Below the pieces are notes generated by a model that worked only from the letters and a program-made list of their open reading frames with translations, was not told the DNA's origin and made no database searches. From Saprospiraceae bacterium (GTDB lineage: Bacteria; Bacteroidota; Bacteroidia; Chitinophagales; Saprospiraceae): DNA of 64,000 nucleotides. Made by a program: the position numbers and the translations under genes. Shown here piece by piece: positions 1-64,000 of this stretch; the first letter of the stretch is position 1, and each line of letters opens with the position of its first letter. The stretch covers positions 1-64,000 of the forward strand of contig JANQRV010000178.1 of assembly GCA_028284395.1 (NCBI GenBank), read 5' to 3'.

Positions 1-999
1 AGCAAAAGCCTCCAAGTTAGTTGCGCCGATCCCGAACTTTTGCTCATCTATGTCTATAGCTGGGATCCACTTGGTAATTACGACCGGTGTCAAGCGGCAA
101 TCGCCATCAACGATTTTAGTGGTTACTGTCATCAATTAGCTACCACCACTGTATTCATCGCCGGAAAAATAATGACCGAAAGCGGGCAACCCGCTGGAGA
201 AGTTCAGATCGACTTAAGTGGGTTACAGCCCCAGTCGGTAAACACAGATGATACTGGTCGGTATGTATTTAAACAGCTTGACAAGTTCAATGATTATACT
301 ATTCTACCATACAGTAATCGGAACCCCCATGAAGGTGTTACTACTTTTGATTTGATTCTCATTAGCAAATTCATTCTCGGCACTGCTTTTTTTAATTCCC
401 CATATCAAATCATTGCCGCAGACGTCAATAACTCTCAATCTGTTACTGCACTGGATATCATACACTTAAGGCGTTTTATCCTACACCAGGTAGACAACTT
501 CCCAAACAATACGAGTTGGCGTTTCATCGCTGCACATTATCAGTTTCCGGAACCAACTTCGCCGTGGACAGAAGTCTTTCCAGAGGTCATCAACTACAAT
601 GACTTGGCCCAAGATAAGATCGATGCCAACTTCATAGCCATCAAGATTGGCGATGTAAATGGAGATCATCAAACGGAGGAACTTCTCCATTGGCCAAACC
701 ATGACGAGTGGACAATAGCCCCAGATTTAGAACCCATTCAGAATCTCCAGCTACTTCAGAACTTTCCAAATCCGTTTCATGAAAAAACAACCGTACGTTT
801 TCAGTTGAGAAAAGCTACCTTCTTAACACTCGAAATCAAGGATGCTTCAGGTATTACCATTAAAACGATCCAAGGCATTTACGACAAAGGATTGCATAGC
901 ATCAGTTTGCATTTGGGTTCGATCCCATCTGGTATTCTGTTTTATTCCATCAGAACATCGGAGGAAACTCAAATTGGAAGTATGGTTAGATTAGACTAA
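1..999 (+). CDS. 3' part of secreted protein with dockerin-like repeats and T9SS sorting domain
   Basis: The reading frame is open to the first base, so this is the C-terminal part of a longer protein; the first possible start, a TTG at 40, is not a credible gene start. Visible parts in order are a carboxypeptidase-regulatory-like beta-sandwich (after CHQLATTTVFIAGK, with TGRYVF), a dockerin-type segment with two calcium-loop-like motifs (DVNNSQSVTALD and GDVNGDHQ), and a C-terminal domain beginning NFPNPFHEKTTVRFQL and ending SMVRLD. The last matches the type A sorting domain of the type IX secretion system, so the protein is probably exported across the outer membrane and attached or released. 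The catalytic or binding part lies outside the window. Confidence 0.85.
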   Translation, partial: SKSLQVSCADPELLLIYVYSWDPLGNYDRCQAAIAINDFSGYCHQLATTTVFIAGKIMTESGQPAGEVQIDLSGLQPQSVNTDDTGRYVFKQLDKFNDYTILPYSNRNPHEGVTTFDLILISKFILGTAFFNSPYQIIAADVNNSQSVTALDIIHLRRFILHQVDNFPNNTSWRFIAAHYQFPEPTSPWTEVFPEVINYNDLAQDKIDANFIAIKIGDVNGDHQTEELLHWPNHDEWTIAPDLEPIQNLQLLQNFPNPFHEKTTVRFQLRKATFLTLEIKDASGITIKTIQGIYDKGLHSISLHLGSIPSGILFYSIRTSEETQIGSMVRLD

Positions 1000-1075
1000 G
1001 ACAAAAAAAAGGCAGCTCTTTATGTGGGAACCGCCAATTGCATTCTGGATATGTTTATGATAAGACGTTGCGAGA

Positions 1076-1348
1076 TTATCTCAGATTGAAACCTTGTACA
1101 AATTGAAATTCTTTCTGTGAATCAGATACGAGATCGACATCGAGCGTACAATTTTCGAATTGGATGGCATAAGACTCTTTTTCATGCATTACATCCAATT
1201 TCGCTTTCCTTGTCAGATGTTGTCCAATGAAGGCTCCCACCTCTTTGAATCCGGCCATTACTTCCTTCATCGTATCTAGAATATTCTTTCGTTCACCGTT
1301 ATTGATAAGATTTACGGATAATTCCAACTTGATTTTTCTGCTGTCCAT
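1076..1348 (-). CDS. hypothetical 90-residue protein
   Basis: A 90-residue frame with balanced, protein-like composition (many Lys, Glu and Val, no low-complexity run). It has no signal peptide or membrane segment. I do not recognise a family. It lies between the secreted-protein gene on the other strand and the dcw cluster, and could be a small soluble protein. No clear ribosome binding site precedes the ATG, which is normal for Bacteroidota. It may also be spurious, because it overlaps no other gene and has no visible promoter. Confidence 0.45.
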   Translation of the reverse strand: MDSRKIKLELSVNLINNGERKNILDTMKEVMAGFKEVGAFIGQHLTRKAKLDVMHEKESYAIQFENCTLDVDLVSDSQKEFQFVQGFNLR

Positions 1349-1477
1349 GAGATCGAGGTTTTTCTTTTGATAGAACTTGGCTTTTGTTTACACTGTAATT
1401 TGTAGATTTTAACTTCTTAATAGTGTTATATGTTGTTTAAAAGCCTTTAAGGTTCTGTTAAAAAAATTTAATCTGTC

Positions 1478-1596
1478 AGCTGTCATCATTACCTCACAGC
1501 TTTAGGGAGTCGCGAGCTTTTATTCTTTAGCGGCTGCCCCCCTATAAGTAAGTGTCATGAATCTTCAAAATGTCCCTCGCTCTGAAGATTTTTTTT
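1478..1596 (+). ncRNA. candidate structured small RNA ending in a terminator
   Basis: Three stem-loops follow each other on the plus strand: AGCTGT/ACAGCT (1478-1483 with 1496-1501); GGGAGTCGC (1505-1513) pairing with GCGGCT-G-CCC (1530-1539, one G:U and one bulged G); and AATCTTCA/TGAAGATT with a T-run (1560-1596). The nearest plus-strand gene ends at 999, so the terminator has no obvious coding partner. This suggests an independent small transcript or a long 3' UTR. No known RNA family was recognised, and the 5' end is not defined. Confidence 0.35.
1560..1596 (+). terminator. rho-independent terminator
   Basis: An 8-bp perfect stem AATCTTCA/TGAAGATT (1560-1567 and 1583-1590) with a 15-nt loop is followed directly by a T-run through 1596. 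The orientation is plus strand only; on the minus strand no T-run follows. Confidence 0.75.
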
Positions 1597-1773
1597 GAAA
1601 AATTTTGGAATTATCTCCTTCTGAAGTGGATTAACGAAAAGAAATATTTCCTATCAACGATATAAAGATCGAAAATAACTTTTATAAAAAACACATGAAA
1701 TAGGATACGGTACTTAGACTGTAGGGAAAGGGAAAGGTTTAAAATAATGTGGCCGTTTTTTCAGGTAAACGAA

Positions 1774-1804
1774 AGAAGGCAACATTAAAAAAATGCTGCC
1801 TTCT
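1774..1804 (-). terminator. probable terminator of the dcw operon, after ftsZ
   Basis: A 13-position stem (AGAAGGCA, one A/C mismatch, then CATT) closes over an A-rich 5-nt loop, 40 nt past the ftsZ stop codon. No long T-run follows on the minus strand, so the termination strength is uncertain. Confidence 0.5.
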
Positions 1805-1843
1805 AACATCAATTATTAGCTCTATGTGTATATGAGACTACAT

Positions 1844-3325
1844 TTAGTCTACTGTATCGTGCAAAAATGAATTATTAGGACGAATCTCCGGTTCGTCATC
1901 GTCAGAAATAGTCCATTTAGACATGTCGTAATCAGCAGAATCCGGAACCGCATCCAACTCAACACCCCGCCGGATGTAAGCTGGCTCATTCTCCAATTCA
2001 ATAATCGTTTGTGGATTAGTCAATTTAACGCTATGAGAGCGCAACCTTTCTCGGCGACGAGTATCCCGCTCGATCTTTTTCTTGAGTGCCTCTTCTTGTT
2101 TCTCTTTTTCTTCATTCTTTACATAAGGCGTGTCATAGGAATATCGACTTTTTTGATACTTCTCCACCGTTGAACGAACATCATCAAACTCGAATGTCTT
2201 CGTCTTTGGTGCCGGAACCTCTTTTTCTTCGAATCCGATATCGACCAGCTTATTCTTTCGGTTCTCATCTTCCAAAGATACGACGATACGATCTCCGCTA
2301 CTACCCTTTTCGGGATCGTCCTTTTTATGCTCAAAACCGGTTGCTATAACGGTTACACTAATCTTATTACCCAGTGATTCGTCATAACAGTTACCCCAAA
2401 TGAGGTCGGTGCCGAAACCTGCTTCTTCTTGGATGAACTCTGTAATCTCAAAGATCTCATCCATAGTAACTTCCTTTGAGCCAGAAGTAATATTGAGTAA
2501 AATATGTTGTGCACCCTTAATATCATTATCCTCTAGTAACGGGGAGTGCAGGGCTTCGTCAACGGCTCTTTTAGCTCGGTCATCACCTTCTGCAGAAGCA
2601 GTTCCCATAATGGCGACACCACTATCACGCATTACGGTGTTGACATCTTCGAAGTCTACGTTAACATAACCGGGAACAGTAATGATTTCTGCAATCCCTT
2701 TAGCAGCTGTTGTTAAAATATTATCAGCCTGAGCAAAAGCTTCCGAAATTGAAAGATTACCGTGAATCTGTCTCAACTTATCATTGGAAATAATGATCAA
2801 CGTATCAACATGTTTCTTTAATTCGCTCAACCCATCGATACCTTGCAGTTTTCTTCTCCGCCCTTCGAAAGTAAAGGGCAAAGTAATGATACCAACGGTA
2901 AGGATATCCATTTCTTGTGCGGTTCTGGCTATGATGGGTGCTGCCCCTGTTCCAGTCCCTCCCCCCATACCAGCAGTTATGAAGAGCATCTTGCAATTGT
3001 CTTCCAAAAAATGTTTTACATCTTCAATCGACTCTTCACAAGCCATCTTACCGATGTTGGGTTTTGAACCAGCTCCGCGACCTTCCGTTAAGGCGGGCCC
3101 CAACTGAATTCTGGTTGGAACTGGACTCAGCTCCATTGCCTGGGAGTCCGTGTTACAAATGGCAAAATCCACCCCTACGATGCCTTGCTTAAACATGTGA
3201 GTTACTGCATTGCTTCCTCCACCTCCTACTCCTACAACTTTGATAATTGGGCTTTCATCCCTTGGCAAATCAAATAACATAGCTATGGATTTGTTGAGCT
3301 CTAATCGCTCATTTGTTTGAGTCAA
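1844..3325 (-). CDS. ftsZ: cell division protein FtsZ
   Basis: Tubulin-like GTPase that assembles the cytoplasmic Z ring and recruits the divisome. The GTP-binding signature GMGGGTGTGAAP is at residues 119-130 and the T7 synergy loop NVDFEDVNTVM at about 222-232, so both halves of the GTPase site are present. A charged linker (about 340-440) leads to a conserved-tail-like EPAYIRRGVELD at about 447-458. This is followed by some 35 acidic residues, so the tail peptide is not at the extreme C-terminus. At 493 residues it is longer than the E. coli protein because of the linker and tail. It is the last gene of the dcw cluster, 105 nt after ftsA. Confidence 0.98.
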   Translation of the reverse strand: MTQTNERLELNKSIAMLFDLPRDESPIIKVVGVGGGGSNAVTHMFKQGIVGVDFAICNTDSQAMELSPVPTRIQLGPALTEGRGAGSKPNIGKMACEESIEDVKHFLEDNCKMLFITAGMGGGTGTGAAPIIARTAQEMDILTVGIITLPFTFEGRRRKLQGIDGLSELKKHVDTLIIISNDKLRQIHGNLSISEAFAQADNILTTAAKGIAEIITVPGYVNVDFEDVNTVMRDSGVAIMGTASAEGDDRAKRAVDEALHSPLLEDNDIKGAQHILLNITSGSKEVTMDEIFEITEFIQEEAGFGTDLIWGNCYDESLGNKISVTVIATGFEHKKDDPEKGSSGDRIVVSLEDENRKNKLVDIGFEEKEVPAPKTKTFEFDDVRSTVEKYQKSRYSYDTPYVKNEEKEKQEEALKKKIERDTRRRERLRSHSVKLTNPQTIIELENEPAYIRRGVELDAVPDSADYDMSKWTISDDDEPEIRPNNSFLHDTVD

Positions 3326-3430
3326 TACTGTAAAGAGGTATTGACCGTCAAAATAGCTTTATATTTCCAATAGTGATGCAAAATTGCACCTTAAATTTTC
3401 TGTGTATTGCATTCCGTAACGCCACCGATC

Positions 3431-4747
3431 CTAGAATTCGGAATCCGGTTCTGCCTCAAACCATTCTTTTGTTTTCTTGAACAGCTGTTCGTACCATTTG
3501 CCACTATTGTCTTCCTCCACTTTCTGAGCGGGTTCTTCTGGCTTTTCCGGTTTGGGTTCTTCTACCTTCGGATTCGGAATAACCGGTTTCTCAAAAGCTT
3601 TCAATAATAAACCAATAGCAGTGGAATAAATCGGGCTACTCAACTGGGCATGGTATCCATGAGCCAAATGTTCAACCGGAATACCGACCCTAGTACTCAT
3701 ACCAGTGTGGTAAGCAGCCAATTTGTCAATGTGCTTAAGCAGGGCACCACCACCAGTGAAAACAATCCCACCGATTAATTTTCGATCGTAGCCAGAACGA
3801 CGAATCTCCCATACCACATAGTCAAGAATTTCTTCCACCCTAGCTTGAATGATTCGAGCTAGGTTTTTCTCCATAATCTCTTTTGGCTCTCTGCCCCTCA
3901 ATCCAGGAATCGTAATAATACGGTTTTCGTAGACCTCATCAGCCAAGGCTGAACCGAATTTGATTTTCAGCTTTTCTGCCTGTCGAGTCATGACAGTACA
4001 ACCCTCCTTGATATCTTGAGTTATTACATTGCCACCAAAGGGAATAACGGCGGTATGTCGGATGATGCCATCTTGAAAAATCGTAATATCTGTAGTGCCT
4101 CCTCCAATATCTACAAGTGCTACCCCTGCTTCTTTTTCCTCCTTGCTAAGAACAGCAGCAGAAGAAGCGATGGGCTCTAATGTCATATCAGCAACTTTCA
4201 AGCCAGTTCTTTCTACACAGCGAAAAATATTGTTAGAAGCCGTAATTTGTCCAGTGATTATATGAAAGTTGGCTTCCAATCGAATGCCTGACATTCCAAT
4301 AGGATCAAGAATACCTTGCTCATTATCAACGGTGTATTCCTGCGGAATCACGTGTAAGATTTTATCACCCGGAGGCAACACCAATTTATACATATCACTG
4401 ATCAACCGATCGATGTCTTTCTTATTGATCTCGGTGTGGTCGCTTTCTCTAGTTAGAATACCGCGGTGCTGCAAACTCTTGATATGCTGACCGGCAATGC
4501 CGACATGCACTACATTGAATTGAACCCCCGAACTCTTAGCAGCAGCAGTGGTTGCATCGGAAATGGCGTTTACCGTTTTCTCAATATTGGAAACAACACC
4601 TCTGAGAACTCCCTCGGAGTCAACCTTTCCAAAGCCAATAATATCTAGTTTCCCATGTTCATTACGACGAGCTGCAATGCAGCAAACTTTCGTCGTTCCG
4701 ATATCAAGGGCTACAACAACATTTGAGGTTTGGGCATTTACTTCCAT
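3431..4747 (-). CDS. ftsA: cell division protein FtsA
   Basis: Actin-like ATPase that tethers FtsZ to the membrane. The phosphate-1 motif VALDIGTTKVC lies at about residues 12-22 and the later ATPase motif ALVDIGGGTTDIT mid-protein. The C-terminus, after a Pro/Glu-rich linker, is an amphipathic segment (KWYEQLFKKTKEWF) that fits the membrane-targeting helix. The length of 438 residues is normal. It lies between ftsQ (128-nt gap) and ftsZ (105-nt gap) in the standard order. Confidence 0.97.
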   Translation of the reverse strand: MEVNAQTSNVVVALDIGTTKVCCIAARRNEHGKLDIIGFGKVDSEGVLRGVVSNIEKTVNAISDATTAAAKSSGVQFNVVHVGIAGQHIKSLQHRGILTRESDHTEINKKDIDRLISDMYKLVLPPGDKILHVIPQEYTVDNEQGILDPIGMSGIRLEANFHIITGQITASNNIFRCVERTGLKVADMTLEPIASSAAVLSKEEKEAGVALVDIGGGTTDITIFQDGIIRHTAVIPFGGNVITQDIKEGCTVMTRQAEKLKIKFGSALADEVYENRIITIPGLRGREPKEIMEKNLARIIQARVEEILDYVVWEIRRSGYDRKLIGGIVFTGGGALLKHIDKLAAYHTGMSTRVGIPVEHLAHGYHAQLSSPIYSTAIGLLLKAFEKPVIPNPKVEEPKPEKPEEPAQKVEEDNSGKWYEQLFKKTKEWFEAEPDSEF

Positions 4748-4875
4748 AATAATTGCTTATCGCTTGTTTTTTGTAGCCGGTTTTCAATTAAAATCTCGGT
4801 TCCGGGCTATAGTTTTCAACAATATTCCAATCTACTAAACTTTTGAGAATTACGAATCCAAAATATCCCGTAATC

Positions 4876-5673
4876 CTATTTTTCGCCGACCACTTGATCA
4901 GCGAACTTTACATTTATAGTGTGATACTTTCGCCAACCCGAGTAGGGCATTCCCTCTTCATAAAAGTACTTTAGGTTCTGTAGTTTATCCTCCGCCCTAT
5001 CAAGGCCTCCGAAGACAATCTTTTGTTTTCCCACTTTGGGAACAAGGATGAATTCTCTTCGATTGCTTACGTGAATCTGTTCGATCAGAGGTCGATAAAA
5101 GGCACTATTCAGTATTAAATCAGCTAAATAAAAAACGTCCTTTAGTACGTGTTCTTTGCGTTCCATGAATTCTGGTGAATGCGGAGGCACATTTCCGGTA
5201 ACGGTTAATACTCTTGGAGTAAAATGCTTTGACAAGGGCATTTTAAAACCGTGTTTATCCAAATAGTAATTCAAATCATTGTTATCAATGACCCGCAGTA
5301 TTGGATTTCTCTGCGACAGCTCCACATTTACTACTTGATCAGCATCTACAAAAACCTCGGCGTCCAGAATAAAAGGATCTTCCTTCAATACGCGCTCTAA
5401 CCTCTCAACATCAGCCATCCCCAACGGTAAGCCAACAAAGTTGTACCCAAAGGTACTTTCGATCTTGGCAAGAATATCTCCTTCTTGGATCAGATTGTTT
5501 CCATCCGGCAATGGTTGAATTTTGACATCCACTGCTTCTACAATCTGCCCTTCTTTTTCTTCAACAGCTGAAATAACCAACGCTACAGCACCAAAGAAAA
5601 GTGCCACCCATAGGCCTCGCCAAAGCATCTTTTGTACTATTGCTTGATCAATTTTTGATGATTTCTTGGCCAC
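4876..5673 (-). CDS. ftsQ: cell division protein FtsQ
   Basis: A 265-residue bitopic divisome protein. A short cytoplasmic basic N-terminus (MAKKSSK) precedes one membrane segment at about residues 18-37, then a periplasmic domain. The sequence is divergent, as in other Bacteroidota, and the call rests on size, topology and its position between murC and ftsA. It should connect FtsA/FtsZ with the FtsL/FtsI side of the divisome. It starts 16 nt after murC ends. Confidence 0.88.
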   Translation of the reverse strand: MAKKSSKIDQAIVQKMLWRGLWVALFFGAVALVISAVEEKEGQIVEAVDVKIQPLPDGNNLIQEGDILAKIESTFGYNFVGLPLGMADVERLERVLKEDPFILDAEVFVDADQVVNVELSQRNPILRVIDNNDLNYYLDKHGFKMPLSKHFTPRVLTVTGNVPPHSPEFMERKEHVLKDVFYLADLILNSAFYRPLIEQIHVSNRREFILVPKVGKQKIVFGGLDRAEDKLQNLKYFYEEGMPYSGWRKYHTINVKFADQVVGEK

Positions 5674-5689
5674 TTTTCTTAGCTGTTGT

Positions 5690-7042
5690 TTAGTTATTAA
5701 TGATCAAATTCTTAATATTATCTACTTCTGCACTAATGTCTCCGGCTCCTAATGTTAACAATATTTCCAATTCTGTTCGTTCAAGCTCTGCCAGCAAATT
5801 TTCCTTTTTAATCAACTTTTTATGCTCATTTTGCATTCTTTCAAAGATTATATTGCTGGTGACGCCTTCAATCGGCAATTCCCTCGCGGGATAAATTTCA
5901 AGTAATATAACTTCATCCAGCTCATCGAGAGCCTCGGCAAAACCAGCAGCAAAATCTCTGGTCCGGCTGAATAGATGCGGTTGAAAAACTCCCGTCACTT
6001 TTTTTCCCGCAAATAATTGTTTAGCAGCTGAAATAGCTGCTTTTAGTTCCGAAGGATGATGTGCATAATCATCAATGTAAGTCCGATCCTCTCCTCGGTA
6101 TACAAATTCAAAACGTCGATGAATCCCCCCAAAAGATCTCAAAGACCGACGAATTGATGACTCTGGGACCCCCAATTCCAAAGCGATGGAAATGGCTACT
6201 GTCGCGTTCTCAATATTGTGACGTCCCGGCATGCTGAAAGTCATATTCTCGAGTAATCTTTCTGGGTTTTCGTAGTCAAATACGAAATAACCATTTTCAA
6301 CCCGGACGTTTTTCGACCGATATACTCCTTGATCAACACCGTAAAATCGCGTGGCTGGACGATCTTCGAATTGATGCTTCCAATCGGCTTGAACATATAA
6401 CTGTCCACCTTCATTTAACCTGTCAACAAAAGCTTTAAAGCCCTGTTCATGAATGGTTGCCACGTCGCCATAAATATCAAGGTGATCAGCATCCATCGAT
6501 AAGATTGTAGCAAGGTCCGGACTTAAATGCAAAAAAGAACGATCGAATTCATCGGCTTCTACTACTACCCAGTCACTATCGCCCGCCACGAAATTCGAAC
6601 CGTAATCCTTTACAATACCTCCGAGAAAGGCAGTACAATCAATACCTCCTTCACGCAGTAAAAAAGTCAAAAGAGAAGAAGTAGTTGTTTTTCCGTGAGT
6701 CCCTGCAATAGCAATCGTCTTCCTACTTCTACTGACCATACCTAAAACTTCAGCTCTTTTCATGAGAGGAAAACCTTCGGCACGAAAATATTGAAGCTCC
6801 TTGTGAGTATCCGGAATTGCCGGCGTGTAGACCACCAGGTCAACATTAGCCGGAATAGAAGCTACATCTTCAACATAACGGATTTGCATCCCTTCACTAA
6901 CCAACTTTTTGGTTAGCATAGTTTCTACTTTATCATAACCGTATATTTCTATACCTAGTTTATTGAAATATCTTGCAATTGCACTCATCCCAATTCCCCC
7001 TACCCCTACAAAATAGACTTTCTTTAAATTTTCTAGAATCAT
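5690..7042 (-). CDS. murC: UDP-N-acetylmuramate--L-alanine ligase MurC
   Basis: ATP-dependent ligase adding L-Ala to UDP-MurNAc in the cytoplasm. The N-terminal Rossmann-like motif VGVGGIGMSAIA, the ATP loop GTHGKTTTSS at about residue 114, and the DDYAHHPSELKA motif typical of MurC are all visible. The length of 450 residues is normal. It starts 1 nt after the murG stop codon, indicating translational linkage. Confidence 0.97.
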   Translation of the reverse strand: MILENLKKVYFVGVGGIGMSAIARYFNKLGIEIYGYDKVETMLTKKLVSEGMQIRYVEDVASIPANVDLVVYTPAIPDTHKELQYFRAEGFPLMKRAEVLGMVSRSRKTIAIAGTHGKTTTSSLLTFLLREGGIDCTAFLGGIVKDYGSNFVAGDSDWVVVEADEFDRSFLHLSPDLATILSMDADHLDIYGDVATIHEQGFKAFVDRLNEGGQLYVQADWKHQFEDRPATRFYGVDQGVYRSKNVRVENGYFVFDYENPERLLENMTFSMPGRHNIENATVAISIALELGVPESSIRRSLRSFGGIHRRFEFVYRGEDRTYIDDYAHHPSELKAAISAAKQLFAGKKVTGVFQPHLFSRTRDFAAGFAEALDELDEVILLEIYPARELPIEGVTSNIIFERMQNEHKKLIKKENLLAELERTELEILLTLGAGDISAEVDNIKNLIINN

Positions 7043-7043
7043 G

Positions 7044-8156
7044 TTAATGTTGTACTAACTGTATTACTGCCCCGCCAATCTCTAATGCAGCATCGGGTCT
7101 TGCTAATGCTGTGACAGATCGTTGCAAACTACTCCGCACTGCATCGTCCTGAATAATTTTCATGGCTTCATCCAACATTTTGGGACTGGCCTCTCGGTCC
7201 CGCACCATAACTGCAGCACCTTTTTCTACCAGAGCCATTGCATTTTTGGTTTGATGATCTTCCGCTACATTTGGAGAAGGCACCAGTACGGCCGGTTTTC
7301 CTACGAGTGCCAATTCTGCTATGGCAAGGGCACCAGCTCTACAAATTACCACATCAGCAATGGCATATGCCAGATCCATCCGATTGACAAAAGCCGTAAT
7401 CCGAACACTGTCTAACTGTGCGGTCGGAGAATCTTTAAACGCATCCCAATACAGCTTTCCACTTTGCCAAAATACCTGTACGGTATCTTTATGATCCGCT
7501 AGAACCTTGGCACCAGCTGCCATCGCTTCATTGATGGTTCTCGCACCCAGGCTGCCACCAAAGACAAAGATTGTTTTCTTGCCCGGGTCCAGATCCAGCG
7601 TAGCGTAGGCTTTTGACCGAACATCGGAAGTCGGATTCAGGCCTTTTCTAACTGGATTTCCAGTCAAGAGAATTTTCTCTTTGGGAAAGTATTTCTCCAT
7701 GTTGTCATAAGCCACACATACCCGACTCACTCGCTGAGCAAGGATCTTGTTGGTCACCCCCGCATAAGAATTTTGTTCTTGAATGAGGGTTGGGATTTTG
7801 AGTCGGCTGGCAACTTCCAAGACCGGCCAACTAGCGTATCCACCAACTCCTACCACTACGGAAGGTTTGAACCGTCGGATAATCCAAAATGCCTTAAACA
7901 AACTGGAAATGAGTCGGACGGGAAATAATAAATTCCGCCATGTCAATTTCCTATGAAATCCACTGATCCATAGGCCTTTTATTGGATATCCCGCTTCCGG
8001 GACTTTTTCCATTTCTAATTTTCCCTTTGCACCAACAAAAAGGAATTCTGCGTCAGGTTGAAGTTCTTTAATCGCGTTCGCAATTGAGATAGCTGGAAAT
8101 ACGTGTCCTCCAGTTCCTCCACCACTAATGATAACCCTAATGTCTTGCTTTTTCAT
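7044..8156 (-). CDS. murG: UDP-GlcNAc:lipid I N-acetylglucosaminyltransferase MurG
   Basis: Makes lipid II at the inner membrane face. It has the N-terminal glycine-rich loop SGGGTGGHVFPA, the second glycine motif FGGSLGART, and the UDP-sugar-binding region CRAGALAIAELALVGKPAVLVP; conventional MurG proteins have CRSGA or CRAGA here. The length of 370 residues is normal. It is the first gene after a 360-nt gap inside the dcw cluster and appears to have its own promoter at 8327-8358. Confidence 0.97.
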   Translation of the reverse strand: MKKQDIRVIISGGGTGGHVFPAISIANAIKELQPDAEFLFVGAKGKLEMEKVPEAGYPIKGLWISGFHRKLTWRNLLFPVRLISSLFKAFWIIRRFKPSVVVGVGGYASWPVLEVASRLKIPTLIQEQNSYAGVTNKILAQRVSRVCVAYDNMEKYFPKEKILLTGNPVRKGLNPTSDVRSKAYATLDLDPGKKTIFVFGGSLGARTINEAMAAGAKVLADHKDTVQVFWQSGKLYWDAFKDSPTAQLDSVRITAFVNRMDLAYAIADVVICRAGALAIAELALVGKPAVLVPSPNVAEDHQTKNAMALVEKGAAVMVRDREASPKMLDEAMKIIQDDAVRSSLQRSVTALARPDAALEIGGAVIQLVQH

Positions 8157-8326
8157 CTACAGATTTAGGTCAATTGATTTCTGCCCACCATCAAGGTAAT
8201 TTCCTAGACAATAGCGAAATACTTTCCTTAGTGTATTTTGTTGTTATAGTGTTGTAAGCCCCCAAGTGGTTTGGAAAGGAACCTTTGGTTGAGAAGGATT
8301 TAGCGCTTTCTCATAGTTATTGCAAT

Positions 8327-8358
8327 CAAAACTACGACAATATAAAATTTTCACCAAA
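8327..8358 (-). promoter_or_regulatory. Bacteroidota-type promoter for murG-murC-ftsQAZ
   Basis: Read on the minus strand, TTTG (8358-8355), exactly 20 nt, then TAGTTTTG (8334-8327) fits the known Bacteroidota consensus TTTG-N19-21-TAnnTTTG. Transcription would start near 8320, leaving a leader of about 165 nt before murG. The element lies in the AT-rich 8157-8516 gap, the largest in the dcw cluster, where I see no other feature. Confidence 0.6.
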
Positions 8359-8516
8359 GGATTACAACCAAAAACAACTTTAAGTTCTTGATTTTCCATA
8401 TTACAACTTATACAACACAACTAGGTAAAATTCATTACCAACGATTAAAACAACTTCAATTTACTGATATACAAATATTTAAAACAATCACTTCCTTAGG
8501 TCTACATTAAAAGATA

Positions 8517-9653
8517 TCAGGAAGTTATCGATTCTATATACTTACTCACGCTGAGAATCATCCCAAATGAAATACAAGTAAATATGATGGATGTTCCCCC
8601 TTTACTGATCAGCGGCAATGTCAACCCAGTCACCGGAATCAAATGTAGATTCACCGCAATATTCGTAAATGCCTGCATCATCATGATCATGCTTAATCCC
8701 ATTACCAACATTGCTCCAAAAGCCTTGGGGCTTTTGGTAATGAGTCTCGTCGTTCGAAAAAAGAAGAATACATAAAGCAGGATGACAATAGCCCCTCCAA
8801 TGAAACCATATTCTTCGCATATAATGGCATAAATGAAGTCCGAATAAGGTGCTGGCAAATAATTTCTTTGTCGGCTATTGCCCGGCCCCAATCCAAATAA
8901 GCCTCCATTTGCGATTGCTATTTTTGCCTGCTCCACCTGGTACACCCCCTCTTCTTCATCCATGAATTCCTGTACTCTTGTAGTCCAGGTATCGCGTCGG
9001 ATGATATCGGGAAAGAACTCTCCCAAGGTCACCAGAATGGTGAATACAACGATTCCGAGAAATAATAGCAGTGCGATGTACTGCATCGCTACTCGACCAA
9101 TGAACATCATCACTAGACAGGTAAAAAATAATAGCAATGCCGTAGATCCATCTGCAGGTGCAATTAGGCCCACAATAATCAATACGGGTACTATGATCGG
9201 CAAAAACGCACTTTGAAAATCCTTAATATACTCCTGCTTGGAAGAGATTGCCCTAGCCACATAAATGATTAGAGCGAGCTTTGCAAACTCAGAAGTCTGA
9301 AACGTAATTCCTACCAATGGCACACTAATCCATCTTCGAGCCTCATTAAACTCCGCCCCAAAAGCTATTGTATACATCAGCATTGGGATCGAAATAATAA
9401 TGAGATACGGCGCCCATTTCGAGTACCTCATGTAATGCATAAGGTGAAAGAAATACGTCAGGAAAAGCCCTCCCAGCAATATGATGAATTGGATGATCAA
9501 ATAGGTCTCCGTATTTCCTCCTTGGTGTTTATAGGCCAATGTCCCGGTAGAACTATAAACCGCCAAAAGGGAAAATATGGACAACAGGATCACCACCGCC
9601 CAGATGGAGCGATCACCTTTGAACTCTGACGTTATTCTCGTACCTAAGGACAT
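8517..9653 (-). CDS. ftsW: lipid II polymerase FtsW (SEDS family)
   Basis: A polytopic SEDS glycosyltransferase with about ten membrane segments in 378 residues, working with the class B PBP encoded upstream by ftsI. Family motifs visible are the GGLFGLGPGNS region, the YAIICEEYGFIGG segment and the C-terminal LPLISKGGTS. The cluster context favours FtsW over RodA. It lies 20 nt after murD. Confidence 0.95.
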   Translation of the reverse strand: MSLGTRITSEFKGDRSIWAVVILLSIFSLLAVYSSTGTLAYKHQGGNTETYLIIQFIILLGGLFLTYFFHLMHYMRYSKWAPYLIIISIPMLMYTIAFGAEFNEARRWISVPLVGITFQTSEFAKLALIIYVARAISSKQEYIKDFQSAFLPIIVPVLIIVGLIAPADGSTALLLFFTCLVMMFIGRVAMQYIALLLFLGIVVFTILVTLGEFFPDIIRRDTWTTRVQEFMDEEEGVYQVEQAKIAIANGGLFGLGPGNSRQRNYLPAPYSDFIYAIICEEYGFIGGAIVILLYVFFFFRTTRLITKSPKAFGAMLVMGLSMIMMMQAFTNIAVNLHLIPVTGLTLPLISKGGTSIIFTCISFGMILSVSKYIESITS

Positions 9654-9673
9654 TCTCTAATTTTAAAATCAAA

Positions 9674-10984
9674 TTATTTCAATTGTAAAACTGCTTTCCT
9701 AAACCGGTCTCCTCGATCAATATAATTTCTGAAGAGGTCAAAGCTGGCACAGGCCGGAGACATCAAGACTACATCTCCTTCAGTTGCCTCGGTCTGTGCT
9801 AACTTTACAATTTCTTCCACATCTGCCGATTCTGTGAGTGGAATCCCAAAATCTACAAAGTGATTCAGTATCTTGCTATTATCAATCCCCATACAAATGA
9901 TGGATTTCACTTTTTTCCTTACCAAGGCATCCAGAACCGAATAATCATTTCCCTTATCTTGCCCGCCCACAATCCACACAATAGGCTTTTCCATAGCGTC
10001 TAGTGCATAGTATACGGAATCAACATTAGTTGCCTTACTATCATTGATGTACTCTACACCGTCCAGAATGGTCACAGTTTCCATCCGATGAGCAGCATTC
10101 GTGAAAGCGTTAAGCCCATTTTGAATCAGATCCTTTTCCTGACAAAAGTGATGCACGATACTAATGGCAAAAAAGGTATTCATTCGATTGTGGACTCCTC
10201 TAAGAGAGGTTGTCGACAAATCATATTCCTGTCCTCCAACCATCAGTGGTTTTCTAATAGCTTCCTTTTCAAGAATCGGGATCAATTGTGGTTTCAACTG
10301 CTTTTCTCTCATGAACGCTCCAATATTCTCATCACTAGCATTGTAAAAGAACATGTCATCCGGTAACTGGTTACGGATTATTCGAAATTTCGAATCTATA
10401 TATTTACTCAGATCATAATCGTAACGATCCAAATGATCCGGAGTGATGTTTAATATGGCAGCAAAATGAGGCCGGAAATCGACGATCCCATCCAATTGAA
10501 AGCTGCTCAATTCGAGCACAAAGATGCCATCATTCAAGCCTTCATCAATGGTAGTAGCAAAGCTTTTCCCAATATTACCAGCTAGATGAGCTGTCACCTT
10601 ACATGCCGTCAAAAGATGATGGATCAAGCGACAAGTAGTTGTTTTCCCGTTGCTGCCGGTAACAGCAATAATCTGCCCTTTGGCAAATTGTACCGCAAAT
10701 TCAATTTCTGAAATGATCGGAATGCCCGCCGAATCCAACTTTCGGACAACCGGTACGTTATCAGGTATGCCAGGGCTTTTTACGACCACATCGGCCTTTA
10801 GTAACGTTTCTATGTCATGTCCTCCTTCCTCAAAAGGGATATTGCGCTCTTCAAGTTTGGATTTGAATTCTGTTTTGATCTGCCCTCTTTCAGAAACGTA
10901 AACATCGATCCCTTTGGACTTAGCCAGTCTGGCGGCCCCGGTTCCACTTTCTCCCGCACCCAAAACGACCAGTTTCATCATCAA
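9674..10984 (-). CDS. murD: UDP-MurNAc-L-alanine--D-glutamate ligase MurD
   Basis: Cytoplasmic ATP-dependent ligase adding D-Glu. The N-terminal [13 protein letters not shown] loop binds the nucleotide substrate, [11 protein letters not shown] near residue 110 is the ATP loop, and [10 protein letters not shown] is the MurD C-terminal motif. The length of 436 residues is normal. Its start overlaps the mraY stop by 4 nt (ATGA type), suggesting coupled translation. Confidence 0.97.
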
Positions 10985-12249
10985 CGAATTTTAAGCGTAA
11001 TCAGAGTCAATACAGCGAGAATGATGCCTACGATCCAAAATCGCGTCACGATTTTAGACTCCGCCATTCCCTTTTTCTGATAGTGGTGATGCAACGGGGA
11101 CATTAAAAATATCCTTCGACCTTCGCCATACCTTCTCCTCGTATATTTAAAGTAACTCACCTGCAACATGACAGACACGGTCTCAATAAGAAAAACTCCA
11201 CAAAGCAGAGGGATTAGCAGTTCTTTCCGCAAAACAATTGCCATGGTCGCAATAATACCTCCGATTGTCAAACTACCGGTATCCCCCATGAAAATTTGTG
11301 CCGGAAAGGAGTTGTACCACAAAAACCCGATGCAGGCTCCAATAAAACAGGATGCAAAAATCACCAGTTCATCTGCGCCCGGCAAGTGTAGGATACTGAG
11401 ATAATTTGCCGTAATGGCATTCCCTGACAAATAAGCGAGGATCGCCAAGACCACAGCAATGATCCCAGAAACCCCGGTTGCTAAACCGTCAAGACCGTCG
11501 GTCAAGTTTGCCCCATTGGAAACAGCCGTAACAATGAAAATCACTAAGGGGCAAAACAACAGCCATACCCATCGGTAGGCTGCTTCCTTGCTCAAAGGCA
11601 AGAGCCAGGCATAATCCAGTCTGTTTCCCTTCAAAAAAGGGACGTTTGTGAGATTGGTTTTATAATCCCCCTTCAACACTGCTTCTCCATTATTACCGAC
11701 CCGGATCGTATCTCCTACCATGTGCTTGGGTTGTAGTCCCATAGAAGCAGCGTCTTCCAGATTCATTCGCACTTTTATGTCATCGCTAAAAAGCATCGTA
11801 ATGGCTACGATCAGCCCTAATCCAACTTGGCCACAGATCTTAAACCAACCTTTTAGGCCGGCTTTATTTTTGCGAAAGACTTTGATATAGTCATCCAAAA
11901 AACCAATAACCCCTAGCCAAGCCGTAGTAATGATCATCAGTATGATGTAGACATTGTTAAGTTTGCTCAACAACAAACAAGGAATCAAAATGGCCATAAT
12001 GATTATAATCCCCCCCATGGTCGGAGTACCCTCTTTCTCCTTTTGTCCTTGGAGGCCCAGATCACGGATCGTTTCTCCTACCTGTAGTCTGCGCAAAAAA
12101 TTAATGATTCGACCGCCAAATAGAAGAGAAATCACCAGGGAGATGATGGTCGCAAAACCAGCCCGGAAACTGATGTAGTTGAATAACCGGATCCAACTGA
12201 TCTCTTCTCCGTAAATTTCCTTTAACCAATCAACAAAATATAAAAGCAT
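10981..12249 (-). CDS. mraY: phospho-MurNAc-pentapeptide translocase MraY
   Basis: Integral membrane enzyme forming lipid I from UDP-MurNAc-pentapeptide and undecaprenyl phosphate. Conserved acidic and glycine motifs are present: [25 protein letters not shown] and the C-terminal [10 protein letters not shown]. At 422 residues it is some 60 longer than the E. coli enzyme because of a loop between membrane segments (about residues 160-230), which other Bacteroidota MraY proteins also carry. Confidence 0.97.
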
Positions 12250-12283
12250 CCTTACTGTTTATGAAGGTTTCTAACCTATTCCA

Positions 12284-13735
12284 TTACAATAACTCATTTT
12301 CTAAAATCTCTCGATCATCAAAGGGAAATCGAACGCCATCGATTTCTTGATATTTTTCGTGCCCTTTTCCCGCAACGAGAATGATATCCCCCGCATTGGC
12401 GATCCGGCATGCCGTTCGGATAGCCTCCCTCCGATCCGTAATTGACAATACTTTTCGAACCGCCACAGCCGGGATCCCCTTTTCCATTTCTTCGATAATG
12501 CTATGAGGGTCTTCGGATCTTGGATTATCAGAAGTAAGAATGACCTGATTACTCCAATCACATGCTACCTTAGCCATGGTGGGCCTTTTTTCCCGATCCC
12601 GATCCCCTCCACATCCGACTACCGTGATCACTCGGGCAGTAGAATTCCTTACCTGGGCAATCGTCTTAAGTACATTTTCAAGTGCATCAGGTGTATGCGC
12701 ATAATCAACAATTGCAGTGATCTTACTTTCCGGTCCGACAATACTTTGAAATCGCCCTTCCGGGGCCTGCAAACTGCTTAATTTGGTGAGAACTTCATAA
12801 GCATCTGCCTCTAACAGCATTGAAGTACCGTAGACGGCCAACAGATTATAGGCATTGTAATGGCCGACCAACTGGCTGAATATTGAAGTGCCGTTCATTT
12901 CCAGATAAAGTCCTGAGATGCTATTTTCTAAAACTTTGCCCTTAAAATCAGCCACCCTTTTCAAACTGTAGGTATAAACCTTGGCTTTGGTGTTTTGGAC
13001 CATCACTGTACCCCGTTTGTCATCAATATTGACGAGGGCAAATGCAACCGCAGGCAACTCATCAAAAAAAGCCTTTTTTGCCTTGATATAAGCATCAAAA
13101 GTTTTGTGATAAAGTAAGTGGTCGTGCGACATATTTGTAAAGACTCCGCCTGTAAAGTGCAATCCAGCGATCCGTCTTTGATGTACAGCGTGGGAGCTAA
13201 CTTCCATAAAGGCATAGTCACAACCTGCCTCAACCATTTTTGAGAGAAGGTCATTTAGAGTGATCGCGTCGGGAGTCGTATACTTTGTCGTCAAGATTTC
13301 GGTACCAATTCGATTCACATTTGTCGACAACAGGCCGCATTTATAGCCTAACTCGGAAAACAGGTCGAACAACAAAGTTGCGATCGTCGTCTTGCCATTG
13401 GTCCCGGTGATCCCAACAAGTTGCAAAGATCGGGAGGGATGACCAAAAAAAGTACTGGCCAATCTGCCAAGACTATCCGGGCTATTCTGAACTTTCAAAT
13501 AGGTAATTCCATCGAGAAATTGATCGGGACTTTCTTGATATAGGATCGCCTTTGCCCCGTTATTTACTGCCTTTTCAATGAACTTGTGACCGTCGACTTG
13601 AACCCCCTTGATGGCTACAAACAAATCGCCAGTCGTTATCTTTCTAGAATCAAATTCAATCTTGTTTATCTCTATTGCCGTATCTCCGTGTGTATCAATT
13701 GTGTTTATTGCAGCTAAGAGCTGTTTTAAATTCAT
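12284..13735 (-). CDS. murE: UDP-MurNAc-tripeptide synthetase MurE, meso-DAP type
   Basis: Cytoplasmic ligase adding the third stem-peptide residue. The ATP loop GTNGKTT is at residues 111-117. The C-terminal motif DNPRSEDP is the form found in meso-diaminopimelate-adding enzymes, so the wall should be of the DAP type. The length of 483 residues is normal. There is a 34-nt gap to mraY and 9 nt to ftsI. No murF is present in this cluster, so it must be elsewhere. Confidence 0.96.
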   Translation of the reverse strand: MNLKQLLAAINTIDTHGDTAIEINKIEFDSRKITTGDLFVAIKGVQVDGHKFIEKAVNNGAKAILYQESPDQFLDGITYLKVQNSPDSLGRLASTFFGHPSRSLQLVGITGTNGKTTIATLLFDLFSELGYKCGLLSTNVNRIGTEILTTKYTTPDAITLNDLLSKMVEAGCDYAFMEVSSHAVHQRRIAGLHFTGGVFTNMSHDHLLYHKTFDAYIKAKKAFFDELPAVAFALVNIDDKRGTVMVQNTKAKVYTYSLKRVADFKGKVLENSISGLYLEMNGTSIFSQLVGHYNAYNLLAVYGTSMLLEADAYEVLTKLSSLQAPEGRFQSIVGPESKITAIVDYAHTPDALENVLKTIAQVRNSTARVITVVGCGGDRDREKRPTMAKVACDWSNQVILTSDNPRSEDPHSIIEEMEKGIPAVAVRKVLSITDRREAIRTACRIANAGDIILVAGKGHEKYQEIDGVRFPFDDREILENELL

Positions 13736-13744
13736 GTTTCCGTT

Positions 13745-15895
13745 TTAATCCAGGGTCAACTTAATGGTTTGGCCATTGATCATCGTACCAGCCAAAATAG
13801 ACTGACTTACCACTTTCCCAAAGCCACTGATTTCAACTCCCAGACCTCTGTTCTCGAGGACGTATAAGGCATCTCTCAATCCCATTCCTACTACGCTTGG
13901 TACCCGATCTTGCGGAATAGACTTGTTCAATATTTTAATGGAATCGGTGCGGGAATCAATCACGCCCAACTCGGTTTCCGGCTGTCCGTAATAACGAAGA
14001 TTCAATTGACTGAGTACTTGCTGAATATCTTCCTTATGGCCGATGTCCATATGAGGCAATTGGCGGCTCACCAATTTGGGTTTTGGCAAATTATTTAAAG
14101 GAGCATGCAGCTTGATCTTTGTGGCATAGGCCTTGTCCGCTATCTCTCTGAAAACGGGCCCTGCCACCTCACCTCCGTAAAAGCCATTTTGCTTGGGGTT
14201 ATAAATGACAACGATACAGGAATAAATCGGTTTGTCAGCCGGAAAATACCCTACAAAGGAAGCCTGATACCCACCGACTCTAGTATAAGTTGAGTAACGA
14301 GTATAATCAATTTGGGCCGTCCCGGTCTTTCCAGCAAATCGATATTCATCAGTATATAATTTATACGCAGTCCCATTTTCTACTACTCCTTCCAGCAATT
14401 CCTTAGCAGCTTCTATGGTGTTCGGAGAAGCGATTTGTTTTTTGATTACCAGCGGTTTAACAACTTCCTTTGTCTCTCCAAAATGTTGGATTTCCGAAAC
14501 TAGGTAAGGCTTCATCATCGTTCCATTATTCGCTACGGCATTGTAAAAGGTCAGCAGTTGTAATGGAGTAATTTGCAATTCATATCCATGGGCCATCCAA
14601 GGCAAGGTCAATCCACTCCAAAGATCCTCTTCGGAACCCGCTTCCTTGATATAGGGGTCAACTTCCCCATCTATTTCAATTCCAGTCGGTAAATTCAGAT
14701 TAAAATCCTTAAGTCGTTGAATGAAACGAGCCGCACCTTCCCATCTGACGGTTTCATTCTCACGACCATAATAATGATCTACCAGAGTAGCTATACCGAC
14801 ATTAGAGGATATTTCGAAGGCATGCTTGATCGTTACGCTGTCTAAATTTCGGCTCAGTGGGTTATCATCCGTCATGGTGATTTCATAAAACATCTTCTCT
14901 CCATTCTCCAGGTGTACACTATCGTCAAGAGAGATGTAGCCATCTTCTAACAAGGCCATAATAGAAGCCAATTTAAAAGTTGAGCCGGGTTCCGTACGAG
15001 AACCGATCGCATTGTTATAGACTTCGAAGAACCCATCTTCGTCCTTACCTTTGCTCAAATTCGCAATGGCTTTTATGGCACCGGTCTTTACATCCATTAC
15101 AATGGCAGCCCCCCAATCCGCATCGTGGGCCTGGACTCCCCTCATCAATGCCGATTCGGCAATATCTTGAAGATTGATGTCGAGTGTAGTAACAATATCG
15201 TAACCATTCTGTGGTTCAATCTGTGTCAAATCCTGAAGTGGCATCCAAATGTTATTGCCTTTGTCGACCAAAGCCATCATTTGTTGTCCAGGCACTCCTC
15301 CCAATACTTCGTCGAACCGGCCTTCCAAGCCGATCTTATATTCTCCTCGAGAATACCCAATGGACCTGAAAGCCAATCTACCAAAGGGATATTCGCGGCC
15401 ATTCTTTTTCCGTGCGATGAAACCACCGCGAAACTGCCCCAACTCAAAAAGAGGTAATTCCTCCAACATTTGTTTTTGAGAATAGGAAATCCCTCGCACT
15501 AATGGAATGAAGCGTTTCTTACCGGCTCTCCATTGCATCAATAGTTCACGATATTTACCAGCCGTGTATTGCCCAATGTATTGATTCAGACTTTGAGCTA
15601 AAGAATCGACATGGTAGTGAAAATCTTCATCTGAAGCAGCGAGAGGGTCAAAGTAAATGTCAAAAAACGGAATGGAGGTCGCCAATAGACTCCCATCTTC
15701 AGCCATGATGTTCCCCCGTTCAGCTTCTACCGTACGTAATTGTATGTAACGCTGTTCCCCCTTCCCTCTCCAGTAATCACCTTCCAAAATGCCGATCTGA
15801 ATGGTTCGATAAAGCAATAGGACGGATATTGGTACGATGATACCAAACAATATGATGTAAATCCTTACCAGTACTTCATTCTTAATATCCATCAC
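13745..15895 (-). CDS. ftsI: division transpeptidase FtsI (PBP3-type) with PASTA domain
   Basis: A class B penicillin-binding protein of 716 residues. It has an N-terminal membrane anchor (about residues 9-29), a pedestal domain, then a transpeptidase domain with SxxK at S305/K308 (GSTFK), SxN at 363-365 (SSN) and KTG at 523-525. The catalytic set is therefore complete. A C-terminal PASTA domain (from VPSVVGMGLRDALYVLE) follows. PASTA-bearing division PBPs are usual in Bacteroidota. Confidence 0.96.
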   Translation of the reverse strand: MMDIKNEVLVRIYIILFGIIVPISVLLLYRTIQIGILEGDYWRGKGEQRYIQLRTVEAERGNIMAEDGSLLATSIPFFDIYFDPLAASDEDFHYHVDSLAQSLNQYIGQYTAGKYRELLMQWRAGKKRFIPLVRGISYSQKQMLEELPLFELGQFRGGFIARKKNGREYPFGRLAFRSIGYSRGEYKIGLEGRFDEVLGGVPGQQMMALVDKGNNIWMPLQDLTQIEPQNGYDIVTTLDINLQDIAESALMRGVQAHDADWGAAIVMDVKTGAIKAIANLSKGKDEDGFFEVYNNAIGSRTEPGSTFKLASIMALLEDGYISLDDSVHLENGEKMFYEITMTDDNPLSRNLDSVTIKHAFEISSNVGIATLVDHYYGRENETVRWEGAARFIQRLKDFNLNLPTGIEIDGEVDPYIKEAGSEEDLWSGLTLPWMAHGYELQITPLQLLTFYNAVANNGTMMKPYLVSEIQHFGETKEVVKPLVIKKQIASPNTIEAAKELLEGVVENGTAYKLYTDEYRFAGKTGTAQIDYTRYSTYTRVGGYQASFVGYFPADKPIYSCIVVIYNPKQNGFYGGEVAGPVFREIADKAYATKIKLHAPLNNLPKPKLVSRQLPHMDIGHKEDIQQVLSQLNLRYYGQPETELGVIDSRTDSIKILNKSIPQDRVPSVVGMGLRDALYVLENRGLGVEISGFGKVVSQSILAGTMINGQTIKLTLD

Positions 15896-15992
15896 AAATG
15901 CTTTTCGCCTTTGTTGTTCTTTTAAAAGTGGTTTGCCCGCAGGCTTTGTTAAATTATATTCCTGGTAAATGTAGTTACAGATCCACCTTGAC

Positions 15993-16319
15993 TTATTCTT
16001 CGGCCCTAATCTTCAATCTTTTGGGTTTGCTTCTGATCGGCTGCAATCCGTCCTCCTTTGCGTTCTCTACCACCTCCGATCGTTTGCTATTGTACATGTT
16101 TTCAGCATGAAGTGATTTATAGTACCACCGCATTTCTTTAATTTCTTGTTGATACATCTGTATTTGCCTCACATTTCTCTCTGCATAATGTGCATTGGCA
16201 ATGTAAATGGTTGCCAAAAACCCTAAGAATACTACAAAAGGAGTATTCTTCAGTATCCACTCTGAAGTAATAAAACTTAAATCATTGATTGTTAGATTAT
16301 TACCTTTTTTTCGAGCCAT
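15993..16319 (-). CDS. ftsL: FtsL-like cell division protein
   Basis: A 108-residue bitopic protein with a basic cytoplasmic start (MARKKG), one membrane segment at about residues 27-43 and a short coiled-coil-like periplasmic part rich in Gln, Glu and Arg. The assignment rests on topology, size and its position between rsmH and ftsI; sequence similarity to proteobacterial FtsL is low in this phylum. It is followed by a 97-nt gap before ftsI. Confidence 0.8.
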   Translation of the reverse strand: MARKKGNNLTINDLSFITSEWILKNTPFVVFLGFLATIYIANAHYAERNVRQIQMYQQEIKEMRWYYKSLHAENMYNSKRSEVVENAKEDGLQPIRSKPKRLKIRAEE

Positions 16320-16500
16320 TCAACTGTTTATTTATTTAACGGTTTTCAATACCCCGGTTATTATGCAATCTTCATTTTTATGATAGGTTTCTCAAGCTTA
16401 TTCTTGTTCCGGCAACCCCACACTTTCCCACAAAAAGAAGCACCGATATCACTTCGTGTATAAATTACGAGAATTTACCTCAGAAAAAGCATATCGCCCA

Positions 16501-17400
16501 CTAATTTTTTTCTCCGATTCGAAGTTTTGCACTTCTCGCCCGGGCATTTTCTTTCACTTCCTCAGAGGTAGGCAAGATGGCCTTCTTCGTTAAGATCTTG
16601 AAAGGCCTGTTAATATGACCATAAAAGTCTTTTTCCACAACCCCTTCAACATTGCCAGTTTTCAAAAAGTGCTTTACAATTCGGTCTTCCACCGAATGAT
16701 AAGAAAGGACGACCAACCGCCCACCTGGCTTCAAAAGTGCTAGGGCATTCTCCAACAGCTGCTGGAGTGCCTCCACTTCTCCGTTAACCTCCATCCTCAG
16801 CGCTTGAAATACTTTGGCCAGATACCTTTGTCTTTGGCCTTTGATGATCGGCTCCACAATTTCCAATAGGTCCGAAATACTATCTATAGAATATTTTGAA
16901 CGGTATTCCACAATCCTGGTTGCTAAGGTCTTTGCATTTCTCACTTCTCCGAACAAACTAAATATCCTTTGCAATGATCCAGGGTCGTATTTTTTGATTA
17001 TATCCGCTGCCGTCACTTCCGTTCCTTGGTTCATCCTCATGTCTAGTGGCCCGTCGTTGCGAAAGGAAAAACCCCTTTCCGGAACATCAAACTGATGTGA
17101 GGAAACACCAAGATCCGCCAGAATACCATCTACTTCTCTAATGCCATGAACTCTTAAAAATCTTGGCATATAACTAAAATTACTGGCTACGAACACGAAC
17201 CTTCTATCCTCCAGGGCATTCTTCTCCGCATCCGAATCTTGATCAAAACCAAACAATCGTCCATTGGGACCCAATTGATCTAAAATCCGAGCTGAATGAC
17301 CGCCGCCACCGAAAGTGGCATCGACGTAAACCCCCTCCTGTTGCACCTTCAAACCCTCTACCGCCTCTTCCAGCATGACTGCCTTATGATATACCTGCAT
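16501..17400 (-). CDS. rsmH: 16S rRNA (cytosine-1402-N4) methyltransferase RsmH
   Basis: SAM-dependent methyltransferase modifying the ribosomal decoding centre. It has the family start MQVYHKAVMLEEAVEGL, the SAM motif DATFGGGGHS, and later GILADLGVSSHQFD and LSYHSVEDRIVK. I placed the start at 17400 (299 residues): an upstream in-frame ATG at 17478 would add 26 atypical residues lying within mraZ. With the chosen start it overlaps the mraZ 3' end by 17 nt, suggesting coupled translation. Confidence 0.95.
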   Translation of the reverse strand: MQVYHKAVMLEEAVEGLKVQQEGVYVDATFGGGGHSARILDQLGPNGRLFGFDQDSDAEKNALEDRRFVFVASNFSYMPRFLRVHGIREVDGILADLGVSSHQFDVPERGFSFRNDGPLDMRMNQGTEVTAADIIKKYDPGSLQRIFSLFGEVRNAKTLATRIVEYRSKYSIDSISDLLEIVEPIIKGQRQRYLAKVFQALRMEVNGEVEALQQLLENALALLKPGGRLVVLSYHSVEDRIVKHFLKTGNVEGVVEKDFYGHINRPFKILTKKAILPTSEEVKENARARSAKLRIGEKN

Positions 17401-17854
17401 CGTTGTCCTCTTTAGCCCCCAGAACCTCTTCGGCCAGATCCGAAAAATCCCGGGGTTCATTCCGCAACAAGTTATCATATTCTTCTTTCGACCACAACTC
17501 TATGCGGTCGTTAAATGCCGAAAGAATAACTTCTTTCTTTATCTCGGCGTAATCAAGTAATCTTCTAGTAATAAGAATCCGATCAGACTTGTCAATTGAT
17601 ACTGTCTGAGCGCCCCGGTAAAAATACCTCACAAAATCCCGGTTCTTTTTGTTGTATAGATTCAACTGATTGATCTCTGCGGTAATCTTTTCCCAAACCC
17701 GTTCGGGGTATATCATCAAATACTTTTCAAAACCTCGGTTAATTACAAAATTGCTTGCCCCGGCTTCCCCCAATTGGTGGATCAGTCCACTCGGCATCCG
17801 CATTCTACCCTTCTCATCTATCTTACAGTCATATTCTCCTAATAACTGATGCAT
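17384..17854 (-). CDS. mraZ: transcriptional regulator MraZ
   Basis: First gene of the dcw cluster. The 156-residue protein has two AbrB-like DNA-binding repeats; the first starts LLGEYDCKIDEKGRMRMPSGL and the second has DKSDRILITRRLLDYAEI. MraZ assembles as a ring and binds direct repeats upstream of its own operon in bacteria where it has been studied. Such repeats are present here at 17892-17928. Confidence 0.95.
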   Translation of the reverse strand: MHQLLGEYDCKIDEKGRMRMPSGLIHQLGEAGASNFVINRGFEKYLMIYPERVWEKITAEINQLNLYNKKNRDFVRYFYRGAQTVSIDKSDRILITRRLLDYAEIKKEVILSAFNDRIELWSKEEYDNLLRNEPRDFSDLAEEVLGAKEDNDAGIS

Positions 17855-17891
17855 TTCTTACATAGCTTTTGCAAATAACAGATCAAATCTA

Positions 17892-17928
17892 CAACTTTTT
17901 TCCACTTTTTGCCACTTTTCTCCACTTT
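17892..17928 (-). promoter_or_regulatory. MraZ box array (four 10-bp repeats)
   Basis: On the minus strand the unit AAAGTGG occurs three times with exactly 10-bp spacing (plus-strand CCACTTT at 902, 912 and 922 of this kilobase), with a fourth degenerate unit AAAGTTG at 892-898. This matches the MraZ-binding repeat AAAGTGK-N3 described from Mollicutes. The array ends 38 nt from the mraZ start codon. The rest of the 17855-18168 intergenic stretch holds only an ATCCAG/CTGGAT mini-hairpin; no clear -33/-7 promoter was found. Confidence 0.75.
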
Positions 17929-18168
17929 TTAATTTTCTGTATAACAAAGTATTAGCCTATAACTTTCAATGAATTACCAATACTAAATGAAGGATATTAC
18001 TGCTAAAAAGCGAAGAGACGATCCCGATCGATCCCGGAGTAGCGAGGCTGTTAACGACCAAGCCAATACTATCTAAGTCATTAAAATACAATCATTTAAT
18101 CCAAAGAAAACTTCAATCCAGGATTCAACTGGATGGTCATGAGGTGGGAAAAAGTGGAATAACGGCTA

Positions 18169-18915
18169 TTACTGGGGTACACTGACTAATTTGTAGCTTT
18201 TGAATAGGCTCCGAAATCTCATTTGCAGGACACCTAAAATCGCTTCTTTTACAATTTTCATCGACATTTTTGAGACGCCTTCAACCCGATCAACAAAAGT
18301 AATTGGCACTTCGACAATCTTAAATCCTAAGGTCATTGCAGCAAACTTCATTTCAATTTGGAAGGCATAACCAATAAAGCGGATTTTACCCAAATCCATT
18401 TGCTCCAGGACATTCCTCCGATAACAGACGAATCCCGCAGTAGGATCCTTGACGGGCATCCAGGTAACCAATCGAACATAAAGGGAAGCACCGTAGGAAA
18501 GGAACAGGCGGTCAAAGGGCCAATTTTCAACCTTTCCACCCTTGACATACCGGGAACCTACAGAAACGTCACCACCGCCCGATTTACATGCCTTGTATAA
18601 TCGAGGTAAGTCTTCTGGATTGTGGGAAAAATCAGCATCCATTTCGATGAAATAGTTGTAGTGATTTTGCAGCCCCCACCTGAAACCTGCGATATAAGCG
18701 GTGCCAAGGCCCGATTTTCCTTCTCTTTCCAATAAAAAAATGCGGCCTGCATGAATGTCCTGCATCTCTTTGACCAATTGTCCTGTACCATCTGGCGAAT
18801 TGTCATCAACCACCAGTATATGGAACGATCCCTCCAAATCGATCACCGCTTGTATAATCTTCTGGATATTCTCCTTTTCGTTATAAGTAGGTATTATTAC
18901 CAAGCAATCTGTCAC
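18169..18915 (-). CDS. polyprenol monophosphomannose synthase-like glycosyltransferase (GT2)
   Basis: A 248-residue family 2 glycosyltransferase without membrane segments. It has VIIPTYNEKENI, the nucleotide-binding VVDDNSPDGTG and the metal-binding EMDADFSHNP. Overall it resembles DPM1, which moves mannose or another sugar from a nucleotide sugar to polyprenyl phosphate at the cytoplasmic membrane face. It is next to, but transcribed independently of, the dcw cluster. Confidence 0.9.
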   Translation of the reverse strand: MTDCLVIIPTYNEKENIQKIIQAVIDLEGSFHILVVDDNSPDGTGQLVKEMQDIHAGRIFLLEREGKSGLGTAYIAGFRWGLQNHYNYFIEMDADFSHNPEDLPRLYKACKSGGGDVSVGSRYVKGGKVENWPFDRLFLSYGASLYVRLVTWMPVKDPTAGFVCYRRNVLEQMDLGKIRFIGYAFQIEMKFAAMTLGFKIVEVPITFVDRVEGVSKMSMKIVKEAILGVLQMRFRSLFKSYKLVSVPQ

Positions 18916-19325
18916 CTAATACGATTTAATGTGCTGTAAGTATTAAAATTTTCAAAAATTTCTTCAGCCTCGGTCTCGATTTGGAATGTATGGACCTATT
19001 TCTGTAGCAAATGTTGTACCGGGATGATGGCTGAGGGTCGATTGTAATTTAGCAAGTTAATTCTTAATCGGCTTACACACAAGAAATTTCTCTTAAATGT
19101 ATCCACAAACCAAGGTTAGATATAGATCTGCTCAACATGTTGACTGGAAAAAAGGGAATTTGGAAAAGCATGAACCATCGCTACGGAGTGTTCCGTATAC
19201 TTAGGTCGGGAAATTAACTATCATTGTAAAAAATCCCCATCAGCAGTGTTGTGTTGATCGAACGACAATCCGATTGCGCAAATGAAGGTAATTTTGTTTT
19301 TGTTTGCTGATAATCTCGAAAATTT
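18916..19325. other. divergent intergenic region without gene
   Basis: 410 nt between divergent genes. It contains a 6-bp palindrome TACGGA-gtgt-TCCGTA at 19182-19197. A -7-like TAATTTTG at 19289-19296 lies 30 nt before the next plus-strand gene, but no TTG/TTTG sits at the right -33 distance. No reading frame looks coding. Confidence 0.5.
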
Positions 19326-20126
19326 ATGAAAAATTTACTTTTGATTATGACTTTGTTGCCTTGGGCAGCAGTCGCTTATTGTCAAGGCCCCATCAGTGGT
19401 TTTCTCGTGGGCAGAGCGAAGACTGACCTGGCCATCAATTATGGTTATGATAATTATGACACCTATGTATTTGGTGAGGAAGAGCAATCCATTTCGGTTA
19501 CTACCACTTCTTTAAACCTATATGCAGAGCATGGTTTTACGGATTCACTCAGTATTGTTTTTACTGCGCCTTATGTTAGTATCCAGAATGGTGACAGCGG
19601 ATTACAAGATGGCAGTCTTTTCCTCAAATACAAAAACCAAGAAATCAATACCAATCTGGGAAGTCTTCGGTTTGTGTCTGCTGTCGGCATTAGTCTCCCA
19701 CTGAGCGGTTATTCTACGGACACGGAAAGACCAATTGGCGAAAGAGCAACGGTACTGCAAGGCCGGTTTGCAGCTCAATACAACTTCCGCGCTGGTTTTT
19801 TCGTCCACGTACAATCAGGCCTCAATTTTCGGATAAGCCCTCAATCCCAGGGAGGAATACCATTGTTACTGCGGATGGGGATGGGTACTCGCAGAATTTA
19901 CGGAGAAGCATGGATCGAGTTTTTCAGAACACTGGATGCTGGAGTAGACGATCGGATCAGAGGAGGAGCAGGGTCCAATTGGGTCAAAGTAGGCGGCTCT
20001 ATTTACGTACCAGTCACGCCCTACTTTGGACTAAACCTTAATGGAGCTCACTTTCTAAGTGGTAAAAACATTGGCCTTTCCACCATGCTCTTTACCGGTA
20101 TTATTCTCAAAAGGAATTGGAAGTAG
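19326..20126 (+). CDS. putative outer-membrane beta-barrel protein
   Basis: A 266-residue protein with a signal peptide ending near AVAYCQG. Alternating hydrophobic/aromatic strands follow throughout, and the protein closes on a strand (LFTGIILKRNWK), as in outer-membrane barrels. I do not recognise a close family; it vaguely resembles transporter-like barrels of the phenol-degradation MetA type. It ends 8 nt from the convergent 2TM-domain gene. Confidence 0.65.
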   Translation: MKNLLLIMTLLPWAAVAYCQGPISGFLVGRAKTDLAINYGYDNYDTYVFGEEEQSISVTTTSLNLYAEHGFTDSLSIVFTAPYVSIQNGDSGLQDGSLFLKYKNQEINTNLGSLRFVSAVGISLPLSGYSTDTERPIGERATVLQGRFAAQYNFRAGFFVHVQSGLNFRISPQSQGGIPLLLRMGMGTRRIYGEAWIEFFRTLDAGVDDRIRGGAGSNWVKVGGSIYVPVTPYFGLNLNGAHFLSGKNIGLSTMLFTGIILKRNWK

Positions 20127-20134
20127 TCTGCACT

Positions 20135-20530
20135 TTAGACCAGATCCTCATCTTTCCAGCGTTTTTTTTCAATGGCTTTTGGTTCGAAGGAATCTAAATC
20201 CAATTCTTCTTGTTGTTCCATTTCGGTAGCTATGGGCTTCGCCTTAGGTTCATTCCCTCCCATACGCTCCAGTTCCTTTTGGATAGCCTTTTGCTCCCAT
20301 TCATTATCCAGTTGGCCAACTCCCGGAATTCCATAAACACTCAGATAGTGAAATAACACTCCGATTCCCCAGCCCAACATCGGCCAAAAAAACCACCAAT
20401 TACCAAATGATGTAATGGCGTTCAGTAGAAAGAAAAAACCGCCCATCACTAAGTACGTTGAAAGATGTTCGAAAAACTCCTTTTTCGCTTTGACACGTTT
20501 TTTAGCCTGTAAGTATTTTTTTTCGTCCAT
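20135..20530 (-). CDS. 2TM-domain protein
   Basis: 131 residues. A basic N-terminus (KKYLQAKKRVKAKKEFFEHL) is followed by two closely spaced membrane segments (about residues 26-44 and 48-66) and a charged C-terminal tail. The pattern with WFFWPMLGWGIG is that of the 2TM domain, found alone or fused to LytTR or histidine kinase proteins in Bacteroidota. Function is unknown. Confidence 0.75.
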   Translation of the reverse strand: MDEKKYLQAKKRVKAKKEFFEHLSTYLVMGGFFFLLNAITSFGNWWFFWPMLGWGIGVLFHYLSVYGIPGVGQLDNEWEQKAIQKELERMGGNEPKAKPIATEMEQQEELDLDSFEPKAIEKKRWKDEDLV

Positions 20531-20920
20531 TGCTCATTGTCCTTTACATGATTTCCAAATTCGTTATTAACGGGTTGAATTTCCAATTTAGGATGAACCT
20601 TTCAAGGAAAAGCACTTTAAAACAAGACGGAAGAAGTCGACCAAATATTTTCTTGGTTGCGCACTTTCTAAAGTTTGGGGATTTGAAAAATTGTTCCCTC
20701 CTCTTTTTTCAAATCTCTTAACATCAAAACCAAGTAGACAAAGAGATTGAGCAAAGGTTTGGCCGATGTAGACAATCCTCAAAAACAGGCTTTGAACACC
20801 TTGAAAAAAGGCTCAAAAAGTCGCAAAAAAAACTCGGAATAATTGCCTTTTAAGATAATAAAAAGTATCTTGCAATATCTTAAAAGTAGTTTTTGTGTTT
20901 ATTTGTTTGGGTTAGAGGCC
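20531..20920. other. gene-free stretch upstream of orphan terminators
   Basis: About 390 nt without a convincing gene; a 63-codon plus-strand frame at 20530-20721 looks random. Near 20847-20887 there is an AT-rich imperfect inverted repeat (CTTTTAAGATA against TATCTTTAAAAG). Because two plus-strand terminators follow at 20921-21006, a short non-coding transcript may arise here; its 5' end is not visible. Confidence 0.4.
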
Positions 20921-20946
20921 CTTGCTAAAACTAGCAAGGGTTTTTT
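20921..20946 (+). terminator. rho-independent terminator
   Basis: An 8-bp stem CCTTGCTA/TAGCAAGG with a 4-nt loop (aaac) is followed directly by six T. It acts on the plus strand, where no coding gene lies for nearly 800 nt upstream (nearest end 20126). Confidence 0.85.
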
Positions 20947-20966
20947 CTTTTTGGCCTTGGAAATGA

Positions 20967-21006
20967 AAAAAGCCTGAGAATTTTCGTTCGAATTCCCAGG
21001 CTTTTT
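20967..21006. terminator. bidirectional terminator
   Basis: AAAAAGCCTG (20967-20976) pairs with CAGGCTTTTT (20997-21006), and GAATT (20978-20982) with AATTC (20991-20995), with one A/C mismatch between. T-runs occur at both ends, so it can stop transcription from either side. On the minus strand it lies about 75 nt beyond the DUF1573 gene. Confidence 0.8.
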
Positions 21007-21024
21007 GCGAAATAAATCTTTGCC

Positions 21025-21066
21025 TTTATCATTAGATTGAAACACCGAATTCAATCTAATGATAAA
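21025..21066 (-). repeat. perfect 17-bp inverted repeat after the DUF1573 gene
   Basis: TTTATCATTAGATTGAA at 21025-21041 pairs perfectly with its complement at 21050-21066 across an 8-nt loop. It begins 15 nt after the DUF1573 stop codon on the minus strand and precedes the terminator at 20967-21006. No T-run follows it, so it is more likely a 3' stabilising stem or protein site than a terminator. Confidence 0.8.
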
Positions 21067-21081
21067 ATTCCTTTTTCATGA

Positions 21082-21606
21082 TTATTTATTGCCGTTGTTC
21101 TTGAAGATGTTCTTTTCTCCTGCGGGTACACCCGATGGAGCTTCTGCTTTCTTGTTCACTTTTCCTTCAATAGTCAAAACAACTGTCTCTTTTCCTTCTC
21201 CTTCCATATTCGTTGTCAAGGTAACTGTTTTGCGGAATGGCCCAATGCGATTGGTAGCATAGCGCACTTTGATCTCTCCACCTTCACCCGGCTCAATCGC
21301 TTCTTCAGGATAAGTCGGAACGGTACAACCACAACTACCTTTAGCACTTGTAATGATCAATGGCGCGTTACCAGTGTTGGTGAATCTGAAATAACGATAT
21401 GGATCTGCATTTTGCTCTATTTCGCCATAATTAACGACCTTTTCTTCAAATGTCATAACTGGACCGTCCGCAGGTGCCTCCTCGATTTTTTTCTCTGCTT
21501 TTTCTGCATCCTTAGCCACCTCTTTTACCAAAGCGCCATTCTGTGCGGTGGTATAAGTTACCGCGATGGCCATCATCAATATTGTGAATAAAAACTTTCT
21601 CATCAT
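21082..21606 (-). CDS. DUF1573 secreted protein
   Basis: A 174-residue protein with a signal peptide (cleavage near TTAQN). The family core has NYGEIEQNADPYRYFRFTNTGNAPLIIT and the hallmark GSCGCTVPTYP, an immunoglobulin-like ASH/MSP fold with a CxC pair. DUF1573 proteins are abundant periplasmic or surface proteins in Bacteroidota, function unknown. It is transcribed alone, divergent from the E1 gene. Two CAAAAGTA motifs upstream (21640, 21661) resemble the minus-strand -7 element but lack a well-placed -33 box. Confidence 0.88.
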   Translation of the reverse strand: MMRKFLFTILMMAIAVTYTTAQNGALVKEVAKDAEKAEKKIEEAPADGPVMTFEEKVVNYGEIEQNADPYRYFRFTNTGNAPLIITSAKGSCGCTVPTYPEEAIEPGEGGEIKVRYATNRIGPFRKTVTLTTNMEGEGKETVVLTIEGKVNKKAEAPSGVPAGEKNIFKNNGNK

Positions 21607-21852
21607 TACGAATTTTGTGTTAGTAGATTTTGAACTCTACAAAAGTAAAGGAATTTCAAGCAAAAGTAAAATGTGTCGTATTACATTTTAGTTAATGCAA
21701 AGTTAATGCGAGAGGCTGGAATGTTGATAGCCGACAAGCAAGTTGCCGAAATTTTTACTAACTTTGCAAGGAATTATGAACGCATTTTAGAATTTAATTT
21801 TGCGGAAGACCTATTCTTTCACCCATATCGTGGCTTGATTTAACTTCGACTT

Positions 21853-24255
21853 ATGCGAGAAAACAACACCCTAGAAATCGTTAATTTTCAAAATCGAGTT
21901 CCACTTTCCAAAGAAGCAGTCCTTCATGATTTTAGGATCTGTTGCATCAGTAGAGAGGCGAGTTTAATGGGTCGCCGAGAAGTATTGACAGGCAAAGCCA
22001 AGTTTGGAATTTTTGGCGGCGGTAAGGAAGTCGTCCAAGTAGCGCTTGCCTATGCTATTCGGCAAGGAGACTTCCGTTCTGGCTACTACCGTGACCAAAC
22101 CCTCATGTTTGCTTTAGGGGTCTCTACACTTGAAGATTTTTTCGCTCAACTTTACGCAGACACTGAAAACGATCCTTTTTCTGGTGGCCGGCAAATGAAC
22201 AATCATTTTGCTACTCCACTGGTCGATGAACATGGAGATTGGACGATCCATACCGAAAGAATCAATATTACCTCTGACACTTCCAATACCGGCGGCCAAA
22301 TGGCACGGGCGTTAGGGTTAGCATTAGCCTCTAAAAAATACCGCGCCAACAAAAGATTAAAGACCGCTTCTTCCTTCTCTAAAAACGGCAATGAGGTTTG
22401 TATCTGTACGATCGGAGATGCCAGTACTTCAGAAGGTGTGTTCTGGGAGACCATCAATGCAGCGGGAGTTTTGCAAGTCCCACTGGCTACTTTTGTATGG
22501 GACGACGGCTATGGTATTTCTGTCCCGACCGAATACCAAACCACAAAAGGCAGCATTTCAGAGGCTCTAAATGGCTTCCAGTACGACGAAGAAAAGGGAG
22601 GAGTCCGGGTCTTCAAAGGCAAAGGTTGGGACTATCGTGAATTGATTTCACTGTTCACTCAGGCGATCCACCAAATGAGAAAAGATCACATCCCGGCAAT
22701 TTTCCACATTGATGAAATCACCCAACCGCAGGGACATTCCACTTCCGGTTCGCACGAACGTTATAAATCAAAAGAGAGGCTGGAGTGGGAAAAATCGCAC
22801 GACTGCATCGCTCAGCTGGAAAAATGGATGATCCAAGAAGGGGTTGCGACAGCTGAGGAGTGCCAGCAAATTCGTACAGAAGCAAAAAAAACCGTTCGGA
22901 CTGCCAGGGACAAAGCTTGGAACGCCTTCTTACAACCCAAAAAGCAAAAAATTAAGCAGCTAAAGGGTATCTATCAGCGCATCAATGGGCAGGAGGATTT
23001 AAAGGTCGAGTTACAAAGTTTGATCAATCCAATGATTACGGAAGTGCTCAGCAACGCCCGGAAAATGAACTACCGAATGCTGGGAAGCGACGCAAAAGCA
23101 GCAACCGACCTTAGAAGTTGGATTGAAGATCTTCAGCGGATGGGACCTGAAAAATACCATAATTACCTCTATAGTCAATCTCCCAAATCGGCTCTAGAAG
23201 TCCCCGTCGTTCCGCCAATCTATTCCGCAAAATCCCCGAAAAGAAATGGATATCAAATACTAAATACTTTCTTTGATGCCAAGCTCAAATCTATCCCCGA
23301 ATTGTATGCTTTTGGCGAAGATGTAGGTAGGATCGGAGACGTGAATCAAGGCTTTGCAGGCCTGCAAGACAAATTTGGAGTGGACCGGATCACGGATACC
23401 GGGATTCGGGAATGGACGATCATTGGTCAGGCCATCGGAATGGCAATGAGAGGATTGCGGCCAATTGCCGAAATCCAGTACCTCGATTATCTGATATATG
23501 GATTGGAACCACTCACTGACGACTTGGCAACACTTCGCTGGCGAAGTAATAACATCCAACAGGCACCAGCAATCATCCGAACGCGGGGACACCGACTGGA
23601 AGGCATTTGGCATTCAGGTTCTCCTTTAGGAATGATCATCAATGCATTGAGAGGCATTTATGTGTGTGTGCCAAGAAATATGACAAAGGCTGCTGGCATG
23701 TACAACACCTTACTTCAATCAGATGATCCGGGGCTAGTTATTGAATGTTTAAATGGCTATCGCCTCAAGGAAGATCTCCCCGACAATATTGGGGAAATGA
23801 CAGTACCATTGGGAGTTGCAGAAGTAATAAAAGAAGGTATTGACATTACGTTGGTGACCTATGGATCCTGCGTGAGAATCGCCGAGGCAGCGATCGATCT
23901 TCTGGAGGACCATGGTGTTTCGGTAGAATTGATCGACGTCCAAACTCTGCTACCATTTGACCTCGAACACCGCATTGTTGCTTCTCTAAAGAAAACCAAT
24001 CGAATTGCTTTTATGGATGAGGATGTTACGGGCGGAGCCACCTCTTATATGATGCAGCAGGTTCTCGAAGTTCAAAACGGCTATCAATACCTGGATTCCG
24101 CACCAGTAACGATTACCTCTCAACCCCACCGCCCGCCATATGGTTCTGACGGTGATTACTTTTCGAAGCCCAACGCCGAAGAGGTCTTCGAACGCATCTA
24201 CAAAATCATAGCGGAGTCGGAACCAAATCGACTAAAGGGGAACTTATTTCCCTAA
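21853..24255 (+). CDS. fused alpha/beta E1 component of a 2-oxoacid dehydrogenase
   Basis: An 800-residue thiamine-diphosphate enzyme with the E1 alpha half (residues 1 to about 420) and E1 beta half (about 465-790) in one chain, as in Bacteroidota branched-chain or 2-oxoacid dehydrogenases. It decarboxylates a 2-oxoacid and passes the acyl group to a lipoyl E2 encoded elsewhere. The ThDP region reads GDASTSEG at 188-195 and DDGYGIS at 217-223, departing from the common GDG and NN. The beta half has AFGEDVGRIGDVNQGFAGL and RTRGHR. Substrate cannot be told from sequence. A -7-like TAATTTTG (21795-21802) precedes it. Confidence 0.92.
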   Translation: MRENNTLEIVNFQNRVPLSKEAVLHDFRICCISREASLMGRREVLTGKAKFGIFGGGKEVVQVALAYAIRQGDFRSGYYRDQTLMFALGVSTLEDFFAQLYADTENDPFSGGRQMNNHFATPLVDEHGDWTIHTERINITSDTSNTGGQMARALGLALASKKYRANKRLKTASSFSKNGNEVCICTIGDASTSEGVFWETINAAGVLQVPLATFVWDDGYGISVPTEYQTTKGSISEALNGFQYDEEKGGVRVFKGKGWDYRELISLFTQAIHQMRKDHIPAIFHIDEITQPQGHSTSGSHERYKSKERLEWEKSHDCIAQLEKWMIQEGVATAEECQQIRTEAKKTVRTARDKAWNAFLQPKKQKIKQLKGIYQRINGQEDLKVELQSLINPMITEVLSNARKMNYRMLGSDAKAATDLRSWIEDLQRMGPEKYHNYLYSQSPKSALEVPVVPPIYSAKSPKRNGYQILNTFFDAKLKSIPELYAFGEDVGRIGDVNQGFAGLQDKFGVDRITDTGIREWTIIGQAIGMAMRGLRPIAEIQYLDYLIYGLEPLTDDLATLRWRSNNIQQAPAIIRTRGHRLEGIWHSGSPLGMIINALRGIYVCVPRNMTKAAGMYNTLLQSDDPGLVIECLNGYRLKEDLPDNIGEMTVPLGVAEVIKEGIDITLVTYGSCVRIAEAAIDLLEDHGVSVELIDVQTLLPFDLEHRIVASLKKTNRIAFMDEDVTGGATSYMMQQVLEVQNGYQYLDSAPVTITSQPHRPPYGSDGDYFSKPNAEEVFERIYKIIAESEPNRLKGNLFP

Positions 24256-24311
24256 TTTTCCGTTATATATAGAAGTGTGTTGAATGCTACCTTGATTGAT
24301 AAGCCCCTATA

Positions 24312-24373
24312 TACTTGAAAATCTATTACTTACTGGCTAGCTGCTGCCAGTACTCGACTCGTCTATTCAAGTA
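24312..24373 (+). repeat. nested inverted repeats in a probable 5' leader
   Basis: An outer pair TACTTGAA (24312-24319) and TTCAAGTA (24366-24373) encloses an inner hairpin TACTGGC (24331-24337) with GCCAGTA (24346-24352). Both pairs are perfect. They lie 26 nt before the start of the next gene. Confidence 0.6.
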
Positions 24374-24398
24374 GGAAAACTATATAAATACCTCCTTT

Positions 24399-25244
24399 AT
24401 GGTAAATTTCAGAATTAAAAACCGGCTGGATTTCAAAAAGTTCTTAAAAAAAGAGGCAAATGGACACACCGAAGTTCCACTCACTATCAGCCACCCAGAA
24501 GAAAAGGGAAACAAAGATTTTCGTCGTCGTTGGATCAAGGCTGTGGCATACGCAATTTTAATTTTTGGGGGCGTCTTTTTTGCCCTGCTGTTCTATAATC
24601 AATGGGATAAGAGGGACCTGAGTTCCATTGAGAAAATCTACATTGAAAACTTTGCAAGAGACATCGATGAAGACATTAAAAACCTTAAAAACTCTATTGA
24701 CATTAACTCTTCCCGGATTCTCGATGTCAAGGAAATTTTAACGGATCTGTACCGGACACCGGATTCGGTAGAACTGAACAATTTCACTAATCGCTATATC
24801 TCCGCTCTCTACGTTTCCAAATTTACTCCTACCCACCCTACTTTCAATGATTTTAAATCCTTTAGTCAACAGGAGTTGCTGGAAAATCATCAATTGCGCA
24901 ATGATATATTCCGATACTACGACCGAGTTAATGCTTCCCTCAGTACCATTGAAAACTACGAAACCTATCACAAAGAGACCTTTGTTCCTAAGTTTAATTC
25001 CGAATATATTAAAGGCAGAGCATTGGTGATCTTCAAGAAATACTATGAAGACATCGAAGAAGAGTCCGATCCCGATCTGACACTATGGACGATTTCCAAA
25101 GATTCTAAGATTTTCATTGAAGCCGAAAACTTATTGCTACAGCGTCTTCTTTTCCTAGATAGGTCACTCGAAATCGAAGGTGAACTATTGAATAGTGCTA
25201 AAGAGGTCCGGCAACATCTCCAGAAGGAATTGAAAAAGTTCTAA
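24399..25244 (+). CDS. hypothetical membrane-anchored protein
   Basis: 281 residues with a basic cytoplasmic start, one membrane segment at about residues 48-66 and a long, charged, probably helical extracytoplasmic part. I do not recognise a family. It lies 32 nt before the SGNH-like gene and may be in an operon with it and the flippase, which would suggest an envelope role. This is inferred from context only. Confidence 0.7.
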   Translation: MVNFRIKNRLDFKKFLKKEANGHTEVPLTISHPEEKGNKDFRRRWIKAVAYAILIFGGVFFALLFYNQWDKRDLSSIEKIYIENFARDIDEDIKNLKNSIDINSSRILDVKEILTDLYRTPDSVELNNFTNRYISALYVSKFTPTHPTFNDFKSFSQQELLENHQLRNDIFRYYDRVNASLSTIENYETYHKETFVPKFNSEYIKGRALVIFKKYYEDIEEESDPDLTLWTISKDSKIFIEAENLLLQRLLFLDRSLEIEGELLNSAKEVRQHLQKELKKF

Positions 25245-25276
25245 TCCTCAAAGGCACAGTCGAAGATTGATCATAC

Positions 25277-26221
25277 ATGAAAGTTTTTCTCTCAAAGATG
25301 GCGTTATTATCAATCTTCGCCACCCTTTTGATAGCGATGTTGATTTTTTCTGCGGATGGAACTTCGGATGCATATTACCACCGTTTTACAACACCTCGAC
25401 AACACGCCTTAATCATCGGCACTTCTCGCGCGGCCCAGGGTATCCACCCTCAGTATTTTAGCCCAATCTTTAGCAAAGGAGCACTACAAGGACCATTGTA
25501 CAACTATGCATTTACTGCTTTGCAATCCCCTTATGGTTCAGCTTATTTGAAAGCCATTAAAGAGAAGATTCACCCCGAAACGAGAAAAGGTCTTTTTCTT
25601 TTATCTGTCACCCCCTGGTCCGTCAGCAGATTGAAATCTTGCGCCGCTCCGGATAACCTACGGGAAAGTAAATCGTTCATTGGTCAATTGAGTTGCTATA
25701 GTTGTAATCCTAACCTTTCATATCTGCGAACATATTTTAATGACAATTTCGGTTCGATCTTGCTAAACCGGATCATCCCCCCCAAAATGGCCGTTCAGTC
25801 AGATGGCTGGCTTCAACTTCGGGTCCCCATGGATGACGTTTCAGTCGCGGCCAGAACTAAGACTAAGATTACAGATTATCGCTATAACCAATTGCCCAAA
25901 TACATCGCTTCTCCATATAGATTAGCGGCACTCGAACAAACGATTCAATACCTTAAGACACGTGGAAATGTCTTCCTGGTCCGGGTGCCAATACCGGAAC
26001 CACTATTGGCGATTGAGATGCAGTTGATGCCTGACTTCGACAAAAAAATGCATTTACTCAGTGAGAAATATAACCTTCAATACTTCAATTACGTTCAAGA
26101 AGGCGAGAACTATGAGTATGTCGATGGCAACCATCTGAGCGAAACCTCAGGTGCACTTTTCTCCAGTCAATTGGCGGATGAAATTGTGCAACATTACGAA
26201 ACTGGTGCTTTCGATTTTTAA
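25277..26221 (+). CDS. SGNH-hydrolase-like exported protein
   Basis: 314 residues with an N-terminal hydrophobic segment (about 8-25). GTSR at residues 48-51 could hold the nucleophilic serine (S50), and DGNH at 283-286 fits the DxxH block of SGNH esterases. The protein may act on polysaccharide acyl groups in the periplasm. It is 8 nt before a polysaccharide flippase gene, which supports an exopolysaccharide or O-antigen role. The family is inferred; an inactive homologue is possible because other SGNH blocks are not clear. Confidence 0.55.
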   Translation: MKVFLSKMALLSIFATLLIAMLIFSADGTSDAYYHRFTTPRQHALIIGTSRAAQGIHPQYFSPIFSKGALQGPLYNYAFTALQSPYGSAYLKAIKEKIHPETRKGLFLLSVTPWSVSRLKSCAAPDNLRESKSFIGQLSCYSCNPNLSYLRTYFNDNFGSILLNRIIPPKMAVQSDGWLQLRVPMDDVSVAARTKTKITDYRYNQLPKYIASPYRLAALEQTIQYLKTRGNVFLVRVPIPEPLLAIEMQLMPDFDKKMHLLSEKYNLQYFNYVQEGENYEYVDGNHLSETSGALFSSQLADEIVQHYETGAFDF

Positions 26222-26229
26222 CTGGAAGA

Positions 26230-27495
26230 ATGAACTTATTAAAATCGCTGTCGATCTATACTTTTGCTAACTTCTTCAACAAGGGGTTGGTATTTGTGCT
26301 CGCCATCATTATTTCATATCACATTACGGAGGATGACAGTGGTGTATTGACAATGCTCAATACATATGTACTTTTGCTATCGGTCCTGATCGGAGTAGGG
26401 TCAAAGGCAGCCCTGACGGTTAAATATTTCAAAATAGATCAAGGTATTTTTCGGAATTATTTTAGTGCCTTACTACTGACCCCTACCCTGCTTCTTTTAT
26501 TATTGTTGCTTATAGGCTTTCTTTTTAGGCATCAACTTGCCACTTGGATCAATTTGCCCACAATATGGGTTTTCTACATCGTATTAATGGCATTCAATCA
26601 GATCATCAATGAAATGACACTCACACTCTACCGGATAGAAGACCAGCCACGGAAATTTGCTATTTTCAATATTGGGCAGGGTTTGACCAACTTTGGATTG
26701 TCCCTTCTTTTTATTATATACCTTGGGCATAGCAATTGGGAGGGAAGAGCATTCGGCATTTTTGGAAGTGCCATCCTTTTTGCTTTGGCGAGTTTTGTAA
26801 TTTATTTCAAGCAATCGCTCCTCACTTTTAAAGTGAGAAAAGCCCATATCCAGGATGCGCTGCAATTTGGCCTTCCAATCATTCCGCATCTGATCGGAGC
26901 TTTTGTCATTGAATATTCAGACAACTTATTCCTGGAGCGAATGATGGGACGTTCGGAATTGGGGTTATACAGCTATGGCTACAAGTTTGGAATGATCATA
27001 CAAGTTTTGGCAACCTCTTTTCTAATGGGGTTCACTCCATATGTTTTTTCAGTATTCAAAAACCCGGATGCAGCGATACGCTTGCGCATTGTCAGAATTA
27101 GCTACGCATTCCTACTGACATTAATGGGGGCAGTTGCTGGGCTTGCCTTAGTTAGCCCATTCATTTTCCATTGGCTGATCGATAGCAAGTTTTACCCTGG
27201 ACATGTTTACGTATTATGGATTGGGATCGCCTATTTCTTCTATGCCAGTTATTCCCTATTCTCCATGTACATTCATTATTCTGGCAAAACCTATATCTTC
27301 AGCTTTATAGCCATTGTAAATGTCGGAGTCAACCTGATCTTAAATTATGTGCTTATTTCGCATTACGGCACCATCGGTGCAGCATACGCCACCATTTGCT
27401 CCTACATCATTGTATTTGTAATAACTGCTTTCATCGCACAAAGACTTCAACCAATGCCCTGGTTAAGCAAAGAAGTGTTTAACTTTGTCCGTTAA
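26230..27495 (+). CDS. polysaccharide flippase (Wzx/MVF-type)
   Basis: A 421-residue membrane protein with about twelve hydrophobic segments and the usual MOP-superfamily start (MNLLKSLSIYTFANFFNKGLVF). It probably flips a lipid-linked oligosaccharide across the inner membrane. The TAA stop shares its last A with the ATG of the next gene. No glycosyltransferases are adjacent, so the substrate is unknown. Confidence 0.85.
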   Translation: MNLLKSLSIYTFANFFNKGLVFVLAIIISYHITEDDSGVLTMLNTYVLLLSVLIGVGSKAALTVKYFKIDQGIFRNYFSALLLTPTLLLLLLLLIGFLFRHQLATWINLPTIWVFYIVLMAFNQIINEMTLTLYRIEDQPRKFAIFNIGQGLTNFGLSLLFIIYLGHSNWEGRAFGIFGSAILFALASFVIYFKQSLLTFKVRKAHIQDALQFGLPIIPHLIGAFVIEYSDNLFLERMMGRSELGLYSYGYKFGMIIQVLATSFLMGFTPYVFSVFKNPDAAIRLRIVRISYAFLLTLMGAVAGLALVSPFIFHWLIDSKFYPGHVYVLWIGIAYFFYASYSLFSMYIHYSGKTYIFSFIAIVNVGVNLILNYVLISHYGTIGAAYATICSYIIVFVITAFIAQRLQPMPWLSKEVFNFVR

Positions 27496-28847
27496 TGGAA
27501 CTTCCCGAAGCATTTATCAAACAAAGTGATGCACTTCTGGGTGAAGAGTCTACTGCATTTTACGCTGCTTTAAAGCAACCTCCGCCCATTAGCGTACGCA
27601 TCAACCGACGCAAGCAGGCTCCCGTACTAGACGTAAAGGGGGCGGTTCCTTGGTGTAGAGAAGGAATGTATCTCAAGGAACGTCCGCGCTTCACTCTTGA
27701 TCCAAATTTCCATGCCGGTAGTTATTACGTACAGGAATCCTCTTCAATGATCATTGGGTGGGTTGTAGCGCAAATCTTTGGGTCTACTGCCCCCATACTG
27801 GCTTTAGACATGTGTGGGGCCCCGGGAGGCAAGAGCACCTTACTAAGTGATGCCATTCCGGAAGGCAGTTTTTTGGTGGCAAATGAAGTCATTAAATCCA
27901 GGTATCGGATTCTCGAAGAGAATTTATCGAAATGGGGATTAACCAATGTGGCAATTACAAACCTGGATAGCAAACAATTTTCACCTAGTAAGGGGCATTA
28001 CGACCTCGTGCTCGTTGATGCTCCTTGTAGTGGAGAAGGTCTATTCAGGAAGGATGCGAAGGCCATCGGGGAATGGTCACCGCAAAACGTCGAATTATGT
28101 AGTGCTCGCCAAAAGAGGATTCTAGCAAATGCCATTCCATTACTGGGTGATGGTGGAGTGTTAATTTATTCCACCTGTACGTATAATGAGCAGGAAAACG
28201 ATCAAAACATCGAATGGCTGTTGAAAAACTTTGAGCTGGAGCCTATCACTCCGGAAGTACCAGAGACGTGGAACATCGCCCGAACTAAATTCGGATGTCA
28301 ATTCTATCCGCATAGGACCGATAGTGAGGGACTGTTTTTTTGCTGTTTACGTAGCAAATCCTCACTTACCAAAACATCTTTAAAGAGGAGTTCCAATAGG
28401 CATTTCCTGAAACTGGCAAAGAAATACTGGCCAAAAATCAACCCCTGGTTAGATCAACCAAAGAAATGGTATTTCTACCAGAACGCAAAAGGACGAATTT
28501 TCGCATTGCACAAAGAGTGGCACCAGGAAGCAACGCAATTCGCCAGCATTTGGCAACCGGCAAAAATAGGCATCGATATCGGCGTACTCAAAAATGAAGA
28601 TTTCATCCCTTCGCCCCAATTGGCCTTAAGTCAGATCTGTAATCAACAGTTGCCTCGTGTAGACCTCGAAAAGGAGGAGGCCCTTCAATATCTCAAAAAA
28701 GCAGCTATTGACCCAACAAGAGTGCCCAAGGGCTGGGCCATAGCAACCTACCGTCAAAATCAGTTAGGGTGGATGAAGGGGTTAGGCACCAGAGTGAACA
28801 ATTACTATCCAAAAGAATGGAGAATACGAATGGACATAAATCGCTGA
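27495..28847 (+). CDS. RsmF/NOP2-type RNA cytosine-5 methyltransferase
   Basis: 450 residues. The SAM site DMCGAPGGKSTLL, the motif IV cysteine in DAPCSGEGLF and the motif VI cysteine in STCTYNEQEND are all present, so the two-cysteine mechanism of m5C RNA methyltransferases is intact. The C-terminal half has a PUA-like/RsmF extension with WYFYQNAKGRIFAL. The target is likely 16S rRNA, as for RsmF; the exact base is not known. The start overlaps the flippase stop by 1 nt, so it is translated from the same message. Confidence 0.9.
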   Translation: MELPEAFIKQSDALLGEESTAFYAALKQPPPISVRINRRKQAPVLDVKGAVPWCREGMYLKERPRFTLDPNFHAGSYYVQESSSMIIGWVVAQIFGSTAPILALDMCGAPGGKSTLLSDAIPEGSFLVANEVIKSRYRILEENLSKWGLTNVAITNLDSKQFSPSKGHYDLVLVDAPCSGEGLFRKDAKAIGEWSPQNVELCSARQKRILANAIPLLGDGGVLIYSTCTYNEQENDQNIEWLLKNFELEPITPEVPETWNIARTKFGCQFYPHRTDSEGLFFCCLRSKSSLTKTSLKRSSNRHFLKLAKKYWPKINPWLDQPKKWYFYQNAKGRIFALHKEWHQEATQFASIWQPAKIGIDIGVLKNEDFIPSPQLALSQICNQQLPRVDLEKEEALQYLKKAAIDPTRVPKGWAIATYRQNQLGWMKGLGTRVNNYYPKEWRIRMDINR

Positions 28848-28848
28848 T

Positions 28849-29730
28849 ATGATTATAGAAACACCACCGATCTTCAGTTTTGAGCAGTGCTATCAATACA
28901 TCGCAAGGTCCAACCTGGAGTTAACCTACCAGGTCGAGCGTGGCAAAGTCTACAAGCTGTTGGAAATTAAAGGCGAAAAATACCTCGTCAGTATAGAACC
29001 AATTGCCGCCCAAAATCTAAAAATCCATTTCATCAATCAGCAACCTACTCCCGCAATTCAAAAAAACATTCGGCAATACATATGGGAATGGTTTGATCTC
29101 GACACTCCACTCCAGGAATTCTACGAAGCTGCAAGTAAGGACGTGCTATTGTCATCAATCATCCAAGGCTATCATGGGCTGAGACTCATCAAAATTCCCG
29201 ATCTTTTTGAAGCGATGAGTTGGGCCATCATTGGTCAACAAATCAACCTTAACTTTGCTTACAAGATAAAACATGCACTCATCCGTGAATACGGAGATTC
29301 CTTAGAGCTGAACGAAAAGACCTACTACCTTTTTCCAAGGCCAGATAAAATTGCAAAACTGACCAAAGAAGAACTTCGAAGGATTCAATTTTCCCGACAG
29401 AAAGCAGAATACATTACACTACTAGCAAGGTCTTTCCTTAACAAAGAAGTACGGAAGAAACAGCTGTCTAAGCAAAATCTCGATAAAGCATCGAACCAAC
29501 TAAAAAAGCTAAAGGGATTCGGAGATTGGAGTGCTCATTACGTTCTCATGCGTTGCCTTGGCTTCAGAAGCGCATTACCGATCCAGGACGCTGGCTTGAA
29601 GAATGCACTCAAAGCCATCTACGAAATGGATCGACAACCTTCCAACACCGAGATGCTAAACATGACAAGTAATTGGTCTCCCTGGCAGTCTTATTACACT
29701 TTTTATCTATGGCGCAGCCTTGTACCATAA
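28849..29730 (+). CDS. DNA-3-methyladenine glycosylase II (AlkA-type)
   Basis: 293 residues of the HhH-GPD superfamily. The helix-hairpin-helix LKGFGDWSAHYVLMRCLGF lies at about 221-239 and the catalytic aspartate is D247 in LPIQDAGL. It excises alkylated purines in base-excision repair. It begins 1 nt after the rRNA methyltransferase stop codon, so the two are probably co-transcribed, though functionally unrelated. Confidence 0.88.
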   Translation: MIIETPPIFSFEQCYQYIARSNLELTYQVERGKVYKLLEIKGEKYLVSIEPIAAQNLKIHFINQQPTPAIQKNIRQYIWEWFDLDTPLQEFYEAASKDVLLSSIIQGYHGLRLIKIPDLFEAMSWAIIGQQINLNFAYKIKHALIREYGDSLELNEKTYYLFPRPDKIAKLTKEELRRIQFSRQKAEYITLLARSFLNKEVRKKQLSKQNLDKASNQLKKLKGFGDWSAHYVLMRCLGFRSALPIQDAGLKNALKAIYEMDRQPSNTEMLNMTSNWSPWQSYYTFYLWRSLVP

Positions 29731-29754
29731 AAAGGTAAATACTACTGTCTGTCG

Positions 29755-30435
29755 TTATGCCAATTTTGCCATATCTCTGACCAGGATTTTCCCCCGGTTA
29801 AAATAGATAAGATCAGACTTTTTCAATTCATTGAGGACTAGGGTTACCGTCTGCCTAGAAGTACAGGTAATGTTGGCGATATCTTGGTGAGTTAAACTAT
29901 GCTTCAAGAGCATTTCATAGCCGATCCGGCGACCTCTTTCGTTGATTGATTCTTTAATGAACTCAATAATTCTCGTTCTAGCATCTTTAAAAATTAAAGA
30001 TTCCAATTTATTCTCCGCCCTCATCAACCGGTTTCCAAACATCATCATCAGATTGCTGCACAGATCAAAATTTGTGCGCATCAATTCCTTCAATTCTTCT
30101 ACCGACAATGTGTATAGATGGACTTCCTCCTTCAATGCTTGGGCAAAGTCCTGTCGATTTGTCTCACCGATCAAACCTCTCTCACCAAACATGGCCAATG
30201 GATGAATCAATGACTTTATTACCTCTTTGCCATCTCCGCTATGCGTTCCAATCTTAACTGTTCCTTTCGCCAGGAAAAAGATACAATCCGAGGCATCCCC
30301 AGGCATATAAATAAAGTTGTATCTGGTAACGCGTCTAAATTGCATTAGGTCCGCGATCTCTCTTCTTTCGCTGTCACTGAGTGTGGAAAATAGGGGAAAT
30401 CCATCGACAAAATTGTATTTCTTCACTGTATCCAT
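29755..30435 (-). CDS. Crp/Fnr-family transcriptional regulator
   Basis: A cyclic-nucleotide-binding fold (GDASDCIFFLAKGTVKIGTHSGDGKEV) is followed by a C-terminal winged helix with TSRQTVTLVLNELKKSDLI as recognition region. I chose the start MDTVKKYNF at 30435 (226 residues); an in-frame ATG at 30483 would add 16 residues. There are no Fnr-type N-terminal cysteines, so an iron-sulfur sensor is unlikely. The ligand is unknown. Confidence 0.9.
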   Translation of the reverse strand: MDTVKKYNFVDGFPLFSTLSDSERREIADLMQFRRVTRYNFIYMPGDASDCIFFLAKGTVKIGTHSGDGKEVIKSLIHPLAMFGERGLIGETNRQDFAQALKEEVHLYTLSVEELKELMRTNFDLCSNLMMMFGNRLMRAENKLESLIFKDARTRIIEFIKESINERGRRIGYEMLLKHSLTHQDIANITCTSRQTVTLVLNELKKSDLIYFNRGKILVRDMAKLA

Positions 30436-30512
30436 TGTCCTAATATTTGATTGAAATAATCCAAAAACCAAACTAAGAGACACGGATTTTGTTCATCCCC
30501 CCTATTTACTTA

Positions 30513-31271
30513 TCACTTTTTTTTATTTTTTTTTGCTCCAACCATTTTGAAATAGTGATTGGGAGTCAAATCACTGACCCGTCTTTCACCTTGCGAGAAA
30601 TCAATGTCTTCATAAACCATCACCTCAAAACCAAGCGTCTCTAAATGTCTTTGGACTTCGGGAAGCCGAAAGGTGAGATAATACATGATAAAAGGGGGGC
30701 GTATAAAAAAATTTCTGATAGCTATTGCGAAATTAAAAAACCGCTTACGCCACAAACTGAAGCTCCACCATGGTAATCGACCGGTGGTAATGAAGAAGAA
30801 ATGCCCTTCAGGTTTTAATGCAGCATGAATATTTCGGATCAAAGTTGGCTCTTCTTCACGTGGAATATGTCCGAAAGCTCCAAAGATGACAATTACATCA
30901 AATGTTTCTTCAAAATTCATTTGGAGTGCATCTCCCTTAACGAACCGACAGTCGATGGATAGGTTCAGGTTTTCAACTTTGGCCCGGCACCGGTCCAGCA
31001 TACCTTGACTCAAATCCAATGCAGTGAAATGTTGACAGCAAAGTTGGGCTAAATAAACACTCGCCGCTCCGGTGCCGCAACACCAATCGGCGCCGCAATT
31101 GAATGTACCGACCTCTTGCGACAGCCGATCAAAGAAGGGATTTAGCACTGATGATGGGGTAATGTAACGCGATTGATCAAATTTAGGTGCCAGAAGATCG
31201 TAGCCACCTTCAATATCTTTTAGGGCCTGCTTGAATAATTCGGTTAGGGTAGGCTTATCGTTCCTTGGCAT
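30513..31271 (-). CDS. class I SAM-dependent methyltransferase
   Basis: 252 residues. The SAM motif DWCCGTGAASVYLAQL with the acidic end FTALDLSQGML and the later VIVIFGAFGHI fit the methyltransf_11/25 group. Cysteine content around the SAM loop is high. It follows the DUF4249 gene by 12 nt, so it is probably co-transcribed with the TonB locus, although its role there is unclear. Confidence 0.85.
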   Translation of the reverse strand: MPRNDKPTLTELFKQALKDIEGGYDLLAPKFDQSRYITPSSVLNPFFDRLSQEVGTFNCGADWCCGTGAASVYLAQLCCQHFTALDLSQGMLDRCRAKVENLNLSIDCRFVKGDALQMNFEETFDVIVIFGAFGHIPREEEPTLIRNIHAALKPEGHFFFITTGRLPWWSFSLWRKRFFNFAIAIRNFFIRPPFIMYYLTFRLPEVQRHLETLGFEVMVYEDIDFSQGERRVSDLTPNHYFKMVGAKKNKKK

Positions 31272-31283
31272 TATAATGCCATT

Positions 31284-32219
31284 TTAAGGGATCATCGCAA
31301 TTGAATCGGTCACAGTAGAATAACCGGCAAAAAAACCAAGACCGTTTTCAATATTGTCATACAAGATCACCGGTTCTAAGAACGGATCACTTTGGTTACT
31401 AGCAAATTGCCGGCTAAAGGAGCTATAGTATTTGAAGTATTCGCGGGAAACGGTCCGAAGTTCGAAAAACATCATTCCCAGCGATTGAATTCTACCATCG
31501 ATAGACAAAGTCCAACCGTATTCATGAAGTAGTTTTAAGCCATCAAACTTGTTATCCGTAAGAAGGATACCTCCTTCGAAACTCGCGATCTCATCATTGA
31601 TATTGAAATCTGGATCAAATTGAACCTGGATGCGCCTCGTCTCAGTTATGATGGTATCAAGTCCTTCCAATCGGAAGGTATGAACATCCTGAAAGATTTT
31701 CAGGTGATAAAAATTTTCCTCTCCCGCTATATCTGGGAACACCACCCCGCTTGAAAAAAGATAAAGACGGCGAGATCGATCTTCATTTTCGAGTATTTCA
31801 ACATTTTCCAAAGTGAGGACATCAATCGGAGTTGGCTCCGGAATCGAGCTTGTTCCCTTGACAACCCCCTGGCCTGGTATATCGGCTTGCACAGCATAGG
31901 TAATTCCGGGGGCAGGTATAAACGAAGAGGTATATACGGGAATATCCAATTCCTCATCAAATACCAATTCCAAATCTTCGACATAATCACCATCGGCAAA
32001 AATTTGTACCGGCACTCCTCCTTTCAAATTAAGGTTTTGACTGGTATCAAAAACTGAACGGCCCACTGATACCTGTACTCCTATAAAATCTTTGTTGGAG
32101 AAAGCACTGGCAAAGACCAGTCGCTCGCCCGCTTTAGGAAGTTCCAGTTCGAGAGGACTCTCACAATTCGATAAAAAAAGTACTATAGCCGCGACGTATA
32201 AAATGGAGTAGAATTTCAT
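31284..32219 (-). CDS. DUF4249 lipoprotein
   Basis: 311 residues. The signal peptide ends in lipobox LSNC (Cys19). The body follows the DUF4249 family pattern, with early ERLVFASAFSNKD and a beta-rich remainder. DUF4249 genes normally follow a TonB-dependent receptor carrying an STN domain, as here. It is likely an outer-membrane partner of that receptor. Confidence 0.85.
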   Translation of the reverse strand: MKFYSILYVAAIVLFLSNCESPLELELPKAGERLVFASAFSNKDFIGVQVSVGRSVFDTSQNLNLKGGVPVQIFADGDYVEDLELVFDEELDIPVYTSSFIPAPGITYAVQADIPGQGVVKGTSSIPEPTPIDVLTLENVEILENEDRSRRLYLFSSGVVFPDIAGEENFYHLKIFQDVHTFRLEGLDTIITETRRIQVQFDPDFNINDEIASFEGGILLTDNKFDGLKLLHEYGWTLSIDGRIQSLGMMFFELRTVSREYFKYYSSFSRQFASNQSDPFLEPVILYDNIENGLGFFAGYSTVTDSIAMIP

Positions 32220-32326
32220 ATCCCCATATAATCTATTAATTTTTAGTCGATATAGATCCTAGTTGATACATTCCGAGTCTTCAAATATAACAAGAATTAA
32301 GTTAACCATTTCTCTATCTCTGATTT

Positions 32327-34993
32327 TCAGAATCTAATGGAGTAACTTAGATAAGGAACAAAGGGTAATAACCATCCTTGAACAAATTCGGAATTGATCA
32401 ATCTAAGTTCGTCATTGACAAAACCGAATTCGCGATCCAGTCGATAATACAGAGGGTTCCGTCGGTCATAAACATTGTAAGCCCCTACGCCAAAGACATG
32501 TACATTGCGATCTGTGACATGTTGGGCTTGCAAGCTCATGTCTAGTCGATGATAGTCGGGCATTCTAAAGCTGTTCTTTTGGCCAAAATCTTGTGCCACG
32601 ACTCCAGACCTCGAGCCCGGTACACCATCCGGTACTATAACGACGTAACTTTCAATTGGGACGGTTGTGGCGAAGCCAGAACTGTATTGCCAATTGGCAG
32701 AGAAACTCAGCCAACCAGCTAACTTCTGTTTAATCGCAATTTTAAAATCATGCCGCCGATCGAACTGAAAAGGGAATCGCTCGCCATTGTTTATCTTATC
32801 AAACTGGCGATCTGCCCAGGAGAGTGTATAGCTGATCCAGCCCTGAAGATTCCCCTGATCTTTCTCCACAAAAAACTCGACACCATAAGCCCGGCCATTT
32901 CCCGATGTAACATTGTCTTCCCAGTTCCGCAGAAATGTAGCTCCTTCAGCATAATCCAGGATGTTGGTAAAATCCTTATAATATCCTTCTACCCCTACCA
33001 TTAAATGATCGGGTGTTTCGTATTCAAAGCCCAAGGTAACTTGTTTGGAGTTTTGTGGAGGTGTATCTTTTGTAGAACCAACCCAAAGATCACCTGGCAA
33101 GCCAATGGATGAGCGCGACAGACGATGTATGAATTGTGACATTTGAGCATAGGAAGCTTTTAATCCGAAATGCGGCCCGACATTCCAATAAGCTGATAAG
33201 CGAGGTTGCCAGGATTGATAATCCCTGCCTTCTACCCTCCAGTTGACAAAACTTAGACCGATGTTTAAAAGCAAAGACTCTACCGGCCGAAACTCATCTT
33301 CTACATAGCCCGCAATCTCCCAAGCATCTTGTTTTGCCTGGTTAAATACCTCACTGGATGGGTCCTGTTCTCCTCCCAAGATTTGTACGCCGGGATTAAA
33401 GTGATGATTGACCACTTTCGCACCAAAATGAAGATTCTGTTTCGGGGACAGCATGTAATCAAAATCCATCCGCCCACCTCGATCTTCAATACTAGAAGCA
33501 AAACGATGGAAATCAAAATAGCGGATCTCTTCATCCGTAACCTGATGCACCAGTAGATCCTCCGAGCCATAGCGATAACCCACCTCCAGGTTACTATAGG
33601 TCAAGGTCGTGTTGGCAAAGAGTCGATTGCTAAAGACATGATTCCAACGAAGTGAAGCGGTGGTATTGCCCCACAACCAAGAGATCTCATCAGTTTTATC
33701 TCTCTTGATCCAAACACTCCGAATGGGAGTGGGAAGCCGCTCCTCCAAGATCGATTCATCTTCATACTTGTCGGCCCCCTTGTAAACACTGAGAAACAAA
33801 TGGTCTTTTTCTCCTAATTCATGATTCAGTTTTAAATTAAAATCATAGAAGTCATAAAGTGTAGCTCCCTCCAGATCATTCTTGGCTTTGGCTCTTTTTC
33901 CCAATGGGGATAGGAACCAATTTAGGTATGATACCCGGCCGGATGCGAAGAAGGAGGTCTTACCTTTGATGATCGGTCCTTCTAAAGACAAACGCCCTGA
34001 GATCAGACTCAGATCAGCTCTGGCTTTAAACTCCTGCTTGTTTCCTTCTCTCGTTCGTATATCGATCACCGAAGAAAGGCGTCCTGAATAACGAGCGGGA
34101 AAACCTCCTTTGATCAATGTTGCCTGGCTAATCGCCAATGGATTCACTACTGAAAACATACCCGCTCCATGACCAAAATCATAAACCGGCACATCATCGA
34201 TCAGGATCAGGTTTTGCCCGGAGCTACCTCCTCTTACCATGAGTCCCCCTACTCCATCGGTTCCGGTCGTCACACCGGGTAACAAATGGGTAAAACGGGC
34301 CAGATCGGGTTCACCTCCCAGACTAGTCATACTTTCAATATCGGAAGCTTTGATGGCAATGGGACTAAATCCCGTTCTGATTTCCCGTACAGTAGAATCA
34401 GAGGCCACCACTTCTACCTCCGGTAGCGTTAGCGACCGTTCGAGAGCAATGATGGCACTATAACTTTTCGTTAAATCATAAAGCTCTTTGAAAGGCTCGT
34501 ATCCAAGGTAGTTAAACTGGATCTCTGCTTTTCCCTCATCGAGTGTAAGACTGAAAAAACCGTAGGCATTCGTTATGGTCCCCTGCCCACTGGTTAAATC
34601 CCAAATCGTAGCGCCGATTAATCGTTCGCCAGATTCAGCATCCTCCAGAAAGCCACTGATTGTAAATTTTCGCTTTCGCTTAGGGGCCGGCTTCTTGAAT
34701 AATACGATTTGGTCACCGACAAGTTGAAATCCGATATTGGTCTCACGGAAGAGTGTACTGAGAATGGTCCTGAGCGGTTGTCTTTTTAGATTGATGCTGA
34801 TGACCCGGGTCGGAATCAGATCATTACTAAAAGTAAGATTGATATCTGCTTCATCCATCAGTGTGAATAAAGCATCTTCCAACGAAATCTTTTTTAAATT
34901 GATTGAAAACTTACGATCTAGAATATCTTGAGCAGCACAACGGCAAAGTGTGCCTAGCAACACCACCACGATCAAAAGTACATATCTCTTCAT
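32327..34993 (-). CDS. TonB-dependent outer-membrane receptor with STN domain
   Basis: 888 residues. In order: signal peptide (to about CAAQD); secretin/TonB N-terminal (STN) domain at about 28-100, which contacts an anti-sigma factor; carboxypeptidase-regulatory-like domain at about 112-190; plug domain with GVTTGTDGVGGLMVRGGSS; and the 22-strand barrel ending in PFVPYLSYSIRF. The STN domain indicates transcriptional signalling through the adjacent FecR/sigma pair. The substrate is unknown. Confidence 0.95.
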   Translation of the reverse strand: MKRYVLLIVVVLLGTLCRCAAQDILDRKFSINLKKISLEDALFTLMDEADINLTFSNDLIPTRVISINLKRQPLRTILSTLFRETNIGFQLVGDQIVLFKKPAPKRKRKFTISGFLEDAESGERLIGATIWDLTSGQGTITNAYGFFSLTLDEGKAEIQFNYLGYEPFKELYDLTKSYSAIIALERSLTLPEVEVVASDSTVREIRTGFSPIAIKASDIESMTSLGGEPDLARFTHLLPGVTTGTDGVGGLMVRGGSSGQNLILIDDVPVYDFGHGAGMFSVVNPLAISQATLIKGGFPARYSGRLSSVIDIRTREGNKQEFKARADLSLISGRLSLEGPIIKGKTSFFASGRVSYLNWFLSPLGKRAKAKNDLEGATLYDFYDFNLKLNHELGEKDHLFLSVYKGADKYEDESILEERLPTPIRSVWIKRDKTDEISWLWGNTTASLRWNHVFSNRLFANTTLTYSNLEVGYRYGSEDLLVHQVTDEEIRYFDFHRFASSIEDRGGRMDFDYMLSPKQNLHFGAKVVNHHFNPGVQILGGEQDPSSEVFNQAKQDAWEIAGYVEDEFRPVESLLLNIGLSFVNWRVEGRDYQSWQPRLSAYWNVGPHFGLKASYAQMSQFIHRLSRSSIGLPGDLWVGSTKDTPPQNSKQVTLGFEYETPDHLMVGVEGYYKDFTNILDYAEGATFLRNWEDNVTSGNGRAYGVEFFVEKDQGNLQGWISYTLSWADRQFDKINNGERFPFQFDRRHDFKIAIKQKLAGWLSFSANWQYSSGFATTVPIESYVVIVPDGVPGSRSGVVAQDFGQKNSFRMPDYHRLDMSLQAQHVTDRNVHVFGVGAYNVYDRRNPLYYRLDREFGFVNDELRLINSEFVQGWLLPFVPYLSYSIRF

Positions 34994-35091
34994 CTGCCCA
35001 GGTTAAATAGATGATTTTGGCAAATCAGCCAACTTGTTATCCGTAACAATAACGTAAGAATTCAACCCTTCGTTGATATCCAGCTTTAACT

Positions 35092-36075
35092 TTAACGACA
35101 ACTCCCTCCAGTCATGAGAAATTCATTGGGAGCAAGTTCTTTGACTTGAAGTTCTAAGGCCAGCTTCAACCGCTCGAATATGTTATCTAGGGTTGTTTCT
35201 TTGAAAGATGTTGTAAAACGGCATTCCAGCATTTCTTCTTTTGCAAATTTAATCTGAATCTGATAATGACGTTCAATGTCTTCAATCACTATTTTGAGGG
35301 GAGAGGCTTTAAAGTTTAATTCTTTATTTATCCAGGAATCCGCATTGAGGTTGCTTGCATCTCGAGTTGTCAAATCACCGGAAGCACTGATCAAAGCCCT
35401 GCTTTTGGGCAAGACTTCCACTTTTTGTTCATTCGCCGCAAAGAGGACTTTACCACTGAGTACTTCAACATCGGCGGTGGATCCTTCCGGCAGATCCCGA
35501 AGGTTGAATGAAGTTCCTAAAACAGTAGTTTCCGAATGTGGTGCTAGGATTACAAATGGACGGCCTGGATCTTCCCGGACGTCGAAAAAGGCTTCGCCCT
35601 GGAAATGTACCAGCCTTTCATTTCCGGCGATACGCCTCCATGTCAAAGAAAGGCTTGAATTTTCATTGAGCTTTACCAGGGTGCCATCTGGTAACGACAC
35701 CTCTTTAATCTCGTTTTCGGTTGTAGCGACCTCCAACTCAATTGTCATATTTACCAAGTAATAGTAACCGGCGAGCCCAAGCGTTGCAACTACGGCAACA
35801 GCGGCAGCAATTCTGCGTAGCTGCTTCAATTTACTATTTCTGCGGGGCAGTAAAGTTACTTCTACCACCCGGTGTTCGTCGTTTTTGATGCGATCTTTGA
35901 AGCGAGACAAGGCAGCTTCAGCGTCGGGTTCAAAGTCTGACTTGTAAGTTTCTACTGTGTGCCAAATTTTGCCGATATCCGCTACAAGATGTTGTTCTTC
36001 CGGTGAGGGCATCACAGGGTCCTCACCATCGACTTGCTTCTTTCTAACCCAAAGTAAGAGTTTTGACCATTCCAT
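35092..36075 (-). CDS. FecR-type anti-sigma factor
   Basis: 327 residues. A cytoplasmic N-terminal region (1-85) is followed by one membrane segment at about 88-108, a periplasmic FecR domain (EIKEVSLPDGTLVKLNENSSL, HFQGEAFFDV, VLGTSFNLR) and a C-terminal DUF4974 domain (LKIVIEDIERHYQIQI). It should hold the neighbouring sigma factor and release it on a signal from the TonB receptor's STN domain. Confidence 0.93.
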   Translation of the reverse strand: MEWSKLLLWVRKKQVDGEDPVMPSPEEQHLVADIGKIWHTVETYKSDFEPDAEAALSRFKDRIKNDEHRVVEVTLLPRRNSKLKQLRRIAAAVAVVATLGLAGYYYLVNMTIELEVATTENEIKEVSLPDGTLVKLNENSSLSLTWRRIAGNERLVHFQGEAFFDVREDPGRPFVILAPHSETTVLGTSFNLRDLPEGSTADVEVLSGKVLFAANEQKVEVLPKSRALISASGDLTTRDASNLNADSWINKELNFKASPLKIVIEDIERHYQIQIKFAKEEMLECRFTTSFKETTLDNIFERLKLALELQVKELAPNEFLMTGGSCR

Positions 36076-36145
36076 TTGAAAATACCTTTATCAAATATTC
36101 TAGACACATTTTTTTCAAATCTCCCCTAATTCAAGCCCAAAAGTT

Positions 36146-36694
36146 TTATTCCAAATATGGTTTTAATTGGTTCCGTAAGATTTTCAATGCTTTAGATATC
36201 TGATGTTCAACAGTTTTAACAGATATACCCAGACAATCACTAATTTCCTTATAGGACATTTCCTCAAACCGATTCAAAATAAACACTATTCTGCATCTAT
36301 TTGGAAGACTATCTACAATTTTGTCAACTACTAGCCTTAATTCTTCCGCTTCCATCTTCTTGCTGACATTTGGTGGCACACTGTGTCTCTCCTCTTTGGG
36401 TTCGTCAACAAAGATCTTGAGCTTTTTATCACGAATAAAATTCAAGGTTTTATTAACGGTCGAACGGCGCAGATAAGCAATCAAAGAAGTTGTGATATTC
36501 AGACTTGTTCGACGCCGCCAAAGCTCGTAAAATACATCTTGTACAACATCCTCGATGAAACTAGCATCCGGAAGAATGCGATAAGCAGCCCGGCAGAGGT
36601 CTGAATAGTATTTTCTAAAGAGAAAATCCATAGCCTCTTCTTTCCCTAGCTTCAGCATCTCAATTACTTCGTCATCTGTGTACGTAGAATGCAA
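36146..36694 (-). CDS. ECF sigma factor (FecI-type)
   Basis: 182 residues with sigma region 2 (AYRILPDASFIEDVVQDVFYELWRR) and region 4 (LPNRCRIVFILNRFEEMSYKEISDCLGISVKTVE). It heads the minus-strand locus sigma, FecR, TonB receptor, DUF4249 and should drive the receptor operon. There is a 70-nt gap to FecR. Confidence 0.93.
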   Translation of the reverse strand: MHSTYTDDEVIEMLKLGKEEAMDFLFRKYYSDLCRAAYRILPDASFIEDVVQDVFYELWRRRTSLNITTSLIAYLRRSTVNKTLNFIRDKKLKIFVDEPKEERHSVPPNVSKKMEAEELRLVVDKIVDSLPNRCRIVFILNRFEEMSYKEISDCLGISVKTVEHQISKALKILRNQLKPYLE

Positions 36695-36947
36695 AGTCTG
36701 TTTTTTTGAAAATTGAAATCTAATTCTCCTATCTCATAGTTCACAGCTACGGTGCCTACAAATTGAGGCTAAAATACCAAATCCGTTGATTTTGGGACAA
36801 AAATCCCCAAAAATGATCATACTTCATTTTGGAGGTATTTGGTGATGTCCTTTCAATCAATTTCCACTAAACTTGTAAACGTAAAATTCTGCCTTTAAGA
36901 TTGTTAATGGGCCGAGTAATTGCGGCACCAAATAAAATCTTGAAACT

Positions 36948-36978
36948 TTTGATAAATAAAAATAAAAAAATACCTTAA
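36948..36978 (+). promoter_or_regulatory. probable promoter of the AGCS symporter gene
   Basis: TTTG (36948-36951), 19 nt, then TACCTTAA (36971-36978): the spacing fits the Bacteroidota consensus and the -7 box matches 6 of 8 positions with TAnnTTTG. The start codon is 38 nt on. It lies in the 36695-37016 divergent gap, which otherwise holds no visible feature. Confidence 0.4.
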
Positions 36979-37016
36979 AGCTTTAGTTCGAGACAGAACA
37001 ACACAAACCCTATTAT

Positions 37017-38567
37017 ATGAAAAGATCTTTGTTCACAATTTTCCTGACCACCTTCATTCCAATTCTCAGTTTTGCCCAATCAAGTATTGACGACAAAATA
37101 AACGCCGTTTTCGATCCGATCACAAGCGCCGTTGAACGAGTAATTTTCTTCACGGTCTCATTCGGCGAATTCACCATACCATTTGTTTTAATCTGGTTGA
37201 TTACCGGCGCCATCTTTTTCACCATTTACATGCGCTTCGTTAACATCACTGCCTTTCGACATGCCTTAGACGTTGTGAGGGGTAAATATGACAAGCCAGG
37301 GGAAAAGGGCGAGGTATCCCACTTTCAAGCATTGGCAACTGCATTATCAGGCACCGTTGGTGTCGGTAATATTGCCGGTGTCGCCATTGCTGTTTCATTG
37401 GGTGGTCCGGGGGCGACATTTTGGATGATCCTCGCAGGGATCTTTGGCATGGCCTCCAAGTTTGTAGAGTGCTCCCTTGGGGTCATGTACCGCAATGTAC
37501 ATTCGGATGGATCTGTTTCCGGCGGGCCGATGTATTATATGAGCAAAGGATTTGCGGAAAAAGGGCCTTTTTGGGGGACGGTCGGAAAGGTCCTCGCCGT
37601 ACTTTTTGCCATTGCCTGTATTGGCGGTTCGCTAGGTGGCGGAAATATGGTTCAAATTAATCAAGCAACTCAACAATTGATAGCAGTGACTGGGGGGGAA
37701 AATAGCTTCCTAGCTGGTCAGGCGTGGATCTTTGGTGCACTAATGGCAGTAATCGTAGGGATCGTAATTCTTGGTGGGATCAAGTCTATCGCAAAAGTAA
37801 CCGACAAGGTTGTTCCTTTCATGGTTGGCATCTATGTTACCGCTGCAATCATTGTATTAATCGCCAACATTTCACAAATTCCCGGAGCATTTGGACAAAT
37901 ATTTGCCGGAGCATTTTCCAGTAAGGCGATGTACGGTGGCATTGTCGGTGTCTTGATTCAGGGGTTTCGCCGTGCTGCATTCTCCAATGAAGCAGGGGTA
38001 GGTTCTGCCTCTATTGCGCATTCGGCGGTCAAAACGGACGAACCTATTTCGGAAGGAGTTGTAGCGCTTCTTGAGCCCTTCATAGACACCGTGGTCATTT
38101 GCACTATGACAGCCTTGGTAATCGTCATTTCAGGCTATGGTGACATCGGCGCGGAAGCTGCATTTCAATCGTTCAGTTCGGGAAGCGGTAACGATGCAGC
38201 CATTGCCTTGACATCCTCTGCTTTTGCACAAACCATCTCTTGGTTTCCCATTGTATTATCACTAGCAGTAATTCTTTTTGCACTTTCTACTATGATCTCT
38301 TGGTCTTACTATGGCTTGAAATCATGGACTTACCTGTTCGGAGAAAGTAAAACAGCAGAGAATATTTACAAACTTATCTTCTGTGTTTTCGTTATCATCG
38401 GATCTGCGATCACCGCAAAAAGTGTATTTAACTTTGGAGATGCCATGATCTTTGCCATGTGTTTTCCAAACGTTTTTGCCCTGTATTTTCTCATTCCCAA
38501 TGTAAGAAAGGCATACAACAAATACATGGATAAAATTAAGTCCGGAGAAATAGCTAGAACAAGCTAG
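37017..38567 (+). CDS. AGCS-family sodium/alanine (amino acid) symporter
   Basis: 516 residues with about eleven membrane segments. Signatures are [47 protein letters not shown] and the [13 protein letters not shown] region. It carries alanine, glycine or similar amino acids with sodium. The N-terminus ([21 protein letters not shown]) looks like a cleavable signal peptide ahead of the usual transmembrane core. It stands alone on the plus strand, with a strong hairpin just after it. Confidence 0.95.
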
Positions 38568-38585
38568 AGGTATGGGTAATTTATC

Positions 38586-38619
38586 TGGCGATATGGGGCC
38601 TATTTACTCCATATCGCCA
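38586..38619. terminator. hairpin between convergent AGCS and PAP2 genes
   Basis: An 11-bp perfect stem TGGCGATATGG/CCATATCGCCA has a 12-nt loop. It starts 19 nt after the AGCS stop, and its right arm lies in the last codons of the convergent PAP2 gene (stop at 38600). No T-run follows on the plus strand, so termination is likely but unproven. Confidence 0.5.
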
Positions 38620-39280
38620 CATCGATTTTACGATCAAGCCATCCATTAGGCTTGCCCCAAAGAAGATGAAAAGAGTACCAGAAGATAGCCAGGAACGTGC
38701 CAATCAGGCCGCCAGCAATTACATCCTCCAAGAAGTGTTGCACGAGATAAACCCGAGAAATCCCTACCATAATGGCAATCAATCCCAGGAACAAAGCCAT
38801 GGCCCCCTTCTCCTTTAGGCATAGGGCAAAAAAAGTATAAAGTGCGAAACCGGACATGCTATGTCCGGAAGGAAAACTACTTGCCCCAGAATGGACTATA
38901 ACTCCTTCCACCAAACGAATGTCTTCAAAGAGACCCAGATCAGAAAAGAAGCGCTTGGGCCGGTCAATCCTAAACAATTCCTTGCCTACAAAAGCAACTA
39001 AAGTGACCAGTAGACCAAGCAAGGGTACAGCAATAGCATGGCGAAATTTTACGAAAAGCAGTATGATCAGAGAAAATACATAAATGTAATGTTCCCCAAG
39101 TTTTGTTCCATACTTGAAAAGCCAGTCTCCAGTTTTCGTGCGGTGGTCGCTAAAAAATAAGACGGCCTCCCCCTTGTCGATGACAAAAAGAATGAGCAAA
39201 CCCAAGATGAACGTAACACCATATAGAGTGAACAAGCAAACGTTTTGGTCGAGGAGGTTGCTTTGGTTCCCTATCTTCAC
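38600..39280 (-). CDS. PAP2-type lipid phosphatase
   Basis: A 226-residue membrane protein with the three acid-phosphatase motifs: KELFRIDRP, FPSGHSMSG and SRVYLVQHFLEDV. It likely dephosphorylates undecaprenyl diphosphate or phosphatidyl lipids at the outer face of the inner membrane. Its start overlaps the preceding permease gene by 4 nt, so the two are translationally coupled. Confidence 0.92.
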   Translation of the reverse strand: MKIGNQSNLLDQNVCLFTLYGVTFILGLLILFVIDKGEAVLFFSDHRTKTGDWLFKYGTKLGEHYIYVFSLIILLFVKFRHAIAVPLLGLLVTLVAFVGKELFRIDRPKRFFSDLGLFEDIRLVEGVIVHSGASSFPSGHSMSGFALYTFFALCLKEKGAMALFLGLIAIMVGISRVYLVQHFLEDVIAGGLIGTFLAIFWYSFHLLWGKPNGWLDRKIDVAIWSK

Positions 39281-41055
39281 GAAACGGCTTTCTTTTTGCT
39301 AAACAATCTTGAAAAAAAACGGGTATAGCGATCGGCATTGAGCAGCTTTGAGTCTTTCATAGCTTTATTGGTTAAGAACGCACCAATCGGAAACAAGACC
39401 AGGCATGGAATCCAGGCAGCAGCTTCAGCCGGCACAACAAAACTCTCTGCGATCTTTCGACAAAAGATCGTCAATACGATGAAGATCATAAAGAAGATTA
39501 TGGATACCAGAATTGGTGTTCCGAATCCCCCCTTTCGAACAATGGCTCCCATTGGTGCACCAATAAACATAAAAATAAAGCACGCCACGGCCATACTGTA
39601 TTTGGTATGAAGGTCATAAATGTGTTTTACTTTATCTTCTTTAAGGTGGTCAAGACGGCGGAGGGTTTGTTCTGCTTGTGAACGGATTGTTTTTGCTGCT
39701 GAAAGAGATTTGCTTTTGAACTTGGAGTGGTGCTTCGTTGCAAAAAGTTCAATAAAGCTGTCGTATTCCGATAGTGGTTTCTCGATGATTTGCTCTGGCA
39801 CTTCATAGCGATTAACTTTAATTGCCGAAGCGGTCGTTTTTTTCGAATAGGTTTTGGGGGGGGTTCGCCCTTTTCCAGTCTTTGTCTTTTCTAACAACTT
39901 ACGCTTTTTGGTAGATTCTTGCTGATCCAGGGATTTCACGACAGCCGTACCTTTAACAGCTCCGGAGCCTTTTGCAGCCTGAATATTACGCAAAGAATCT
40001 CGCCTTGCCTGCTTGATACTATCGAGCGCAAAAGCAATTGAATCTGTTCGTTCTGTTGCCAGCGAGTCCAATCCGGGATCAGCTGGGGTAACTCCCTCCG
40101 GCACCTTTGGTCTTACCGGTTTGGGCATTAGACGCAAGTAGGTAGAATCTCTGGGTAGAAATCGTAAATAGCTCGTCAGCGAATTGGATAAATCAACTTT
40201 AGTTTTGAGAATCCTCAGGCTTAGCGTATCAACTTGCGACTTCAATTCTTCAACCCCAAGCATGCTTCGGTTGTGTTTGAAAAGATCTTCATTGGTGCGT
40301 TTAAGTTCAAACTCTCCAAGATCAAATACCTTTGTCCAATTTTCAAAAGATGTTCTTACAAAAGGATACGACCGCCCACCATTAGGTCTTGTTTCGACGT
40401 ATTGATAACCATTGTAAAGCTTCATGATAAAGTAACGACCGTCATTCGTCGAATACATTTCTCCATTTTCTGCTACGATCTGGCTTACTCTCCCTTGATT
40501 GGCTTCCTTTTGATCATAAATCAATACATCACGAATCTCTTTTCCGTCTCTCCCCTTTTCACCAATGTGAATGGTATAGCCATTAAAGTCATCATTGAAG
40601 ATACCTTGCTCTAGCTTTAGGGTCGGTTTCTGTCTTGTTATATCATACATCCTCGACCCGAATTTCAGGTTCGCCTCCGGAATCAGATAAACCGCACAAA
40701 TATAGGAGAAAGCTGCTGCAATGAATCCAAAAAACATCAGAGGTCTCATGAGCCGAACCAGCGATACACCAGCAGATTTAATACTGGACAATTCATAACG
40801 CTCACCTAAGTTACCCAAAACCATGACCGATGAAATGAGTACAGCCAATGGCAAAGCCAACGGGATTAATGACACACTGCGATAAGCCAACAATTCTGTG
40901 ATCATAAAAATCCCCAATCCCTTTCCGGCAATATCATCGATGTACATCCAGAGCGTTTGCATCACCAGTACAAACTGTGCAATCATGAAAGTAACAATGA
41001 ATGGCGGAATAAAACTCGTAAAGAGCATCTTATCGATCTTCTTTATTCCCAGCAT
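39277..41055 (-). CDS. LptF/LptG-family permease (YjgP/YjgQ)
   Basis: A permease subunit of the LPS export ABC system, with three N-terminal and three C-terminal membrane segments around a periplasmic jellyroll. I set the start at 41055 (592 residues, MLGIKKIDKMLFTSFIPPF); an upstream frame to 41187 adds 44 Arg/Lys-rich residues not seen in the family. An insert between the jellyroll and the C-terminal membrane half is rich in Lys, Thr, Ser and Asp and looks disordered. It shares an operon with PAP2 and is divergent from the ECF sigma gene, 148 nt away. Confidence 0.9.
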   Translation of the reverse strand: MLGIKKIDKMLFTSFIPPFIVTFMIAQFVLVMQTLWMYIDDIAGKGLGIFMITELLAYRSVSLIPLALPLAVLISSVMVLGNLGERYELSSIKSAGVSLVRLMRPLMFFGFIAAAFSYICAVYLIPEANLKFGSRMYDITRQKPTLKLEQGIFNDDFNGYTIHIGEKGRDGKEIRDVLIYDQKEANQGRVSQIVAENGEMYSTNDGRYFIMKLYNGYQYVETRPNGGRSYPFVRTSFENWTKVFDLGEFELKRTNEDLFKHNRSMLGVEELKSQVDTLSLRILKTKVDLSNSLTSYLRFLPRDSTYLRLMPKPVRPKVPEGVTPADPGLDSLATERTDSIAFALDSIKQARRDSLRNIQAAKGSGAVKGTAVVKSLDQQESTKKRKLLEKTKTGKGRTPPKTYSKKTTASAIKVNRYEVPEQIIEKPLSEYDSFIELFATKHHSKFKSKSLSAAKTIRSQAEQTLRRLDHLKEDKVKHIYDLHTKYSMAVACFIFMFIGAPMGAIVRKGGFGTPILVSIIFFMIFIVLTIFCRKIAESFVVPAEAAAWIPCLVLFPIGAFLTNKAMKDSKLLNADRYTRFFSRLFSKKKAVS

Positions 41056-41203
41056 TAACTTGACGTTTCTTTGGTGAATTTGATGCCGCAAATATAGCAG
41101 GAATCGGTCAATTCGTCTTAAAAATCGGGCATCTTCACTTTTTGTTGACAAATTACGTCTCCCGTTGTAACATTTCAAAAGGATCAAACGTCGTGTTAGT
41201 GCT

Positions 41204-41710
41204 ATGGATCTGAAAGGTTATAAAAGAGACATATTACCGCTTAAAGACAAATTGTTTCGACTTGCACTTCGCATTCTCGGCAATCATGCAGATGCGCAGG
41301 ATGCGGTACAAGATGTCTTGATTAAAACCTGGCAAGATCGTCATCAACTAAAATTAGTAGCCAATGTGGAAGCATGGATATTCCGGATGACCCGAAACCG
41401 GTCGATCGATTTGATCCGGGCCCGCAAGAAGAATAATTGTGAAATCGAACAGGCCTATGGATTGGCCAGTCACCAACGATCACCGCTCGAAAAAACGGAA
41501 TCGCAGGATATACAAGATCGAATTCGCAAAGTCATTGCCCAATTGCCGGAACAGCAGAAAATGGTAATCCATCTGAGAGAAATCGAAGGATTGACTTACC
41601 AAGAAATTGCCGACGTTTTAGACATAACTATGGCCCAAGTGAAAATAATAATTTTTCGAGGTCGCAAACAATTAAAAAAAGAACTGATAAATCTTCACAA
41701 GTATGAATGA
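41204..41710 (+). CDS. ECF sigma factor
   Basis: 168 residues. Region 2 (LALRILGNHADAQDAVQDVLIKTWQ) and region 4 (LPEQQKMVIHLREIEGLTYQEIADVLDITMAQVKI) are clear. It overlaps the next gene by 8 nt; that gene encodes a single-span protein, so the pair looks like sigma factor plus anti-sigma factor. Two DUF4252 genes follow. No autoregulatory promoter was identified. Confidence 0.93.
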   Translation: MDLKGYKRDILPLKDKLFRLALRILGNHADAQDAVQDVLIKTWQDRHQLKLVANVEAWIFRMTRNRSIDLIRARKKNNCEIEQAYGLASHQRSPLEKTESQDIQDRIRKVIAQLPEQQKMVIHLREIEGLTYQEIADVLDITMAQVKIIIFRGRKQLKKELINLHKYE

Positions 41711-42185
41711 TCAACAGGCTCGTGAGTGGATCGACAAATACTTTGCCGGAACATCTTCGCTCTGGGAAGAAGAGCAATTGCGGCAGTATTTCCAGCAGCC
41801 GATGCATAATATACCATCGTCGTTGCACCAATACGCTCCTCTGTTCCAGTTTTTTGAAAAGGAAAAGTCAGTTGTCTTTCCCAAGAATATCGAACTTCCA
41901 ATTGCCAATAGGGGGCGAACTGTTATCAGAAGGGTGGTTCGGATCGCTGCTACTCTTCTTCTACTCGCAGCATTCTGGTGGATGTCACCTAGGAATTCTA
42001 ATAAGACCGAACCCCAGGTCATTAACTGGGAGGCATTTGAACCAGATTCACCGGCCGAGGCCTTCAATATTTCTCGTTCTGCCTTTATGAGAGTGGCCAA
42101 TGAATTGAATGCAGGTGCAAAAATGGCGACCGAAGAAGTTAATAAGGTCAGAGAAATATCGAAATCTATACTAAAAAGTAAATGA
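41703..42185 (+). CDS. putative anti-sigma factor, single-span membrane protein
   Basis: 160 residues. A cytoplasmic part (1 to about 75, NDQQAREWIDKYFAGTSSLWEEEQLRQYF) resembles the N-terminus of Bacteroidota anti-sigma factors. One membrane segment follows at about 80-95 (RIAATLLLLAAFWWM), then a short extracytoplasmic helical tail. Overlap with the sigma gene and a 1-nt gap to the DUF4252 gene support co-translation. The role is inferred from context and topology. Confidence 0.65.
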   Translation: MNDQQAREWIDKYFAGTSSLWEEEQLRQYFQQPMHNIPSSLHQYAPLFQFFEKEKSVVFPKNIELPIANRGRTVIRRVVRIAATLLLLAAFWWMSPRNSNKTEPQVINWEAFEPDSPAEAFNISRSAFMRVANELNAGAKMATEEVNKVREISKSILKSK

Positions 42186-42186
42186 T

Positions 42187-42699
42187 ATGAAACCATTCAA
42201 AACATTGTTCATTTTCTTGTTTCTTGTGATCGCTTCTGCTTCGTATGGCCAAGCGAACGCTATTGACAAGTATTTTAAACAGTACGTCGACGACGAACGC
42301 TTCTCGGTCGTATACATTGGTCCCAAACTATTTGAAATATTGGGGCAATTCAAGGTAGACGGCATCGATGTCGACGATGATGAAGCAGAAGCATTTCTGG
42401 ATGTGGCCAAGGATACCAAAGGGTTGAGAATTCTCACTTCAAAGGAATCGTCCCGATCATTTTATGAAGAAGCTAAACAAAAAATCAATACCAGCGAATA
42501 TGAAGTCCTGATGACCGTCAGAAACAATCAGGAAAAGAAAGAAACTGAATTCTTTGTAAGGGAAGAAAACAATGTGATCAAAGAACTTTTCCTGTTGTCA
42601 GGAGGTCCGAACGACTTTACGATGATGAGTTTCATCGGAAACCTCAACCTCAGGAAAATATCTAACCTAGCCAAAACCATGGAAGAAAATAAGAATTAA
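42187..42699 (+). CDS. DUF4252 protein
   Basis: 170 residues with a signal peptide (to about ASYGQ). The rest matches the DUF4252 pattern: early IDKYFKQYVDDERFSVVYIGPKLFEIL and late FTMMSFIGNLNLRKISNLAKTM. The family is small, secreted and Bacteroidota-specific, often found after an ECF sigma and anti-sigma pair. Function is unknown. Confidence 0.85.
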   Translation: MKPFKTLFIFLFLVIASASYGQANAIDKYFKQYVDDERFSVVYIGPKLFEILGQFKVDGIDVDDDEAEAFLDVAKDTKGLRILTSKESSRSFYEEAKQKINTSEYEVLMTVRNNQEKKETEFFVREENNVIKELFLLSGGPNDFTMMSFIGNLNLRKISNLAKTMEENKN

Positions 42700-42776
42700 C
42701 CAACCTCCTTTATCTGGTATTAGCGTACATCCATTCATTAGTTTACTTCAATTAATTCATTAAATAAGTTGGGATT

Positions 42777-43298
42777 ATGAGAACAATCATTGCACTTGCG
42801 TGCCTGATGATCACCCCTCTATTGGGCATCAGTCAAGTTAAACCCATTGCGGAATTCTATAATAAATGGAAGGCTGAGGAAAATGTCCGCGAGATCAAAA
42901 TACAGGGTTGGCTCCTCAAACTTGCATCAACCTTTAAAAGAAAGGATTCCGAGGATTTACTGAATAAGGTGACCTACCTGCGAGCACTGATCATGGAAGA
43001 TGGTAACACCATTAAGAAATACGATTATCAAACACTGATCCGCTCCTTAGAAAACAATTCTTTCGAAACCCTCATCAGGACTGCAAGTGGTCGAGAATAT
43101 GTGGATCTGTTGATTCGGGAAAAGGGAGGAGCTATTGTCGACGCCGTAGTAATCGTTTATGGCAAAGACTCCTTTCTGTTATTAAGCATTGAAGGGAAAC
43201 TCAATTTTAAGGACCTGAAAAAACTGGATTTTGACATCGATGGGGCTGAACATTTTAAACATTTACCGGAAAACCGAGAAGATTTGCCTAAGGTCTGA
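42777..43298 (+). CDS. second DUF4252 protein
   Basis: 173 residues with a signal peptide (to about GISQV). It has the same architecture as the preceding gene, though little identity outside the family core (KDSFLLLSIEGKLNFKDLKKLDFDIDG at the C-terminal end). The pair is probably an old tandem duplication under the same sigma factor. There is a 77-nt gap to the first copy. Confidence 0.8.
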   Translation: MRTIIALACLMITPLLGISQVKPIAEFYNKWKAEENVREIKIQGWLLKLASTFKRKDSEDLLNKVTYLRALIMEDGNTIKKYDYQTLIRSLENNSFETLIRTASGREYVDLLIREKGGAIVDAVVIVYGKDSFLLLSIEGKLNFKDLKKLDFDIDGAEHFKHLPENREDLPKV

Positions 43299-43364
43299 TG
43301 CAGCATCCAAACTACTAAGCTAGGAGTCATCCCAAATCTTAACTTACTACTGATTTTTAGAAAT

Positions 43365-43413
43365 GAATTTGTCTAAAGTTTTCTGCTGCTGGCGAAAAAC
43401 TTTAGACAAATTC
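43365..43413. repeat. interspersed hairpin repeat, copy 1
   Basis: An 18-bp perfect stem (GAATTTGTCTAAAGTTTT at 43365-43382 with its complement at 43396-43413) closes over loop CTGCTGCTGGCGA. A second copy in opposite orientation is at 60387-60434. It lies in the 43299-43731 gap, which also holds CGGAA-type repeats but no gene. Confidence 0.8.
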
Positions 43414-43523
43414 AATGAGCGCTAAAGCATTGGTAGTATCTCCAAAGATGAGTCAGGGAAAACTCCAATTTTTTCCTTTTCTCAAAAAAATTGGCAGATA
43501 ATTCCTAAATTTATGCCACATTC

Positions 43524-43585
43524 AACGGAATTTTCCGTTAAATACGCACAACACTAAGTCCGGAATTCTCGACTCCAATCCGGAA
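43524..43585 (+). promoter_or_regulatory. candidate operator repeats upstream of H-NOX gene
   Basis: A palindrome AACGGAA-tt-TTCCGTT (43524-43539) is followed by two TCCGGAA units at 43559-43565 and 43579-43585, exactly 20 bp apart (two helical turns). All carry a CGGAA core. They lie 150-210 nt before the H-NOX start. No bound regulator is known. Confidence 0.35.
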
Positions 43586-43731
43586 AATCCATACTAATCT
43601 TCGCTTCCACCGCAGTTTCCTGCACCATAAATTCAGCATTGTCCATTAATGCCACAGATCTTCCTGTCATGCTTTGACATTGACCAGGAGGATCGGGCTA
43701 GTGTAGATAGAAATCAATAAAAGTCCGTAAC

Positions 43732-44271
43732 ATGAAAGGAATTGTCTTTACCGAGTTTTTCGAAATGGTCGAAAACGAATATGGTTATGAAGTAGTAGAC
43801 AAGTTAATCAGTGAGAACGAATTACCGTCTGGTGGTGCCTATACCTCAGTGGGCACCTATAAGCACAGTGAGATGGTACAGCTGTTGACCTCACTGAGCA
43901 ACCATACAGGAAATGAAGTACCAAGTTTATTAAAGGCATTCGCCCTCTATTTTTTCGATGTTCTGAAGAATGGCTACCCTCAGTTTCTCGAAGCAGCAGG
44001 AAACGCCTTCGATTTTCTAGAATCCATCGAGAAGTACATTCATGTTGAAGTGTTAAAACTGTACCCGGATGCTGAGTTACCGACCTTCAGCACTAGAAAA
44101 GTCAATGATAATCAACTGGAGATGATCTATCATTCCGAGCGAAAAATGGCTGACTTCGCAGAAGGACTTTTAATTAGAAGCCTGGAATACTATCGAGAAG
44201 CTGCTCAAATTGATCGTTCTAATATCAATGATGACGGGACAAAAGTGAAGTTTCTCATTACGAAAAATTGA
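43732..44271 (+). CDS. H-NOX heme nitric oxide/oxygen-binding sensor
   Basis: A 179-residue stand-alone heme-NO-binding protein. The proximal heme ligand is His104 in YIHVEVLKLYP, and the propionate-binding YxSxR motif is Y133-S135-R137 (YHSER). The residue nine after that tyrosine, where O2-binding Thermoanaerobacter H-NOX has Tyr140, is Phe142, which argues for NO over O2 sensing (inference). Bacterial H-NOX proteins usually regulate an adjacent histidine kinase or cyclase; here a hybrid kinase gene starts 8 nt downstream. Confidence 0.93.
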   Translation: MKGIVFTEFFEMVENEYGYEVVDKLISENELPSGGAYTSVGTYKHSEMVQLLTSLSNHTGNEVPSLLKAFALYFFDVLKNGYPQFLEAAGNAFDFLESIEKYIHVEVLKLYPDAELPTFSTRKVNDNQLEMIYHSERKMADFAEGLLIRSLEYYREAAQIDRSNINDDGTKVKFLITKN

Positions 44272-44278
44272 TGGCTGA

Positions 44279-46762
44279 ATGAGTGAGGTCGATGTTTTTC
44301 AAAGACGAATAGAACGGGAGCGACGAGCCCGTAAAATGGCCGAAAACTTGTTGGAACAAAAAGCATTAGAACTTTTTCACGCCAACGAAGAATTGATCAA
44401 ACTAAATGAAGGCCTGGAGCAAATAGTAGAAGAACGAACTCAACAGTTGGCAGTCAGTCAGGGTCGTTACAGAGAAATTGTCGAAACCGCTACCGATCTA
44501 ATCACAACCCTTACTCCTGAAGGCGTTATCACCTACGTCAATCCAGTATTGAAATATCAATATGGGTACGAAGAAGACGAAGTACTCAGTCGACACTTTG
44601 TTTCTTTTATCCCGAAAGACTTTCGGGAAACAGTGATCCAGTTCTACCAGTCAGTAGTGAATCGAAAACAAATTAAAAGCTACTTTGAACTACCTCTTTC
44701 GACGAAATCCGGTGAAATCGTATGGATTGGCCAAAAAACACATTTGGTTTTAGATGAAGGAGGAGTGGTGAAGGAGTTGACTACCGTATCCAGAAACATC
44801 ACCGAACGAAAGATAGCTGAAGACAAATTACGATGGAGTGAGGAAAAGTATCGAGGCATCATCGAAAACATGGAACTGGGGCTTCTCGAGGTCGACCTGG
44901 ATCAGAACATTGTCAGAGCTTATGAATGGTTCTGCGATATGACCGGTTACACGCCAACCGAGCTGGTAGGGCGCAATGCCGTGGAAGTTTTTCTACCAAC
45001 CAAATACTTTGGTATTAATAGAAATCAACATACCGACCGGGAGCGGGGCCAGTCAGGCATTTATGAAATCCAGATGCGCAAGAAAGACGGTAGCTTGATG
45101 TGGGTACTGATCAGCGGAGCACCTATTTTTGATTCAGATGGCCACACAGTTGGTTCTATCGGGATTCACTATGACATCACCGAAAGGAAAAAACTGGAGT
45201 ATGATTTAGCCGAAGCCAAACGAATTGCAGAAGAAGCTCAGGAAGCAGAAAAGCAATTCCTGGCACGGATGAGCCATGAAATTCGGACACCGCTCAATGC
45301 CATCATAGGCATGTCTCACTTGTTGTACGACACCCACCCTACCGAACAACAGAAAGAATACTTATCCATCCTCAAAAGTTCCGGGGACCTTTTGCAAGCC
45401 CTCATCTCCGATATCCTAGATATTTCGAAGATCCAAGCGGGAGAAATTTCCGTTAACCCCAAAGAATTTGATCTACCGGGTGTAGTGAGATCACTTCAAA
45501 AGACTTTCCAACTTAAATTGGAAAACCGCCCCGTAGAGGTAGAAGCGCGTATCGATGATGGTTTGACGAACCTATTGATCGGCGATGATCTCTTACTCAA
45601 TCAAATCTTGATAAACCTATTGGGCAATGCTTCCAAATTTACCAAGGAAGGTAAAATCGGTGTAGATGTCAAGCTGATCAAAAGTACGGGCAAGGAACGG
45701 GCTCTTGAGATCACCGTTTATGATACTGGAATTGGGATCTCCCCCGAAAAAATCGGTCATATCTTCGAACAATTCAAACAAGCTGATGGCGACATCAGGC
45801 ATAAATTTGGCGGCACCGGACTCGGTCTAGCAATCACAAAGGAGTTGATCGAGTTACAAGGCGGTAAGATCTGGGTAGAAAGCGAGTACGGTACAGGGAC
45901 ATCCTTTATTTTCAATATTTCTTATCTGGATACCGGCCGCAAGGGAGAAGCTACCACCGAAGAACTACCAGAAATCAGCAATGTCGATATTTCTTGCACT
46001 CACGTACTCATTGCAGAAGACAATTACATCAACCGCAAATACATTTCAACACTTTTTGACAAATGGCAAATACCATATCGAATGGCTCACAATGGAAAGG
46101 AAGCGGTAGAAATTGCAGGTGAAGAAAAATTCGATCTGGTGTTCATGGACATTTCAATGCCGATTATGAATGGCTATGAAGCTACGATTGCCATCCGAAA
46201 TACCAAAAACCCTAATCAATCAACGCCAATTGTCGCTTTGACAGCCTCGGCCATGGTCTCAAAAAAAGCAAGGGCTCTTGAAATTGGAATGACCGACTAT
46301 TTACCAAAGCCTTTCAAGCCAATTATGCTATTAGAAACCATTAAAAAATATGTCAAACTAAAGGAAGTCATTCCGAATAATGAAGAGGTTGACTCTTCCA
46401 CTTTCTCATTCAACCCTAAGCTCAATACTGCTTACCTGAATGAATTGTATGAAGGAGACTTCGAATACGCAGCAAGTATTTTTGAAGCCTTTGTCGAACA
46501 TTCCCTGAAAGAGTTAAAAGGGCTACCTGCCTTGGTAGAGCGTCAGGATTGGGAGGCTGTAAAAAAACTGGCCCACAAAATTAAGCCGTCGTTTGCCATG
46601 GTAGGACTCAATGGCCTAGAAAGAAAACTATACAAGCTTGAGTATGAAATAACTGAGACAAAACTAGCTCAAGAAATATTACAGGAGATTGATCACACCT
46701 TGGATGAAATGCTTCCGGTGGTGGCTGGCGATCTCGAAAAAATGAACCGTAAATTCGCTTAA
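44279..46762 (+). CDS. H-NOX-associated hybrid histidine kinase (PAS-PAS-HisKA-HATPase-REC-HPt)
   Basis: 827 residues, no membrane segment. A coiled coil (1 to about 60) is followed by PAS domains at about 63-180 and 188-306, HisKA with phospho-acceptor His333 (MSHEIRTPLN), HATPase_c (about 435-548, with DTGIGI and GGTGLGLAI), a receiver with Asp624 (FMDISMP), and an HPt domain with His766 (LAHKIKPSF). The phosphorelay is therefore self-contained up to the HPt step. By analogy with known H-NOX/kinase pairs, the heme protein probably controls its autophosphorylation. Confidence 0.93.
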   Translation: MSEVDVFQRRIERERRARKMAENLLEQKALELFHANEELIKLNEGLEQIVEERTQQLAVSQGRYREIVETATDLITTLTPEGVITYVNPVLKYQYGYEEDEVLSRHFVSFIPKDFRETVIQFYQSVVNRKQIKSYFELPLSTKSGEIVWIGQKTHLVLDEGGVVKELTTVSRNITERKIAEDKLRWSEEKYRGIIENMELGLLEVDLDQNIVRAYEWFCDMTGYTPTELVGRNAVEVFLPTKYFGINRNQHTDRERGQSGIYEIQMRKKDGSLMWVLISGAPIFDSDGHTVGSIGIHYDITERKKLEYDLAEAKRIAEEAQEAEKQFLARMSHEIRTPLNAIIGMSHLLYDTHPTEQQKEYLSILKSSGDLLQALISDILDISKIQAGEISVNPKEFDLPGVVRSLQKTFQLKLENRPVEVEARIDDGLTNLLIGDDLLLNQILINLLGNASKFTKEGKIGVDVKLIKSTGKERALEITVYDTGIGISPEKIGHIFEQFKQADGDIRHKFGGTGLGLAITKELIELQGGKIWVESEYGTGTSFIFNISYLDTGRKGEATTEELPEISNVDISCTHVLIAEDNYINRKYISTLFDKWQIPYRMAHNGKEAVEIAGEEKFDLVFMDISMPIMNGYEATIAIRNTKNPNQSTPIVALTASAMVSKKARALEIGMTDYLPKPFKPIMLLETIKKYVKLKEVIPNNEEVDSSTFSFNPKLNTAYLNELYEGDFEYAASIFEAFVEHSLKELKGLPALVERQDWEAVKKLAHKIKPSFAMVGLNGLERKLYKLEYEITETKLAQEILQEIDHTLDEMLPVVAGDLEKMNRKFA

Positions 46763-46770
46763 ATATATAA

Positions 46771-47478
46771 ATGATGATTCTAAATTGTATGATCGTTGAT
46801 GATGACCTGCTCGCACGAAAAGCATTGAGTCATCTCTGTAAAAAAATGGACAATCTGAATGTGGTCCAGGTCTGTGAAAGCGCCACAGTAGCATTGGAGT
46901 TTCTTGCTGAGGAAGAGATCGATCTTATTTTCCTCGATATTGAAATGCCGGAACTGAGTGGTATCGACTTTTTAGACAGAATGGTGACAATGCCACAGGT
47001 TGTATTCACTACTTCCAAAACCGAGTATGCCTTTGAGGCTTTCGAATATGAGGTGACCGACTATTTAAAGAAACCCATTAAGTTTCCGCGTTTCCAAAAA
47101 GCCGTCGAAAAAGTAGTGGAAGTCTACCAAAAAAATAACGATACTACGGGTAATTCTAATATCAATGCCAATGAAGTATATTTAAGGGAGAATGGTAAAT
47201 TGATTCGCGTATCTTATGAGAATATCGAATACTTTGAAAATGCCGGAGATTACATTCTAGTAAAAACAGGAGAAGGAAAACACATCATTCACGGCACTTT
47301 AAAAAGCATCGACGCCAAACTTAACCATCCACTTTTCCTAAAAGTCCATCGATCCTTTATTGTCAACTTGAGTAAGATCAAGGATATTGAGGAGAATACC
47401 CTGGTCATCGATAAGAAGGTAATTCCGATTAGCAGAGCGAACAAGCCAGTATTACTGGGTAAATTGAATATGTTGTAA
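46771..47478 (+). CDS. LytTR-family response regulator
   Basis: 235 residues. The receiver has acidic pocket D10-D12 and phospho-acceptor Asp56 (FLDIEMPELSG). The LytTR DNA-binding domain spans about 135-235 (YFENAGDYILVKTGEGKHI, FLKVHRSFIVNLSKI). Eight nucleotides after the kinase stop, it is the most likely final phosphoryl acceptor from the kinase HPt domain. Targets are unknown; the following secreted-protein gene is a candidate. Confidence 0.93.
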   Translation: MMILNCMIVDDDLLARKALSHLCKKMDNLNVVQVCESATVALEFLAEEEIDLIFLDIEMPELSGIDFLDRMVTMPQVVFTTSKTEYAFEAFEYEVTDYLKKPIKFPRFQKAVEKVVEVYQKNNDTTGNSNINANEVYLRENGKLIRVSYENIEYFENAGDYILVKTGEGKHIIHGTLKSIDAKLNHPLFLKVHRSFIVNLSKIKDIEENTLVIDKKVIPISRANKPVLLGKLNML

Positions 47479-47527
47479 AATCAGTAACTCCTTCTTACCT
47501 TACCGGGAGAACCAACTTTGAGTCACC

Positions 47528-50419
47528 ATGAAATCGTTGATTTCTCTCTTCAGTATATACCTTCTGGTCAATTGGGTTTTTGGACAATCAGCCAATGTAC
47601 CAAAGTACACTACCGCCGAAGAACGCATCGATAGTTATCAAAAAAAGAAATCACAGGACAGCCACCCTATTCTAGGGCAAATTGCATTCCGGTCAGCCGG
47701 CCCCACTGTATTTAGTGGACGGGTATCTGACATTGATGTATCCCCTAACGACCCCAGTCATTTTTATGTGGCCTATGCTTCCGGTGGGCTATGGAAAACC
47801 GAAAATAACGGCACTTCTTTTAAGCCCATTTTCGATCGTGAAATCGTGATGTCGATTGGTGACATAGCAGTTGATTGGACCAATGAGGTCATTTGGGTAG
47901 GAACCGGTGAAGTCAACTCCAGTAGATCATCTTATTCCGGCGCCGGAATCTTTAAAAGCACTGACGGAGGGAATTCATGGTCGCATTTTGGTCTGGCTGA
48001 GACTCATCACATTGGTCGTATCATTCTTCACCCGACGGACTCTAACATAGCCTGGGTGGCTGCCCTGGGGCATCTGTATTCGGCAAACGAAGAAAGAGGC
48101 ATTTTTAAAACGACAGATGGCGGCAATAGCTGGCAACAAACACTTTACGTCAATGAAAATTGTGGTGCTGTCGATTTAATCATCAACCCAACCAACCCCA
48201 ATGAACTTTTTGCCGCAACCTGGCACCGAGAAAGACGGGCCTGGGACTTTGTGGAAGGAGGTAGCGGCTCGGGGATTTACAAAAGCACAGACGGTGGACA
48301 CAGCTGGGTCCTTCTTACTTCATCAGAAAGCGGCTTTCCCAATGGGGAATTTACCGGGCGTATTGGCTTGGATATTCATCAGCAAAACGGGCAAACGGTA
48401 CTGTATGCTTCCGTAGATAATTATGAACGCCGACCAAAAGCGACAGGAGATGAGCAAGGCCTCATAAGAAATGATTTGCGTACCATGGACAAGAAAACGT
48501 TTCTGGAACTGGATAAACCGCTGATTCAAGACTATTTGCGAAAAAACCGCTTCCCTCGAACACTGACCGCAGGAAAAATCATTCAAAAGATCCGCAAGGA
48601 TGAGCTGAAGCCAATCGACCTGGTTCGTTACATAGAACGGCCTACGGATGTGGTTTTTGAAACGCAAGTTAAGGGATTAGAGGTGTATAGATCTGACAAC
48701 AAAGGACAAAGTTGGCAACGTACGCATGAAGACTTTATTGACGGTGTCTACAGTTCGTTTGGTTACTATTTCGGACAGATTCGGGTCGCCCCAACCAATG
48801 TCGATAAGATCTACTGTTTGGGAGTCCCGGTCATTCGATCCGATGACGGCGGCAAGAACTTCCGCTCTATTAACGGTGACAATGTCCACTCAGATCATCA
48901 CGCTTTGTGGATCAACCCAAATCGGCCGGGTCATTTAATTCTGGGAAATGATGGAGGCATCAACATTTCCTATGACGATGGCGAGCATTGGATTAAATGC
49001 AATTCGCCTGCACTTGGACAGTTTTATTACATAGGGGTCGACCTTGAAGAAAACTACAACATCTACGGCGGACTCCAGGACAACGGCACCTGGTATGGTA
49101 GTAACACTTATGAAGCCTCTTCTCGTTGGCATGGATCGGGCAATTACCCTTATAAGCGCATCGGTGGCGGTGATGGTATGCAAGTAGCCATTGATACCCG
49201 TGACAACACTATTATTTATGGTGGTTCTCAATTTGGTAATTATTTCCGGTATAACCGGACGACCGGTAAACGAACGCGCATTACGCCACGTCATCAGCTT
49301 GGCGAGACCCCCTATCGGTGGAACTGGCAAACCCCGATTCATCTGTCCAAACACAATCAGGATATTTTGTACATGGGGTCTAGTCGTGTACATCGGTCTC
49401 TAAATCAAGGAAACAATTTCGAGATCATCTCGAAAGATCTGACAAAAGGGGGGAAGAAAGGCGATGTTATCTTCGGAACACTTACTGCCATTCATGAATC
49501 CCCTCTCAAATTCGGCTTGTTGTACACAGGCTCGGATGACGGCCTCATCCACGTCAGCAAGAACGGTGGGCATACCTGGGAGAACATCAGTAACGGATTA
49601 CCCAAAGATCTCTGGGTCAGTCGAATAATTGCTTCCCAGCATCACCTATCGCGCGTCTATGCAGTGCTCAATGGCTACCGTTGGGATGACTTTAATCCGT
49701 ATTTGTACCAGTCGGATGATTACGGTAAAAAATGGAAAAAAATAGGCATCAATCTGCCTTTAGAACCCCTGAATGTAGTGAAAGAAGACCCGGAAAATAA
49801 ATCACTCATTTATGTAGGTTCAGACCACGGCCTTTATATCTCCAGGGATGGTGGAAACTCTTTTTCACTTATGGATAAAGGGATGCCAGCGGTGCCGGTT
49901 CACGATCTGGTCATCCATCCGATTGCCCATGATCTAGTCGTCGGCACCCATGGAAGGTCTATATATATTGCCAATGTCAAAGAATTACAACAGATCGACG
50001 CCAAAATCCAGAAGAAGAAATTACATGTTTTTGCAGTCGATCGAATACGACACAACTCAGAATGGGGAAATAGCTGGAGTCCTTGGCGCCAAGCCGCTAT
50101 ACCCGAAATAAACATCCCAATTTATAGTAATACGGAGTCGAAGGCCACCATTCGTATCAAGAGCGACGAAGGTCTAAGCTTAAAGGAAATGGAAACAATC
50201 TCTTTTAAGGGATTACAATACTTCAAGTACGACCTAAGCTTAGCTGAGGATAAAATGAAAGACTTCGAAGAAGCGCTAAATGCTAAACGAAAGAATGGAG
50301 TCAGAACTGTTCAATTAAAGCTGGCAGACAATGGTCAAGTATACTTAACAAAAGGCAAATACACGGTAGAAGTTGAAAAGAGTGGCGAAAAAAGGGCGAT
50401 CAATCTGGAGTTATATTAG
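47528..50419 (+). CDS. secreted Asp-box (VPS10/sortilin-like) repeat protein
   Basis: 963 residues with a signal peptide (to about VFGQS). At least nine Asp-box motifs (for example STDGGNSW, TTDGGNSW, SDDGGKNF, SKNGGHTW, SRDGGNSF) indicate a large sortilin-type beta-propeller or BNR fold. No T9SS sorting domain is seen at the C-terminus. Such proteins are often annotated as glycosyl hydrolases, but no catalytic residues can be assigned. It starts 49 nt after the LytTR regulator. Confidence 0.85.
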   Translation: MKSLISLFSIYLLVNWVFGQSANVPKYTTAEERIDSYQKKKSQDSHPILGQIAFRSAGPTVFSGRVSDIDVSPNDPSHFYVAYASGGLWKTENNGTSFKPIFDREIVMSIGDIAVDWTNEVIWVGTGEVNSSRSSYSGAGIFKSTDGGNSWSHFGLAETHHIGRIILHPTDSNIAWVAALGHLYSANEERGIFKTTDGGNSWQQTLYVNENCGAVDLIINPTNPNELFAATWHRERRAWDFVEGGSGSGIYKSTDGGHSWVLLTSSESGFPNGEFTGRIGLDIHQQNGQTVLYASVDNYERRPKATGDEQGLIRNDLRTMDKKTFLELDKPLIQDYLRKNRFPRTLTAGKIIQKIRKDELKPIDLVRYIERPTDVVFETQVKGLEVYRSDNKGQSWQRTHEDFIDGVYSSFGYYFGQIRVAPTNVDKIYCLGVPVIRSDDGGKNFRSINGDNVHSDHHALWINPNRPGHLILGNDGGINISYDDGEHWIKCNSPALGQFYYIGVDLEENYNIYGGLQDNGTWYGSNTYEASSRWHGSGNYPYKRIGGGDGMQVAIDTRDNTIIYGGSQFGNYFRYNRTTGKRTRITPRHQLGETPYRWNWQTPIHLSKHNQDILYMGSSRVHRSLNQGNNFEIISKDLTKGGKKGDVIFGTLTAIHESPLKFGLLYTGSDDGLIHVSKNGGHTWENISNGLPKDLWVSRIIASQHHLSRVYAVLNGYRWDDFNPYLYQSDDYGKKWKKIGINLPLEPLNVVKEDPENKSLIYVGSDHGLYISRDGGNSFSLMDKGMPAVPVHDLVIHPIAHDLVVGTHGRSIYIANVKELQQIDAKIQKKKLHVFAVDRIRHNSEWGNSWSPWRQAAIPEINIPIYSNTESKATIRIKSDEGLSLKEMETISFKGLQYFKYDLSLAEDKMKDFEEALNAKRKNGVRTVQLKLADNGQVYLTKGKYTVEVEKSGEKRAINLELY

Positions 50420-50425
50420 CTTAAG

Positions 50426-51196
50426 ATGAAAAAAGCATTTAAACATAGCAGTGCAATAAAGGATTTCACGGTCAGGGGGCAGCATGGAACCCGAATCGAA
50501 GCACTGAGTGATGGCATATTTTCCTTGGCGATTGCACTCCTGCTCATATCTAGTACCATACCCTCGAACTATGGCGAATTGGAACGATTCATGTATGATT
50601 TTTTCCCATTCGCGTGCTGCATGATCTACATATATTGGATCTGGAAGGCCCAATGCATTTTTTTCCTGAGATTTGGGATTAACGACAGTTACACGGAAGT
50701 GCTGAACCTTGCCCTATTGTTCTTCGTACTCTTTTACGTCTACCCGTTAAAATTTCTGATGTCGTTCTTATTGCGCTATTTTTACATATTGATTTCTGCA
50801 CTCTTCGATCCAGAATGGATTGGTAAGATGCGGAGTTATACTTTTGCAACCTTTAGCAATATTGAAGTTCAAATGCCTCGGTTAATGTTAATCTACGGTT
50901 TGGGGTTTTTCAGCATCTTTGCAATACTCTTCCTACTTTATCGGCATGCATTGAAGTTGCGGGAGGACCTTGAGTTATCTCCTATTGAAACGCTAGAAAC
51001 GGAATCGACTTTGCGGCAATACTTGAGTATTGTCTACGTCACAATCATCTCCATCGTTCTTGCCATCGCTGGTTGGATCACGCTTCATCCAATTTTTGCT
51101 TTTCTATCTGGGATGTCCTACAATCTAATCTGGATTTTTAAAATCGGCATCATCAAAAAATTCAATAAAGCGATTGAAGAGATCAGGGAAAATTGA
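50426..51196 (+). CDS. TMEM175-family (DUF1211) membrane protein, putative K+ channel
   Basis: 256 residues with about six membrane segments. The first carries the family signature RIEALSDGIFSLAIALLL, corresponding to the pore-lining FSDG motif of TMEM175 channels (here LSDG). It starts 6 nt after the Asp-box protein gene, which suggests co-transcription. Channel activity is inferred from family. Confidence 0.75.
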   Translation: MKKAFKHSSAIKDFTVRGQHGTRIEALSDGIFSLAIALLLISSTIPSNYGELERFMYDFFPFACCMIYIYWIWKAQCIFFLRFGINDSYTEVLNLALLFFVLFYVYPLKFLMSFLLRYFYILISALFDPEWIGKMRSYTFATFSNIEVQMPRLMLIYGLGFFSIFAILFLLYRHALKLREDLELSPIETLETESTLRQYLSIVYVTIISIVLAIAGWITLHPIFAFLSGMSYNLIWIFKIGIIKKFNKAIEEIREN

Positions 51197-51244
51197 ACCG
51201 TAAAGGTAATGACTCCGAATCCAACCATTTAAAAATGGGCGCAA

Positions 51245-51802
51245 TCAACTTTTTCCTGGCGGCGGCCAAAGCATCGTTTTCTTATACAACACATGCTTCC
51301 TCAGCCAATGCCCGGCCTCTAATTTTGGATGATCGAAAGTTCCCATTTTCTCCATTCCAATCTTAATCATAACTCTTTCAGACCTTTTATTTTGTAGGGC
51401 AGTAAAACTAAATACCTCTCTAAATTCAAGGGTTTGGAAACCATAGGTCAAGCAAGTCTGTGCTCCCTCTGTTGCCAGTCCCTGGCCCCAATGTTCGAAG
51501 CCGAGTCTCCATCCAATTTCAACACATGGTGTGAAGAAACTATGGAAGTTGGGAACGGCAAACCCTATAAAACCAATAAATTGCCGCGTATCCAGTCGAT
51601 CTACTGCATAAAAGCCAAAACCATGCTCTTCGAAGTGCTGTCGGATACGTACCAATCCTTCCTCAGATTGTTTGGGACTTAGAGGGTTGGGAAAAAACTC
51701 CATGACCCTCTCATCGCTGTTGAGAGCGGCGAAGGGAGCCAAATCCTTGTTTTCCCACGTTCTGAAGCCGAGTCGTTCACTCCAAAAGATATATGGTGTC
51801 AT
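51245..51802 (-). CDS. GNAT acetyltransferase (RimJ/RimL-like)
   Basis: 185 residues. The family start SERLGFRTWENKDLAPFAALNSD and the acetyl-CoA region WRLGFEHWGQGLATEGAQTCLTYGF are clear. It probably acetylates a protein N-terminus or a small amine. It is transcribed away from its neighbours and is divergent from the enolase-superfamily gene. Confidence 0.9.
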   Translation of the reverse strand: MTPYIFWSERLGFRTWENKDLAPFAALNSDERVMEFFPNPLSPKQSEEGLVRIRQHFEEHGFGFYAVDRLDTRQFIGFIGFAVPNFHSFFTPCVEIGWRLGFEHWGQGLATEGAQTCLTYGFQTLEFREVFSFTALQNKRSERVMIKIGMEKMGTFDHPKLEAGHWLRKHVLYKKTMLWPPPGKS

Positions 51803-51869
51803 TTGCTCGATTATGATTGAGTTATATTAAATTAGATTTTTTTTAAAACCAGCTTTAAAATCAAGAGTT

Positions 51870-53282
51870 TTGAAAAACAGCAGCCATTCAATGACGCGCC
51901 GTTCTTTTGTCAAACACGCTGGCACCGGCATTGCCACAATCCTGGCATCCCCCTTGTCAGCAAATTCCATACCTATGACAACGAAACAAATCGAAAAATC
52001 GATCCACGTCAGTCGAGTTGATTCAAATTTCGAAAGGGAGCCTTTAAAACGGCCATTTGGCTTTAAGGGCAGTTCCATTACTAAAGTCTGGCAGACCATA
52101 TCTTACCTGGAAAGCAAAAATGGAAATCACGGTATCGGTCTGGGCACCCAAAGTGTTCTTTGGTCGGACTCCAAGGTTTTCGCAGCGCATACCGAAAATG
52201 GAGGAAATGCTCTGATGTATGCCATGTGCGAAAGAGCTTTACAGACCATCAAAGGAAACAGTTTTCAAAATCCGATCCAACTTCTGGATGATATTTTGAA
52301 TGATATTTATGAATACGGTCAAAAGATCACGCGCAACCCGGACCTTCGTAAAACTTTTGCCCTTAATGCTCTCGTTGGTTTTGATAATGCTGCCTGGACG
52401 CTATATGCCGCAGAAAACGGGATTGAGAATTTCGATGGCCTAATTCCGGAAAAGTATCAAAAGGGCCTGTCTGCAAAACATAGCAAAGTAGCCAGCATTC
52501 CAACCCTCAGCTATGGTACTCCCATGGATGCTATAGAGAAGTTGGTAGACGATGGTTTCTTTACTTTGAAAATTAAGTTGGGAGCCCCCGGCAATCAACA
52601 GGAAATGTTAGAAAAAGACAAAGCCTTTATCGAGGCCATACACAAAACCATCGGCGACCGAACCACTCCTCATACCCCCAATGGTAACATACCGTATTAT
52701 TTTGATGCAAATGGAAGATACGAGTCTAAAGATACCATGATGAAATTGCTGGATCACGCTGAAAAGGTCGGTGCTCTGGAAAGAATCCTGATTCTCGAAG
52801 AACCTTTTGGCGAGCTCCTCGAAATCGATGTTCACGACATCGCAAAGCGTGGCATTTACGTGGCTGCCGACGAAAGTGCCCATACTGACGAGGACGCTAT
52901 TACGCGAATAGAAATGGGTTACAATTCCATCGCCTTGAAAGCGGTTGCAAAAACGCTGAGTATGACCATGAAGATTGCTGAAGCAGCAGCAGCACGTGAC
53001 GTACCTTGTTTTTGTGCAGATCTTACCGTCAATCCAATTTTGGTAGATTGGAATAAATGCGTAGCGGCTCGACTTCCCGCATTCCCAGGATACAACTACG
53101 GCATGCAAGAGACCAATGGATGGCAGAATTACAAATACTGGGACAAGATGCGTTCCTATCATCCGGCCAAAGAAAAGGAATGGACAATGACCAAAAGCGG
53201 AGTTTATGAAACAAGTAAGGAGTTTTTCGAACAGAGCGGTGGTATACTGCAACCATCCAAACATTACGAGGCTATGTTTTAA
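51870..53282 (+). CDS. exported enolase-superfamily enzyme (mandelate racemase/epimerase-like)
   Basis: 470 residues. A twin-arginine signal (TRRSFVKHAG with ATILASPLSA) directs export. The barrel carries the muconate-lactonising/dipeptide-epimerase layout: KxK at K234/K236 (TLKIKLG), metal ligands D279 (YFDANG), E310 (LEEPFG) and D334 (AADES), and a second lysine K357 (IALKAVAKT). It should racemise or epimerise an acid substrate, possibly a dipeptide. It lies 21 nt before a DASS transporter gene, suggesting processing then uptake. Confidence 0.85.
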   Translation: MKNSSHSMTRRSFVKHAGTGIATILASPLSANSIPMTTKQIEKSIHVSRVDSNFEREPLKRPFGFKGSSITKVWQTISYLESKNGNHGIGLGTQSVLWSDSKVFAAHTENGGNALMYAMCERALQTIKGNSFQNPIQLLDDILNDIYEYGQKITRNPDLRKTFALNALVGFDNAAWTLYAAENGIENFDGLIPEKYQKGLSAKHSKVASIPTLSYGTPMDAIEKLVDDGFFTLKIKLGAPGNQQEMLEKDKAFIEAIHKTIGDRTTPHTPNGNIPYYFDANGRYESKDTMMKLLDHAEKVGALERILILEEPFGELLEIDVHDIAKRGIYVAADESAHTDEDAITRIEMGYNSIALKAVAKTLSMTMKIAEAAAARDVPCFCADLTVNPILVDWNKCVAARLPAFPGYNYGMQETNGWQNYKYWDKMRSYHPAKEKEWTMTKSGVYETSKEFFEQSGGILQPSKHYEAMF

Positions 53283-53303
53283 AACTGAATCAAATAGAAT
53301 TAC

Positions 53304-54782
53304 ATGAAGATTGACGGAAAACGGATTGGCTTAATCGCAGGCCCGATATGCTTTGTAGCAATCCTTTTGTTTTTCCATCCAAACGGTTTGAGTGATGAGG
53401 CCAATGCCGTACTAGCTTCAACGGTCTGGATTGCCATTTGGTGGATTACAGAAGCTATTCCAATTGCCGTCACTTCTCTACTCCCCATTGTACTATTTCC
53501 CTTGACGAAGGGACTGGGCCTGTCACAGACCACAGCTTCTTTTGGACACAAATACGTATTCCTTTACATCGGAGGTTTTATTTTGGCCATTGCTATTGAA
53601 AGATGGAATCTGCACAAACGCATCGCCCTGCGCACCATTAATTTCATTGGCACCAATATTACTAGTATTATCCTCGGTTTCATGGTAGCCACAGCTTTTT
53701 TATCCATGTGGATCTCGAATACTGCCACCTCGGTGATGATGTTACCGATTGGAATGGCAGTGATTGCCCAACTTCGGGACAACCCAAATACCATAGAAAA
53801 TGAAAATCAGATCTTTGGAAAGGCATTGATGCTGGCAATAGCATACAGTGCTTCGATTGGGGGAATTGCTACCTTGATCGGTACTCCGCCCAACTTAGTG
53901 TTGGCCGGAGTTGTGCAGGAGTTTTATGACATTGAAATCACCTTTTCCCGATGGTTTATCTTTGGTTTGCCGATTTCCATTTTGCTTTTGTTTATTTGCT
54001 GGCAATATCTGACTCGCGTTGCGTTCCAATTCAAGCAAAAATCATTTCCGGGTGGGAAGGAAGAAATCAACCGACAATTGGTTGCATTGGGCAAAATATC
54101 ATATGAGGAGAAAACCATTCTTGCCGTTTTTGCTTTGACGGCTTTTGCCTGGATGACACGTTCACTTTTCCAAAAAAACCTGGGCTTATTCCCCGGGCTG
54201 GACGACACGATTATAGCGATCATAAGCGCAATTACACTTTTCTTGTTACCGACAAAAAATTGGGAAAGAAGAATCATTACCTGGGAAGAAGCTGTGAAGT
54301 TACCCTGGGGGATACTACTTCTATTTGGTGGTGGTCTGGCCCTGGCAGAAGGATTTAAATCCAGTGGTTTAGCGGAATGGATCGGCAGTCAGATGACTTT
54401 GCTCCAAGGATTGTCCATTGTCCTTTTAGTCTTAATTCTGATCACAGCTGTCAATTTTTTGACGGAAATTACGTCGAACCTGGCCACCACTTCGATGCTA
54501 CTTCCAATTTTGGCTCCCATGGCTCTAACCATTGATGTACACCCATTTTTGCTGATGGTCGGAGCTACGGTAGCAGCTTCTTGTGCCTTCATGTTGCCAG
54601 TTGCCACGCCACCCAATGCCGTGGTTTTTGGCTCTGGCTACTTGAGGATACCAGACATGGTGAAAGCGGGAATCTGGATGAATATCATCTCGATTTTAAT
54701 CTTAACGATGATCGTTTATTTTATACTACCAATCATTTGGGGATTCGATCCAGTTGTCTTTCCCGATGTCCTAAAAAAATAG
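53304..54782 (+). CDS. DASS/SLC13-family sodium:dicarboxylate symporter
   Basis: 492 residues with about eleven membrane segments. Both SNT-type motifs (SNTATSVMML and SNLATTSMLL) and both TPPN motifs (GTPPNLVLAG and ATPPNAVVFG) are present, as needed for sodium and carboxylate binding. The likely cargo is a dicarboxylate or related acid. It is probably in an operon with the upstream enolase-superfamily gene. Confidence 0.92.
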   Translation: MKIDGKRIGLIAGPICFVAILLFFHPNGLSDEANAVLASTVWIAIWWITEAIPIAVTSLLPIVLFPLTKGLGLSQTTASFGHKYVFLYIGGFILAIAIERWNLHKRIALRTINFIGTNITSIILGFMVATAFLSMWISNTATSVMMLPIGMAVIAQLRDNPNTIENENQIFGKALMLAIAYSASIGGIATLIGTPPNLVLAGVVQEFYDIEITFSRWFIFGLPISILLLFICWQYLTRVAFQFKQKSFPGGKEEINRQLVALGKISYEEKTILAVFALTAFAWMTRSLFQKNLGLFPGLDDTIIAIISAITLFLLPTKNWERRIITWEEAVKLPWGILLLFGGGLALAEGFKSSGLAEWIGSQMTLLQGLSIVLLVLILITAVNFLTEITSNLATTSMLLPILAPMALTIDVHPFLLMVGATVAASCAFMLPVATPPNAVVFGSGYLRIPDMVKAGIWMNIISILILTMIVYFILPIIWGFDPVVFPDVLKK

Positions 54783-54793
54783 CGATTTGATAT

Positions 54794-55375
54794 TCAAAAA
54801 CGATATCCCAAATTCACTCCCCAAAGTAGAATAGCCCCTTCTCCAACATCTTCGCCTTCTTCTACGACATTAATCTCGTATCCAAAGGCAAGTGTTGGCG
54901 TAACCACCCATTGGTTGTTCAATATAAACAGATGACCTGCGATGGCCGTTGGTTGCATTACGACAATTTGGGTATTACCAGAGGTTTCACTAGCGCTGCC
55001 CAAATTGTTCCTCCAATCAACACTATTGAACCAAAAATCATTGCGAATACCGAGAAACCATCCCTGATGCGTAGGATTGAAATAATAGTTGTATCCAACT
55101 GTAAAACCAGGGCCACTCCCTTTTTCCTCTTCCTGTACCCCGAGATCCCGATGATCAAAAATATTAACGCCCGCCCGGAAAGCCAGTGCATGGTGTTGAC
55201 CAAGACCAAACTCAAAATGGCCACCTAACAGGAACCCCGTAGGATATTGTTGTATTTCGAGCCCTAAATCCCGGAATCTGTCACTAGGCTCCTGGGCATT
55301 TATACCCGACATGGAGCAAAAAAACAGAAAAAAAAGAAGTTTACATCTATCTTTCAATGCATTCACAATGAACAA
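54794..55375 (-). CDS. putative outer-membrane beta-barrel protein
   Basis: 193 residues. A signal peptide (about to GINAQE) is followed by barrel-like strands and a C-terminal LWGVNLGYRF. No family recognised. It converges with the DASS gene (11-nt gap). An AT-rich 287-nt gap follows upstream. Confidence 0.65.
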   Translation of the reverse strand: MFIVNALKDRCKLLFFLFFCSMSGINAQEPSDRFRDLGLEIQQYPTGFLLGGHFEFGLGQHHALAFRAGVNIFDHRDLGVQEEEKGSGPGFTVGYNYYFNPTHQGWFLGIRNDFWFNSVDWRNNLGSASETSGNTQIVVMQPTAIAGHLFILNNQWVVTPTLAFGYEINVVEEGEDVGEGAILLWGVNLGYRF

Positions 55376-55662
55376 GTTATAATAGTATTATAAAAAAAGT
55401 TGAAAAAAAATAATACTGCATTAAAATAAAAAAATTTTTCTTAGCGTTTTTAGGACATCTCAGCTTCATTATTCTTGTTGTTTTATTTTTTTGTCCAATA
55501 TCTATTACCTCTGTAGACACGTAAATCATTATTCTTTACTGGAATATTTGTAACTGTTTGACCCCAGTTGCAGATACGAACATTAAGACACACTTCGGAG
55601 TATCAACGATTGCTTCGTAGTAGTCTGGTTTCAATATTTTTTCATTAACCAAACTTTCTCTT

Positions 55663-56637
55663 ATGTCAACTAGGAAGGATAATTTTGACGTTAACAAAAC
55701 AACTGATTCATCTGGGAGCCCTGTTAAATGGATTTTAGGGGGATTACTTGCTCTCGCTACCGTGATAGCTGTCTATTTTGGTTTCAACAGCAATTACTTC
55801 AAAGGAGAAACTGCAAAATTGCAGGGTGAACTTACGGAGTTGAATGAAACTAAAGCTGAACTGGAAGGCAGTCTCCAGGAGCTGGAAGGCAACTATGAAA
55901 CTCAAATCTCTGAAAATGAAGCACTCCAATCTGAAATTGAAGAAAGAATGATTGAAGTGGAAGACCTCAAAAAGAGATTGAGTCAGGTCCGGAGTCAGCT
56001 GGCAAGTAGCAAATCTAATTCTAAGAAAATCAGAGAGCGTTTGGCTCAACTGGAGGAGATCAAAGTGGCGCTTGAGACTGACATAGAATCTTTGAAGGTA
56101 GAAAATACCGAACTCATGGCTTCTAATACTCAGCTCAATTCTGAACTCGACGCCTCCAATCAAATGGTTGAACAACTCAATCTCGAAGTAGAGGGGCTCA
56201 ATGAAGACAACCGTATTTTGAACGAAAAGCTTTTTACCCTGGCACCTGCAGGATATCGTGCCGATAATTTCAGCATTGTTGCTGAAAAACGCAACGACAA
56301 ATTGACGAATAAGGCCAAGCAGGTAGACGAGGTAAAGATTAAGTTCAACCTGAACAACGTTCCTAAGGAAAAACACGGTACCAGTGAACTTTACATCGCC
56401 ATTACTGATTTGCGGGGTAGCAATGTCAAAGTAGTGCCTGCCAAAGATGTAGTTGTAAGAGGCCGGAATCAGAACCTGAAAGTAAAAGCTGCCGATGTTC
56501 GGCAAGTGAACTTAAAGGATTCTCAATCTGTGGATATGTCTTTCCGTCCGAGTGACGATATGGAAGGCGGGGAATACAACCTAATGGTGTATTCTGCTGA
56601 TGGATACCTCGGCTCTACCGGTTTTGTATTACAATAA
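55663..56637 (+). CDS. membrane-anchored coiled-coil protein
   Basis: 324 residues. One membrane segment at about 22-42 is followed by a long coiled coil (about 45-190) with heptad-like Leu/Glu/Lys pattern, and a C-terminal beta-rich domain (about 205-324, ending GYLGSTGFVLQ). I do not know its function; a periplasmic stalk that holds a binding domain is plausible. A good terminator follows at 56668-56703. Confidence 0.75.
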   Translation: MSTRKDNFDVNKTTDSSGSPVKWILGGLLALATVIAVYFGFNSNYFKGETAKLQGELTELNETKAELEGSLQELEGNYETQISENEALQSEIEERMIEVEDLKKRLSQVRSQLASSKSNSKKIRERLAQLEEIKVALETDIESLKVENTELMASNTQLNSELDASNQMVEQLNLEVEGLNEDNRILNEKLFTLAPAGYRADNFSIVAEKRNDKLTNKAKQVDEVKIKFNLNNVPKEKHGTSELYIAITDLRGSNVKVVPAKDVVVRGRNQNLKVKAADVRQVNLKDSQSVDMSFRPSDDMEGGEYNLMVYSADGYLGSTGFVLQ

Positions 56638-56667
56638 ATACGTTCATAAACATAGGTGAATTTCAAT

Positions 56668-56703
56668 CGCCGGATTCAACTAGAGTTGGATCCGGCGTTT
56701 TTT
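56668..56703 (+). terminator. rho-independent terminator of coiled-coil gene
   Basis: A 13-bp stem CGCCGGATTCAAC/GTTGGATCCGGCG (one T:G pair) with loop taga is followed by six T at 56698-56703. The T-run overlaps the stop codon of the convergent gene at 56702. Confidence 0.9.
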
Positions 56704-57838
56704 ATCTTTCGATTTGAAATGTCCGTGAAACAACTTCTCTTTCAGGTAAGTTCTCCACTTCCAAAGTTAGATCGCGATCAAATAGGCGATTGAGGTTATT
56801 GCCGGCGAGATCCTCGAGGATGGTGTTTACCGATAGCTTGTAAGAGCCGTATTGCCATGGACCAGAAGGAGTAAAAGACCATTTGCTTTCATCATCAAAA
56901 ACTTCAACTTTCCCCGGCAACGACCGTGACTCCTCCGTTATGACTTGGATCGCATGTTGTAACAAAGCATAATCCAAGGCTTCCGGGAAATGAACAATCA
57001 GTGCATCCGTGGAGTGTGCGGCCGGTAGCTTCAGCTGCCAATCATTTATCTCTGGTTGACGACGATCAGCCACTGTTGCCCTAAATTGCTTGCGATAGAT
57101 TTGTTCCAATTCGTTGCCATGAATGTCCCGCCAGGTCGGCAAAATTGTCAGTGTATACAACTGGCCTGCCACGAGTGGAGCCCCCCATGCCTGATTTGGT
57201 CCTAAATCCCGCTTGATTCGACCGGGGTCTAACCAAATGGTCAAGCGTTCGTGATTTTGATCCCACAGTTCTGGTTCCAATTTCAGAAAGGGCTCGGTGA
57301 TGGTATCTCCATGCTCATTGGTAAGCAATAGATTGGTATATGCCGGGTTATCACTCATCGGACCGGAAAATTGAACATAGAGTTTCAACAGGTTTTCAGG
57401 CACGGTATCCGTTGATGGATAAATTCCGGTAATCCGGGTCCGACTTTCTTTCGGGGTTAAGGGATGTTGCAAAGTACAGAACAGTTGATCTTTCAAATAC
57501 ACTTTATAATACAGATCATCCCGGAATGGCAAGATCGGCAGGAAAATGCATTTATTACCTTCAAATAGATATTGTCCGGTAATGGCAGGCTGAGTCGGAC
57601 TGATTTCGCCATCCATATCTGTGGTCACATATACCTGGATTAACTCTCTATTCATCTTGTGTCCATCCGAAGGTAGCTGTCCCCACATTTCAGAACGCAT
57701 TTCAACCAGCAGCACTTTCCGATCTTCATGCTTTACCAGACGGCATATTTCTTGTGTTTGTGAATAAGCGGCCGTAAACCAAAAGTTGACCAGCATACAA
57801 CCGATCAACTTTTGAAAGATAATTATTGCCTTCATCAA
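56702..57838 (-). CDS. hypothetical secreted protein with Ig-like (SbsA-type) domains
   Basis: 378 residues with a signal peptide (to about TAAYSQT). The middle part (RITGIYPSTDTVPENLLKLYVQFSGPM, ending in the LED(L)AGNNL-like motif) is typical of bacterial SbsA-type Ig-like domains. The gene lies 2 nt after the next listed gene on the same strand, so they form an operon. Function is unknown. Confidence 0.7.
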   Translation of the reverse strand: MMKAIIIFQKLIGCMLVNFWFTAAYSQTQEICRLVKHEDRKVLLVEMRSEMWGQLPSDGHKMNRELIQVYVTTDMDGEISPTQPAITGQYLFEGNKCIFLPILPFRDDLYYKVYLKDQLFCTLQHPLTPKESRTRITGIYPSTDTVPENLLKLYVQFSGPMSDNPAYTNLLLTNEHGDTITEPFLKLEPELWDQNHERLTIWLDPGRIKRDLGPNQAWGAPLVAGQLYTLTILPTWRDIHGNELEQIYRKQFRATVADRRQPEINDWQLKLPAAHSTDALIVHFPEALDYALLQHAIQVITEESRSLPGKVEVFDDESKWSFTPSGPWQYGSYKLSVNTILEDLAGNNLNRLFDRDLTLEVENLPEREVVSRTFQIER

Positions 57839-57840
57839 CC

Positions 57841-58950
57841 TTAAAGTCTTCTAACATCCGGAGTATGCAAATTTAAGTCTCCATTAGACATTCTTTGCAA
57901 CAGGACCACGGTTTGATCGTCCATTTTGTCCATTTGTAACACATTGGTGTATGGCAACGCCAAAAATTCTACACCGGCAGTGGCCGAGGATTCTTCCACC
58001 TTAGTTGTAAGAAAACTAGAAAAGTTAGCAATTTTTTCTGGGTCGATTTTCATCAAAGCCCTTGAAGTATTGGCTAGAAGAATATACTCTTTGTCTTTTT
58101 TCTTATAGGATATGATATCTAACGGTGTATTCCGATTACCGAGTTCAGCTACGGTTTTACCCTTAGTAAGTTTTCCCGGTTCCATTTGATCCATTGGAAA
58201 TATAACCAAGGGCGTGCACGTATAGCTTGCAATAAGGTGATCTTTACCGGCAATTTGATAAGGCATAAAGGTTTTAATGGGTGCATAGGTTTCATATCTT
58301 CCATGTGCTGCGTGATAGATCTCTAAGGATGCGTAAGTTTGTACTTCTTTAAAGGGAAAGGCAATGGAACGGAATGTCGAGCTAAATTCTTCATTGGAGA
58401 GTCCTGACACCATCACGCTTCCATCGTAATAGGCCAGATCCGAAATAGCCCATTGCCGAAGAGACCTTCCCCGTCGATCCTTGGCATCTTCTTCAACAGC
58501 TTTGATCAACCCCGCTTTCGAATGACTCACTTCATTTATTGGAAAAAGCTCAAGCTTATTATTGGACAGGGTAATGATAAGCGGCGTTCCATCTTCTGAA
58601 TGGACGGCGAAATACACCTTTTTAGATACCGGATTTACCGCCATATCTTTGATGTTAATCGCATCTACGGTCGTCCCCAATAGTGCAGCGATTTGCTTGT
58701 CTACTTGCTTAAAATCTACCTTCTCAGGACTTGGAACCAACGTATTGTCTTTGGTATCGATTGCGATGATTTCCGCACGCCGGCTATCTCCGATAAAGAG
58801 AATTCCCTCCGGTCCAAAGGTAAGTGCATTTACGGAACGAACTTCCGGATTCCCAATGATAAAATCTGCCGTCAGAATTTCATGAAGCGTACTAGCACCT
58901 AGACAGGAGCACATCGAAAAAAAGGATAGTAGAAGTAACAAGTTTTTCAT
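57841..58950 (-). CDS. hypothetical secreted protein, possibly beta-propeller
   Basis: 369 residues with a hydrophobic signal region (LLLLLSFFSMCSCLGAS); a lipobox at SMC or SCLG is possible but weak. The body carries NHL/SMP-like turns (LTFGPEGILFIGDSRRAEIIAID, ISDLAYYDGSVMVSG). It is co-transcribed with the SbsA-like gene (2-nt gap). No enzymatic motif is recognised. Confidence 0.65.
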   Translation of the reverse strand: MKNLLLLLSFFSMCSCLGASTLHEILTADFIIGNPEVRSVNALTFGPEGILFIGDSRRAEIIAIDTKDNTLVPSPEKVDFKQVDKQIAALLGTTVDAINIKDMAVNPVSKKVYFAVHSEDGTPLIITLSNNKLELFPINEVSHSKAGLIKAVEEDAKDRRGRSLRQWAISDLAYYDGSVMVSGLSNEEFSSTFRSIAFPFKEVQTYASLEIYHAAHGRYETYAPIKTFMPYQIAGKDHLIASYTCTPLVIFPMDQMEPGKLTKGKTVAELGNRNTPLDIISYKKKDKEYILLANTSRALMKIDPEKIANFSSFLTTKVEESSATAGVEFLALPYTNVLQMDKMDDQTVVLLQRMSNGDLNLHTPDVRRL

Positions 58951-59231
58951 ATCACCATGATTTTAAATGAATTAGCAATGTTTTCCCAACAAAAGAATCA
59001 CAAAAATGTTTAATCCGGAATAATATTTGCATTTCTACTAAAGATAGTCATTTCCACAGCATTCCTTTACATTTCTATTTTCCCACGACAAAAGTTACAG
59101 AGCGATTCAATATTCCTCAGAAGTAAATTACAGGAATTCAACTAGGCCTTAAAAGAATTCCGGTATTTCCGGGGAATCGCACTTCCTGTAATTTTATTGA
59201 AAGTAATACTCCTCATTTAAACCAAAGTCTT

Positions 59232-59987
59232 ATGAAAAGCTTATTTACCTTATTAGGTGCTCTATTTTTATTCGGTTTGTCAAAGGGCCAAAGTTATTTA
59301 TCCAACGCCGTGCATTCCCCTGGCGCCCATACTTCGGCCAATTATTGGAACCAAGGGCCACGTCTGGGTCACGTAGCTATCCTGGCGGGAACCAATGGTT
59401 ATGACTTACAAGGGTTAGTGGTTATACAATCTAAGTTTAGCCTGATGGTCAATGGTAGCCTACTAACTCATGCAGTCAATTCAAACCGATTCGCTGAAGT
59501 AGCAGTGGGGTTTAATGAAAAATTAGATAGAGTTGGGCGTAGTTCACTTAGCATTTATTTGGGTATGGGCCGTGGACTGACGCAATCGGTAGCTGGATCA
59601 TATTCTCTACTGGGTTCTATTGTCAAAGACAGCTTTCGTGGTCAATACGTGAGATATTTTATTCAGCCTGAAGTGTCCTTTCAACAGAAGGCATTCGAAT
59701 TTGCTATCAGTGCTCGCACGGCCTATCTCGACTATGCGTCGAACGAAGAGACAGTCGATGGAGCTGATTCAAAATTGGATCGATGTCTTTTATATGAGCC
59801 TGCATTCACCCTGAAGTTTGGCAGTAGCGATGGCTTTTTTAAAGATAAGAAAGTGATTCTTCAGATGGGGCTTATCATGGGTGGAGAAGAAATGGTGCAG
59901 GATCCATTCAAATTTAACCTTGGTTTGGCATGGAAACCATCCAATAAGGGCGGTAGACGCATTATTAATGCAGCTGATTTCTTTTAG
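59232..59987 (+). CDS. hypothetical outer-membrane or secreted protein
   Basis: 251 residues. The signal peptide ends near SKGQS. The mature part alternates aromatic and polar residues as a barrel would, and ends FKFNLGLAWKPSNKGGRRIINAADFF. I do not recognise a family. It is flanked by large intergenic gaps. Confidence 0.6.
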   Translation: MKSLFTLLGALFLFGLSKGQSYLSNAVHSPGAHTSANYWNQGPRLGHVAILAGTNGYDLQGLVVIQSKFSLMVNGSLLTHAVNSNRFAEVAVGFNEKLDRVGRSSLSIYLGMGRGLTQSVAGSYSLLGSIVKDSFRGQYVRYFIQPEVSFQQKAFEFAISARTAYLDYASNEETVDGADSKLDRCLLYEPAFTLKFGSSDGFFKDKKVILQMGLIMGGEEMVQDPFKFNLGLAWKPSNKGGRRIINAADFF

Positions 59988-60005
59988 ACAGGACCAAACT
60001 CCAGA

Positions 60006-60074
60006 TTACCGGAGAGGAACCCATAGCGCAGGAGGCTCTACTTGTAATCCTCGCCGGGTTCCTTTGTCCGGTAA
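60006..60074 (+). repeat. long two-part inverted repeat after the secreted protein gene
   Basis: TTACCGGA (60006-60013) pairs with TCCGGTAA (60067-60074), and AGGAACCC (60015-60022) with GGGTTCCT (60056-60063); a single G on one side faces TTG on the other. The 33-nt interior holds a weak GAGG/CCTC pair. It starts 19 nt past the preceding stop codon. No T-run follows. The rest of the 59988-60461 gap has only the hairpin repeat at 60387-60434. Confidence 0.75.
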
Positions 60075-60386
60075 ACCTACGTTCATCAATTTAATTTGCC
60101 TAATTCTGATGGTCCCATTGCCATTTTCACGATCATGGCTACGAGAATTCAGGACCTTCCAATCCCCTCAAAAAAATGACCATATGTCACCGTAGCGGCT
60201 TCGGTTTACCAACACGAGGCCTCTTCAGGATCTACACAGCATGCGTAAAATGTCTCGTTTGAAAGCATAAAAGTCCGAATAAACATGCGCTTTCAGGTCA
60301 AGACTCCAGATAAGTTTTTACCACTAATGATCGCGGAACTTCTTCCGTAGAAATATCCTTATTATATTGAACCAAGTTGACTTTAT

Positions 60387-60434
60387 GAAGTTGTCTATGG
60401 TTTTCGCCAGCAACAGAAAACTTTAGACAACTTC
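60387..60434. repeat. interspersed hairpin repeat, copy 2 (inverted relative to copy 1)
   Basis: Arms GAAGTTGTCTATGGTTTT (60387-60404) and AAAACTTTAGACAACTTC (60417-60434) pair with two mismatches around a 12-nt loop. The reverse complement matches copy 1 at 43365-43413, including its loop. It ends 27 nt before the GNAT start codon. Confidence 0.8.
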
Positions 60435-60461
60435 TATTATAGATCTCAAATTACAGGATTC

Positions 60462-60941
60462 ATGTATTATTTTGAAAAACTGGAGGCTAAGGATTTATCG
60501 TTTTTCAAAGAAATGCTGTACCTCGCCATCTATGTCGCGGAAGACGAAAAAAAGCCACCTAAATCTCTACTTGAACAACCCGCTTTAAGAATATACTACG
60601 AGCATTGGGGAAAAGAAGGAGATGAAGGGATTATCGTACGTACCAATGATGAAAAGTTAGGTGCAATCTGGTGTCGCTTGTTTGCCGCCAATGAAAAGGG
60701 CTATGGCTATGTGGATGAACATACGCCCGAAATGGGTATTGCTATTAGAGAGGACTGGCGCAATAGGGGACTCGGCAGCAAATTGATTGATCTCATGGTT
60801 GAAACGTTGCGTAAGAAAGGACTCCAACAACTTTCCCTTAGTGTTGACAAAAGAAATCCCGCCATTGAACTTTATCGCAGAAAAGGGTTTCGTACGGTCA
60901 AGATTGACGGTCATTCATTTACCATGCTCAAAAAAATTTAA
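60462..60941 (+). CDS. GNAT-family N-acetyltransferase
   Basis: 159 residues. The acetyl-CoA region is GIAIREDWRNRGLGSKLIDLMVETL, followed by QLSLSVDKRNPAIELYRRKGF. The substrate is unknown. It lies 1 nt before the DinB-like gene, so the two form an operon. Confidence 0.92.
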   Translation: MYYFEKLEAKDLSFFKEMLYLAIYVAEDEKKPPKSLLEQPALRIYYEHWGKEGDEGIIVRTNDEKLGAIWCRLFAANEKGYGYVDEHTPEMGIAIREDWRNRGLGSKLIDLMVETLRKKGLQQLSLSVDKRNPAIELYRRKGFRTVKIDGHSFTMLKKI

Positions 60942-60942
60942 G

Positions 60943-61377
60943 ATGAATGATTCATTACGCCACCTGTTGGCTACCATTGCTTATCGTTTTAATAAGAGTG
61001 TCCAATTTGCCAACGGCAATTTTCCAATGCTTGATATTGGTCATGGTGTGCGAAAACCCATAGAAATCCTCCACCACATGAACCACGTCTTGAGTTATGC
61101 AAAACATCTGATTACTAGCGAAGAACGAGTTAAACAAACGCTGAAATCTTGGACTGCGGAAGTCGAATTATTTAAAAATCAGCTAGCAATGATCGATCAG
61201 CTAGCAACGACAAGTAACATCGAAAGAGCATTGACGGACCGTCTCATTCAAGGGCCTTTAAGCGATGTACTGACCCACATTGGGCAGCTCTCCATGCTGA
61301 GCAGAATAAATGCTCATCCAATCCCTCCGGAGAATTTTTCTATTGCACCGATTTCGAAGGGAATTAATGGAAAATAA
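60943..61377 (+). CDS. DinB-like four-helix protein
   Basis: 144 residues from ATG at 60943; an in-frame upstream ATG at 60787 would overlap the GNAT gene and was not used. The predicted fold is four helices, with a histidine-rich helix IEILHHMNHVLSYA and a later SDVLTHIGQLSML, as in the DinB/YfiT metal-binding superfamily. These can be thiol transferases or hydrolases, but function is not determinable here. It is co-transcribed with the GNAT gene. Confidence 0.7.
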   Translation: MNDSLRHLLATIAYRFNKSVQFANGNFPMLDIGHGVRKPIEILHHMNHVLSYAKHLITSEERVKQTLKSWTAEVELFKNQLAMIDQLATTSNIERALTDRLIQGPLSDVLTHIGQLSMLSRINAHPIPPENFSIAPISKGINGK

Positions 61378-61469
61378 TCTCCCATTGATCTGTTAAAGCG
61401 ATTCGTTCGTCTGGATTTCTTGAATCCAAATGAATTTTAACATTATATTAAGACTATCATTTATCATTC

Positions 61470-61859
61470 ATGAAATTCTTTCACGTCACATATCGCATTT
61501 TTTTCCTTTTTGGGATCCTGGTATCAGGCTTGGCAATGCATTTCTGGCCGGTAGAAGGGAGTATCCAATGCAATGACGAAAGGATTGAATTGGCTGATCG
61601 GCTCCCGTCCAATACTAACAAGACAGCCGAATTCCATCAAATACCGGATTTCTCGGATTTTGAAGCCTCGGAAGAAAAGTCTTCAGGAAACAATCAAGAG
61701 TTCCCCACATTCTTTAACCACTTTGTGCTTCAAACCAACAACCTAATGAAAGTGCGCTTCGTTCAGCAATGCTTGAAAGCCAGTGACCTTGCTGTACAAC
61801 GCCTGTCCTTGCTACTGCTAAGTCAACACGCTCTCCGGACTGAAGATTTCCACTGCTAA
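61470..61859 (+). CDS. hypothetical small exported protein
   Basis: 129 residues. One hydrophobic N-terminal segment (IFFLFGILVSGLAMHFW, about 10-26) serves as signal peptide or anchor, followed by a polar region and a hydrophobic LLLLSQHAL stretch near the C-terminus, which ends DFHC. I recognise no family. It is 99 nt upstream of the SecA-like gene and may be its partner or cargo; this is only a guess from position. Confidence 0.5.
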   Translation: MKFFHVTYRIFFLFGILVSGLAMHFWPVEGSIQCNDERIELADRLPSNTNKTAEFHQIPDFSDFEASEEKSSGNNQEFPTFFNHFVLQTNNLMKVRFVQQCLKASDLAVQRLSLLLLSQHALRTEDFHC

Positions 61860-61958
61860 TTTTCCTGCCTTTCGCCTCTAACTGAGCAAACATTGTCGGT
61901 TGGTAGGCCATATTCAATCGGAAATCTTATCAGTTACATACCTTTTCAAGTCCGGACT

Positions 61959-64000
61959 ATGAATACCCTAGAAAAAATTAAACTGGTCGTCAATCCCAAA
62001 TTCCATTCCCTTGAAGATGAGCTTAGCCCCTACTGGGAAGTAGTTGCGCAAATTAACGATTTTCATCAAAAGCTGGAGACTGTCAGTGACTTACATTTGC
62101 AATCGTTTTCAGAAGATCTACGATTAAAATGTCGCCAGGGGATCAGTTCTGAGAGCCTCCTGGTAGAAGCTTTTGCATTGATTAAGGAAGCTTTTGTCAG
62201 GAAATTAGGTCTGAAGCCATATGACATTCAAATTGTAGCGGCGATTGGTTTGCATTACAGTAAGATGGTAGAGATGCAAACGGGGGAAGGGAAAACACTG
62301 GCAGCAGTTTTCCCTGCTTTTTTGAATGCGCTTTCTGGTAAAGGGGTTCATGTTCTGACTTTTAATGACTATTTAGCCAAAAGAGATGCCGAATGGATGG
62401 GGCCTGTTTTTCGGTTTCTAGGGCTCACAGTTGCTTATTGCCAACAAGATATGCCCTTGGCAGAAAAGACTACTGCTTATCAGGCAGACATAACCTACGC
62501 CACGGCCAAAACGGTCGGTTTCGATTACCTCCGATCTTTTATCGCTTATCAAAAAGAGGAGATCATTCTTCGTCCATTTCATTTTGCCATCATTGATGAA
62601 GCAGATGCCATCCTCATTGATGAGGCTCGAAACCCATTGGTACTTGCTGGAAACTTCGAGCACTCCAATCTTGACTTCAATAAGATTGCCCGAGTTGTCG
62701 ACTCCTTGACAACGGGTGTTGACTTTGAAAGGGACAACCAACGAACTCAACTTTATCTAACGGAGTCAGGCGTACAAAAACTGGAGCATTTTTTTGGGGT
62801 TGAGGAACTCCAGTCGGGAAAAAACTTGGAGTTGTACAGTGTGATCAATCTCGCGTTGCAAGCACGTGAATTTCTTAGGAAAGATATTGATTACATCATT
62901 AAAGAAGGAGAAATAAAGCTCATTGACGAATTCACCGGCCGAGTCGTTGAAGACCGAAGGTGGCACAATGGCCTGCAAACAGCCGTGGAAGCTAAGGAAG
63001 GAGTCTCCATTCAATCGGAAGGTGCTGTCCTTAATGCCATCACCCTACAACATCTCATTCAGACCTATCCAAAAATTGCCGCAATGACGGCTACGGCTCA
63101 GGCTTCAGCAGAAGAATTCTATGAATTCTACGGTTTTAAAACCCTCGTTCTGCCTCCCCACGTGCCTTGCCGACGGATCGATCATCCGGACCGGATTTTC
63201 GCCAGTCTTGCAGCGAAAAACAAAGCACTACTGAAGGAAATCAATCTTGTTCATCGCACCGGCCAGCCAATTTTAATTGGCACTTTAAATGTAAAAGAGT
63301 CTGAAGAATTGGCCGAAAAAATTCGCCAAAAAGGGATTCCATGTCAAGTGCTAAATGCCAAAAACGATGAGGCCGAAGCTAAAATCATTGCTAAGGCCGG
63401 TAGTCTAGGTGCTGTAACAATAGCTACGAATATGGCAGGTAGAGGCACCGATATCCGTCTGGGTGGCCCGGACCAAGTGGACCGAGAAAAGGTTCTAAGA
63501 GTAGGGGGGCTATACGTTATTGGAACCAACCGACACGAAAGTACGAGAATCGATCAGCAGCTAAGAGGTCGTGCTGGCCGTCAAGGAGACATTGGGTCAT
63601 CGAGATTTTTCATCAGTTTTGAAGATGAATTGATGGTCAAGTATGGGTTAAAAGCATTGCTACCCAAAAAATATCGATCGATCAATAGTAAGGAAGCGAT
63701 CACCAACAAGAAAATTCTCCGATTCATCAATATCACGCAACGTATTATTGAATATCGCTTTTTTGATCTCCGAAAAATGCTCTATCAATACTCTTCAATT
63801 ATTGAGAAACAAAGGCAGATCATACAAGCGGAAAGACAAGCAATTCTCGAAGATGTCAGGAGTCTGATCCAGGGAGATCTTACAGGACTTCATAGGTCCA
63901 ACCCCAAAAAACTGTCCCTGGCCCAAAAGTGGCTCTTGTATCAATATGACCGAGCATGGGCCGAACACCTCGACATCTTATCGCAATTGCGAGAAGGCAT
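61959..64000 (+). CDS. SecA-like translocase ATPase, 3'-truncated by window end
   Basis: An open frame from ATG at 61959 to the window end, giving 680 residues. Walker A MQTGEGKT is at 106-113 and Walker B IIDEAD at 211-216, followed by the SecA-specific ILIDEARNPL (canonical DEARTPL). Later come LIDEFTGRVVEDRRW, MTATAQAS, NMAGRGTDIRLGG and RIDQQLRGRAGRQGDIGSSRFF. NBD1, the preprotein-crosslinking domain, NBD2 and the start of the helical scaffold are all recognisable. Loops are shorter than in housekeeping Bacteroidota SecA, so this is probably a second, accessory-type SecA. The C-terminus and any zinc tail lie outside. Confidence 0.85.
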   Translation, partial: MNTLEKIKLVVNPKFHSLEDELSPYWEVVAQINDFHQKLETVSDLHLQSFSEDLRLKCRQGISSESLLVEAFALIKEAFVRKLGLKPYDIQIVAAIGLHYSKMVEMQTGEGKTLAAVFPAFLNALSGKGVHVLTFNDYLAKRDAEWMGPVFRFLGLTVAYCQQDMPLAEKTTAYQADITYATAKTVGFDYLRSFIAYQKEEIILRPFHFAIIDEADAILIDEARNPLVLAGNFEHSNLDFNKIARVVDSLTTGVDFERDNQRTQLYLTESGVQKLEHFFGVEELQSGKNLELYSVINLALQAREFLRKDIDYIIKEGEIKLIDEFTGRVVEDRRWHNGLQTAVEAKEGVSIQSEGAVLNAITLQHLIQTYPKIAAMTATAQASAEEFYEFYGFKTLVLPPHVPCRRIDHPDRIFASLAAKNKALLKEINLVHRTGQPILIGTLNVKESEELAEKIRQKGIPCQVLNAKNDEAEAKIIAKAGSLGAVTIATNMAGRGTDIRLGGPDQVDREKVLRVGGLYVIGTNRHESTRIDQQLRGRAGRQGDIGSSRFFISFEDELMVKYGLKALLPKKYRSINSKEAITNKKILRFINITQRIIEYRFFDLRKMLYQYSSIIEKQRQIIQAERQAILEDVRSLIQGDLTGLHRSNPKKLSLAQKWLLYQYDRAWAEHLDILSQLREG

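Follow-up and report, generated by a model that had tools for sequence, protein, structure and literature searches.

In a 64,000-nucleotide stretch of DNA from a member of the Saprospiraceae (hereafter the window), four tandem repeats upstream of mraZ are very probably (we estimate a probability of roughly 0.9) the MraZ operator of the dcw promoter, predicted to act in autorepression by exclusion of RNA polymerase, with an inverted auxiliary site as a probable second component. The cluster headed by mraZ is among the best conserved in bacteria, yet work on its regulation covers few lineages. That dcw promoters carry MraZ boxes is established, and the broad distribution of these boxes has already been remarked upon (PMC7761207); the proximal array described here is a further instance of the boxes found in E. 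coli, Burkholderia and Mycoplasma. Thus, the idea of a site conserved between distant phyla, put forward in a sequence-only reading of this DNA, is right as regards the conservation of the repeats but is not new.

The box array and the genes behind it

The coordinates of the array, its neighbouring elements and the dcw genes are collected in Table 1. Read on the minus strand from 17928 to 17892, the array comprises AAAGTGG three times and AAAGTTG once, separated by the trinucleotides aga, caa and aaa (AAAGTGGagaAAAGTGGcaaAAAGTGGaaaAAAGTTG as one string), with TAGATTTG directly 3' and without a gap. All four boxes are spaced exactly 10 bp apart. Letters, strand, period and coordinates are as the sequence-only reading gave them; its distance of 38 nt to mraZ agrees as a coordinate difference, with 37 bases lying between 17892 and the start codon at 17854. 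The match that it proposed to the Mollicutes MraZ box, AAAGTGK-N3, is borne out by the consensus quoted in two reports (PMC5282649, PMC8475190). The -7 box next to box 4 and the distal inverted pair are additions to that reading. Both marks of an MraZ operator, tandem GTGG/AAAGTGK boxes with a 10-bp period and a location at the mraZ/dcw promoter, are found together here.

Table 1. Positions of the dcw genes and of the predicted regulatory elements in the window
Feature	Position	Strand	Remarks
Remaining dcw genes: ftsL-position ORF, FtsI-type PBP, murE, mraY, murD, ftsW, murG	7044..16319	-	
rsmH (mraW), second dcw gene	16501..17400	-	Start approximate; TIGR00006, 312.7 bits
mraZ, dcw transcriptional regulator	17384..17854	-	TIGR00242, 108.1 bits (cut-off 98.35)
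Predicted -7 element (TAnnTTTG) of the dcw promoter, TAGATTTG	17884..17891	-	10 nt downstream of the box 3 GTGG
MraZ box 4, degenerate AAAGTTG	17892..17898	-	Weakly conserved overall
MraZ box 3, AAAGTGG	17902..17908	-	GTGT frequent in relatives
MraZ box 2, AAAGTGG	17912..17918	-	Each base of GTGG conserved to 97% or more in 93 Bacteroidia-type promoters
MraZ box 1, AAAGTGG	17922..17928	-	Register kept in relatives
Weak DnaA-box-like element, TTATACAGA	17936..17944	-	Occupies the position of TTWTCMACA in most Bacteroidia
Distal inverted MraZ box pair, GTGGgaaaaaGTGG	18144..18157	+	218 nt upstream of the proximal array

A search pattern of three AAAGTGG boxes at a 10-bp period, with up to three mismatches allowed, matched this array alone within the window and none of 100 dinucleotide shuffles. 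Across the source assembly (653 contigs, 11.15 Mb in total), every three-box match with fewer than 2 mismatches is one of the two registers of the same array. A DnaA gene was not found in these 11.15 Mb, so the assembly may be incomplete or mixed. An Rfam search of the region returned no RNA element. A further GTGG-N6-GTGG pair lies inside the dcw cluster, between rsmH and the ftsL-position ORF (16418-16431, minus strand); with 0.8 such pairs expected per window, it could be a product of chance or an internal MraZ site.

The genes behind the array form an ordinary dcw cluster in which mraZ comes first, followed by rsmH and then by the remaining genes in the order of the first row of Table 1. 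The ORF in the ftsL position (15993-16319, minus strand, 108 aa) had no NCBIfam match at 1e-10 and probably encodes a diverged FtsL-like protein. The product of the first gene is assigned to the MraZ family by a profile score above the curated cut-off together with a modelled MraZ fold. Both D-x-x-x-R loops of MraZ are conserved, D13-R17 and D88-R92 being invariant, and the monomer model matches 9qlg, 1n0e and 9r4j with TM scores (by query) of 0.72-0.79. The solved MraZ structures that the model resembles include M. genitalium MraZ on its own promoter and on a four-box promoter. Judged by MraZ, the nearest relatives are Saprospiraceae MAGs and Phaeodactylibacter, with 61-75% identity; the array is also present in the cultured species Phaeodactylibacter luteus (L035).

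Conservation of the array and its place in the promoter

The upstream regions of 172 mraZ genes from across the phylum were scored for three GTGG boxes (maximum score 12) at periods of 7 to 14. At period 10 on the sense strand, at least 11 of 12 positions agreed in 127 of these regions, and although related species are not independent, the sampled genomes represent dozens of families. The other periods gave 0-1 regions at this score and 0-8 at a score of at least 10; the antisense strand gave none and five, and dinucleotide shuffles 0/860 and 3/860, respectively. The order to which the window belongs was sampled separately with 80 regions, a set that overlaps slightly with the first; 56 of them scored at least 11. 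The sequence-only reading had named disappearance of the repeats from close relatives with mraZ as a finding that would speak against it; at a score of at least 10, however, 152 of the 172 regions of the phylum and 67 of the 80 regions of the order have retained the repeats. About 12% of relatives score below 10, many of them with just two good boxes. In the base profile, the GTG of every box carries 1.65-2.0 bits per position and the A positions about 0.4-1.4 bits, and the spacers are A-rich. Box 4 is only partly kept in Saprospirales relatives, for example as AAAGTTG in three loci (L041-L043) and as AAGTGA in another (L039).

At the scale of whole genomes, a permissive three-box pattern (one mismatch allowed) occurred at background level in 48 genomes, about as often as its reversed control, and a stricter array pattern was therefore adopted. 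This pattern had matches in 58 of 149 whole genomes, and its reversed control had none. Among the 52 genomes in which the place of mraZ was also listed, the strict array lies on the same strand less than 200 nt upstream of mraZ in 51; the sole exception has an inverted array within the same mraZ upstream region. In 20 genomes with rsmH and without a detectable mraZ, no array was found upstream of rsmH, where the scores were 6-9 with one at 10 (0/20 at 11 or above). Loss of the array thus goes along with loss of the MraZ protein.

The array has a near-fixed place in the promoter. In the window, box 4 adjoins a -7 box that matches the Bacteroidota consensus perfectly. Among relatives with Bacteroidia-type promoters, 106 have an element like TAnnTTT[GA], and in 93 of these it lies 10-12 nt past box 3. 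Since TAnnTTTG is the -7 box at positions -12 to -5 (PMC9723704), the array of the window would span about -49 to -13 relative to the start site, which is predicted near 17879, some 5 nt past TAGATTTG. A clear -33 element is missing from this promoter. A scan of the region for sigma-70 promoters and terminators gave no matches, as is to be expected of sigma-70 where the promoter is of the TAnnTTTG type. A further 35 Bacteroidota have a TTGAC -35 element, and in these the array is located downstream of the promoter. These genomes (e.g. L104-L107) share the boxes and the mraZ context with the window, but have an E. coli-like geometry in which the TTGAC element precedes box 1 by about 26-48 nt. 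The box and MraZ stay constant, and the side of the promoter on which the array is found differs between lineages.

The inverted box pair and a DnaA-box-like element

The distal pair of the window lies 11 nt past the stop codon of a neighbouring glycosyltransferase gene. In 63 of 223 regions (about 28%), an inverted pair with the same 10-bp period was found in the 300 nt preceding the proximal array; across the 223 regions, same-strand pairs numbered 3, inverted pairs at other spacings 0-8 and pairs in shuffles 0.5. The inverted pairs lie 40-240 bp further upstream and nearly always consist of two boxes, not three. In L041-L043, which have the same glycosyltransferase neighbour as the window, the alignment shows the pair retained at the corresponding position amid flanks that have diverged. 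Ownership of the pair by the promoter of a divergent neighbouring gene was considered as a general explanation and rejected, as the pair also occurs beside collinear neighbours (L313, L314, L316, L327, L328 and the window). Its presence with collinear and divergent neighbours alike assigns it to the mraZ regulatory region. The distances between the proximal and distal sites favour a period of 10.3 bp (jitter test, p=0.004), less clearly so once the most populated cluster, at 69-72 nt, is left out (p=0.053); this suggestive helical phasing of the two sites hints at looping. The inverted two-box site is probably an auxiliary operator in many Bacteroidota, including this genome.

Directly upstream of the array, the motif TTWTCMACA (up to one mismatch) was found in 84% of Bacteroidia-type promoters, with 6% in shuffles and 13% further upstream, the consensus having been derived from the same sequences on which it was scored. 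An independent DnaA consensus, TTATNCACA, was found beside the array in 58%, versus 6% in shuffles. The motif stands next to the array in either orientation (L010, L025, L051-L059, L149 and others) and is weak in the window. It resembles DnaA boxes (TTATCCACA; PMC5835720), and in B. subtilis the promoter region of ftsL is bound by DnaA (PMC8203912). In the dnaA flanks of 29 genomes, clear clusters of such boxes were not found, and a local DnaA box could not be identified there. A role of TTWTCMACA as a DnaA site is therefore offered as a lead only. In one family of the order (L323-L327 and L332), several DnaA-box-like sequences, up to four, lie about 190 to 265 nt upstream of mraZ and might point to a region that resembles an origin or is regulated by DnaA.

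Predicted repression and its alternatives

Binding of MraZ to (AAAGTGK-N3) repeats and repression of dcw by MraZ in E. coli and M. genitalium have been described (PMC5282649 for binding; PMC8475190 for repression). The sequences themselves show the boxes, the -7 element, their conservation, the joint loss with mraZ, the confinement of the array to one place in the genome and the inverted pair; binding, repression and bridging by the MraZ of the present organism we infer. A ring-shaped MraZ multimer would contact successive boxes on one face of the helix. As the array adjoins the -7 box and covers -49 to -13, bound MraZ would keep the sigma factor of RNA polymerase off the -33/spacer region by steric exclusion, so that mraZ would be repressed together with the downstream division genes in a negative autoregulatory loop. 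Repression might be strengthened by bridging of the proximal and distal sites. Counting against this proposal are the degenerate box 4, the roughly 12% of relatives that score below 10 and the presence of the inverted pair in no more than about 28% of regions. A more elaborate arrangement, in which the two opposed operators (one of three to four boxes, the other the inverted pair) are bridged by one or two MraZ rings and the DnaA-like element provides a link to replication initiation, is tentative; such bridging would form a DNA loop or wrap.

MraZ overexpression in M. gallisepticum is said to have raised dcw expression, so activation by MraZ is conceivable, with the array standing in for the missing -33 element and recruiting RNA polymerase. 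The want of a recognisable -33 TTG is compatible with an activated promoter, and the near-fixed offset of 10-12 nt at which the array adjoins the -7 box is of the kind shown by activator sites that touch sigma. However, MraZ acts as a repressor in both of the species named above, and the array of E. coli and of Bacteroidota with TTGAC promoters is downstream of the promoter, a position from which repression alone is readily envisaged. Activation is accordingly judged unlikely, and repression is clearly favoured over it.

Control by a G-quadruplex has been claimed for the mraZ promoter of S. aureus (PMC11796246), and the GG runs of the present repeats are regularly spaced, with four runs and hence a possible two-tier quadruplex in 48 of 219 arrays. 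The array of the window has three GG runs only, because its box 4 reads GTTG, and falls short of the minimum of four G runs; the third box is GTGT in 42 of the 219 arrays, and what is conserved is GTG with an A-rich spacer and a 10-bp period, all of which make a quadruplex very improbable. Equally improbable is the proposal that runs of A4-A6 at a 10-bp period bend the DNA as a UP-like element, with GTGG incidental. The A-runs of the window are indeed helix-phased, but GTG is better conserved than the A positions, and the presence of the array tracks that of mraZ. Chance, or drift of simple repeats within an AT-rich spacer, would account for three of the four repeats being near-identical, as after a recent tandem duplication; this account is refuted by the comparative data, given the 100 unmatched shuffles of the window, a pattern unique in 11 Mb and conservation throughout the phylum, and its probability is negligible.

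Among known systems, the operator of M. genitalium and M. gallisepticum, (AAAGTGK-N3)k, is closest: it has the same 7-nt box and 3-nt spacer, repeated in tandem immediately before mraZ. The motif is confined to the mraZ promoter in M. genitalium (PMC8475190), like the array in this genome. For Mollicutes, a cryo-EM complex of MraZ with a four-box promoter is available (9sz7). The array discussed here differs in lying upstream of a TAnnTTTG -7 box and in having an inverted distal pair. E. coli and Burkholderia cenocepacia likewise have GTGG(G) repeats with a 10-bp period at the dcw promoter, those of E. coli standing at -44, -34 and -24 from the mraZ start. These repeats are placed downstream of the -10 element, over the start site (PMC7761207), while those of Bacteroidia lie upstream of the -7 element, and in E. 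coli an inverted pair is absent within 634 nt upstream. Auxiliary operators of the lac/gal type resemble the present layout in combining a primary with a secondary site, here 40-240 bp apart and possibly in helical phase; unlike them, MraZ has a different protein fold, the secondary site is inverted and looping is hypothetical. No earlier description of the class-wide placement upstream of the -7 element or of the inverted two-box partner was found in the open-access literature searched.

The analysis yields a predicted operator, promoter and regulatory layout for the whole phylum. It shows that the operator has switched sides of the promoter while the pairing of protein and box stayed unchanged. 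In addition, a second, inverted site would recast MraZ from a one-site repressor into a possible DNA-bridging ring.
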